Shown: positions 1 to 40,075 of the stretch, piece after piece
Numbering within the stretch: the first letter of the stretch is position 1
Layout of the letters: the number at the start of each line of letters is the position of its first letter
Virus record (IMG/VR): IMGVR_UViG_3300046170_000041
Coordinates: 1 to 40,075 of that record
Reading direction: 5' to 3' (one strand)
Source: a virus
Length of the DNA stretch: 40,075 nt
Notes under the pieces: generated by a model
Seen by the model: only the letters and a program-made list of their open reading frames with translations
What the model was told of the DNA's origin: nothing
The model's database searches: none
Program-made: the position numbers and the translations under genes

Positions 1-42
1 TAGCACGTGTTCCTTTTGTTGCAAATCTGCAACACTTCTTTA

Positions 43-138
43 ACATGTGCAACAATGTGCACAAAAGTTAAGCATTTCTTCACCAGCTGGGAACATGTGT
101 GACATAAGTGCAACATGTGTGACATTTTTATCACATGT
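43..138. repeat. ACATGTG short repeats at left end
   Basis: The 7-mer ACATGTG occurs at 43-49, 93-99 and 113-119, and its complement CACATGT at 132-138. The copies at 92-105 and 112-125 belong to an exact 14-base direct repeat, AACATGTGTGACAT, spaced 20 bases apart. T7 has arrays of a short repeat beside its terminal repeats that are linked to concatemer processing; a similar role here is only inference. Confidence 0.6.
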
Positions 139-173
139 TTATGTCTCTCTCTATCTATTCTTTTTCGATACTA

Positions 174-243
174 TATAATGTTAAAAAAAAGTTTAACTAT
201 TTTTAACTTTTTTCTTGCACTATTCTTTTATCCATGTTCTAAT
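174..243 (+). promoter_or_regulatory. Candidate host sigma70-type early promoter elements
   Basis: A perfect TATAAT box lies at 174-179 but has no good -35 box. A second candidate pairs TTGCAC (215-220, three of six consensus bases) with TCTAAT (238-243, five of six) across 17 bases. Early genes of a T7-like phage need a host promoter upstream of the first gene, so location supports the call. The motifs themselves are weak and the region is A/T-rich, so chance matches are likely. Confidence 0.3.
185..213. other. A/T-rich hairpin with T run
   Basis: AAAAAAGTT (185-193) is complementary to AACTTTTTT (205-213) around an 11-base loop, giving a 9-bp A/T stem that ends in a T run. It could act as a weak terminator in either direction, or as a bent, easily melted sequence near the genome end. 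Its G+C content is too low for a firm terminator call. Confidence 0.35.
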
Positions 244-248
244 ACAAA

Positions 249-336
249 TAATCAAGGGCTACAGATAACAGCCGTTCTTTTAAAAGCATAAGAAACTAAG
301 CCTTTTAATCGCAACAAAACAAGTAAACCTTGATTA
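249..336. other. Inverted repeat closing a possible folded RNA
   Basis: TAATCAAGG (249-257) pairs perfectly with CCTTGATTA (328-336). Inside lie a short GGCT/AGCC hairpin (257-260 with 270-273, sharing its first base with the outer stem) and the palindrome CTTTTAAAAG (about 277-286). The pieces suggest a branched fold of about 88 nt in the early leader. No known RNA family was recognised, and it is not a tRNA. Confidence 0.35.
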
Positions 337-583
337 AGTTTTAAGATAACCGTTACAGTAACAACCTTCTTAAAACAAAATTAAAGAAAGTTTAAAATAA
401 AAGTAGACAAGTTAAAGATAAAAGATTAGAGTTTAAGAATAAGAAAAGCAAATGGGCAAGTAGCCAAGAGAGTTCCCAAGTTTGTGCAAGGGCAAGCTAT
501 AGAACCTATAAAATCCTTTAGTAGTATAAAGGTGGGTCGTAGTTCTAGCCAAGACTAGGGTGGAGTAGATGACAATACAAATC

Positions 584-599
584 CCTAGTTGTTACTAGG
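584..599 (+). promoter_or_regulatory. Leader hairpin ahead of first early gene
   Basis: CCTAGT and ACTAGG form a perfect 6-bp stem around the loop TGTT, about 35 bases before the first gene. The same stem, with loop AACA, recurs at 872-887 ahead of the second gene. Both leaders also share TGCAAYG and a GTACCTA..AACAA..GGAG string leading into the ribosome binding site. A nine-codon micro-ORF (ATG at 569, stop 596-598) overlaps the hairpin and may be fortuitous. Confidence 0.45.
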
Positions 600-632
600 T
601 GCAATGGTGTACCTATAACAAGGAGTAAAACT

Positions 633-833
633 ATGTTTAAGACTAAAACTTTAAGATTGTTCAACGTACCTTTAATCGTTCTAGCTTCACGTTCTAGAGT
701 GTATAAATCTAGATGGGAGTTTACTAACGGTAGCACGTTTAAGGGTGTTCATATGGGCAAGAAAAGCTATTACGTATCTGTTCCAGTTCTAGCCTCTAGA
801 AAGTTTGGAGGTGTAGCAGATATTGTTTCATAA
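633..833 (+). CDS. Small basic early protein, function unknown
   Basis: This 66-residue protein begins at an ATG preceded by AAGGAG at the right distance. It is rich in Lys, Arg and Ser, with no membrane segment, no cysteine motif and no family I recognise. It is the first gene after the left-end control region, a slot where T7-like phages put host-takeover genes. That makes an anti-host or regulatory role possible but unproven. It is flanked by two related CCTAGT/ACTAGG hairpins (584-599 and 872-887), which suggests that this gene and the next share a post-transcriptional or transcriptional control element. Confidence 0.6.
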   Translation: MFKTKTLRLFNVPLIVLASRSRVYKSRWEFTNGSTFKGVHMGKKSYYVSVPVLASRKFGGVADIVS

Positions 834-849
834 TAAACTTGACCTAGTG

Positions 850-890
850 CAACGTTTAATATAACGTTGTACCTAGTAACAACTAGGAGG
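850..890 (+). promoter_or_regulatory. Structured leader of the GP88-like gene
   Basis: CAACGTT (850-856) pairs with AACGTTG (863-869), and directly after it CCTAGT/ACTAGG (872-887) forms a second stem with loop AACA. The second stem ends against the strong Shine-Dalgarno AGGAGG (885-890), so folding could hide the ribosome binding site. The same CCTAGT hairpin precedes the upstream gene. This is a candidate translational switch, inferred from the fold alone. Confidence 0.4.
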
Positions 891-898
891 CAAGACTA

Positions 899-1573
899 AT
901 GATAAAACTAAACTTACTTGGAGTAGGTACTAATGCCAAGACTGTTAAAGGTGATGGCAGTGAGTACCTTACAGCTATACTATACCTAGCTCCAGCAGAT
1001 ATTGTAGATGGTATAAACGTTTGTCCTATGGCAGTACTAGCAGGTTGCAAGGCAGGTTGTTTGTTTTCTGCAGGACGTGGAGCATTTAACAACGTGCAAC
1101 AAGCTAGAAAACGTAAGACGATATTATTTAGAGACCATAGAGAGGAGTTTCTAAGGCAGTTAAACCAAGACCTAACTAGGTTTCAAGCTTACTGTAAACG
1201 TAAAGGTTTGAAGGCAGTAGTTAGGTTAAATGGTACTAGTGATATTAGATGGGAAAACTATATAGATATGGCAAGCTATGATATACAGTTCTATGACTAT
1301 ACTAAGATACTTGAATAGACGAAAACTTACCAAGTAACTATCACTTAACTGTTAGCTATAGTGAGGCAAGTGACAAGTATGCAAGCCAAGTATTACAAGT
1401 TAAGCAAGCTAGTAGTACTAACATAGCAGTAGTATTTAAAGACAAGGCTAGTATACCTAGCACGTACAAAGGGTTACAATGTTATTGACGGAGACAAGGA
1501 CGACTTAAGGTTTCTTGATATTCCTAATAGTGTAGTGGCTTTGTATGCTAAGGGACAAGCTAAGAAGGACTAA
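899..1573 (+). CDS. GP88-like protein, reading frame broken by two indels
   Basis: The uninterrupted part (899-1318, 139 residues) has a strong AGGAGG site and the cysteine cluster CPMAVLAGCKAGC (C42, C50, C54). This resembles the GP88 family of phage proteins (Pfam Gene product 88) of unknown biochemical role. After the stop at 1316-1318 the match continues in another frame (DENLPSNYHLTVSYSEASD onward), then switches again near 1480 to end in DGDKDDLRFLDIPNSVV and a stop at 1571-1573. One lost base near 1316 and one extra T near 1481 explain both breaks and give a protein of about 225 residues. Because the downstream frames stay open and protein-like, sequencing error is more likely than gene decay. 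Family assignment is from motif memory. Confidence 0.6.
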
Positions 1574-1605
1574 CTCAGGATTTGTAATTAGATAAGGAGG
1601 TACTA

Positions 1606-1746
1606 ATGAGAGATGAAGATTTAGCATGGACTGTATTTAGAGATGGACTATTATTTATATTCATGCTAGTAATTACTATGGGTTTTATAAATCCATTCAG
1701 TAGCTACTACACGTGGTGGAATTTATTATATATGATTAACAACTAG
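1606..1746 (+). CDS. 46-residue single-pass membrane protein
   Basis: An ATG preceded by AAGGAGG opens a 46-codon frame. A charged start (MRDEDLAWTVFRDG) is followed by a clear hydrophobic segment at about residues 15-32, then an aromatic tail with YYTWWNLLYM. It is probably an inner-membrane early protein. Function is unknown; small membrane proteins in early phage regions often affect host physiology or superinfection, but nothing here proves that. The next gene starts 13 bases after its stop. Confidence 0.6.
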   Translation: MRDEDLAWTVFRDGLLFIFMLVITMGFINPFSSYYTWWNLLYMINN

Positions 1747-1758
1747 AAGGAGAGAGTA

Positions 1759-1989
1759 ATGAAACTAAGTAAGATAATAAAAACAATAGAAGTAATAGAA
1801 GAGAAGAGAGTACCTAATGATATACTGGAGGGGTTTCTCTATCACTCAGCAAGTAGGGAAGAACCTATTCAGATACATGACATGGACGTTGTACATTTAG
1901 TAAGGGCTTTTAAAAGTGCTTTACATAAGTTAGACAATCAAGTTAAAATAACAGACGTATTAAATAGTAGGTTAAACAGTAGGAGTTAA
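1759..1989 (+). CDS. Hypothetical early protein, 76 aa
   Basis: The frame starts at ATG with GAAGGAGAG just upstream. The protein is mostly helical in character and soluble, with charged residues spread throughout, and shows no motif that I recognise. It is part of a tightly packed early operon: three bases separate its stop from the next start. It may be a host-directed early protein, as is usual for this position, but no function can be assigned. Confidence 0.6.
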   Translation: MKLSKIIKTIEVIEEKRVPNDILEGFLYHSASREEPIQIHDMDVVHLVRAFKSALHKLDNQVKITDVLNSRLNSRS

Positions 1990-1991
1990 GC

Positions 1992-2186
1992 ATGAGTATG
2001 TACATAGAACCAATAGACGGAACAGAACACCTAGTAGATGTTGTAGCTGAGTTCAAGTTAGCACGTAAACAACAGTATGACTATGAGTGGGATGAGAACT
2101 CAGAGCAAGCAGAATTTTATAGACAACGTGCAACCTATTATGGTAGGTTAAAAGATGAGGGGGTACTGTATGACCCCAAGTTTTAA
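1992..2186 (+). CDS. Hypothetical early protein, 64 aa
   Basis: A 64-residue acidic protein rich in Tyr, Glu and Asp, with a helical stretch (LARKQQYDYEWDENSEQAEF and following). It has no membrane segment or known motif. The start lies two bases after the preceding stop, with GGAG upstream inside the previous gene, and its 3' end overlaps the next short gene by 17 bases. Such compaction is typical of translationally coupled phage early genes. Confidence 0.6.
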   Translation: MSMYIEPIDGTEHLVDVVAEFKLARKQQYDYEWDENSEQAEFYRQRATYYGRLKDEGVLYDPKF

Positions 2187-2316
2187 AGAGGAGCTGAAGG
2201 AGATAAGAGAAAGTCTAGATAAACTTACTGGATTGAATGGGTGTGTAGCCTACAATGACGGAGAGTTTTACAGACTAATCAAGAAACTTAAACAACTAGA
2301 GGAGAGTATAGAATGA
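2170..2316 (+). CDS. Hypothetical early protein, 48 aa
   Basis: A 48-codon frame starts at ATG 2170 inside the end of the previous gene, with GAGGGGGT upstream as ribosome binding site. Its last codons overlap the next start as ATGA (2313-2316). The protein is a charged helix-forming peptide (FKEELKEIRESLDKL and, at the C-terminus, LIKKLKQLEESIE), possibly a small coiled coil that binds another protein. The overlaps at both ends are the best evidence that it is real. Confidence 0.5.
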   Translation: MTPSFKEELKEIRESLDKLTGLNGCVAYNDGEFYRLIKKLKQLEESIE

Positions 2317-2534
2317 AGTATAAATATTTACATGAGGAGCAGTCAGTAGATATAAGGTCATGGACTGTAGAGTCAGACGTTCCATTGACTGATGAACAAG
2401 TAGAAGAACTATGTAGTGAGCATGGTCATGCTGAAGGACAAGTAGCACACCTTGATACGTCTTCAGTTGAGTATCATGGTACTGAGTATGGTGATGACTC
2501 ACAGTTTAAAACTTATTGTATTAAAGGAGAGTAA
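2313..2534 (+). CDS. Hypothetical acidic early protein, 73 aa
   Basis: The start overlaps the previous stop (ATGA) and lies behind a GAGGAG site. The protein is strongly acidic (Asp/Glu-rich, with TDEQVEELCSEHGHAEGQ) and contains two cysteines and several histidines but no recognisable metal site. Small acidic early proteins of phages sometimes mimic DNA or bind host polymerase; that is speculation here. The next gene begins two bases after its stop. Confidence 0.6.
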   Translation: MKYKYLHEEQSVDIRSWTVESDVPLTDEQVEELCSEHGHAEGQVAHLDTSSVEYHGTEYGDDSQFKTYCIKGE

Positions 2535-2536
2535 GT

Positions 2537-3007
2537 ATGACTGAGCCACTAAGTTTAATGGAGAGACTAGCAGTAGAAATGCAAGACCTCATCACTAGTA
2601 GTGAGAGAGACAAGCGAGAGATTAGCATGGCTAAGAGGAGAGATGGAGAAGAGAGAGGAGTTAACAAGAAGTACATGGATAGTAAGTATGAAGACGTTGA
2701 AGACAAGTACATCAAGGACACAAAGTTTAGAAAAGCTATCAACGAATACGTTAAGCAATGGATAGTAGACAATGCTTGTACGTGTGAGTGTGATGAGTGG
2801 GATACCTTCTATTGGAAGGGTAGAGCCTACGACCTTAACATCTTTGTGAAGGATGATGTAGAAGAACCAACTGTACATGATGTACAAGCTACAGTATATG
2901 CAGTAGGATTTGATGGAGTTAGTTTAAACTGTGACACATCTAATGGGTGTGTGATGGTAGACTTCAGACCAACTGGACTAGAGATTAACAACTATGGAGC
3001 ACAGTAA
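2537..3007 (+). CDS. Hypothetical early protein, 156 aa
   Basis: The longest unbroken gene of the early block. The first half is highly charged and helical (about residues 1-75). The second half holds a cysteine pair, ACTCECDEWDTFYW, and an alternating hydrophobic pattern that suggests a beta-rich domain. No family is recognised. The stop TAA at 3005-3007 shares a base with the next ATG at 3007, so it is translationally coupled to the following gene. Confidence 0.65.
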   Translation: MTEPLSLMERLAVEMQDLITSSERDKREISMAKRRDGEERGVNKKYMDSKYEDVEDKYIKDTKFRKAINEYVKQWIVDNACTCECDEWDTFYWKGRAYDLNIFVKDDVEEPTVHDVQATVYAVGFDGVSLNCDTSNGCVMVDFRPTGLEINNYGAQ

Positions 3008-3198
3008 TGACTAAGAAAACTAAACAAAACTTAACAGACGTACAAGTAAAAGCTATACGTGATACATACAGAGCTATAGATAGTAGCTTGGACATGCTGT
3101 TGGACTGTCAAGACATGTACTTGTCTGACGTAAGAGAATTAGAGAGAGTCAGATGGAAGTTAATGAGTGAGTTTAAATTTTTAACGGAGAAAGATTAA
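3007..3198 (+). CDS. Hypothetical helical early protein, 63 aa
   Basis: Begins within the previous stop codon (TAATG). Predicted all-helical: LTDVQVKAIRDTYRAIDSSL, then a second helix ending in VRELERVRWKLMSEFKFL. There is no membrane segment and no recognised domain. One base separates it from the next gene, so it is part of the same early transcript. Function unknown. Confidence 0.6.
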   Translation: MTKKTKQNLTDVQVKAIRDTYRAIDSSLDMLLDCQDMYLSDVRELERVRWKLMSEFKFLTEKD

Positions 3199-3199
3199 C

Positions 3200-3451
3200 A
3201 TGAGTAACATATACATACAGATTGATGAGGATACTTACCTATCCATACATCAAGATGAAGAGAGTGGGGTACAAGAGTGTGTCCCTATGAGATACGATGA
3301 CAATGCTATGCTAGGACAACCTGTCTACTACTCAACAGTAGATGAACTAGCTGACATACTATATGATGTAGCACATAAGGACTACTCATTGTTTAACAGT
3401 CATCCCAATCAGTTTACATTTACATTTGATGAGGTAACAAATGACAATTAA
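3200..3451 (+). CDS. Hypothetical acidic early protein, 83 aa
   Basis: An acidic soluble protein with mixed alpha/beta character (IYIQIDEDTYLSIHQDEESG near the N-terminus). GGAG precedes the ATG, and the end overlaps the next gene by 11 bases. No motif identifies a function. High acidity and early position make a nucleic-acid-mimic or inhibitor role conceivable only. Confidence 0.6.
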   Translation: MSNIYIQIDEDTYLSIHQDEESGVQECVPMRYDDNAMLGQPVYYSTVDELADILYDVAHKDYSLFNSHPNQFTFTFDEVTNDN

Positions 3452-3665
3452 GAGAGAACTAAGTCAGTACTATGGAGATAGTGAGTGGGGTAGGAGTGCT
3501 AAAGTTACCTATGTTGATGATGCTTTAGGTCAGTTCTACTACATCACACAGTTTCAAGACAACAAACTAGTAAGGAAGTTAGCAGTCAGTACTGAAAGAG
3601 AAGCAGAAATAATAGCAGAAGATTGGACTCTATCTAATCCAATCGTAGTTAAAGGAGAGAACTAA
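3441..3665 (+). CDS. Hypothetical early protein, 74 aa
   Basis: Starts 11 bases inside the previous gene and ends on a TAATG shared with the next. The composition suggests a small alpha/beta fold: two strand-like stretches (AKVTYVDDALGQFYYITQF and LVRKLAVS) followed by a helix (TEREAEIIAEDW). I recognise no family. The overlaps on both sides support its being translated. Confidence 0.6.
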   Translation: MTIKRELSQYYGDSEWGRSAKVTYVDDALGQFYYITQFQDNKLVRKLAVSTEREAEIIAEDWTLSNPIVVKGEN

Positions 3666-3904
3666 TGAGTAGAAATGTATATGATGATGCTTACCTAATG
3701 GGGTATCACAATGGTTACCATGATGTAGGATATCTTAATCCATACCATAAGCATGGTACACCTCAGTATCACATCAAGTATTTGAATGGACATAAGGATG
3801 GTTGTTCTTTGAAGAGGGATGAGGAGTTTACTGAGTTACTAGAAGAAGAAGTAGCAAGGAATAATGAATGGATAACAATGTATAACACGAAGGAGAGAGT
3901 ATGA
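3665..3904 (+). CDS. Tyr/His/Asn-rich hypothetical early protein, 79 aa
   Basis: The N-terminal half is unusually rich in Tyr, His, Gly and Asn, with repeated YHNGYHD / LNPYHKHG / QYHIKYLNG units. The C-terminal half is an acidic helix. The pattern recalls short phage proteins with repeated Y..GY motifs, but no function is known to me. It overlaps both neighbours by a few bases (TAATG at 3663-3667; ATGA at 3901-3904). Confidence 0.6.
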   Translation: MSRNVYDDAYLMGYHNGYHDVGYLNPYHKHGTPQYHIKYLNGHKDGCSLKRDEEFTELLEEEVARNNEWITMYNTKERV

Positions 3905-3972
3905 CTAATACGTTCATGGTACTATGGATTGTTATGATGGCTACAGTCTCAGGTATAGGATATTGTACCTAA
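3901..3972 (+). CDS. Tiny membrane peptide, 23 aa
   Basis: Overlaps the previous stop (ATGA) behind the ribosome binding site AAGGAGAGAGT. It encodes MTNTFMVLWIVMMATVSGIG followed by Tyr-Cys-Thr, almost entirely one hydrophobic segment. The good binding site and coupling to the gene before support translation. Its role is unknown. Confidence 0.4.
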   Translation: MTNTFMVLWIVMMATVSGIGYCT

Positions 3973-3979
3973 GTATAAC

Positions 3980-4057
3980 ATGATAGGTGTACAGTTTTTA
4001 CTAATGTTATTAGGTGTAATTGTACTAGGTGTGTCAGGTATAACGGAGTACCTATAG
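3980..4057 (+). CDS. Tiny membrane peptide, 25 aa
   Basis: A 25-codon frame (MIGVQFLLMLLGVIVLGVSG, then ITEYL) that is again a single hydrophobic segment, directly after another such peptide. The binding site upstream is poor, so translation may depend on coupling or may not occur. A frame-disrupted longer membrane protein is another possibility, given the indels elsewhere in this sequence. Confidence 0.3.
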   Translation: MIGVQFLLMLLGVIVLGVSGITEYL

Positions 4058-4082
4058 TTAATAATGTTAAAGGGAGTCTATC

Positions 4083-4880
4083 TTGGTTGTAACTTTAGAA
4101 ACAGAACAGTCCCTAATTGAGGAACAACTTCAACTAGAGACTGACATGATGACAGGTGGAATACAAAGGTTTAACAAAGGGTTGAATGTGGCAGTTGAAA
4201 AGGGAAAGGAATCACACACATCACATGGAAGAGCTATAGTATCTAGGCTAGTACAAACTGTGACAGGTGCAGTTGTACAGTTCATTAAGAATCCTACTAA
4301 TACCTCACGAGATATTGCGTGGAAAAATTTAAAGGACATGGATGCAGAACAAGTTGCATACCTTGCACTTGTAACACTAGTGGATTCAATTAGTAGAAAG
4401 AATACTCTACTGTATGTAGCTAGAACTATGGGTAGTAACCTTGAGATACAAGATAGGTTAGACAAATGGATACACTCTGAAGGAGACGTAGCCAACAACA
4501 CAATCAAGCTTGCTATGAAGAAAGCATATGGAGCTAGAAGGTTTGGTCTAACTAATAAGATGAACAAGGATGGCTACAAGAATACTGAGTGGCTCAAGTC
4601 TGAACGTGTACACGTAGGGTTTAAGTTGATTGACTTAATCATACAGAGTACAGGTATCATCAAGCTTGACACACAGCAGACTGAAAGGAAGAGACGTGCA
4701 ACCTACGTTGTACCAACTCAAGATACACTTGATTGGATTAAGGCATTCAATGAGTACATGCAAGGCTCACGTCCAAGATACTTACCTTGTGTAATACCAC
4801 CTAAAGATTGGACATCAGTCAAGGGTGGAGGTTATCATGGACATGACATAGATGAACTACCTATTGTAAGGAGAAAGTAA
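4083..4880 (+). CDS. T7-type RNA polymerase, N-terminal domain part
   Basis: This 265-residue ORF matches the N-terminal domain of T7 RNA polymerase: HVGFKLIDLIIQSTGIIKLD parallels the T7 segment HVGVRCIEMLIESTGMVSLH, and IPPKDWTSVKGGGYHG parallels VPPKPWTGITGGGYWA. The start is TTG 4083 behind AAAGGGAGT; the first in-frame ATG is further in. The T7 N-terminal domain contacts the promoter and initial transcript. The ORF stops with TAA at 4878-4880, and the catalytic part begins in another frame on the last A of that stop. The break lies about where T7 passes from N-terminal domain to polymerase fold. It could be a true two-subunit enzyme or a one-base error; both are open. Confidence 0.85.
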   Translation: MVVTLETEQSLIEEQLQLETDMMTGGIQRFNKGLNVAVEKGKESHTSHGRAIVSRLVQTVTGAVVQFIKNPTNTSRDIAWKNLKDMDAEQVAYLALVTLVDSISRKNTLLYVARTMGSNLEIQDRLDKWIHSEGDVANNTIKLAMKKAYGARRFGLTNKMNKDGYKNTEWLKSERVHVGFKLIDLIIQSTGIIKLDTQQTERKRRATYVVPTQDTLDWIKAFNEYMQGSRPRYLPCVIPPKDWTSVKGGGYHGHDIDELPIVRRK

Positions 4881-6526
4881 TGGGATTAAAGACACACTTA
4901 ACTAGACTATCTGAACAAGACTTGACTGCTGAGTATGCTTGTCTCAATGCACTACAACAAACTGAGTGGAGGATTAATCAGAACGTACTCAAAGTTATAC
5001 GTCAGATGTGGGAGAGTGGGCAAGAGGTAGGTAACTTACCTGCAAGGGAGGACACACCTCTACCTAACTACCACTTCAGTAAAGAACCTAGTGAGATGAA
5101 TGAGGAAGAGAAATCTACATTCAGAATATGGTCACGTAAACGTGCTGAGATTTACTCAAGTAATAATCGTAGTGTCAGTAAACGTATACAAGTTGAACGT
5201 ACCTTACAGGTAGCTGAACAGTTCTCTAAGTATGAGAAGTTCTACTACGTATGGCAGAATGATTTCCGTTCACGTAAGTATGCAAGCAGTACATTCCTCA
5301 CACCTCAGTCAGCTGATTGGAGTAAGAGTCTACTAGAGTTTGGTTATCCTATACCTATTGATAACTGGGATGATGCAAGGTGGCTGTGTATACATGGTGC
5401 AAACCTGTATGGTAATGATAAGATAACGTTAGACAAACGTGAAGCATGGGCATGGGAGTATGTAGATGAGGCACATAGGATAGCAGACAATCCCTTTGAT
5501 AACCAAGCTTGGCTTGAGGCAGACAAACCATTCCAGTTCCTAGCTTGGTGTTACGAGATGTCAGCCCTAGCTAAGTTTGGTTGGGGTTATGAGAGTAGGT
5601 TACCTGTCTCAGCAGATGGCAGTTGCAACGGATTACAGCACCTCTCAGCTATACTAAGAGATGAGGTAGGGGGTGTAGCTACTAACTTAATATCTTCTGC
5701 TGTACCTCAAGATATTTATACACAGGTAGCTGACCAAGCTATACAACGTATACGAGAGGAGGACACAGAACTAGGTAGGAAATGTTTAGAGTTTGGTATT
5801 GATAGGAAGTTAGCTAAGAGACCTGTTATGATTGTACCTTACTCAGGTACTAAACATGCTTGTCGTGCATACATAGAAGAAGCTATCAAGGATAAGATAA
5901 AGGAAGGCACACCCAACATCTTTGGTGATGACCTATTCAATGTCACTCACTACCTAGCAGGTCACATATGGGACAGCATTAGTGGTGTGATTGTGTCAGC
6001 ACGTAAGGTGATGGACTACATTAAGAGTGTAGGAGATGTGTACTCTAACATGGGTCAACACATGGAGTGGGTCACACCTACAGGTTGGTTAGTTATGCAA
6101 CAGTATAATGAACTAGAACAGAAGAGGATAAAGACACACATCAATGGTGACATAGTATCTCTATCCTTTCCTAAAGATAAGCAAGACAAAGTTAATAAGC
6201 AGAGGACAGGGTTAGGTAGTAGTCCTAACTTCATCCATAGTTTAGATGCCTCTGCTATGACACGTACTATTAACGAAGCTACTAAGGTAGGTATTGTAGA
6301 CTTTGCTATGGTACATGACAGCTATGGTACACATAGTAGCATGATGCCACAGCTATCTGAGATACTACGTGAACAGTTCGTTAGTATGTATGAAGAGCAT
6401 GATGTTCTTGATGAACTCAGGACTCATGCAATCAAGACTCTAGGTACTGAGGATGTTCCTCTACCACCAAGTAAAGGTAACCTAGATATCCGTAACGTAT
6501 TGAAATCAGACTATTTCTTTGCTTGA
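4880..6526 (+). CDS. T7-type RNA polymerase, catalytic part
   Basis: This 548-residue ORF carries the complete polymerase core. Motif A is SADGSCNGLQHLSAILRDEV with catalytic D246. Motif B is KRPVMIVPYSG with K313 and Y321. Motif C is VHDSYGT with H479 and D480. The end, GNLDIRNVLKSDYFFA, matches the T7 C-terminus. Together with the upstream ORF the enzyme would have about 813 residues against 883 in T7. In the promoter-specificity loop T7 R746 appears kept as Arg, while N748, R756 and Q758 appear replaced (Lys, Val, Leu), in line with a promoter unlike that of T7. AAGGAGAAAGTA precedes the ATG at a good distance, so independent translation is plausible. It should transcribe the middle and late genes from the CTAAAGTTACAAC sites. 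Confidence 0.92.
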   Translation: MGLKTHLTRLSEQDLTAEYACLNALQQTEWRINQNVLKVIRQMWESGQEVGNLPAREDTPLPNYHFSKEPSEMNEEEKSTFRIWSRKRAEIYSSNNRSVSKRIQVERTLQVAEQFSKYEKFYYVWQNDFRSRKYASSTFLTPQSADWSKSLLEFGYPIPIDNWDDARWLCIHGANLYGNDKITLDKREAWAWEYVDEAHRIADNPFDNQAWLEADKPFQFLAWCYEMSALAKFGWGYESRLPVSADGSCNGLQHLSAILRDEVGGVATNLISSAVPQDIYTQVADQAIQRIREEDTELGRKCLEFGIDRKLAKRPVMIVPYSGTKHACRAYIEEAIKDKIKEGTPNIFGDDLFNVTHYLAGHIWDSISGVIVSARKVMDYIKSVGDVYSNMGQHMEWVTPTGWLVMQQYNELEQKRIKTHINGDIVSLSFPKDKQDKVNKQRTGLGSSPNFIHSLDASAMTRTINEATKVGIVDFAMVHDSYGTHSSMMPQLSEILREQFVSMYEEHDVLDELRTHAIKTLGTEDVPLPPSKGNLDIRNVLKSDYFFA

Positions 6527-6528
6527 TT

Positions 6529-6546
6529 TCTAAAGTTACAACCTAG
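6529..6546 (+). promoter_or_regulatory. Putative phage promoter, copy 1 (phi2.5 position)
   Basis: Contains the exact 13-mer CTAAAGTTACAAC, directly after the RNA polymerase stop and about 40 bases before the ssDNA-binding protein gene. The same 13-mer occurs at three other module boundaries. T7 has phi2.5 ahead of its ssDNA-binding gene. A small GCCA/TGGC hairpin follows at 6545-6554. Confidence 0.65.
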
Positions 6547-6582
6547 CCAGTTGGCAAAACAAATAGCAATAAGGAGTTATAT

Positions 6583-7200
6583 ATGCTAGTAATAAAAGGA
6601 AAGTCCCTATGGGCAAAAGTCTTTGAGCCTGACACAAGGTTCGTTGATGATGGAGAATATTCTACTTCAGTAATTGTACCTGAAGCAGAAGCAGCACAAG
6701 TTTGTGAACAACTAGAAGCACTCATCGATGAGGAGTTCAATAAGGTTGTCAAGGAGAAGCCACAACTAAAGGCAAACCTGTCCAAACGTCCTGTAACTGA
6801 GCCAGACTTTGACCAAGATGGTAACGAGACAGGTAATGTTGTATTCAAAACTAAACTTAAGGCTAAGATAAAAGGTAAGAACGGTCAGAGCTACAAGCAG
6901 AAGGTTAACGTTGTAGATGCTAAACGTAACCCAATGTTAGGAGGTCAGTTAATAGGTAATGGTTCACTTGTTAAGGTAGCTGTTGAACCTGTAGCCTACA
7001 TGATGCAGTCCACTAAACAAGTAGGTGTATCTCTCAGACTAAAAGCTATGCAAGTCCTTGACTTGGTTGAGCATGGCACACCTAATTCTATCTTTGATGA
7101 GGAAGAAGGGTTCGTTGCCAAAGCTATAGAGAAAGATAACTCTGCAGTTTTTGATGACTTAGATACTGATGGTACTGCTGATGACGAAGGGGACTTTTGA
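6583..7200 (+). CDS. ssDNA-binding protein (T7 gp2.5-like)
   Basis: A 205-residue protein (T7 gp2.5 has 232) placed between the RNA polymerase and endonuclease I, exactly as in T7. The body is a basic, beta-rich fold (about residues 1-165). The C-terminus is a strongly acidic tail ending in ADDEGDF; an acidic tail with terminal Phe is the hallmark of gp2.5-type proteins and contacts DNA polymerase and primase-helicase. It would coat single-stranded DNA at the fork and promote annealing. It starts at ATG behind AATAAGGAG, downstream of a putative phage promoter. Its end overlaps the endonuclease I frame by 32 bases. Confidence 0.85.
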   Translation: MLVIKGKSLWAKVFEPDTRFVDDGEYSTSVIVPEAEAAQVCEQLEALIDEEFNKVVKEKPQLKANLSKRPVTEPDFDQDGNETGNVVFKTKLKAKIKGKNGQSYKQKVNVVDAKRNPMLGGQLIGNGSLVKVAVEPVAYMMQSTKQVGVSLRLKAMQVLDLVEHGTPNSIFDEEEGFVAKAIEKDNSAVFDDLDTDGTADDEGDF

Positions 7201-7543
7201 GGCAAGGGTCATTGCAGACCTAGTAGCACGTGACATTCCACATGTGTATGAGCCTGAGAAGATGGCATACTTTGTGGAACGTCACTATGTTCCTGACTTA
7301 AAGATAGGCAAGATGATAGTGGAGCTTAAAGGATACTTCAGACAAGACAGTCAACGTAAGATGAAGGCTGTCAAGGCACAGTACCCTGACTTAGATATAC
7401 GATTTGTATTTCAAAAGGCAAGCTCCACTATACAAGGAGCTAAGAAAAGAAAGGATGGTTCTAAGATGACCTGTCAAGAATGGGCTGACCGTAATGGTTT
7501 TATATGGGCAGAAGAAACAATACCAAAGGAGTGGTTGAAATGA
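7169..7543 (+). CDS. Endonuclease I, Holliday junction resolvase (T7 gp3-like)
   Basis: 124 residues against 149 in T7. The T7 active-site residues E20, D55, E65 and K67 have counterparts E11 (TFEARV), D43 (VPDLKIG), E52 and K54 (VELKG). YPDLDIRFVFQ matches the T7 stretch HPELDIRIVFS, and the C-terminal IPKEWLK matches IPAEWIK. It would cut branched and host DNA to release nucleotides and resolve replication intermediates. The start could be ATG 7169 or ATG 7181; neither has a clear Shine-Dalgarno site, so the gene is probably coupled to the ssDNA-binding protein. The stop overlaps the next start (ATGA at 7540). Confidence 0.9.
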   Translation: MVLLMTKGTFEARVIADLVARDIPHVYEPEKMAYFVERHYVPDLKIGKMIVELKGYFRQDSQRKMKAVKAQYPDLDIRFVFQKASSTIQGAKKRKDGSKMTCQEWADRNGFIWAEETIPKEWLK

Positions 7544-7791
7544 GTGTGATAGATGTTAAAGACATGATTGAAACTGATGTGGACTTACAAGCAGAGTTTA
7601 CTAAGCAAGGTCTGAGTGTGTCTGTCATCATAGGTGATGAGGAGATAGAACATACATCTACTTATGAGGACATGGCTATTGATATGGTGGGTGACTCTGA
7701 GAAGTATGACAATGATACACTCAAGAAGATTGCTCAAGGTTTAGATTACATGTCTAAGTTTATAAAGGAGTCAATAGGTAAGGATGAATGA
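7540..7791 (+). CDS. Hypothetical acidic protein, 83 aa
   Basis: The better start is ATG 7540, which overlaps the endonuclease stop and has AAAGGAG upstream, rather than the longer frame from 7504. The product is acidic, with a helical C-terminal half (DTLKKIAQGLDYMSKFIKES). It sits between endonuclease I and primase-helicase, where T7 has its lysozyme gene 3.5, but shows no amidase motif, zinc ligands or sequence likeness to it. Function unknown, perhaps a replication accessory. The last 8 bases overlap the next gene. Confidence 0.65.
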   Translation: MSVIDVKDMIETDVDLQAEFTKQGLSVSVIIGDEEIEHTSTYEDMAIDMVGDSEKYDNDTLKKIAQGLDYMSKFIKESIGKDE

Positions 7792-9385
7792 TAGTGAGTT
7801 CATAAGACATGAAAAGTGTCCTCACTGTGGCAGTAGTGATGCCAATGCTTTGTATACTGATGGTCATCACTACTGTTTCTCTTGTCAAGTATCAACAAAA
7901 GCACAAGGTAATGAAGGAGTGATAGCAGTGACTACACAGAAGAGTAACTTTGCTTTCCTACCCATTGAGGTAAAGGCATTAAACAAAAGGAATATAACTG
8001 AGAAGACAGCAAGACACTGGCAGTATGGTGTAGCTATCTATAAGGATAAGAAGGTACATGTAGCTAACTACTATGATAGAGAGGGCACACTCCAAGCACA
8101 GAAGGTAAGACTTCGTAACAAGGACTTCCTTGTTTTAGGTGACATGAAGAAGATTGGACTATATGGTGAACACCTCTGTCGTGATAAGGGTAAGATGATT
8201 ACCATTGTTGAAGGTGAGTTAGATGCTCTGTCATTGAGTCAAGTCTTTGACAACAAGTGGGCAGTTGTAAGTGTTCCCTCAGGTGTAGACTCTGCTAAGA
8301 AAGCTGTGTCTAAATCTCTTGAATGGCTGTGTAACTATGACAGTATTGTTATCATGTTTGATAATGATGAGCATGGTCAAAAAGCAGCAAAGGAAGTAGC
8401 TAGTATACTACCACCTAGTAAGGCTAAGATAGCCCAGCTACCTCTCAAGGATGCCAGTGATATGTTACAGGCAGGAAGACAGGAGGAACTCATTGATGCA
8501 GTATGGGCAGCAAAGACCTACAGACCTGATGGTATCATAGCAGGTACTGATGTATGGGAACTGATTACTGCTGAAGATGATAAGCACTCTGTCTCTTATC
8601 CTTATGCAGGTATACAAGAGAAGACAGGTGGTTGTCGTAAGGGTGAGATTGTAACACTCACTGCAGGTAGTGGCATAGGTAAGTCACAACTAGCTAGAGA
8701 GTTTGCTTACTCCTTCATCATACAGGGACAGACAGTAGGGTACATAGCATTGGAAGAGAATGTTAAACGTACCTCACTTGGTTTGATGTCCATTGACTTA
8801 AACAAACCACTACACCTACAATCAAATGATGTACCTAAAGAAGAACTAAAGGAAGCTTTTGATAATACAGTTGGTTCAGGTAGGGTGTACATGTATGACC
8901 ATTGGGGTTCAACTGACTCTGAAAATCTACTATCTAAAATCAGATACCTAGTCAGAGGATGCCAAGTTGATTATGTTATACTTGACCACATTAGTATTGT
9001 TGTGAGTGGACTAGAAGGAGGAGATGAAAGACGTATCATTGACAACACTATGACTAAGTTACGTTCACTAGTAGAAGAACTAAACTGTGGTATGATACTA
9101 GTGTCACATCTTAAGAGACCTTCAGGTGACAGAGGACATGAGGATGGAGCACAGACTTCTATGTCACAGCTTAGAGGTAGTGCTGCAATAGGTCAGCTGT
9201 CTGACATGGTCATAGGATTAGAACGTAACCAACAAGACAAAGACAAACCTAACGTAAGTCAGGTTAGAGTATTGAAGAACAGATGGTCTGGTGAGACAGG
9301 CTTGAGTTGTTCATTAGAGTATAACACAGAGACAGGGAGAATGAATGAGGTACACTTCCCTGATGAAGAAGAACTAGAATTCTAA
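7784..9385 (+). CDS. DNA primase-helicase (T7 gp4-like)
   Basis: A 533-residue fusion (566 in T7) with all expected parts in order: an N-terminal zinc ribbon with C12, C15, C31 and C34; a TOPRIM primase core with E143 (VEGELDA) and D193/D195 (MFDNDEHG); and a RecA-like hexameric helicase with Walker A TAGSGIGKS (K300) and a Walker B region at YVILDHISIV. The acidic C-terminus, PDEEELEF, ends in Phe, as used in T7 to bind DNA polymerase. It unwinds DNA at the fork and lays down primers. It overlaps the preceding gene and is followed 26 bases later by DNA polymerase. Confidence 0.95.
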   Translation: MNDSEFIRHEKCPHCGSSDANALYTDGHHYCFSCQVSTKAQGNEGVIAVTTQKSNFAFLPIEVKALNKRNITEKTARHWQYGVAIYKDKKVHVANYYDREGTLQAQKVRLRNKDFLVLGDMKKIGLYGEHLCRDKGKMITIVEGELDALSLSQVFDNKWAVVSVPSGVDSAKKAVSKSLEWLCNYDSIVIMFDNDEHGQKAAKEVASILPPSKAKIAQLPLKDASDMLQAGRQEELIDAVWAAKTYRPDGIIAGTDVWELITAEDDKHSVSYPYAGIQEKTGGCRKGEIVTLTAGSGIGKSQLAREFAYSFIIQGQTVGYIALEENVKRTSLGLMSIDLNKPLHLQSNDVPKEELKEAFDNTVGSGRVYMYDHWGSTDSENLLSKIRYLVRGCQVDYVILDHISIVVSGLEGGDERRIIDNTMTKLRSLVEELNCGMILVSHLKRPSGDRGHEDGAQTSMSQLRGSAAIGQLSDMVIGLERNQQDKDKPNVSQVRVLKNRWSGETGLSCSLEYNTETGRMNEVHFPDEEELEF

Positions 9386-9411
9386 ACAGTGCAGAGACAC
9401 AAGGAGAAACA

Positions 9412-11118
9412 ATGGAATTAATATTTGATATAGAAGCAGACAACTTACTTGATGATGTAACTACTGTGTGGTGCATAGTATGCAGAGATAAGGATACAGA
9501 AAAGGTATACACCTTTGAACCCCACCAAATAAAAGAAGGGCTTGTGTTCCTATCAAAAGCAGATGCTCTCATTGGTCATAACATTATTGACTATGACTTA
9601 AGAGTACTCAAGAAGTTGTATGACTTTGACTACACAGGTAAAGTAATAGATACCTTAGTATGTTCAAGAACTATATGGTGTGACGTAAGAGAGATGGACG
9701 TTGAACTAAGTAAGACAAATAACTTTCCTCCTAAACTTATGGGCAGTCATAGCCTTAAGGCATGGGGATACAGATTAGGAGAACTAAAAGGTGAGTTCAA
9801 TGTGGGCAGTGAGAGCTTTGGAGAGTACACCCAAGACATGTTACACTACTGTGTACAAGACACGAAGGTTACAGCCAAACTCTATTCTAAAATTACTGAA
9901 AAAAATTTTAGTAAAAAAGCACTAGACTTAGAGACTGAGATACATACTTTACTATTACAGCAACAGGAATATGGTTTTCCTTTTGATGTAGAAGCAGCTA
10001 AAGAATTGTGGTACAAGTTAGTCTCACGTAAATCAGAGCTTGAAGAAGAACTAGTTAATAACTTTGAGCCTACTATTGTAGAGCTGAAGACAAAGACTAA
10101 GACAATCCCATTCAACCCTGCTTCACGTATGCAGATAGCAGACAGACTAATGAAGAGAGGATGGAAACCTAAAGCCTTTACTGATAGTGGTGAGCCTAAA
10201 GTTGATGAAGCTGTACTCTCAAGTATTGATATGCCTGAGGCTAAGATGCTTAACGAGTACCTACTCCTTAATAAAAGGTTAGGTCAGTTAGCTACAGGTA
10301 ATCAGGCTTGGTTGAAGATGGAGAAGGAAGGTAGACTACATGGACGTGTTAATCATATGGGTGCTGTTACTTCTCGTTGTACTCATTCCAACCCTAATGT
10401 TGCACAAGTTCCTAGTGTTGGTGCACCCTATGGTAAAGAATGTAGGTCACTCTTCTATGCTCCTACTGGCTATAGTCTTCTTGGTGCTGATGCCAGTGGT
10501 CTTGAGCTACGGTGTCTTGCTCACTACATGGCTGCTTATGACGATGGCTCTTATGCTAACACAGTAGTCAACGGTGACATACATACTATCAATCAAGAAG
10601 CAGCAGGTCTACCTACTAGAAACAATGCCAAGACTTTTATCTACGGATTCTTGTATGGGTCAGGTGATGAGAAGACAGGTAAGATAATAGGTAAGGGAGC
10701 TAAAGAAGGTAGAGCAATCAAGAAGAAGTTCTTGAAGAAACTACCTGCACTTAAGTATCTCAAGGATGCAGTATCAGAAGCAGCAGATGAAAGAGGTTGG
10801 GTCAAAGGATTAGATGGACGTATTATACCTGTCAGGCATAGTCATGCTTCACTTAATACTTTGTTACAATCAGCTGGTGCTTTAGTATGTAAGACTTGGT
10901 ATGTCTTCATAGCTAGGGCTATAAAAGAACAAGGACTTGATGCAAAGATTGTAGCATTCATTCACGATGAGGTACAACTACTAGTAAAGAAAGGGCAAGA
11001 GGATGATACAGGGAGACTTATTCAAGGATGTATGGGAAGAGTTGAAAGACACTTCAAGTTCAGATGCAAACTTGACAGTGATTACAAGTATGGACGAAAC
11101 TGGGCAGACACTCATTGA
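9412..11118 (+). CDS. DNA polymerase A family with 3'-5' exonuclease (T7 gp5-like)
   Basis: 568 residues against 704 in T7, so some connecting regions are shorter. The proofreading exonuclease is intact: Exo I IFDIEADNLL (D6, E8), Exo II IGHNIIDYDL, Exo III CVQDTKVTAKLY. The polymerase has motif A GADASGLELRCLAHYMA (D360), motif B RNNAKTFIYGFLYG, and motif C AFIHDEVQ (D519, E520). The end, KYGRNWADTH, parallels the T7 end GRNWAICH. It is the replicative enzyme and presumably uses a host thioredoxin-like clamp as in T7, though the binding loop was not resolved by eye. The start is behind AAGGAGAAACA. Its 3' end overlaps the next gene. Confidence 0.95.
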   Translation: MELIFDIEADNLLDDVTTVWCIVCRDKDTEKVYTFEPHQIKEGLVFLSKADALIGHNIIDYDLRVLKKLYDFDYTGKVIDTLVCSRTIWCDVREMDVELSKTNNFPPKLMGSHSLKAWGYRLGELKGEFNVGSESFGEYTQDMLHYCVQDTKVTAKLYSKITEKNFSKKALDLETEIHTLLLQQQEYGFPFDVEAAKELWYKLVSRKSELEEELVNNFEPTIVELKTKTKTIPFNPASRMQIADRLMKRGWKPKAFTDSGEPKVDEAVLSSIDMPEAKMLNEYLLLNKRLGQLATGNQAWLKMEKEGRLHGRVNHMGAVTSRCTHSNPNVAQVPSVGAPYGKECRSLFYAPTGYSLLGADASGLELRCLAHYMAAYDDGSYANTVVNGDIHTINQEAAGLPTRNNAKTFIYGFLYGSGDEKTGKIIGKGAKEGRAIKKKFLKKLPALKYLKDAVSEAADERGWVKGLDGRIIPVRHSHASLNTLLQSAGALVCKTWYVFIARAIKEQGLDAKIVAFIHDEVQLLVKKGQEDDTGRLIQGCMGRVERHFKFRCKLDSDYKYGRNWADTH

Positions 11119-11485
11119 GGCAGTGACTTGTAATGTATGTAACATTATGCAACCTATTTCTAACTATAGAGTACTTACATCTGGAGAGATAAAAAGAAAG
11201 TGTAGGTCTTGTAAGTCAGGTCAAGAAAGAGTAGTACAAAGACTTAGAAAAGAGAACCCCTATCCACCTGAGGATTACTGCTGTCCTATATGTCAAAGAG
11301 ATATAAAGGAAGTGGGTAAATATGGGCAACCTAATTTACAACGTTGGGTACTAGACCACTGCCATGAGACTGATACATTCAGAGGTTGGTTATGTGGTAA
11401 CTGTAACACAGGACTAGGTGGCTTCAAGGATGATAAAGATAAAGTACTGAGAGCTTACGAATATTTGAAAGGACATAAACCATGA
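11090..11485 (+). CDS. Recombination endonuclease VII-like (HNH, zinc-binding)
   Basis: A 131-residue protein from ATG 11090, which trims a longer open frame that begins inside the polymerase gene. It shows the endonuclease VII pattern (T4 gp49 family): zinc-type pairs CNVCN, CRSCKS, CPICQRD and CGNC, with the His-metal core WVLDHCHETDTFRGWLCGN followed by NTGLGGFKDD. Such enzymes cut Holliday junctions and branched DNA. The phage also encodes endonuclease I, so it carries two junction-resolving nucleases. There is no clear Shine-Dalgarno site; translation is probably coupled to the polymerase. It overlaps the next gene (ATGA at 11482). Confidence 0.85.
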   Translation: MDETGQTLIEAVTCNVCNIMQPISNYRVLTSGEIKRKCRSCKSGQERVVQRLRKENPYPPEDYCCPICQRDIKEVGKYGQPNLQRWVLDHCHETDTFRGWLCGNCNTGLGGFKDDKDKVLRAYEYLKGHKP

Positions 11486-11658
11486 ACTGTTGGCACTGTG
11501 GCACTGAACTAATATGGGGTGGTGACCATGACATTTATCTAGAAGATGGGTATAACTTTGATGGTATAGTTACCAATCTATCATGCCCTAAATGTCCTAC
11601 TTATGTGGACGTATACTTAAAAATGGGAGATGAGATAGATGATAAGATTGTTAATTGA
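11482..11658 (+). CDS. Small zinc-ribbon protein, 58 aa
   Basis: A 58-codon frame that overlaps both neighbours (start within the end of endonuclease VII, stop 20 bases inside the exonuclease). Two CxxC-type pairs, CWHC at residues 3-6 and CPKC near residue 37, would bind one zinc. The spacing and Tyr/Asp-rich linker match small zinc-ribbon proteins found beside replication genes in many phages. The target is unknown; DNA or a replication protein is likely. Confidence 0.65.
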   Translation: MNCWHCGTELIWGGDHDIYLEDGYNFDGIVTNLSCPKCPTYVDVYLKMGDEIDDKIVN

Positions 11659-12352
11659 TGGAGACATCGTAGCCTACAAAGCTGCTACTAGTGCAGAGAC
11701 ACCTGTCAACTGGGGTGAAGGACTATGGACTTTGCATTGTTGGGAGGACGAAGTTAAAGCTAGAGTAGATGAACAGATAAACAAACTAATGGAAGCTCCT
11801 GTTGACAATCATCTCATAGCTTTTACAGACAAGACTAACTATCGTAAGGACATAGCTCCTTACTACAAACTAAATCGTAAAGAAGTACGTAAGCCTATGC
11901 TACTTAACTGGGCTAAAGAATATATGAATCAAGAATACAACGTTGAGATATGGAAAGGATTAGAAGCTGATGACGTACTGGGTATACTTGGTAGCCAAAG
12001 CGAAAGAAATATTATATGGTCTGCAGATAAGGACTTACTCACTATACCTGCAAAGCATTGGATTAATGGAGAAGTGGTTACTATTACTGAAGAAGAAGCT
12101 GACTACCAGTTCTACTATCAAACACTTGTGGGGGACACTACTGATAATTATAAAGGGTGTCCTAGTGTGGGTGCTGTTAAAGCTCAAAAGATTCTTAAGG
12201 GGAATTGTACGTGGGAGACTGTTGTCAATACGTTCAAAGCTCAAGGACTATCAGAAGAAGTAGCTTTAGAGAATGCTAGACTAGCACGTATACTACGTGA
12301 TGGAGAATATAATAGGAAGACAGGAGAGGTAAAACTATGGACACCAAAGTAG
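11639..12352 (+). CDS. 5'-3' exonuclease, PIN/FEN-like (T7 gp6-like)
   Basis: 237 residues (300 in T7). Metal-binding acids are visible in order: LIDGDIVAY (D7, D9), LEADDVLG (about 108-113), SADKDLL (about 130) and VGDTTDNYKGCPSVG with the helix-turn-helix that grips DNA. It would remove RNA primers, degrade host DNA and open genome ends for recombination, as gp6 does in T7. The ATG at 11639 lies behind GGGAGATGAG. Its 3' end overlaps the DUF3310 gene by 16 bases. Confidence 0.92.
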   Translation: MIRLLIDGDIVAYKAATSAETPVNWGEGLWTLHCWEDEVKARVDEQINKLMEAPVDNHLIAFTDKTNYRKDIAPYYKLNRKEVRKPMLLNWAKEYMNQEYNVEIWKGLEADDVLGILGSQSERNIIWSADKDLLTIPAKHWINGEVVTITEEEADYQFYYQTLVGDTTDNYKGCPSVGAVKAQKILKGNCTWETVVNTFKAQGLSEEVALENARLARILRDGEYNRKTGEVKLWTPK

Positions 12353-12585
12353 ATATGGTTAACAGTCCACCACACTACAACAAAGGTAAGATAGAAACTA
12401 TAGACTATATAGTCGATGCCTTAGGTGAGTGGGAAGCAGTCAGTTACTGTCAAGGCAATGTCATTAAGTACTTGAGTACTAGATTGTTTGCTAAAGGTGA
12501 CCCAATACAAGATGCAAAGAAAGCACAGTGGTATCTTACTAAGATGATTGAACTAATGGAACAAACTAAAGGGAAGAACTGGTAA
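12337..12585 (+). CDS. DUF3310 family protein (T7 gp1.7-related domain)
   Basis: An 82-residue protein with the DUF3310 signature VNSPPHYNKGKIETIDYI, followed by YCQGNVIKYL and KKAQWYL. In T7 this domain occurs in gp1.7, reported as a nucleotide kinase, but the stand-alone small form has no proven activity. The place between the exonuclease and MazG fits a nucleotide-metabolism role. The AGGAG site is inside the exonuclease gene. The stop TAA shares a base with the next ATG (12585). Confidence 0.8.
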   Translation: MDTKVDMVNSPPHYNKGKIETIDYIVDALGEWEAVSYCQGNVIKYLSTRLFAKGDPIQDAKKAQWYLTKMIELMEQTKGKNW

Positions 12586-12905
12586 TGGATTTTAAAACAT
12601 ATCAAACTAAAGCAAACAGTACAGCTATATATGATGCTAAGTTTTCTATACTATATCCTACACTTGGACTAGCAGGTGAAGCAGGTGAGGTAGCAGAAAA
12701 AGTTAAGAAGATTATTAGAGATAATAAACAAATCATAAATGAGAAAGAAAACCTAGCAAGAGAACTAGGTGATGTACTTTGGTACATAGCTGCTATAGCT
12801 AGGGACATAGGTTATGGATTAGATACCATAGCTGAGATGAACTTAGATAAACTAGCAGACCGTAAAGCAAGAGGAACAATACAAGGGAATGGGGATAACA
12901 GATGA
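12585..12905 (+). CDS. MazG-like nucleotide pyrophosphohydrolase
   Basis: A 106-residue all-alpha NTP pyrophosphohydrolase. The metal-binding motifs are visible as GLAGEAGEVAEKVKK (ExxxE type) and RELGDVLWYIA (ExxD). MazG-type enzymes hydrolyse (d)NTPs or alarmones; in phages they are thought to tune the nucleotide pool or stress signals during infection. It is wedged between DUF3310 and the reductase with overlaps at both ends, suggesting one dNTP-supply operon. Substrate preference cannot be read from sequence. Confidence 0.88.
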   Translation: MDFKTYQTKANSTAIYDAKFSILYPTLGLAGEAGEVAEKVKKIIRDNKQIINEKENLARELGDVLWYIAAIARDIGYGLDTIAEMNLDKLADRKARGTIQGNGDNR

Positions 12906-14804
12906 ACAACTTACTACCAACAGACTATCAAACATTTATAGCTACTAGTAGGTATGCTAGATGGTTAGAAGAAGAGAACAGAAGAGAGACATGGGATGAA
13001 ACTGTAGGAAGATACATGTCCTTCTTAAAGAAAAGTACAGATAAAGTAGAGCCTGAAGTATGGGAAGAACTAGAAGAAGCCATACTTAATCTACAAGTTA
13101 TGCCTAGTATGAGAGCATTGATGACTGCAGGAGTTGCTGCTGAAAGAGACAACACTTGTATCTACAACTGCTCTTACTTACCTGTTGACCACATACGTGC
13201 TTTTGATGAAGCTATGTTTATCCTACTATGTGGCACAGGTGTAGGCTTTAGTGTAGAAAGACAATCAATATCTAAACTACCTGACATCCCTGCTGACATG
13301 CAGCAAAGTAATGATGTTGTATTTGTAGAAGATAGTAAAGAAGGTTGGGCAAAAGCTTTACATAAGTTATTGTCACATCTATACACAGGTGACATACCTA
13401 AGTGGGACATGTCTGCTGTACGTCCTGCAGGTGCTAGACTCAAGACCTTTGGTGGTAGAGCTAGTGGTGCACAACCTTTGATAGACTTGTTTAACTTTGT
13501 AGTAGAGAAGTTCAAAGGTGCTGCAGGTAGAAAGCTTAACTCCATTGAGTGCCATGACATCATGTGTAAGATTGGTGAGGTCGTAGTTGTAGGTGGTGTT
13601 AGACGTTCAGCTATGATAAGCTTGTCTAACCTAAGTGATGGACGTATGGCTAAAGCTAAGTCAGGTCAATGGTGGGAGAATGAAGGACAGAGAGCACTAG
13701 CTAATAACTCTGTTGCCTATACAGACAAGCCTGACATGGAAGGTTTTATGAGAGAGTGGTTGTCTCTAGTAGAATCTAAGTCAGGTGAGAGAGGTATCTT
13801 CTCAAGAGTAGCAGCAGATAAACATGTAGCTATGAATGGACGTAGAGAAACAGGACATGAGTGGGGTACTAATCCTTGTTCAGAGATAATCCTAAGACCC
13901 TACCAGTTCTGTAACTTAACTGAGGTTGTTGTACGTGCATCAGATGATAAAGAAAGTCTTAAGAAGAAAGTAAGACTAGCTACCATACTAGGTACAATAC
14001 AATCTACCTTTACTCACATGCCTTACTTACGTAAGATATGGCAGGAGAACACAGAGCAAGAGAGATTACTAGGTGTCTCACTTACAGGTATCATGGATAA
14101 CATGGTGTTATCTAAGACATTAGATAGTAAGACATGGTTAAAAGAGATGAAGGAACTAGCTATAGATACTAACATCTACTACTCTGCTATCTTAAAGATA
14201 CCACAATCAGCTGCTATCACCTGTGTCAAACCTTCAGGTACTGTCTCACAGTTAGTTGATAGTGCCTCAGGTATTCATGCTAGACATAGTGACTACTACA
14301 TTAGAACTGTACGTGGAGATAATAAAGACCCACTAACAATGTTCTTAAAAGATAGTGGTATCCCTGCTGAAGCATGTGTAATGAAGCCTGACTCTACTAC
14401 AGTGTTTAGCTTCCCTACTAAATCACCTAGTGGTTCAGTCACACGTAATGTTATGACTGCTATAGAACAGCTAGAGCTTGTGGAAACACTATGCCTTAAA
14501 CTGGTGTGAGCATAAACCTTCTGTTACTATCACAGTTAAGGATGCTGAGTGGATGGAAGTAGGAGCATGGGTATACAAGAACTTTGACATATGTTCAGGT
14601 ATTTCTTTCTTACCTCATAGTGACCACACATATGCTCAAGCACCTTATCAAGACATAACTGAGGAGGAGTATAATGACCTCAAGAAACAGATGCCTACTA
14701 AAATTGATTGGTCTGCTTTATCGTTATATGAGAAGAAAGATACTACCAACAGTAGCCAAACATTAGCATGTACTGCTGATGGTTGTGAGATAGTTGATAT
14801 CTAA
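12902..14804 (+). CDS. Class II (B12-dependent) ribonucleotide reductase, one frameshift
   Basis: The first frame (12902-14509) and a second (to 14804) join as QLELWKHYALNWCEHKP if one extra G near 14480 is removed, giving about 634 residues. Thiyl-radical and redox cysteines match the monomeric Lactobacillus-type enzyme: C90 (the C119 equivalent); C326 in NPCSEI with E328; and C337 in FCNLTEV, keeping the 11-residue spacing of C408/C419. The C-terminal CTADGC keeps the CxxxxC spacing of C731/C736. It reduces ribonucleotides using adenosylcobalamin without oxygen or a second subunit. The insertion is probably a sequencing error, because both sides are well conserved. Confidence 0.92.
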
Positions 14805-14817
14805 AGTTACAACATTA
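14798..14817 (+). promoter_or_regulatory. Putative phage promoter, copy 2 (phi6.5 position)
   Basis: The exact 13-mer CTAAAGTTACAAC (14801-14813) begins at the reductase stop codon and precedes the head-gene block by about 20 bases. Copy 3 shares the 17-mer CTAAAGTTACAACATTA with it. T7 has phi6.5 at the corresponding place. The next gene lacks a strong Shine-Dalgarno site, so its leader is very short. Confidence 0.65.
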
Positions 14818-14833
14818 GCGAAAGTTTGCATAC

Positions 14834-15019
14834 ATGAAATTACTAGGCAACGATTTTAACATTACAGATGGGTTACTTAACCATCTAAAAATGTTATACC
14901 CTAACAAACTTCCGTTAGAACAAGTGTCCCCTGAAGAACTAAGCTTTCTCAGGGGTCAACAATCTATAATACAGAAGCTTGTTGAATTACAAAACAACGA
15001 TTTTAATACAGAGGAATAG
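14834..15019 (+). CDS. Hypothetical protein at the gp6.5 position, 61 aa
   Basis: A 61-residue helical protein (ITDGLLNHLKMLYPNKLP, then VSPEELSFLRGQQSIIQKLV). It is the first gene after the putative late promoter and stands where T7 has gene 6.5. Short proteins of this pattern recur at this place in T7-like phages; their role is unknown. Only weak pairing to 16S rRNA is possible upstream of the ATG. Confidence 0.6.
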   Translation: MKLLGNDFNITDGLLNHLKMLYPNKLPLEQVSPEELSFLRGQQSIIQKLVELQNNDFNTEE

Positions 15020-15022
15020 AAG

Positions 15023-15250
15023 ATGGGTGGATTATTTGGTGGGAGAACTCCCAGACCACTCCCTACTCCTGCTCGTCCAGTTACAGCTGTAGCTAAAACT
15101 CCAGACATAGAGTTAGACGAGACAGATTTAGAGAGTACACAATTAAAGAAAAAGAAAACAGGTAAGAAAGCTTTGAGAACAGACTTAGCTATGGATACTG
15201 CAACACAGGTAGGTAGTCAGGGGTCTGGTTTACAAATACCAAAGGGGTAA
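15023..15250 (+). CDS. Small virion-type protein (gp6.7/7.3-like), 75 aa
   Basis: Gly- and Pro-rich N-terminus (MGGLFGGRTPRPLPTPARP), an acidic middle, and a basic C-terminus with KKALRTDL and the ending GSGLQIPKG. The corrected downstream gene ends in the nearly identical GSGLKIPKG after KKQLRTDL, so the two are related. T7 encodes small virion proteins gp6.7 and gp7.3 around this place, and gp7.3 also ends in a GKKSLSV..SSGGGINI-like tail. A role in tail assembly or DNA ejection is likely by position and likeness. Confidence 0.6.
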   Translation: MGGLFGGRTPRPLPTPARPVTAVAKTPDIELDETDLESTQLKKKKTGKKALRTDLAMDTATQVGSQGSGLQIPKG

Positions 15251-15254
15251 TGTT

Positions 15255-15661
15255 ATGGGAGCACCAGCAAAACCAATTAAAAAAGGTAGCTAAAAAAGTT
15301 AAGAAGGTAGTTAAGAAAGTTACTAAAGAAGTAAAAGACTTACCTAAAGATATAGAGAAAAAAGTAGTAGAGCCTTTAGAAAAGACCAGTTAAGAAGTAG
15401 TTAAGAAAGTTACTGAACCTATTAAGAAAATAGTAAGTAAACCTAAACCCAAACCTACTCCTGCTCCTGCTCCAAAACCTGAAGCTAAAACAGCTGCTCC
15501 TAGAGAACAAGGAGAAGAAGTAGAAACTGTAACAACAGGTGAAGCTAAGAAGCTAAGACGAGTACGTAAAGGTAAGAAACAATTAAGAACAGACCTTAAA
15601 ATACAACCTACAGCAGAAGTAGCTGGTAAAGGCTCTGGACTTAAACATACCAAAAGGATAA
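15255..15661 (+). CDS. T7 gp7.3-like tail assembly protein, disrupted by indels
   Basis: The ATG frame stops after 12 codons, yet protein-like sequence runs on: VAKKVKKVVKKVTKEVKDLP, then more KKVVKKVTEPIKKIV repeats, a Pro/Ala-rich linker (PKPKPTPAPAPKP), and GKKQLRTDL leading to GSGLKIPKG. Restoring it needs one fewer A near 15280, removal of an A near 15385 with a G added near 15397, and removal of a C near 15646. The Lys/Val repeats closely recall the start of T7 gp7.3 (KKVKKAVKKVTKSVKKVVK), a virion protein needed for tail assembly and adsorption. The dense small indels in low-complexity DNA point to sequencing error. Confidence 0.6.
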
Positions 15662-15665
15662 TATA

Positions 15666-15866
15666 ATGGGTGGTTTAATAGCAACTTATAATACAGGTGA
15701 AATGAAGAAGCTTATGGGTAGAGATTCTAAAGATATAGACCAGAATACCACTATGCCTTTCAATGACGAAGAGCCTGAAGAAACTGAAGCTGTCTCAGAC
15801 AGTAAATATAAAAAGAAAAAAGTTCAACTAATGCCCTTTATAGAAGGGGGTATACCTAAGGAATAA
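15666..15866 (+). CDS. Hypothetical protein upstream of portal, 66 aa
   Basis: A 66-residue protein with an acidic centre (FNDEEPEETEAVSDS) followed by a basic stretch (KYKKKKVQLMPF). No family is recognised. Its place between a gp7.3-like gene and the portal suggests a small structural or assembly protein. The ATG follows AAAAGGATAATATA; the next gene starts three bases after its stop. Confidence 0.55.
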   Translation: MGGLIATYNTGEMKKLMGRDSKDIDQNTTMPFNDEEPEETEAVSDSKYKKKKVQLMPFIEGGIPKE

Positions 15867-15869
15867 GAT

Positions 15870-17406
15870 ATGGAAATGGAAACAGGAAGTGTGGCTAAAC
15901 GTTATGGTCAACTTGAAAGTGAACGAGATACGTTCCTTGAGAGAGGACGTGAAGCTGCTAAACTAACTATACCTACTCTTTTACCAGAGGAAGGACATAG
16001 TAGTTCGTCTATATATCCTACACCTTATCAAGGTATTGGAGCAAGAGGTGTAAATAACTTAGCATCTAAATTACTACTTGCACTACTACCACCTAACAGT
16101 CCTTTCTTTCGTTTAACTATTGATGACTTTGATTTACAAGCTATAGCTGGTGATAACAGAGGTCAAGTTGAAGAAGGACTAGCACGTATTGAACGTGCAG
16201 CTATGGCAGAGATAGAGTCTAAAGCTATTAGAGTACCAGCTTTTGAAGCCCTTAAACTCCTTATAGTAACAGGTAACTCACTAGTGTACATGCCTAAAGA
16301 AGGTGGTATGAAGGTGTACAGACCTGACCGTTATGTTACTAAACGTGATACAATGGGTAACCTACTTGAGGTTATTACTAAGGAAAGTCTTAATGTCTTA
16401 AACTTACCTGAGTCAGTAAAGGTATTATTACCTGAGTCAGACTCACCTGTAAAGAACTATGACTTGTATACTAAGGTATGTCTAGTTGATAAAGGGTGGG
16501 AAGTATACCAAGAGGTAGCAGGTATAGAAGTACCTAACTCACGAGGCATGTTTAAGAAAGACCAAAACCCTTATATACCATTACGGTTCATACGTATTGA
16601 TGGTGAGGATTATGGTAGAGGTTTTATAGAAGAATACTTAGGTGACCTACGTAGTTTAGAAGCTTTAACTCAGTCTATCGTACAAGGTTCAGCTGCTTCT
16701 TCTAAGGTATTATTTCTTGTACGTCCCAATGGTACAACAAAGTCTAGTAGTCTAGCTAAAGCTCCTAATGGTGCTTTCATAGCAGGTGATGTTAATGATG
16801 TTTCAACATTACAAGTACAAAAAGCTAGTGACTTTCGTGTAGCATTAGAAACTATGAGGATGATTAACGATAGATTAAGTGCAGCCTTCTTGTTAAACAC
16901 TAGTGTACAAAGACAAGGCAGAACGTGTTACAGCAGAAGAGATACGTTTCATGGCACAAGAACTAGAGACTTCTTTAGGTGGTGTATACTCTATACTATC
17001 ACAAGAGTTTCAGTTACCCTTAATAAACTTACTACTTGATTCATTAACGAAGCAAGGTAAAATGCCACGTATGCCTAAGGATAGCATCAAGCCTACAGTA
17101 GTTACAGGTATTGAAGCACTAGGACGTGGACAAGACTTAAACAAATTAGCTACATTCTTGCAATATCTACAGCCATTAGGTCAAGAGATTATTGCTAGTG
17201 AGATGAATGTAAATGATTATATAGACAGACTAGCAGCATCATTAGGAATTGATACTTCTGGCTTAATTAAATCTGAAGAGCAGAAGATGCAAGAACAGAT
17301 GATGATGCAACAACAACAACAAGCAATGTTAGAACAACAAGCAGTAGCAGGTATGGCACAAAGTGCTGCACCTAATTTAGCAAAGGCTGCTGTAGAAGAA
17401 GGATAA
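15870..17406 (+). CDS. Portal / head-tail connector (T7 gp8-like), one frameshift
   Basis: Two frames (15870-17039 and 16903-17406) join at SVQRQAERVTAEEIRFMAQE if one extra A near 16915 is removed, giving about 512 residues (536 in T7). Gp8-type features include KRYGQLESERDTFLERGREA at the start, PYQGIGARGVNNLASKLLLA, and the C-terminal segment with Met/Gln-rich MQEQMMMQQQQQAMLEQQ. The protein forms the dodecameric portal through which DNA is packaged and leaves. The single base insertion at an AA pair next to GG looks like sequencing error. A six-residue linker region separates it from the scaffold gene. Confidence 0.92.
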
Positions 17407-17412
17407 TAATAC

Positions 17413-18162
17413 ATGGCAGATTCAATTAATACTTTTCAACCAGAAGCTCCAGAGTCTGAAGAGCACCAACAAGCTATGCTTGACAGAGAAAGAGTAGAAG
17501 AGGTAGATGAACGTCCTGAATGGCTACCTGAAAAGTTTAAAAGTCCAGAAGATATGGCTAAAGCTTACGCATCTTTAGAATCAAAGCTTGGTCAGCCTAA
17601 AGAAACTACAGAGGAAACAGACGTATCCCCTACTGAAAATCCCTCTGAAGTTGCTGAACTTCTAGATGATAGAGGTTTAGATTTCTCAGCATTCCAAGAA
17701 GAGTATGCTGATACTGGTACACTATCAGAGGAAGCTTATCAAGCTTTAGAAGAAGCAGGTTTTCCTCAGTCTATGGTAGACTCTTGGATAGCAGGACAAG
17801 ATGCTCTTGCTGAATCCACTAAACAAGGTGTATTCTCATTGACAGGTGGAGAAGAACAGTATGCTGGTATGATAAACTGGGCTTCTGAAAACTTACCTGA
17901 ACATGAGATAGATGCCTTTAACGCAACAATGAATACGCAAGATAAAAATATGATTGAACTTGCTGTTCAAGGGATGTTTGCACGTTATCGTTCTGAAGCA
18001 GAACCAAACCTTATACAAGGTACTAATAGTTCTGGAGCTTCAGGTGGGAAATTTGAAAGTACAGCACAAATGACTGCTGCAATGGCAGACCCTAGATACG
18101 CAAATGACCCTGCCTACAGACAAGAGGTAGCTAATAAGTTAGCAAGGTCAAGTCTGTTCTAA
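17413..18162 (+). CDS. Scaffolding protein (T7 gp9-like)
   Basis: 249 residues, very acidic, between portal and capsid as in T7 (gp9 has 307). The N-terminus carries the segment PEWLPEKFKSPEDMAKAYAS typical of these proteins. The C-terminal part (about 165-249) is helical and ends with basic residues (EVANKLARSSLF), the region that contacts capsid subunits in related phages. It would guide prohead assembly and then leave. Hairpins follow in the gap before the capsid gene. Confidence 0.9.
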   Translation: MADSINTFQPEAPESEEHQQAMLDRERVEEVDERPEWLPEKFKSPEDMAKAYASLESKLGQPKETTEETDVSPTENPSEVAELLDDRGLDFSAFQEEYADTGTLSEEAYQALEEAGFPQSMVDSWIAGQDALAESTKQGVFSLTGGEEQYAGMINWASENLPEHEIDAFNATMNTQDKNMIELAVQGMFARYRSEAEPNLIQGTNSSGASGGKFESTAQMTAAMADPRYANDPAYRQEVANKLARSSLF

Positions 18163-18178
18163 TATTGTTGTTCAGGTT

Positions 18179-18194
18179 GGGGGAGTATTCCCCC
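18179..18194 (+). terminator. GC hairpin after scaffold gene
   Basis: GGGGGA and TCCCCC form a perfect 6-bp stem with loop GTAT, followed by TTCCTTTT. It looks like a weak intrinsic terminator or an mRNA 3' end stabiliser 17 bases after the scaffold stop. Partial termination or processing here would separate scaffold from capsid expression. Confidence 0.5.
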
Positions 18195-18196
18195 TT

Positions 18197-18234
18197 CCTT
18201 TTAAGTACACGATTAACTTGGTGTATTTAAAAGG
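18197..18234 (+). promoter_or_regulatory. 14-bp hairpin between scaffold and capsid genes
   Basis: CCTTTTAAGTACAC pairs with GTGTATTTAAAAGG around a 10-base loop, with a single G-U pair. It directly follows the GC hairpin and lies about 140 bases before the capsid start. A long perfect stem could be an RNase III processing site, as T7 uses between genes, or could protect the capsid mRNA. Function is inferred from structure and place. Confidence 0.55.
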
Positions 18235-18260
18235 AACTGATATCATTCCTACACACTAAG

Positions 18261-18277
18261 CTAAAGACAAACGATTA
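18261..18277 (+). promoter_or_regulatory. Degenerate promoter-like sequence (phi10 position)
   Basis: CTAAAGACAAACGATTA shares CTAAAG and the closing ATTA, 12 of 17 positions in all, with promoter copies 2 and 3. It lies about 95 bases before the capsid gene, where T7 has its strong phi10. The central bases differ, so this is only a weak candidate. The rest of the 210-base gap holds the two hairpins and a GAGAAAGG string, with no gene. Confidence 0.25.
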
Positions 18278-18372
18278 CCCCTGACCCCTTGCGAGGGACA
18301 ATCTTGGAGAAAGGATGTAGAAATGCTGAGTGTAATTTCAACTCAACTTAACTACTAAGAGGTAATTAAAAA

Positions 18373-19488
18373 ATGGCACAAGCTGCTTCAAACCCTGCTT
18401 ACACCGTAAGCTTTCAGGGTCAAACTAATAATACAGGTGACGTTAGAGACCTGTTCCTCAAGCTATATGCTGGGGAAGTCCTAACTGCATTTGAAGAAAA
18501 GAAAGTCCTAATGGACAAAGTGAGAACTCGTACAATTAGTAAGGGTAAATCTGCATCATTTCCTATGACAGGTAGAGCATCAGCTGAATACCTAACCCCT
18601 GGGAATGAGATTACAGGTGGCAACATCAGAGCTAGTGAGAGAATTGTAACTATTGATGACTTGCTCATCTCTAGTCAGTTCATTGCTAACATTGATGAGG
18701 CTATGAATCATTACGATGTAAGAAGCATCTACTCTAAAGAAGCTGGTATTGCATTGGCTAATGAAGCTGATAGAAACGTTGCAAGAATGTTAACCAAAGC
18801 TGCATTATCAACTAATGCAACTAGAGCAGCAGGTCTTGTTCAAGGATATAAAGACTTTGCTGAAGAAGACTTTACTGATAACGTAACTATTGGTACTGCT
18901 ACTGCAGATTCTATAGACCCTGCTAAACTAGCTAAAGCTATCTTTGATGCAAAGAAAGAGTTTGATATCAAGAACGTTGACCATAGCAGTGCTGTGGTGG
19001 CTCTTGCTCCAGACCAGTACTACGCATTACTAGATGTTTCAGACGGTTCAAAGCTAACTTATATGAATAAAGACTTTGGTGGTAACGGTAATCTTGCAGG
19101 AGCTACTGTTCCTATGATTGCTGGAATGCCTGTCATTATGTCTAACCATGCTAAAGTATCTAACCTATATGTAAACTTTACTACAGGTGATGCTGATGAA
19201 GGTAAGACTTCTGACAATGCTCCACTAGCTAACACTGCTGGTTCAGGTAGAACTACTCACTATGACTTACCAACTGCTGCTGTAGATGGTGCAGACATGG
19301 TGGCTATTGCTTCTAAGATGAGAGGCTTTATCTTTACACCTGAAGCTGTAGCTACTGTTAAGCTACTAGACTTAGGTATGGAATCAGAGTACCAAATCAA
19401 TAGACAAGGTACACTAATGGTAGCCAAGTATGCAATGGGACATAACGTATTACGTCCTGCTGCTTGTATTGGATTACTTGAAGTTTAA
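18373..19488 (+). CDS. Major capsid protein (T7 gp10A-like)
   Basis: 371 residues (345 in T7 10A), preceded by a well-isolated leader and AAGAGGTAA. The N-terminal segment GDVRDLFLKLYAGEVLTAFE, with KVRTRTISKGKSASFPMTGR, is characteristic of T7-type capsid proteins. The C-terminus has LMVAKYAMGHNVLRPAACIG, also typical. It builds the icosahedral head with the HK97 fold. Codon use and the flanking signals (hairpins before, a strong terminator right after) fit the most highly expressed phage gene. No frameshifted longer form like T7 10B is evident. Confidence 0.95.
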   Translation: MAQAASNPAYTVSFQGQTNNTGDVRDLFLKLYAGEVLTAFEEKKVLMDKVRTRTISKGKSASFPMTGRASAEYLTPGNEITGGNIRASERIVTIDDLLISSQFIANIDEAMNHYDVRSIYSKEAGIALANEADRNVARMLTKAALSTNATRAAGLVQGYKDFAEEDFTDNVTIGTATADSIDPAKLAKAIFDAKKEFDIKNVDHSSAVVALAPDQYYALLDVSDGSKLTYMNKDFGGNGNLAGATVPMIAGMPVIMSNHAKVSNLYVNFTTGDADEGKTSDNAPLANTAGSGRTTHYDLPTAAVDGADMVAIASKMRGFIFTPEAVATVKLLDLGMESEYQINRQGTLMVAKYAMGHNVLRPAACIGLLEV

Positions 19489-19498
19489 TTATAATAAC

Positions 19499-19531
19499 AG
19501 GGAGAGGTTTCTAGAGCCTCTCTCTATTTTT
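19499..19531 (+). terminator. Rho-independent terminator after capsid (T-phi position)
   Basis: AGGGAGAGG (19499-19507) pairs with CCTCTCTCT (19517-19525), nine pairs with one G-U, around a 9-base loop, and is followed by ATTTTTATT. This is the clearest intrinsic terminator in the window. It stands 10 bases after the capsid stop, exactly where T7 keeps T-phi, and would boost capsid over tail transcripts. Confidence 0.85.
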
Positions 19532-19544
19532 ATTGGAGTGTATT

Positions 19545-19703
19545 ATGCCAGAAGTAGGTGGAAAGAAATATAAGTATACTAAAGAAGGTGTAGCTAAAGC
19601 TAAAAAAGAAGCCAAAGAAACTGGTAAGAAGATGTCCTTTGGTGGTAAACCTAAGAAACAAGTAGCTGCTATAATGGCTAAGTATGGAAAGAAAAAGAAA
19701 TGA
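19545..19703 (+). CDS. Small Lys-rich protein, 52 aa
   Basis: A 52-residue strongly basic protein starting MPEVGGKKYKYTKEGVAKA and ending in AKYGKKKK. Very similar short Lys-rich proteins recur near capsid and tail genes of marine phages; none has a known role, although DNA binding in the virion is plausible from charge. TGGAG precedes the ATG. It overlaps the next gene (ATGA at 19700). Confidence 0.6.
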   Translation: MPEVGGKKYKYTKEGVAKAKKEAKETGKKMSFGGKPKKQVAAIMAKYGKKKK

Positions 19704-19958
19704 GTATAGAGTATAGGGGAGAAACCTTTAGTGGTTTACGCATACCTAAACGTACTCCAAGTCATTCAACAAAGTCACATGCTGTATTAATAGGAACTCA
19801 AGACAAGCCTAAGATGATTAGGTTTGGTGAACAAGGTGCTAAGACTAATCAAAACCCAAAAACAACGTAAAGCTTTTAAAGATAGACATAGAAAGAATAT
19901 TAAAAAGGGTGAGACATCTGCAGCTTACTGGGCTAATAAAACTAAATGGAAAGCATAG
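19700..19958 (+). CDS. DUF6321-like small basic protein, one frameshift
   Basis: The ATG frame (MSIEYRGETFSGLRIPKRTP, then a KMIRFGEQGAKTNQ segment) stops at about 19868. The next frame continues KQRKAFKDRHRKNIKKGETS with AAYWANKTKW to the stop at 19956-19958. A net gain of one base in the A/C runs at about 19850-19865 explains the break. The joined pattern, IRFGEQGA then RKAF..RH.KNI..G..SAAYWANK.KW, matches a short conserved phage family that I recall as DUF6321, of unknown function. Probably a virion or DNA-associated protein of about 85 residues. Confidence 0.55.
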
Positions 19959-19967
19959 GAGAATGCA

Positions 19968-20552
19968 ATGGCAGGAACAACACAACTAGATGCAGTCAAT
20001 ACTATGTTATCTGCTATTGGAGAAGCACCAGTAAGTAGTCTGTCATCTGGATTGATAGAAGCAGAGATAGCTGAAACAATATTAAACACAATAGACAGAG
20101 AAGTACAATCTATGGGTTGGCACTTCAACAAAGAATTAAACAAAAGCTTTGCTCAAAGTACAGATGGTGAAATAATTCTACCTAATAATATATTAAGAGC
20201 AGATGCTACACTTGCACCACAGAGTCCTGACTTAGTACAACGTGGTTTAAAGATGTATGACAAGAAGAACCACACGTTTAACATAGGGACTAATACATAT
20301 TTAGATGTAATAGTACAGTTAGACTTTGATGACTTACCTGAGGTAGCTAAGAGATATATCGTACTACGTGCTACTAGAGTCTTCCAAGACAGGGTAGTAG
20401 GTTCAGGTACATTACATGAATTTCAACTAAGAGATGAGCAGAGTGCATTACTACAATTAAAAGAGTTTGACCAAATAACAGAAGATAACAATATCTTTGA
20501 CAATTATGACACATATGCTATCATCGACAGACAGGGACGGAGAACACTTTAA
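19968..20552 (+). CDS. Tail tubular protein A (T7 gp11-like)
   Basis: 194 residues (196 in T7). The N-terminus TQLDAVNTMLSAIGEAPVSS is the signature of the gp11 family, with the later LPEVAKRYIVLRATRVFQDR helix also typical. It forms the gatekeeper ring below the portal and joins it to the nozzle (gp12). Its stop TAA shares a base with the next ATG (20552), as usual for the gp11-gp12 pair. GGAGAA precedes its start. Confidence 0.92.
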   Translation: MAGTTQLDAVNTMLSAIGEAPVSSLSSGLIEAEIAETILNTIDREVQSMGWHFNKELNKSFAQSTDGEIILPNNILRADATLAPQSPDLVQRGLKMYDKKNHTFNIGTNTYLDVIVQLDFDDLPEVAKRYIVLRATRVFQDRVVGSGTLHEFQLRDEQSALLQLKEFDQITEDNNIFDNYDTYAIIDRQGRRTL

Positions 20553-22895
20553 TGGCACTCATCAGTCAATCTATCCCAAATCTTATAAATGGGGTATCAC
20601 AACAACCACCATCTTTAAGGCTTAGTACTCAAGCAGAACTACAAGAGAATGGTTTGTCTAATGTTGTAACAGGATTATCTAAACGTCCTAGTTCTTCACA
20701 CATAGCTAACTTAGGTACAATCTCTAACTTAGATAAAGCTTTTATACATACTATTCGTAGAGATGAGAATGAATTTTATTCTATGGTAGTAGATACTGCA
20801 GGTACTATAAGGGTGTTTGACAAAGATGGTGTATCTAAAACCGTAACTAATAATGCTGCTTCTTACCTAAGTGGTCTAACTGACCCTAACAAAGAACTAG
20901 CAGCTGTATCAATAGCAGACTCTACTTTTATTGTTAACAAGAATACTATTGTAGCTAAAGGAACTGCTACTTCTTCAAGTCGTAATCCAGAAGCTTTAGT
21001 ATATGTTAAACAAGCTGACTACTCTTCAACATATCGTGTAGTATTAACCAAAGGTGGTAATACTAGTACTGTAGAATTTGCAACAAAGTCTTCAACACAA
21101 GACACAACTTCTGAAACACAGAATGCAGAACGTGGTGCATCAACAGATTTGATTGCTACTAACTTAAATACTTTTTCTGGAACTGCTGTTAATACAACTT
21201 ACTACGAGAATATAACTGATGGTAGTGCTGTATCAGGTTTAACAGTTACACAGTATGGTAACGTCTTACATATTCAATCTACTGAATAGCACTGACTTCC
21301 AAGTAGAAGTAGGAGACTCTCATGGTGGAGACCATCTACTTGTATTTAAAGATGAGACAGCTGACTTTAAAAAGTTACCTGTAGAAGCACCAGTTAATTA
21401 TACTATTAAAGTATCAGGTGATAATCAAAAAGCTCAAGATGATTACTATGTAAAGTTTACAGATGAAGAAGTATGGAAAGAAACATTAGAGCCTAACATT
21501 CTTACCCAGTTAGATGCTTCTACAATGCCACACAAGTTAACTAAGTTAGCTAATGGTAACTTTCAGTTTGACCCTGTTACATATGATGAAAGAACTGTAG
21601 GTGATGATAACACAAACTCTTATCCTTCTTTTGTAGGTTTTACTCTAAGTGATATATTCTTCCATCGTAATAGACTAGGTGTACTAGCTGATGAGAATGT
21701 TATCTTTGCTAGAGCAGGTGAATTTACAAGCTTTGACTTCTTTCGTAAATCAGTATTAACTATAGTAGACAGTGACCCTATTGATGTAGCAGTCTCGTCT
21801 AACAAGGTTAGCATACTTAAACATGCTGTACCTTTTAACGAAGCTTTACTATTGTTCTCAGATTTAACACAGTTTAAACTTACTGCTGACCCAGTACTAA
21901 CACCTGAGACTGTTAACATTGCTAACACCACAGAGTTTGAGGCTTCACTAAGAGCTAAACCAGCACAGGTAGGTAAGTTTGTTTACTTTGCTTCTAAGAG
22001 AGGAGCATGGTCTGGCTTATGGGAATACTTTGTAGACACTGACACAGACACTAACGATGCTACAGAGGTTACAGCACATGTACCTGAGTATCTAGATGGA
22101 GAAGTCATAAACATAGAAGCTTCTTCTAATGAAGATATGATACTCGTACAAACAGATAATGACCCACAGGCTATATATGTATATAGATACTACTGGAGAG
22201 GTAGAGAAAAGCTACAAGCCTCTTGGTCACGTTGGACATTTAGTGGTGATGTTATAGGTGTTTCTTTTAACCGTGCTGATATAACTTTACTGATAAAAAG
22301 AGGTAATGATTTATATCTAGAAAGAATTAATTTATCTGTAGATGATGCTACTAACTATACTACTAATAAGTTTAGTATACACTTAGATAGAAGAGTACAA
22401 CTAGAAACAAGTGGTTTAACAACTATACCTTATACTGATGCTGGTGTAATTTATATAGACCAGACAGGTAAGATTATAGACTTAAGTGCTGTAGCAGGTA
22501 AACTAGCTAATAGTGAAGTAGTCTATGCAGGTGTACCTTTTGAATTTAAATATCAATTCTCTGAACCAGTTGTTAAAAGTGGTGACAAAGCTATAACGAC
22601 AGGTAAACTACATATAAGAAACTATGCAGTTGTTTATAGTAACACAGGTTTCTTCCAAGCAGAAGTAACACACTCTAAACGTACTCCTTATGTAAGAAAC
22701 TTTACAGGACGTATTGTAGGTGCTGCTTCTAACATTCTAAACCAAGCTGGTATTGACTCAGGTACTTATCGTTTTGGAGTACTAGGTCATGGTGATGAAA
22801 CAAGCATCGTACTAAAAAGTTCTAGTCACTTTCCTTGTGTCTTTCAATCAGCTGAATGGGAAGGGTTCTTTGTATTACGTTCTAGGAGACTCTAA
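20552..22895 (+). CDS. Tail tubular protein B, nozzle (T7 gp12-like), one frameshift
   Basis: Two frames (20552-21289 and to 22895) join at HIQSTNSTDFQVEVGDSHGG if the extra G at 21284 is removed, giving about 781 residues (794 in T7). The start, MALISQSIPNLINGVSQQPP with the following SLRLSTQAELQENG, is the classic gp12 opening. The C-terminal SAEWEGFFVLRSRRL also fits. It builds the hexameric tail nozzle to which the fibres attach. Both halves are well conserved, so the insertion is probably an error. The stop overlaps the next ATG. Confidence 0.92.
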
Positions 22896-23350
22896 TGGAA
22901 GTTTATGTTAGACAAAGTATTCAAGAAGATATAGATTACTTGGTTAACAATCTTAGACCTGAAGATAAAGAAGAAGTAGTAGCTTCTCATGGTAGTACTA
23001 AAGAAGCTCTACAAACAGGTTTTGATATATCAGAAGAATGTTGGACATTTCTAGTAAAAAAGACAGACGAGATAGCAGGTATATATGGAGTAGCCAGACA
23101 GTCTGACATGGTTGGATGTATATGGCTACTTAGTACTCCTGCTATTACAAAGGTATGGTTACCTTTTCTAAGACAGTCTAAAAAAGTAACACAACAATTA
23201 AATAAAAAATATGCTATTTTAACTAATGCAGTTGATGCAGACTATACTTTATCTATAAAATGGTTAAAGTTTTTAGGTTTTACTTTTATTAAAAAGCATG
23301 ATAAATACGGTGAAGGTGATAAACCCTTCTTAGAATTTGTGAGGATATAA
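22895..23350 (+). CDS. T7 gp13-like internal protein, GNAT-type fold
   Basis: 151 residues (138 in T7 gp13). It opens with MEVYVRQSIQEDIDYLVNNL and ends with a KWLKFLGFTFIKKHD segment, the arrangement seen in gp13/DUF2833 proteins, which resemble acetyltransferases of the GNAT fold. T7 gp13 is needed for virion assembly but is not retained as a core part. Gene order (after gp12, before gp14) supports the call. No acetyltransferase activity is implied. It starts within the previous stop (TAATG). Confidence 0.75.
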   Translation: MEVYVRQSIQEDIDYLVNNLRPEDKEEVVASHGSTKEALQTGFDISEECWTFLVKKTDEIAGIYGVARQSDMVGCIWLLSTPAITKVWLPFLRQSKKVTQQLNKKYAILTNAVDADYTLSIKWLKFLGFTFIKKHDKYGEGDKPFLEFVRI

Positions 23351-23351
23351 A

Positions 23352-23990
23352 ATGGAACCCATGACCATGCTCAGTATTGGGCAATCAGCTTTAGGTTTTC
23401 TTGAAAAGCAAAGACAAGCTAGAGAACAGCAAGCAAGATACGAAGCTAATAGGATTGCTGCAGTAGCTGCACGTGACTTAAAGATTCAAACATTAAATAA
23501 AAGAGCTATACAAGAGTCAGAAGTAATAGCAGAAGATAAACTGGCTTTGGCTCTTAAAGCATTAGAAACAAAAGAACGACAGAAAGTAGCAGCTGGTGAA
23601 GCAGGTGTAGCTGGTAAAAGTGTTAAGCAGCAGATAGCTTTAACAGAAGCCAGAGAACTTAGAGGGGTCTCAAAGTATAATGCTAGTATTAAGAACCTCC
23701 TTACACAAGTTGAACTAGAAAAAGCTGGTCTTAATGCACAAGCTATGAACCGTATTAACTCTATGCAACAAGGTCAACCACCTAGTTTAATTGGTGCAGT
23801 AGTCACTGGTATTGGTGCAGCAGCAGCAGCTGACATTAAATATGGTGATGGTAAAATGTTTGGCATTGATTTAAAAGGTGATGTTAATGTTAGTAACTTT
23901 TTTAAAAATGGTAAAACAGAACAATCTTTACCTTCTTCAGGTAATTTTGAATTTTCAAGCTACACTAAATCTTCAGGTATATTTTCATAA
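23352..23990 (+). CDS. Internal virion protein B (T7 gp14-like)
   Basis: 212 residues (196 in T7). A long amphipathic N-terminal helix region rich in Gln, Arg and Ala (EKQRQAREQQARYEANRIAA and onward), a Lys/Glu middle, and a short hydrophobic stretch at about 150-165 (LIGAVVTGIGAAAAA) that could insert into the membrane. In T7, gp14 leaves the head first and forms the outer-membrane pore for DNA entry. Gene order and composition support the same role. The start is one base after the previous stop. Confidence 0.8.
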   Translation: MEPMTMLSIGQSALGFLEKQRQAREQQARYEANRIAAVAARDLKIQTLNKRAIQESEVIAEDKLALALKALETKERQKVAAGEAGVAGKSVKQQIALTEARELRGVSKYNASIKNLLTQVELEKAGLNAQAMNRINSMQQGQPPSLIGAVVTGIGAAAAADIKYGDGKMFGIDLKGDVNVSNFFKNGKTEQSLPSSGNFEFSSYTKSSGIFS

Positions 23991-23999
23991 GAGGAACAC

Positions 24000-26900
24000 A
24001 TGGCAAAAAAAAGAACTATAGTAAAGGGACTAAATGTAGATGCCACTAACTTAGCTGGTATTTCTACTAAAGCTATGGCAAGTCCTGTTGAGACTTATGT
24101 AGCACCAGCTCAAGAAAAATCTAGTCTTTCACCTTTATCTGAATTTGTAAATGCTATAACTCCTGCTGTTCAAGCAGCTGCAGACAAACAATTAGAAGAA
24201 AAACTAAAACGTGAAAGACGTATAGAAAACTTTAACTTTGAAAAAAAACAAAACCAAGTTAAAAACGAAGCTCTGATATTTAGTGCTCAGATAAAAAATA
24301 ATTATGACCAAAATAAAGAAGCTTACCTCAACGCACCTGATGAAACAATTATAGATGATATAGATAGACATAAATCTAATTATAAAGAAAAATTAAGAGA
24401 GTCTGGTGTAGATGAACTACACATTGAAACCTATGATGCTCATATGGAAGAACGTAAAGTTCTTTTTCTAGCTGATTTAAATGAGGCTAGGAAAGCTGAC
24501 GTTATATCTAAAGAAGATAAGCAGATGGCTGATGCTGCAATAAGCATTAGTCTACAATATAAAGACAATCCAGAAAAAGGTGCTGAGTTATTACTAGATT
24601 GGTTTGAAACTCAAGCTCAGACTTATCGTACTATAGATGGTAAAGCTAACCCTAAAAGGATAGGAAATATTCTTTTAAAACTAGCAGATGATGTCAAAGA
24701 TGAGAATCCTAATAACATTTATTTAAAAGCTTTGGAAAACCTTCCACAACCTTTTTTAGATACTAAAGAAAACTTAGCTTTAGCTAGTCAACTAAGAGCT
24801 AAAAGAGATAAGTTTGGAGTTAAACAGCAGAGAGTTACCAACATCCAACAAGGTATGCAAGTAGCAGTAGATAAAGGTATAATTCCTAATTTAATGGGTT
24901 TAAAAGCTACTAAAGAAGAAAAAACTTTTGCTTTATTTAATACCACATTAACTATAGCTGGAAAAAAAGTACCTTTTGCAAAATTAAATCCTAAACAACA
25001 AGCAGATGTTTTTAAAAGCAACAGGTGTTCTTCCTGATATTGTTACAAACACAGTTGTAAATACTGTAAACCTAGTAGAATCAGGTGCTGAATTTACTAA
25101 GGAAGACAACGAAAGAATCAGACAAGGGTTTTCTCCAGTACCAAATCTTAAAAGCTGCTGGTATTCCTACAAGTCAATATCTTACTGCTGACCAAGAAAG
25201 AAAACTAGAAGCAATGGATTTATTGCTAGTTAGGGAAGCTCAACAAGGTTTATTTAAACCAAATGAAGAACTAAGTGAAGCTGACTATACTCCTGAAGTG
25301 GATTATACAACTGCTAACTATGTAGGAGCATCTAGAGATATACAAAAATTATCAGCAATTAAAAGTTTACCTGATATAGATGTGAAGACAACAAAGAAAA
25401 TTAAAAGTGAATTAGGAGACTTAGAAGACTTACCTACCTTTACTTTATTAGCTCAACAAGCTATAAGTGATTATCGTTATTTTGTAGCGATGGGTGCTAG
25501 TCCTGATGATGCTTTAGAAAGAGCAACTAACGTAGCACTAAAGAATAGTCCCTGTAGTAGAATCAGCTGGAGATAGAGAAATTAAGTATTCTTTTACTAA
25601 TCTACATGCAAGTCTTCCTTCAGGTATAAAAGACCCTAGAGAAATTATAACAAAGATGAACAAGAGTTTATCTAATAATAAAGCTTTACAGCAGTATATA
25701 AGGGATATACAAGGAATTGAAGGTGAATACGATATAGGTTTAACTTCTAATCCTGTTAATCCTACAGAAGTATATCTTACAGTTATGCAAGAAGGTAAAC
25801 CTTCAGTAAATATTTTAAGTGTACTTGATAAAGTTAAAATACTTTCAGACCCTAAGGTGTTGTATAACATGGTTGCTAAAGATTTAGTAGCAGCTAAAGA
25901 ATCTCCTGATGAGAATAGTATAGAACCTTTAATTAGCTTTGACAGTGATGTACGAAGAGAACGTACTCCTACAAAGATAGGAGAAGGTGAAATTGCTAAG
26001 AGTATTTTAAATGCACCTAAAACAGTAAAAAATATACTTAATAGTGTAGGAGATGCTATAGTTGAAGCAAGTGAATCTGATAAAGATTTTATAACTGAAG
26101 TAGAAAATTCTCCAAAGATAGGGGATAGAGAAGTTGAATTTATTAAACAACTTCCTTCAGAAATAATAAAGTTTCTTAGGTCTGATTCTGGTAGTGCCCT
26201 CTTAGATATCTTAAACCCTATTAAACCAGCAGGTGCTTCTACTTTAGACGAAACACAAGTAGGTGAGTTTACACCTAGTAACATTCCCAGTAATCAACCA
26301 ACAGGAGAACAAGTGACTATAGAAGGTAATACTACAGAAGAGAAAACTGCTAACATGATAGCAACTCAAGAAGGTTTCTCTAGCACACCTTATGCAGATG
26401 GTAAAGATAAGTCAGTAGGCTTTGGTTTCTATTTACCTGCTCTAGAAGATGATGAGAAAGCTTTGATTAAAGATGTTAACAACGTTACAAAAGAAGAAGG
26501 TGTAGCAGTACTGAAATTAAAAGTACAGAAGATTGGTAACTATCTAGAAAAAGAAATGCAAGGTTTTAGAAACTTACCAGAGGAAGCACAGTCAGCTATC
26601 ATTAGTATGGGTTATCAATTAGGTGTAACTAACATCCCAAAGACTTGGAAAAAGTTTACAGCTGCTGTTAAAGAAGCAGGACAATACGAAGAAGGTTCTC
26701 CTGAACAAGAAAAAGCTCTAGCTAAAGCTAAGTTTGAAATGTTGTACAATGTAGCTGAAGATGGTACAATTAGCCTAAATAAGTGGGCTACTCAGACCAA
26801 GAAACGTGCCTTTGAGATGGCAGAAGCTGTAGGTGAAGAGAGTAAAGAGTTTGCTAATGAAGTTTCTTCTGGTATTATGGACTACATTTTTCCTAAAGCA

Positions 26901-27630
26901 GAAGCATCTACTCTTACAAAAGGTGATACATTTAAGATAAATGAAAAACCTTCTACAGATACTATAGTTAGTATAGCAAAAGACAAGAATCCTGCAGAAA
27001 CAGCTGTTAAACTTTTAGGTGTGTCTGAAGGTAGTGATGTAGGTAGAGAAGCTATATACGGTATGTGGGAAAATATAGTAGGAGATGTCAAGCAAAAAGG
27101 TCAAAGTCTAGAAAACTTTGTTGGTAATAATTCTTGGTGTGCTCTTTTTGTAACTCAAGTACTACGTGATTCAGGTGTTGATACTTCTAAGTTTATTAAA
27201 ACTAGAGACAAGTATGACTTTGCTCGTATTAAAACTTATCAAACAGCAGGTAAATCTGTCTATAATGGTTTAGCTTCTGAAGGAAAATCAAGAGGTAGTT
27301 TTACTGATGCTCAAGCTGGTGATGTACTAGTTAAAGAACATTCACCACAAGAAAGTAAGAGAATAGGAAGTAAAGGGTCATGCTGGTATAGTTGTTAAAG
27401 TTGAAGGTAGTAAAGTTTACTTTATAGCTGGTAATCAGAATGACCAAGTGCAACTTAGTTCTTACGATATGAACGAACTATCTAATGCTATAACTATACG
27501 TAGGTTTACAGCAGATGATAACGTACCTTCTAAAGAGTTACCTTCTTTCTTAGATATGAAAGTACAAGCAAATACTAATAAGTTTAAGAACTTTATGACA
27601 AGTGCTTATAATTGGGTTACTAATAAGTAG
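24000..27630 (+). CDS. Internal core protein with lysozyme and CHAP-like domains (gp15 position), four frameshifts
   Basis: Four single-base indels, in TTTTT (25009-25013), GGG (25126-25128), CCC (25550-25552) and GGG (27375-27377), split one protein of about 1,209 residues. The N-terminal two thirds are helical and gp15-like by place. At about 785-900 is a T4-lysozyme-like domain: EGFSSTPYADGKDKSVGFGF keeps the catalytic Glu and Asp at T4 spacing (E11, D20), has Ser for T26 one residue short, and Phe for H31. At about 1020-1160 is a CHAP/NlpC-like amidase domain: NSWCALFV (Cys about 1048), GHAGIVV (His) and AGNQNDQV (Asn), resembling the TIGR02594 family. In T7 gp15 (747 aa) has no enzyme. 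This protein probably digests peptidoglycan during DNA entry. Confidence 0.8.
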
Positions 27631-27647
27631 ATAAAAAGGAAATGTAA

Positions 27648-30600
27648 ATGTCTCAAGAAATGTTGTTAAAAGACTTAGGTCTAGAGTCAGTAGTAGCTGA
27701 AAAATCTACTATACCTATAGTTAATACTATTCAAGAAAGTGTAGTATTAAACCAACAACTAAAGATGGCAGAACAAAAAGAGACACTAGGCTTTTGGGAA
27801 AGTGTAGCTGTAGGCTTAAAAGAAGATGGTCTAGTGTCTGCTATACAAGACCACGCAGATAAACTTGAAGTGGTAAGTGATGTACCTATAACTAACTTTA
27901 CTCCTGAGTTAATTAACACATTAACAGATGGGTTACAAACTGATGCAGCTATAGATGTACTAGAGAATGCTAGTGCTTATGGTTTTAACACAGCTATGAA
28001 GCAACGAAAGATTAACTTAGCTACTCAGAAAAACTTAGCAGACTTAGAGGCAGCAGGTTGGAAGGGTACTACAGGTAGAATATTTGCTATGATGTTTGAC
28101 CCAGCTGAATGGGCAATCATAGCTGGTACTACTGCTTTAGCTTCAGCTACAACTAGCCCAATAGGAGGAGCAGCTGCTCTTAGTGCAGGTGTTGTCAAAA
28201 GAGCTTATGATGTTAAACGAGCTATTAAGATTGGTGCTGTAGTAGGTGCAAGTGAGAATGCTGCTTTTGAAGCTATCAGAAAGACGTTAGGTTTAACATA
28301 GATATGAATGATGTGTTCATAGCAGGAGGAGCAGGAGCAGTACTAGGTGGTGGTTTAAATGCAGGTATAACAGCTTTTAGAAAAGCAGGACAACGTGCAG
28401 CTATTGATACTAAGGTTAGATTAGGTCAAAAACTTACACCACAAGAATCAGTATTTTATGAAACTTTTAATGAAGGAGTACTTGGTAATAAAATAATAGA
28501 TAAAGAATTAAGTAAGCCTGAATTTGTTGAACCTAGTACGTTAAATGTAAATAGACATACAAAACCTGCTACACTTGAAGAAATGAGACAAACACCTATG
28601 CAAGCTGGTTACAGTCTTTTTGGATTACGTAATATGTTATCAGTGGGTGCAAGGATGATGAACCATAAACTAGCTCCTTTTAGATTTTTTGGTAATAAAA
28701 TGGGTATGAATGTTGCAGGATATGCTGATAGTAGTAAAGCTACTAATCCAGATTCAGTAACAGAAGTTATGGGTAGATTACAAGGTCAATATCGTTTCAA
28801 ACTTGCAGGTACACTTCCTAGAGAAAGAGCCAAGTTTATTAAAAGAACAGGGCTTACAGAAGAAGAATTTAACACAGCTTTATCACGTTACTTAAGAGGT
28901 ATTGATAAAAATGTAGCTCCTGAGGTAGTAGAAATAGGTAAGATAGCTAGAAGTGTTCTAGATGATTTAGCTGATTTAGGAGTAAAAGCAGATGTTGTAG
29001 GTCTTACAAGAAAACAAATAGAGAATAATCCTGATTATTTAATACGTTTGTTTAATGACCTTAAGGTTAAAAACTTAAGAGATAAGTTTGATGACGAAGT
29101 AATCGTTGACTTAATTGAAGAAGCTATACGTAGAGGACAGCCTAACATAGAAGATTCAGTTTTAAAAACTTTAACTAAAAAAGGTAGAACAAAAGGAAAG
29201 ACAGACGAAGAGCTTTTTGATATGGTTAATGACTACATACGAAAGTTTGCTAGAGGTTATACTAACAGTATCATAAGTTCAAAGTTTAGAAAGTCAGGTA
29301 TAACAGATACTGCTCCAATGGTTAGAGAAGATTTAGAAGCAGTGTTAAAGGCTGAAAAAGTTGTTGATATAGATGGAGTCTCAAGAAGAGTTTTTGATGA
29401 TGATGAAGTAGATGATATCATAGATATACTTACACAATCTACAAAAACTAAAGGATTTAAACGTGCTCAGTCTCGTGTAGTCTTAAATGAAGGCACTGTA
29501 ATTACAGCTACTAATAAAAACGGAGATATGGAAGAGTTAAGATTTACTGATTTACTAGAAGAAGATGGTGAGCAACTTGTAAATGCTTACATATTTCAAA
29601 TGTCAGGTGCTATAGGTTTAGCTAGAAATGGTATAAACACTAACGTAAGAGGTACTGACTTTAAGGAGTATGTAATAGGAAGTATTCAAAGAGAGGCAGA
29701 ACTTCAAAATCTTGCTAAAGATGAATATCAAGCAGGTTTAGATGCAGTAGAGTTTATGTATGATGGCATCACTGGTAGATTAGGAAACAGAAGTGAGACT
29801 CAGACAGTACATGACCTTAACATAGCTTTACGAGCTTGGTCTTTTGCTGTTAACATGGGTATGTCAGGCATGTCCTCTTTAATGGAATTGACTAACGTTA
29901 TGATGGAATATAGTTTCATGACTTTACTTAAGTCTGTTCCTCAGTATAAACAACTTTTAACTGATTTAAGTAAACCTAATGCTGACCCTAATTTAATTTC
30001 AGAAGCAGTTCAACTTTTTGGATTAGGTAATGAAATTGATTTAGCTAAGTGGACAGCTGTTACACGTTTTGATTCAGAAGATGTAGGAACTACTATAACT
30101 ACTGCAACTGGAAATAAGATAGGTAGAGCTACAGAAAAGTTTGCTTATGCTTCTCAAAAACATGTTGCTTATCTTTCAGGTTTAACAGGAGTTACACAGT
30201 TCTTACGTAGGATGTCTATGTTACATTTTACTAATGAGTTTGCTTTAGCTGCTGCAAAAGGTAAGTTACCTTTCTCTAAGATTAAAAGACAACAACTTGG
30301 TATATCTGATGAGATGGGTGCTAGAATAGTAAACACTTTAAACAATCCTAAAATTGTTACAAAGAATCCAAATGGAACTGTTAAGAACCTAAACATTGAA
30401 AAGTGGGATGAAGAAGTAAGAGAAGCTTTTGCTTCTATAGGTCATAGAGATGCTAGAACAAATGTTCAAGAATCTGATTTATCTACAAGTAACAGATTGT
30501 TAAAGTCTACTCAAATAGGTAGGTCAATGTTTCAGTTTTTAAACTTTACCTTTTCATCTATGGAACAACAAACTCAACGTTTAGCTGTTAGAACAATGAA

Positions 30601-31015
30601 TGGAGATGCTGGAGCTGTAGCTAAGTTATTAACTGCTTCACTAGGTATGGGTGCTCTTATGTACGCAGCTAGAGTACAATTAAATGCTGCTGGACGTAGT
30701 GATAGAGAGGAATATATTGAGGAACGTATGACAACTGCTAATCTTCTTCAAGGAGCAGCTTCACAGATAGGTATGCTTTCAATATTTAACTACATAACAC
30801 AAATGACTACAGGTGTGTTGAACGGTAACTCCTATGCTATAACTCCTCCTCTTGCTTCTTTGTTAGTCAACGGAGGTTCAACTATTAAGAACTTATTTGA
30901 TGATGAAGATGCTACAGAATCTGAGTGGAGAAAGGGTTTGAGACTTTTTCCTTATCAATCTTTATACGGAGCTAGGCAGATAATAAATGCTACAGCTAAT
31001 GAATTTGCTAACTAA
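27648..31015 (+). CDS. Internal virion protein D (T7 gp16-like), one frameshift
   Basis: Two frames (27648-28301 and 28304-31015) form one protein of about 1,122 residues if one base lost near 28298 is restored (TLGLT..DMNDVFIAGGAGA). T7 gp16 has 1,318 residues and an N-terminal transglycosylase; no such motif is seen here, which fits with the enzyme domains lying in the preceding protein. There are hydrophobic, Gly/Ala-rich stretches around 165-185 and 222-240 and near 775-790. The C-terminal LFPYQSLYGARQIINATANE resembles other gp16-type ends. It would form the inner-membrane part of the ejection channel. It is followed directly by promoter copy 3. Confidence 0.8.
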
Positions 31016-31016
31016 A

Positions 31017-31034
31017 CCTAAAGTTACAACATTA
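31017..31034 (+). promoter_or_regulatory. Putative phage promoter, copy 3 (phi17 position)
   Basis: CTAAAGTTACAACATTA starts three bases after the gp16-like stop and ends about 17 bases before the tail fibre ATG. It is identical over 17 bases to copy 2. T7 has phi17 directly before its tail fibre gene. The AACGAGGAA ribosome binding site follows at once. Confidence 0.65.
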
Positions 31035-31050
31035 ATAACGAGGAATACAA

Positions 31051-33999
31051 ATGCCATTATCATATGAAAACTATACTGGGGACAACGTCACAGACACGTT
31101 TAACATCCCCTTTACGTACACTGCGACTAGTGAGATAAGTGTTACAGTTGATGGGGTAGCTCAAACAGGTTTGACTTTCCCTTCATCTTCTCAGGTACAA
31201 TTAACCAGTGCTCCTGCTAGTAGTACTGTCGTACAAGTTAGACGTACAACAGACTTAGCATCAAGAGCTGTAGACTTTGCATCTGGTTCAGTATTGACTG
31301 AAGAAGACTTAGACAATGCTAACATACAAATCTTTCACTCATCGCAAGAAGCTGTTGACTTAACTGACGATACTATCCAAGAAGATATAGATAGTAAATG
31401 GGATGCAGAAAGCAAAGTCATTAAGAATGTAGCTAATCCTACAAATGCTCAAGATGCTGCAACAAAGGATTACCTAGAAAATACTTGGTTAACTCCTGCT
31501 GATAAAGCTCAGTTAAATTCTTTGAATACAACTAACCTTAACACTGTTGCAACTAACATTTCAGATGTTAATGATGTGGCAGCTGATGAAGCTGACATAG
31601 GAATAGTAGCAACTAGCATAACTGATGTAAATACATTAGCTCCTGTTGTAACAGATATAGCAACACTTGCTGACATAACAGATGGTACTGTTGCTACTAA
31701 TGCTATACAAACTGTAGCAGATATACAAGGTAACGTAACTACAGTTGCAGGTATAGAAAATGATGTGACTACAGTTGCAGGTCAAACAACTAATTTACAG
31801 AATGTAACAGATAACTTAACTGCAATACAAAATGCTAGTACAAATGCAACAAATGCAGCACAATCTGCTACTGATGCCCAAACTGCTCAAGGTTTAGCAG
31901 AGGATGCACAAGCAGCAGCAGAAGCTGCCCTTGATAATTTTGATGATAGATTTTTAGGAGCAAAAGCAACAGACCCAGTATTAGACAATGATGGTAATGC
32001 TTTACTTGATGGTGCTTTGTACTTTGACACAACTAACGACATAATGAAAGTGTATGATTTAACCAATACAACTTGGAGACAGTTAACACTTACATCAGCC
32101 AATCAAGCAAATGTAAATACAGTTGCAGGGCAAATAAGTCCTACTAATAATATAGCTACAGTAGCAGAGGATAGTGCTGATATAGGCACAGTAGCAGGAT
32201 TGAGTACAGATATTCAAGCTCTAGCTGATATAGAAGATGGAACAACTGCAACTAATGCAATATCAAATGTTGGTGGTTCTATAGCCAACGTAAATACAGT
32301 GGCAAGCAACCTTGCTTCAGTAAATAACTTTGGTGAAGTTTATCGTATTGCATCTTCAGCACCTACTACATCATTAGATATAGGTGACTTATACTTTGAT
32401 ACTACAGCTAATGAGTTAAAGGTATACAAGTCAAGTGGTTGGGCAGCAGCAGGTTCTACAGTTAACGGAACTTCAGCTAGGTTTCACTATGATATATCAG
32501 GTACTCCAACAAGTGTAACTGGAGCAGATGCTAATGGCAGTACACTAGCTTATGATGCAGGTTATGTAGATGTGTACGTCAATGGTGTTCGTATGTCAGA
32601 TGCTGATATTACTATTACCAGTGGTGACACAGTAACATTTACAGAAGCTCTAGCTGATGGAGATGAGGTAGACATAGTTGCATATGGTACATTTAGTGTA
32701 GCTACTTTAGATGCAAGTAACTTATCCAGTGGCACAGTGCCTGATGCAAGGATAACTGGTGCATACACAGGCATAACTAACCTTACAATGTCAGGTGACC
32801 TAACTGTAGACACAAACACACTTTATGTAGACTCAGCTAACAATAGGGTTGGTGTGGGAACTGTGAGTCCAAGTGACAATCTACATTTAGCAGAATCTGG
32901 AGCAACAAGTAGCTTTATAAGATTTAGTAATTCTAATGTACCTAATGGTTGGTCTTTAGGTTCACATAATAGTGGTCGTTTTCAATTAACACAAAATGGC
33001 GTTGCAGATAGAATAATAGTTGATTCATCAGGCAACTTGTTGGTGGGGAAAACTTCTACTGGAGCAGAATTTCCAGGGATAACTCTTGGCTCTTCTGGGT
33101 ATGCTTCTTTTACTAGAGATAGCAATATTTCTTTATTTTTAAACAGAGAAACAAATGATGGAACTATTGTAGAGTTTAGGAAAGACAATACTGCTGTAGG
33201 AAGTATTGGCACACAAGGTGGTACTTTAGAGGTTGGTTCTGGTGATGTTTATTTACAATTTAATGGCACAAATGATTGGATAAAACCAGTTGATGGTTCT
33301 GGTAGCAACAAACCTAATGTTGACTTAGGAACATCAGGTGCAAGATTCAAAGACCTCTACCTATCAGGTGGTGTAAATATTAAAGGTTCTACACCAAAGA
33401 TTACACTAGAACACTCTAACGAAAATGGAACTGCACAGATATATACAACTGCACAATCTGCAATAATTTTAGATGCTGACCCTGATAACACAGATAATGG
33501 TACACCTATTCAATTTAAAATTGATGGAAATGAAGTAGGTAGATTTGACTCTGGTGGTCGTTTTATAGCTCCATATGGTGTAACATTAGGAACTTCAGCA
33601 GGTACTTATAGTGCTAGTAATACTCTTGATGACTATGAAGAGGGAACTTGGCAACCTACTGTTGCTAATGGAACTTTAAACTATCAAACTGCAAATTATA
33701 TTAAAATAGGTAAAAGAGTTACTGTATCTGCAAAATTAGAAACTTTTAGTGACAGGTCAACAGCAGGTTCAATTACAATTACTAATTTACCTTTTGCTAG
33801 AGATACTGCTAAAGACGAAGTTGCTGGTGGAAGTGCAATGTGGTCATATGTTAATCAAGAAAATAATGTTGTGTACATAGCAACTAATGGTTTGCAATTT
33901 TATAAAAGTCAAAGCGGAGATTTTGACAGTCTTAAACATAATGATTTAAACAGTTCTAGCTCACAGGTTTATCTTTTTGCAACATATATTTCAACATAA
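31051..33999 (+). CDS. Tail fibre with T7 gp17-type N-terminus
   Basis: 982 residues. The first 105 residues match the T7 tail fibre N-terminal domain (Phage_T7_tail): YTGDNVTDTFNIPFTYTATS, then VQVRRTTDLASR and LTEEDLDNANIQIFHSSQEA. This part docks to the tail. Residues of about 130-440 are repeats of the type ITDVNTVA / IGTVAG, probably a long triple-stranded shaft. The distal part is beta-rich, with LDDYEEGTWQPT near 866, a motif common in marine fibre proteins, before the receptor-binding tip. It decides host attachment. There is no S74 chaperone at its C-terminus; that domain lies in the second fibre gene. Confidence 0.88.
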   Translation: MPLSYENYTGDNVTDTFNIPFTYTATSEISVTVDGVAQTGLTFPSSSQVQLTSAPASSTVVQVRRTTDLASRAVDFASGSVLTEEDLDNANIQIFHSSQEAVDLTDDTIQEDIDSKWDAESKVIKNVANPTNAQDAATKDYLENTWLTPADKAQLNSLNTTNLNTVATNISDVNDVAADEADIGIVATSITDVNTLAPVVTDIATLADITDGTVATNAIQTVADIQGNVTTVAGIENDVTTVAGQTTNLQNVTDNLTAIQNASTNATNAAQSATDAQTAQGLAEDAQAAAEAALDNFDDRFLGAKATDPVLDNDGNALLDGALYFDTTNDIMKVYDLTNTTWRQLTLTSANQANVNTVAGQISPTNNIATVAEDSADIGTVAGLSTDIQALADIEDGTTATNAISNVGGSIANVNTVASNLASVNNFGEVYRIASSAPTTSLDIGDLYFDTTANELKVYKSSGWAAAGSTVNGTSARFHYDISGTPTSVTGADANGSTLAYDAGYVDVYVNGVRMSDADITITSGDTVTFTEALADGDEVDIVAYGTFSVATLDASNLSSGTVPDARITGAYTGITNLTMSGDLTVDTNTLYVDSANNRVGVGTVSPSDNLHLAESGATSSFIRFSNSNVPNGWSLGSHNSGRFQLTQNGVADRIIVDSSGNLLVGKTSTGAEFPGITLGSSGYASFTRDSNISLFLNRETNDGTIVEFRKDNTAVGSIGTQGGTLEVGSGDVYLQFNGTNDWIKPVDGSGSNKPNVDLGTSGARFKDLYLSGGVNIKGSTPKITLEHSNENGTAQIYTTAQSAIILDADPDNTDNGTPIQFKIDGNEVGRFDSGGRFIAPYGVTLGTSAGTYSASNTLDDYEEGTWQPTVANGTLNYQTANYIKIGKRVTVSAKLETFSDRSTAGSITITNLPFARDTAKDEVAGGSAMWSYVNQENNVVYIATNGLQFYKSQSGDFDSLKHNDLNSSSSQVYLFATYIST

Positions 34000-34047
34000 C
34001 CCTATTGGACATAGGGTAGTCAGTCCATTAACCAAAAGGAGATAAAA

Positions 34048-34308
34048 ATGGCATTAACAGAAGAGACTATACAAGACAAAATAGAAGTCGTAGGTGACTA
34101 CAAGCACGTTCAAGTAAGAACTGCCACAGTCATCAAGAGAGATGGCACAGAGATAAGCAGAAGCTTTTCAAGGCACGTTGTAGCACCTGATATAAGTGCA
34201 GATGACTTAGCAAATGAGAGTGCAGAAGTACAAGCAATATGCAATGCAGTACATACAGATGCAATCAAGACAGCCTATGCAGAACATTTAGCTAACCAAG
34301 AGGTGTAG
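34048..34308 (+). CDS. Small fibre-associated protein, 86 aa
   Basis: 86 residues with a beta-type first half (KHVQVRTATVIKRDGTEISR) and an acidic helical second half ending in HLANQEV. Similar proteins occur beside fibre genes of marine podophages and myophages, with no known function. AAAAGGAGA precedes the start; the second fibre gene begins one base after its stop. A role in fibre folding or attachment is suggested by place only. Confidence 0.6.
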   Translation: MALTEETIQDKIEVVGDYKHVQVRTATVIKRDGTEISRSFSRHVVAPDISADDLANESAEVQAICNAVHTDAIKTAYAEHLANQEV

Positions 34309-34309
34309 C

Positions 34310-35560
34310 ATGACAAGAGCAAAAGACATATCCAAGATAGTCACTGATGCAGACCTCAGTGGTACTCTTGATGTAACAGGTACAGTGACAGCAGGTGATG
34401 TAACCATGACCAGAGAAACTGGTGGTTACTTGTTTAACACTGGTGGCTCAACTAGAGCAGGTATTCGTTCTGATGACCAAAACAATTTAACTCTAAGAGC
34501 AGGTACTGATGCTATAAAAATGCACGTTGGAGCAGATGGCAAGGTTGGTATTGGTGAAACATCTCCTCAAGGCAACTTACATATAAAAGGCTCTGATAGT
34601 GGAGTTACATCTTCTCCAAGTCATGCAGACGAATTAATTATAGAAAACAGTACAAATGGTGGAATGACTTTTAACTGTGGAGCTTCTAATTCTGCAACAA
34701 TAACTTTTCAAAATAGTACTTATTCTGATGACGGTGCTTTACAATATAGAAATGGTGATAGAGCCATGGCTTTTAAAACAGCAGGCTCAGAACGTATGCG
34801 TATAACATCAGCAGGTAATGTTGGTATTGGAGATTCTAATCCACAAAGAAAGATAAGTGTAAATGGTATAGCTAAATTTAGAAATAGCATAACTTTAGGT
34901 GGAAGTAATTCTAGTACAGATTATAATGCTTATTTTGTAAACGAAGCATTTGCAAACAATGCTGACACAAACTCAGTAACTTTAGGCACACATAGTACAA
35001 GACCTTTAATATTTGCTACTAATACAACAGAACGTATGCGTATTGGAAGCAATGGAGGAACTGTATTAACAGCAAATGCTAGTGGTGCTTATGCTTTTAA
35101 AGTTATAAATGATGGTAATGCCTCTAATAGATTTGGTATTGCTATACAAACTGGGGAAGATTCACCTACCACAACAAATTACTTAATGGGTTTTCAAGAT
35201 GGAAATGGAAATTCTGTAGGTAGTATAACTTTTAATAATGCTGGTCAAACTTCATTTAATCAAATATCAGATTACAGATTAAAAGAAAATGTAACAGAAG
35301 ATTGGAATGCAACAACAAGATTAAAAGAACTCAAACCTTGTAGATTTAATTTTAAAAGATTTCCAAATACTACATTAGATGGTTTTATAGCACATGAAGC
35401 ACAAGAAGTTGTACCAGAAGCTGTTATTGGTGAAAAAGATGCAGTTGACGATGATGGCAATCCCATATACCAAGGTATAGACCAAAGCAAGCTTGTACCT
35501 TTACTCGTGAAGACAATACAAGAACTAGAAGCTAGAATAGTAGCATTAGAAACAGCCTAA
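34310..35560 (+). CDS. Second tail fibre with S74 self-cleaving chaperone
   Basis: 416 residues. The first 319 are Gly/Ser/Thr/Asn-rich fibre repeats (LSGTLDVTGTVTAGDVTMTR at the start and repeated ERMRI..NG units). The C-terminal 97 residues are an intramolecular chaperone of the peptidase S74 type, beginning SDYRLKENV, with catalytic S320 and K325 in the usual five-residue spacing and the helical end LVPLLVKTIQELEARIVALE. In this family the chaperone trimerises the fibre and then cuts itself off before the Ser. It would mature to a 319-residue fibre or tip. No clear tail-docking domain is seen, so it may bind the first fibre. Confidence 0.85.
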   Translation: MTRAKDISKIVTDADLSGTLDVTGTVTAGDVTMTRETGGYLFNTGGSTRAGIRSDDQNNLTLRAGTDAIKMHVGADGKVGIGETSPQGNLHIKGSDSGVTSSPSHADELIIENSTNGGMTFNCGASNSATITFQNSTYSDDGALQYRNGDRAMAFKTAGSERMRITSAGNVGIGDSNPQRKISVNGIAKFRNSITLGGSNSSTDYNAYFVNEAFANNADTNSVTLGTHSTRPLIFATNTTERMRIGSNGGTVLTANASGAYAFKVINDGNASNRFGIAIQTGEDSPTTTNYLMGFQDGNGNSVGSITFNNAGQTSFNQISDYRLKENVTEDWNATTRLKELKPCRFNFKRFPNTTLDGFIAHEAQEVVPEAVIGEKDAVDDDGNPIYQGIDQSKLVPLLVKTIQELEARIVALETA

Positions 35561-35576
35561 TTAAAAGGAGAATAAA

Positions 35577-35888
35577 ATGGCAGTAACTTGGACAATAGGA
35601 ACAATGGAAAGAGACTTGGTGCAGGGAGACAACACAGATATTGTGACTATCTTGCACTGGAGAGCATCTGATGAAGACGCAGATGGTAACACAGGGTCAG
35701 CTTATGGCACAGTCGGTGTAACACTTGTAGGTACACCAACACCATATGCAGATATCACAGAGACACAAGCTATTGGATGGGCTAAAGATGCACTTGGTGC
35801 AGACGAAGTGGCATCAATAGAAGCAGGTATAGCTAGTCAGATAGATGCAATGGCTAATCCAACAACAGCAAGTGGAGTATCTTGGTAA
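35577..35888 (+). CDS. Fibre-module protein (DUF7936-like), 103 aa
   Basis: Begins MAVTWTIGTMERDLVQGDNT and contains ILHWRASDEDADGNTGSAYG followed by an acidic helix. This matches a small family of phage proteins found after fibre genes, which I recall as DUF7936. Probably a virion component. GGAG precedes the start. The stop TAA shares a base with the next ATG (35888). Confidence 0.65.
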   Translation: MAVTWTIGTMERDLVQGDNTDIVTILHWRASDEDADGNTGSAYGTVGVTLVGTPTPYADITETQAIGWAKDALGADEVASIEAGIASQIDAMANPTTASGVSW

Positions 35889-36124
35889 TGACTGAACAAT
35901 CAAACGTAATCACTATTGATGGTAAAGAGTATAATCAAGAGGATTTATCTCAAGACCAAACCTACTTTATCAATCAGATAAAAGATTTACAAACCAAGGG
36001 TGCTAATCTTAGATTTCAACTAGACCAAGTAACTGTAGCTCAGAATGCTTTTACTAACTCACTGATACAGTCCTTAAACAAGGAAGAGGAATCTGTCCCA
36101 GATGAAATTAGAAATGAAGCCTGA
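35888..36124 (+). CDS. DUF6447-like coiled-coil protein, 78 aa
   Basis: The natural start is ATG 35888, overlapping the previous stop; an upstream TTG in frame is less likely. The opening NVITIDGKEYNQEDLSQDQ and the heptad-like LRFQLDQVTVAQNAFTNSLI fit a small phage family with a VTIDGKEY motif (recalled as DUF6447). A fibre partner or assembly aid is likely from context. It overlaps the next gene by 23 bases. Confidence 0.6.
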   Translation: MTEQSNVITIDGKEYNQEDLSQDQTYFINQIKDLQTKGANLRFQLDQVTVAQNAFTNSLIQSLNKEEESVPDEIRNEA

Positions 36125-36296
36125 ACTCCAAGTACAACTGGAGCTTGAAGCCCATGAGAAAGAATGTGCAATACGTTACAAAGTAGTTGAAGATAAACTA
36201 GGTGCTCTTGATAAAAGACTTTGGAGACTAGAAGCAATGCTCATGGCTAGTACAGTTACTGTCGTAGCTTTAATGATAAGTATAATAATGAAATAG
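36102..36296 (+). CDS. Tail-anchored small membrane protein, holin or XhlA-like
   Basis: 64 residues: a charged helix (about 1-45, QLELEAHEKECAIRYKVVED and onward) and one C-terminal membrane segment, MASTVTVVALMISIIMK. This plan recalls XhlA-type phage proteins that act with holins at the inner membrane, and position near the lysis genes agrees. Equally it could be an accessory membrane protein. It starts inside the previous gene without a strong binding site. Confidence 0.5.
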   Translation: MKLEMKPELQVQLELEAHEKECAIRYKVVEDKLGALDKRLWRLEAMLMASTVTVVALMISIIMK

Positions 36297-36308
36297 AAAG
36301 GTAAAGAG

Positions 36309-36761
36309 ATGCTTGACCCCATATCAGCTTTTGCTGCAATTACTGCTGGGCACAAAACTATTATGGGTGCTATAAAAATAGGCAAAGATTTAAGCTCTCT
36401 TTCCACAGCTATTGGTAAATTTGCACAAGGAGAAGCTCATCTTCAACATGCTGAATCACAGAAGAAGAAGAGTAGGTTCTCTTTTGCAGAAGATTCAGCT
36501 ATAGAAAAGCACTTTAAGAAAGAAGCTCTAGAAGATATGAGAGATGAACTGCGTAAAGCTTTCCAGTACTTTGGAAAAGCTGGACAATGGGAAAGACTCC
36601 AAGCAGAAATAGCCCAAGAAAGAGCTAGGATTAAGAAAGAACTAGCTGAACAACAGAGAATAAAAGACAGAAACTTAATGATAACCACAGTCACTGCTCT
36701 AGTCGTACTAGGTACAGTTGCTATTGTAGCTTGGATTAAGTTCCTACAAGGAGGATTCTAA
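36309..36761 (+). CDS. Membrane-associated coiled protein, 150 aa
   Basis: 150 residues: an N-terminal, weakly hydrophobic region with Gly/Ile/Ala (about 1-35), a long charged helix (about 50-125, rich in Lys, Glu, Arg and Gln), and a C-terminal membrane segment, MITTVTALVVLGTVAIVAWI. The plan could suit a spanin-like or lysis-accessory protein, but no signal peptide or lipobox supports that. The start is behind AAAGGTAAAGAG; the stop overlaps the next ATG (36761). Confidence 0.55.
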   Translation: MLDPISAFAAITAGHKTIMGAIKIGKDLSSLSTAIGKFAQGEAHLQHAESQKKKSRFSFAEDSAIEKHFKKEALEDMRDELRKAFQYFGKAGQWERLQAEIAQERARIKKELAEQQRIKDRNLMITTVTALVVLGTVAIVAWIKFLQGGF

Positions 36762-36964
36762 TGTTTAAACTTCTTGTTATAGCTTGTGCTATAGCAGACC
36801 CTAAGATGTGTATAACCTTTGAGGACACACTAAAGAAACTAGAGACTGAGCAACAGTGTATAGAAAGAGCTTACGAGATGAGAAAGGATATTGTAGAAGA
36901 ACTGAAAGATATGAAGCCTATTGTCTACAAATGTATAGAACTTCAGAAAGGTAAATTTACATGA
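36761..36964 (+). CDS. Small cysteine-containing protein, 67 aa
   Basis: A short hydrophobic start (MFKLLVIACAIADPKMC) precedes an acidic/basic helical body with further cysteines (QQCIERAYEMRKDI, VYKCIELQKG). The hydrophobic stretch is brief for a signal peptide. Four cysteines might form disulfides if it is exported. Proteins with this ITFEDT..KLETEQQC pattern occur in marine phages and bacteria, with unknown role. It overlaps both neighbours by one to four bases. Confidence 0.55.
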   Translation: MFKLLVIACAIADPKMCITFEDTLKKLETEQQCIERAYEMRKDIVEELKDMKPIVYKCIELQKGKFT

Positions 36965-37074
36965 TAGATTTTTATTTAAGTATGTCTAAATTCTTTGGTA
37001 AGATTAATGCTTACTTCTACAACAAACATGTTAAAGCTTTAAGAAGGAAACAGATTAAGGAACGTACAAGATGA
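36961..37074 (+). CDS. Basic peptide ahead of holin, 37 aa
   Basis: A 37-codon frame overlapping the previous stop (ATGA at 36961-36964) and the holin start (ATGA at 37071-37074). The product is basic (AYFYNKHVKALRRKQIKERT) with an aromatic N-terminus. The overlaps on both sides suggest a translated peptide or a coupling device that carries ribosomes to the holin gene. Function unknown. Confidence 0.45.
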   Translation: MIDFYLSMSKFFGKINAYFYNKHVKALRRKQIKERTR

Positions 37075-37466
37075 TACAAGCATTAATAGCACCAGTTGCT
37101 TCACTGTTAGACAAGTTTATCCCTGATGCAGATACTAAGCAAAAGATTGCCCATGAGATTGCAACAATGTCAGAGAAACATGCACAGGAGTTAGCAAAAG
37201 GTCAACTAGAGATTAACAAAGAAGAAGCCAAGCACAGGTCACTGTTTGTTGCAGGTTGGAGACCCTTTCTGGGTTGGATACTAGCTGCTGCAATGGGGTG
37301 GCACTTTGTATTTGCACCTGCTACAATGTTTGTTTGTGCTTACTTTAACGTACCCATACCAGCTTTACCAGTGTTTGACATGGATAGTCTTATGACTGTA
37401 CTACTTGGTATGCTTGGTTTAGGTGGATTACGTACAGCAGAGAAGATAAAAGGTATAACTAAATAA
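37071..37466 (+). CDS. Holin, 3-TM superfamily
   Basis: 131 residues. A short hydrophobic N-terminus, then a charged helix, then the motif VAGWRPFLGWILAAAMGWHF typical of the 3-TM holin superfamily (GTA_holin_3TM type), followed by a second hydrophobic stretch (VFAPATMFVCAYF) and a Gly/Leu-rich third (VLLGMLGLGGL). It would permeabilise the inner membrane at lysis. No separate endolysin gene is seen near it. The stop shares a base with the next ATG. Confidence 0.8.
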   Translation: MIQALIAPVASLLDKFIPDADTKQKIAHEIATMSEKHAQELAKGQLEINKEEAKHRSLFVAGWRPFLGWILAAAMGWHFVFAPATMFVCAYFNVPIPALPVFDMDSLMTVLLGMLGLGGLRTAEKIKGITK

Positions 37467-37564
37467 TGGAAGTTGAGATAATAAGTATATTCTTACAAAT
37501 ATTAACACTACTAGCTGTCTGTGCAAACACAGCTATTAACATAGTATATAGGTTGAAAAAATGA
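37466..37564 (+). CDS. Single-pass membrane peptide, 32 aa
   Basis: Starts within the holin stop (TAATG) and ends overlapping the next ATG (37561). It is one hydrophobic helix, SIFLQILTLLAVCANTAINI, with a basic end (YRLKK), so the C-terminus probably faces the cytoplasm. It could be a holin regulator (antiholin-like) or a lysis accessory, judged by place and size only. The cysteine lacks a proper lipobox, so an Rz1 role is unlikely. Confidence 0.45.
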   Translation: MEVEIISIFLQILTLLAVCANTAINIVYRLKK

Positions 37565-37710
37565 GTCTTTATGAAAACATTAACAGAAGAAAGAAGCTTG
37601 GTATATCTAGACCCAAGTCAAAGAGTACAGTATCAGCTAAGTCATACGCAAACATGAAAGCAGGTTTTCCTAAGAAAAAGAAGACAGATAAGTACAAGAA
37701 GAAAACATAA
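37561..37710 (+). CDS. Basic protein upstream of terminase, 49 aa
   Basis: A 49-residue very basic protein: MSLYENINRRKKLGISRPKS followed by Ser/Lys-rich sequence and a KKKKTDKYKKKT tail. Closely similar short proteins (LYENIN..KK pattern) lie beside terminase or lysis genes in many marine phages. The charge suggests nucleic-acid binding, perhaps in packaging. It overlaps both neighbours. Confidence 0.6.
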   Translation: MSLYENINRRKKLGISRPKSKSTVSAKSYANMKAGFPKKKKTDKYKKKT

Positions 37711-37928
37711 TGTCAGCAGATAGAAAAACAATAGATAAGCTACATGAGGAAGTAACTCAACAGTTACTCCTACGTGTACGTAGTGGAGAGGCAACAGCCA
37801 GTGAGCTATCAGTAGCTGTTAAATTTCTTAAAGACAATGGAGCATCCTTAGATGTCATAACGTCAGACAATCCTATGGCTAGTTTATTACATGAGCTACC
37901 CTTTGATGTAGGAGAGAAATTACAATGA
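37710..37928 (+). CDS. Terminase small subunit (T7 gp18-like)
   Basis: 72 residues (89 in T7). LLLRVRSGEATASELSVAVK with FLKDNGASLD is the family signature of T7-type DNA maturase A. It recognises concatemer DNA and guides the large subunit. The place two genes before the large terminase fits T7 order (18, then 19). The ATG shares a base with the previous stop; the stop overlaps the next start (ATGA at 37925). Confidence 0.8.
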   Translation: MSADRKTIDKLHEEVTQQLLLRVRSGEATASELSVAVKFLKDNGASLDVITSDNPMASLLHELPFDVGEKLQ

Positions 37929-38239
37929 GAGAAGCACCAAATGCTACACTAAAACATATTACTGTAACTTTAACAGGAGGTAACTGGACTAAACTAATAG
38001 ACACAAATGTTCAACGTACTTACTTAATGATACAGAATAATGCAGACTCACATCAAATTGAGGTAGGATTTGGTACAAATACAACAGCTCCTACAAGTGG
38101 TTTTGTTATAGATGGAGCAACTTCTAATCATAAGACACACGAAGTTACATTTCAGTTTAACGTAGCTCCTATCAATGCTGTGTGGGCTAAAGCAGAAGAT
38201 ACACATGACCATCCTTTACACGTGGTGTACGATGACTAA
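37925..38239 (+). CDS. Beta-rich hypothetical virion-type protein, 104 aa
   Basis: 104 residues with an alternating beta pattern: LKHITVTLTGGNWTKLIDTN, TYLMIQNNADSHQIEVGFGT, then a final VWAKAEDTHDHPLHVVYDD. It resembles small head-decoration or fibre-like domains often found in phages, but no family is assigned. It is inserted between the small and large terminase genes, a place used for variable genes in related phages. It overlaps the large subunit start by 8 bases. Confidence 0.6.
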   Translation: MREAPNATLKHITVTLTGGNWTKLIDTNVQRTYLMIQNNADSHQIEVGFGTNTTAPTSGFVIDGATSNHKTHEVTFQFNVAPINAVWAKAEDTHDHPLHVVYDD

Positions 38240-39908
38240 CATTCCAGAACAACTTAAAGATTTTAGAAACTTTACATACCTTGTATGGTCACACTTAGGC
38301 TTACCTGAACCCACTCCAATACAGTATGACATAGCTCACTACTTGCAGAACAGTCCAAAACGTAGCATAATAGAAGCTTTTCGTGGTGTAGGTAAGTCTT
38401 ACATCACTGCTGCATACGTAGTACATCAGCTACTACTTAACCCTGAACTAAAGTTTATGGTTGTATCAGCTTCTAAAGCACGTGCAGATGACTTCTCAAC
38501 CTTTACACAACGTATCATTGTTGAGCTTCCTATGTGCCAACACCTCGTTGCTAGAGACGGTCAGAGATGGTCTAAGATAGCTTTTGATGTTGCACCAGCC
38601 AAAGCCTCTGGAAGTCCCTCAGTGAAGTCCGTAGGGGTCACAGGACAGCTAACAGGTTCTAGAGCAGACATAATCATTGCAGATGACGTAGAAGTCCCTA
38701 ACAATTCTATGACTCACATGATGAGAGAGAAGCTGTATGAGACTGTTAAAGAATTTGATGCTGTGTTAAAGCCTGATGGAAAGATTATTTACTTAGGTAC
38801 ACCTCAGAATGAGATGTCCTTATACAACATACTGCTTACTCGTGGCTATGACATGAGGATATGGACAGCACGTTACCCTACTCTAGAACGAGCAGAGAAA
38901 GCCTATGGGGGTAGGTTAGCACCTCTCTTGTATGATTCTATGCAAAAGGAGCAAAAGGCTCTGTATGGGCTTCCTACAGACCCTAAACGGTTTGATGATG
39001 AAGACTTGTTGGAAAGAGAGCTTTCATATGGTCGTTCAGGTTTTGCATTGCAGTTCATGTTAGACACATCTTTGAGTGACTCCAACAAATACCCACTCAA
39101 GTTAAGTGACTTAATCATATATAGCTGTGATAAGGACACTGCTCCTGAGAAAATAGTCTATGGTATTATGAAACCCATGTTAGACATTCCTAACGTAGGT
39201 TTAGCAGGTGATAAGTTCTATGCTCCAGAAGATACTATAGGTAGGTTAGACTATCAAGGCTCTATATTAGCTATTGACCCCTCTGGTAGAGGTAGTGATG
39301 AAACAGCTTATGCAGTTGTCAAGATGTTAAACGGATACTTATACGTTACTGATGCAGGAGGAGTAGCAGGAGGGTACTCTGAGAGTACTCTGCAGCACCT
39401 AACAGACTTAGCAAAGATAAACAAGGTTAACATGGTACTTGTTGAGAGTAACTTTGGTGATGGTATGTTCACAGAACTACTAAAGCCATACCTACTTAAG
39501 ACACATCCTTGTACGTTAGAAGAGGTTAGACATAGTAAACAGAAGGAAAACAGGATTATAGATACCCTTGAGCCTGTTATGAACCAGCATAGACTTGTTA
39601 TAGACCCTAAGGTCATACAAAAAGACTATGATAGTGTACAGTCTATGCCACCTGATGTAGGTATTAAGTACATGTTAACGTATCAAATGACACGTATAAC
39701 TAAAGTTAGAGGAGCATTAGCCCATGATGACAGGCTTGACGTACTTGCTATGGCAGTCCAATACTGGGTTGACCAGATGGCTGCTGATGCAGATACAGAA
39801 ATACGAACAAGAAAAGAAGAACTACTAGAATTAGAACTAGATAAATTCATGTCTAACCTCAATATGAGCAAGGAAAAGCCTGTTCAACAGAGTTGGATAG
39901 AGTTCTAA
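38232..39908 (+). CDS. Terminase large subunit (T7 gp19-like)
   Basis: 558 residues from ATG 38232 (586 in T7). The ATPase has Walker A AFRGVGKSYIT (K55) and Walker B ADIIIADDVE (D151, D152, E154). The RNase H-like nuclease shows LAIDPSGRGSDETAYAVV (D349) and the late acid cluster HDDRLDVLAMAVQYW (D499, D500). It pumps DNA into the prohead through the portal and cuts concatemers. A longer frame from 38175 lies within the previous gene and is not needed. Promoter copy 4 follows its stop immediately. Confidence 0.94.
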   Translation: MTNIPEQLKDFRNFTYLVWSHLGLPEPTPIQYDIAHYLQNSPKRSIIEAFRGVGKSYITAAYVVHQLLLNPELKFMVVSASKARADDFSTFTQRIIVELPMCQHLVARDGQRWSKIAFDVAPAKASGSPSVKSVGVTGQLTGSRADIIIADDVEVPNNSMTHMMREKLYETVKEFDAVLKPDGKIIYLGTPQNEMSLYNILLTRGYDMRIWTARYPTLERAEKAYGGRLAPLLYDSMQKEQKALYGLPTDPKRFDDEDLLERELSYGRSGFALQFMLDTSLSDSNKYPLKLSDLIIYSCDKDTAPEKIVYGIMKPMLDIPNVGLAGDKFYAPEDTIGRLDYQGSILAIDPSGRGSDETAYAVVKMLNGYLYVTDAGGVAGGYSESTLQHLTDLAKINKVNMVLVESNFGDGMFTELLKPYLLKTHPCTLEEVRHSKQKENRIIDTLEPVMNQHRLVIDPKVIQKDYDSVQSMPPDVGIKYMLTYQMTRITKVRGALAHDDRLDVLAMAVQYWVDQMAADADTEIRTRKEELLELELDKFMSNLNMSKEKPVQQSWIEF

Positions 39909-39921
39909 AGTTACAACCAAG
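39904..39921 (+). promoter_or_regulatory. Putative phage promoter, copy 4 (phiOR position)
   Basis: The exact 13-mer CTAAAGTTACAAC starts at 39905, overlapping the terminase stop. Nothing long enough to be a gene follows on the + strand. T7 has phiOR, a promoter linked to replication and packaging, at the same place after gene 19. Confidence 0.6.
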
Positions 39922-39925
39922 ATAG

Positions 39926-39981
39926 ACTCCCTTTCACATATATAACTATATACTGGTCAGATATCCATTGTTATAGGGAGT
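39926..39981. other. Right-end hairpin
   Basis: TATAAC (39941-39946) pairs with GTTATA (39970-39975), and directly below it ACTCCC (39926-39931) pairs with GGGAGT (39976-39981), leaving a 9-base bulge on the left arm. It lies just after the last promoter-like site. It could act in transcript termination or in concatemer cutting near the genome end. Confidence 0.4.
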
Positions 39982-40039
39982 TTAACTTGTTTGACGGTGT
40001 TTAGACCTACTGCTGCTACTAGGAGTTTAACATACTGGT
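39977..40039. repeat. Short direct repeats at right end
   Basis: GGAGTTTAAC occurs at 39977-39986 and 40022-40031. ATACTGGT occurs at 39950-39957 and 40032-40039. Repeats beside the genome end recall the short repeat arrays of T7-like termini. The stretch 39909-40075 otherwise contains no gene. Confidence 0.45.
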
Positions 40040-40075
40040 TGTATTTTGGTAGAAAAATCTGAAACAGTATTTAAC

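Follow-up and report, generated by a model that had tools for sequence, protein, structure and literature searches.

Does the gene that takes the place of T7 gene 15 in the virus studied here encode a core protein with two different cell-wall hydrolases, and if so, would they act when the phage enters its host or when it leaves? The window, which is the whole stretch of DNA analysed, spans the 40,075 bases of the IMG/VR virus record IMGVR_UViG_3300046170_000041. Profile searches found T7-like content along it: a single-subunit RNA polymerase, a gp2.5-like SSB, endonuclease, primase/helicase, DNA polymerase and exonuclease, and also portal, scaffold, tail tubes, internal proteins, a gp17-type tail fibre, holin, terS and terL. 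The nearest matches of terL, at below 60% identity, are marine Autographiviridae with Roseobacter and Pelagibacter hosts together with their uncultured relatives, and megablast of the window against isolated phages gave no match. There is thus no close isolate, and from the marine Autographiviridae around terL the host is likely a Gram-negative, marine bacterium.

The gene of interest lies at 24000-27630 on the plus strand, exactly as the earlier note had placed it. It is preceded by the genes of a gp13-position internal virion protein (22895-23350, plus strand; PHROG 308, 4e-38) and a gp14-like internal virion protein (23352-23990, plus strand; PF24072, 3.4e-16), and followed by those of a gp16-like internal virion protein (27648-31015, plus strand) and a tail fibre with the T7 gp17 N-terminal domain (31051-33999, plus strand; PF03906, 4.6e-33). 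This order is that of T7, and the gene between the gp14 and gp16 genes occupies the gp15 place. By synteny and by comparison with intact relatives, it is read here as one gene for an internal (ejection) protein of about 1,208 codons, with the frame read through the breaks that are treated below.

The protein begins with a long N-terminal body (24000-26220, plus strand) in which no enzyme family was detected. The body has no significant Pfam or PHROG match, and its profile gave no significant alignment by hhalign to T7 gp15, phiKMV gp36 or SP6 gp36. It does match, at E 5.6e-7, the gp15-position protein of the Roseobacter phage CRP-125, which is 568 aa long. Neither the lysozyme profile nor the CHAP profile described below scores against that protein, which makes both enzymes look as if they had been added to a body of the gp15 position. 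The label 'gp15' itself comes from position and the CRP-125 match only.

The gp16-like neighbour differs from its T7 counterpart at the end where the T7 enzyme sits. When the intact gp16 of the relative L004 was compared with PHROG 342, the match started only at profile position 207, and a Pfam SLT search of the same protein gave no match at E ≤ 1, while the gp16 of a Limnohabitans phage (L032), used as a positive control, gave SLT at 9e-17. By these profiles, the gp16-like protein has lost the T7 transglycosylase domain, as the earlier note had supposed.

Behind the body is a T4-type lysozyme domain (26325-26831, plus strand), assigned from PHROG 7, PF00959 in a relative, a fold model and profile alignments. 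The PHROG 7 endolysin family matches the window's own domain at 1.7e-6. The curated PF00959 cut-off of 22.3 bits is exceeded by the close relative L007 (28 bits) and also by G004, G006 and G009 at the same place in the gene; the window copy itself, 85% identical to L007 across the domain, scores below it. The predicted catalytic Glu (26370-26372) and Asp (26397-26399; E16 and D25 of the domain), nine residues apart, are invariant in 32 aligned sequences, and the T4-type signature W..QT..RA appears close to the domain end. A structure model of the window's domain had a mean pLDDT of 88.5, and its top PDB matches were T4 lysozyme chains and T4-lysozyme fusions with a probability of 1.00, a TM score of about 0.6 and E values of 0.003-0.015, which are supportive though not decisive alone. 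The domain profile also aligns with the lysozyme at the C-terminus of phiKMV gp36 (8e-8) and with SP6 gp36 (2e-6), and about 55 distinct relatives have a lysozyme in the same gene. Thus, the T4-lysozyme-like domain proposed from the sequence alone holds up.

Two departures from T4 lysozyme had been taken as a hint of changed activity. At the Thr26 place stands a Ser (26412-26414, plus strand), one residue short; it is nearly invariant, with Ala in a few sequences. phiKMV gp36 and SP6 gp36 have the identical spacing, D-x4-Ser-Val-Gly, and the lysozyme of phiKMV gp36 is active (PMC5380687). Since the active phiKMV gp36 and SP6 gp36 share it, the Ser spacing is no sign of altered activity, and the stronger reading, that this Ser or the missing residue marks an inactive enzyme, is ruled out by the same two proteins. 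The second departure is real: the His31 equivalent is Phe or Leu throughout the lysozyme family studied. In T4 lysozyme, His31 has a structural rather than a catalytic role.

The C-terminal part, about 26949-27627 on the plus strand, is a CHAP-type (TIGR02594-like) domain of the Cys-His-Asn kind, recognised by profiles on relatives and by invariant residues; the predicted catalytic positions are Cys 27138-27140, His 27379-27381 and Asn 27433-27435 (plus strand). It matches PHROG 1259 at 1.9e-16. TIGR02594 gave its best score with the relative L009 (1.2e-13, 51.5 bits), below the curated cut-off of 70.55 bits, and 1e-7, again below that cut-off, with L004, which is 91% identical to the window. 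By these scores the domain is related to the curated TIGR02594 subfamily and lies outside its membership. With PF05257, on the other hand, L009 exceeds the cut-off (28.4 vs 26 bits; E 2.3e-6 with the whole protein, 3.1e-7 with the isolated domain), as do G001, G005 and G010, whereas the window-type L004 stays below at 24 vs 26. The CHAP/NlpC-like assignment of the earlier note therefore stood, with PF05257 above its cut-off in L009 and the Cys, His and Asn invariant in 17 sequences.

Whether this second domain still cuts is the alternative that weighs most. It could be a non-catalytic or wall-binding remnant, leaving the lysozyme as the sole cutter; window-type sequences score under the curated cut-offs, many relatives do without the domain, and the structure model has a pLDDT of 53, a low-confidence value. 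In that model the Cys starts a helix that is followed by a sheet bearing the His and Asn, and its best folds include the CHAP enzymes Ly7917, phi812 hub domain and Gsp amidase, although weakly (E 0.05-0.5). Sequence profiles of the lysozyme and CHAP domains gave nothing significant against PDB, which reflects alignments of too little diversity and not a lack of homology. Against a remnant stand the Pfam CHAP score of L009 and the invariance of C103, H183 and N201 in 17 sequences that diverge down to 34% identity, within the motifs Trp-Cys-Ala, GH-V/A-G (His) and GN (Asn). We therefore regard a remnant as unlikely; for a CHAP/TIGR02594-type enzyme such as this, the most likely target is an amide bond, either in the stem peptide or in the cross-bridge.

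Both domains are preceded by a similar short stretch. An Ala-x-Ala motif is found ahead of the lysozyme (PAGAST; 26229-26237, plus strand) and between the lysozyme and CHAP domains (PKAEAST; 26898-26906, plus strand), and motifs of the type Ala-x-Ala-[S/A/D/E] recur at both junctions even where the sequences cannot otherwise be aligned. The motif precedes the C-terminal module in 7 of 8 clusters, with about 2 expected, and the lysozyme in 6 of 12, with 1.4 expected. Signal-peptidase sites are not favoured as an explanation, as no hydrophobic stretch precedes the motifs.

Taken as a whole, the gene quite probably encodes a T7-like core (ejection) protein in the gp15 position with two peptidoglycan hydrolases in series, which would act at entry. 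By analogy with T7, in which core packaging, ejection and periplasmic tube formation have been described (PMC8954989), and with its relatives, we infer that the gp15-position protein would be packaged as part of the internal core and, on ejection, would reach the periplasm before the DNA and build the periplasmic tube there. The T4-type lysozyme would cut the glycan strand and the CHAP domain would add an amide-bond cut, so that the wall is opened locally and the tube and gp16 can reach the inner membrane. At entry, the lysozyme would then stand in for the transglycosylase of gp16, and the CHAP domain would perhaps adapt this step to differences in peptidoglycan cross-linking between hosts or growth states.

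The lysis region of the window raises another possibility. Its holin (37071-37463; PHROG 3427) is directly followed by terS, with a gap at 37464-37709 and no endolysin between them. The same spacing of about 244 nt, without room for an endolysin, is found in five further contigs (L107-L111) with holins at least 95% identical, whereas most of the relatives in which the holin beside this terS is less similar have a phage-lysozyme (PF00959) or M15-peptidase gene there (L115, L217, L183). No separate PF00959 gene matched in the window, and no lysin was recognised among its small ORFs in the PHROG matches listed (best 25 families). It is thus conceivable that lysis is a further, or even the main, task of the gp15-position protein: the holin would open the inner membrane, unpackaged copies would release the progeny, and the endolysin would have been lost. 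However, G001 has both the CHAP domain and a separate endolysin, and G004 lacks CHAP with a lysis region identical to that of the window; an endolysin that went unrecognised or lies on a missing contig end would also explain the gap, and the position and context of the gene are those of an entry protein. We consider a lysis role quite improbable. A combined version, in which one injected core protein works at both ends, opening the wall at entry by its lysozyme, alone or together with CHAP, and serving as endolysin through its unpackaged copies, the separate gene thereby having been deleted, is given only a slim chance. The narrower idea that CHAP compensates for a lost endolysin found no support, as the few genomes showing both features gave no association.

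In the window, the coding frames across 24000-27630 run 0, 1, 2, 0, 1 in turn, which amounts to four shifts. Alignment to intact relatives resolved every break into one surplus base on the window side; the four lie near 25.02, 25.13, 25.55 and 27.38 kb. CHAP-less relatives end before the 27.38 kb break and so do not cover that one, which hits the catalytic His motif of the CHAP domain. Single-ORF versions were found in L004 (1203 aa), L005 (1253 aa) and L009 (1124 aa), and intact ORFs also in L036, L046 and many more relatives. The four one-base indels and the single protein of about 1,209 residues deduced earlier thus agree with the relatives and with the product of about 1,208 aa read through here. 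The RNA polymerase gene (4083-6526) is likewise present as two ORFs in the window.

The breaks could be real, so that the gene of the window phage is decaying or split. All four fall within a single gene, and the sister contig L002 (99.2% DNA identity) has one break in common with the window and another of its own. On the other side, single-base breaks also hit two other genes of this contig, those for gp12 and gp16 (near 21.28 and 28.28 kb, once each), protein identity to L002 and L004 around the breaks is mostly 97-100%, and the relatives mentioned above have the ORF intact. Because single-base breaks occur in those other genes too, contig errors are the simplest explanation and probably account for the four breaks, and a decaying gene is very unlikely. 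Because of the break that L002 shares and the one it has alone, one break may nevertheless be real in the phage. The fragmented window copy could also be read as an assembly artefact in which a gp15-like gene and a separate lysin gene downstream of it only look fused, but this has practically no chance, being already contradicted by the whole protein in one ORF on independent contigs.

With the two-hydrolase entry protein as the preferred reading, the relatives show which of its parts are fixed. In 55 distinct relatives, the lysozyme is followed by nothing, by CHAP, or by an unrelated domain of about 220 aa; in the 51 for which the state was placed on a gp16 tree, the module was absent in 25, CHAP in 19 and the unrelated domain in 7, and the tree, made by a quick method, required at least 11 changes. 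The alternative domain of about 220 aa, with Y.DY ... [DN]FN motifs, occurs in L012, L018, L063, L081 and L087-L089. Pfam gave nothing significant on it, and so a colicin-M-like assignment that was considered for it was dropped. A near-identical allele is found in L011, which is 99% identical to the window in the N-terminal part of gp15 and 94-100% in gp16 and is missing window positions 26837-27631. Judged from these comparisons, recombination has added, removed or replaced the CHAP domain as an accessory module, while the lysozyme is the constant part.

The Roseobacter phages CRP-403 and CRP-804 have a free-standing CHAP/TIGR02594 gene, annotated as hypothetical, 3′ of the tail fibre gene (L028 9001-9633, L031 7980-8615). 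The CHAP profile matches these proteins at E 2e-19 and 4e-17, respectively, and a gene of this type is a possible source of the fused CHAP domain.

Exchange appears to extend beyond the module. G004, which has no CHAP, matches the window at 99-100% identity across gp10-gp13, holin, terS and terL; in gp14-gp16 the identity drops to 45-90%. Because near-identity outside goes with divergence in gp14-gp16, the ejection-protein block looks like a recombination cassette exchanged between close genomes. Seen from window positions 22895-31015, G004 (L010, L102, L105) has the same capsid, tail tube, holin and terminase, with gp14-gp16 diverging strongly.

How much of this is new can be judged from known systems. 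The window shares with T7 the gene order and the inferred roles of gp15 and gp16 (periplasmic tube and inner-membrane channel). In T7, however, the transglycosylase sits at the gp16 N-terminus and gp15 has no enzyme; in the window the gp16-like protein is without it, and two other enzymes are found on the gp15-position protein. For K1E and K1-5, lysozyme activity of gp15-like proteins has been described as a case of domain swapping across ejection proteins (PMC8954989), and SP6 gp36, K1-5 gp38 and phiKMV gp36 are listed as virion lysins (PMC5380687). The core proteins of SP6 (gp36) and K1-5/K1E (gp35-type) likewise combine the gp15 position with a T4-type lysozyme, and in SP6 gp36, as in the window family, the Ser falls one residue short of T26, but they have a single hydrolase and no CHAP, and the N-terminal body of SP6 gp36 is not detectably similar. 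The injection needle protein phiKMV gp36 also carries a homologous C-terminal lysozyme in the gp15 position; it differs in having 898 aa with one lytic domain at the extreme C-terminus, no CHAP, and a His kept at the H31 place. Marine T7-like phages show another layout, in which the protein directly preceding the gp16-like one has a pesticin-type lysozyme (PF16754) as its N-terminal domain (L027 6691-8598, 2.8e-40; L026 5930-8011, 1.1e-38).

The Cys-His-Asn domain is the same as in TIGR02594/CHAP proteins such as those of CRP-403 and CRP-804 and the Limestone/Vi01-type hub gp5. In CRP-403 and CRP-804 it stands alone and in the Limestone/Vi01 type it is in a myovirus baseplate hub, whereas the window has it fused behind the lysozyme of a podovirus core protein. 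Virion proteins that combine two different lytic domains are also known, namely phi11 gp49, HydH5 and SP-beta CwlP, which, unlike the window protein, belong to other protein families and to phages of Gram-positive hosts; a 2017 review knew two-lytic-domain virion lysins only from such phages (PMC5380687). No later case of two lytic domains in a podovirus of Gram-negative hosts was found in the open-access literature.

The earlier note had proposed that the wall-cutting function moved to another core protein and doubled. The two hydrolases and the gp16 without a transglycosylase stand, but the relocation had already been published for SP6, K1-5/K1E and phiKMV, and a wall cutter on a gp15-position protein is part of a described, already known mosaicism. 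What is new is the second, different hydrolase and the exchange of the C-terminal module, the doubling being without a precedent found. The Gram-negative phage cases found in the literature have one cutter each, whereas the window family would have two in series that differ in chemistry. Natural pairs with and without CHAP that are otherwise near-identical also occur in it, the window with L011 and the window with G004 (99-100% in gp10-13, holin and terL). Such pairs let one ask what a phage gains from a second wall cutter at entry, and whether the ejection block serves as a unit of exchange between phages.
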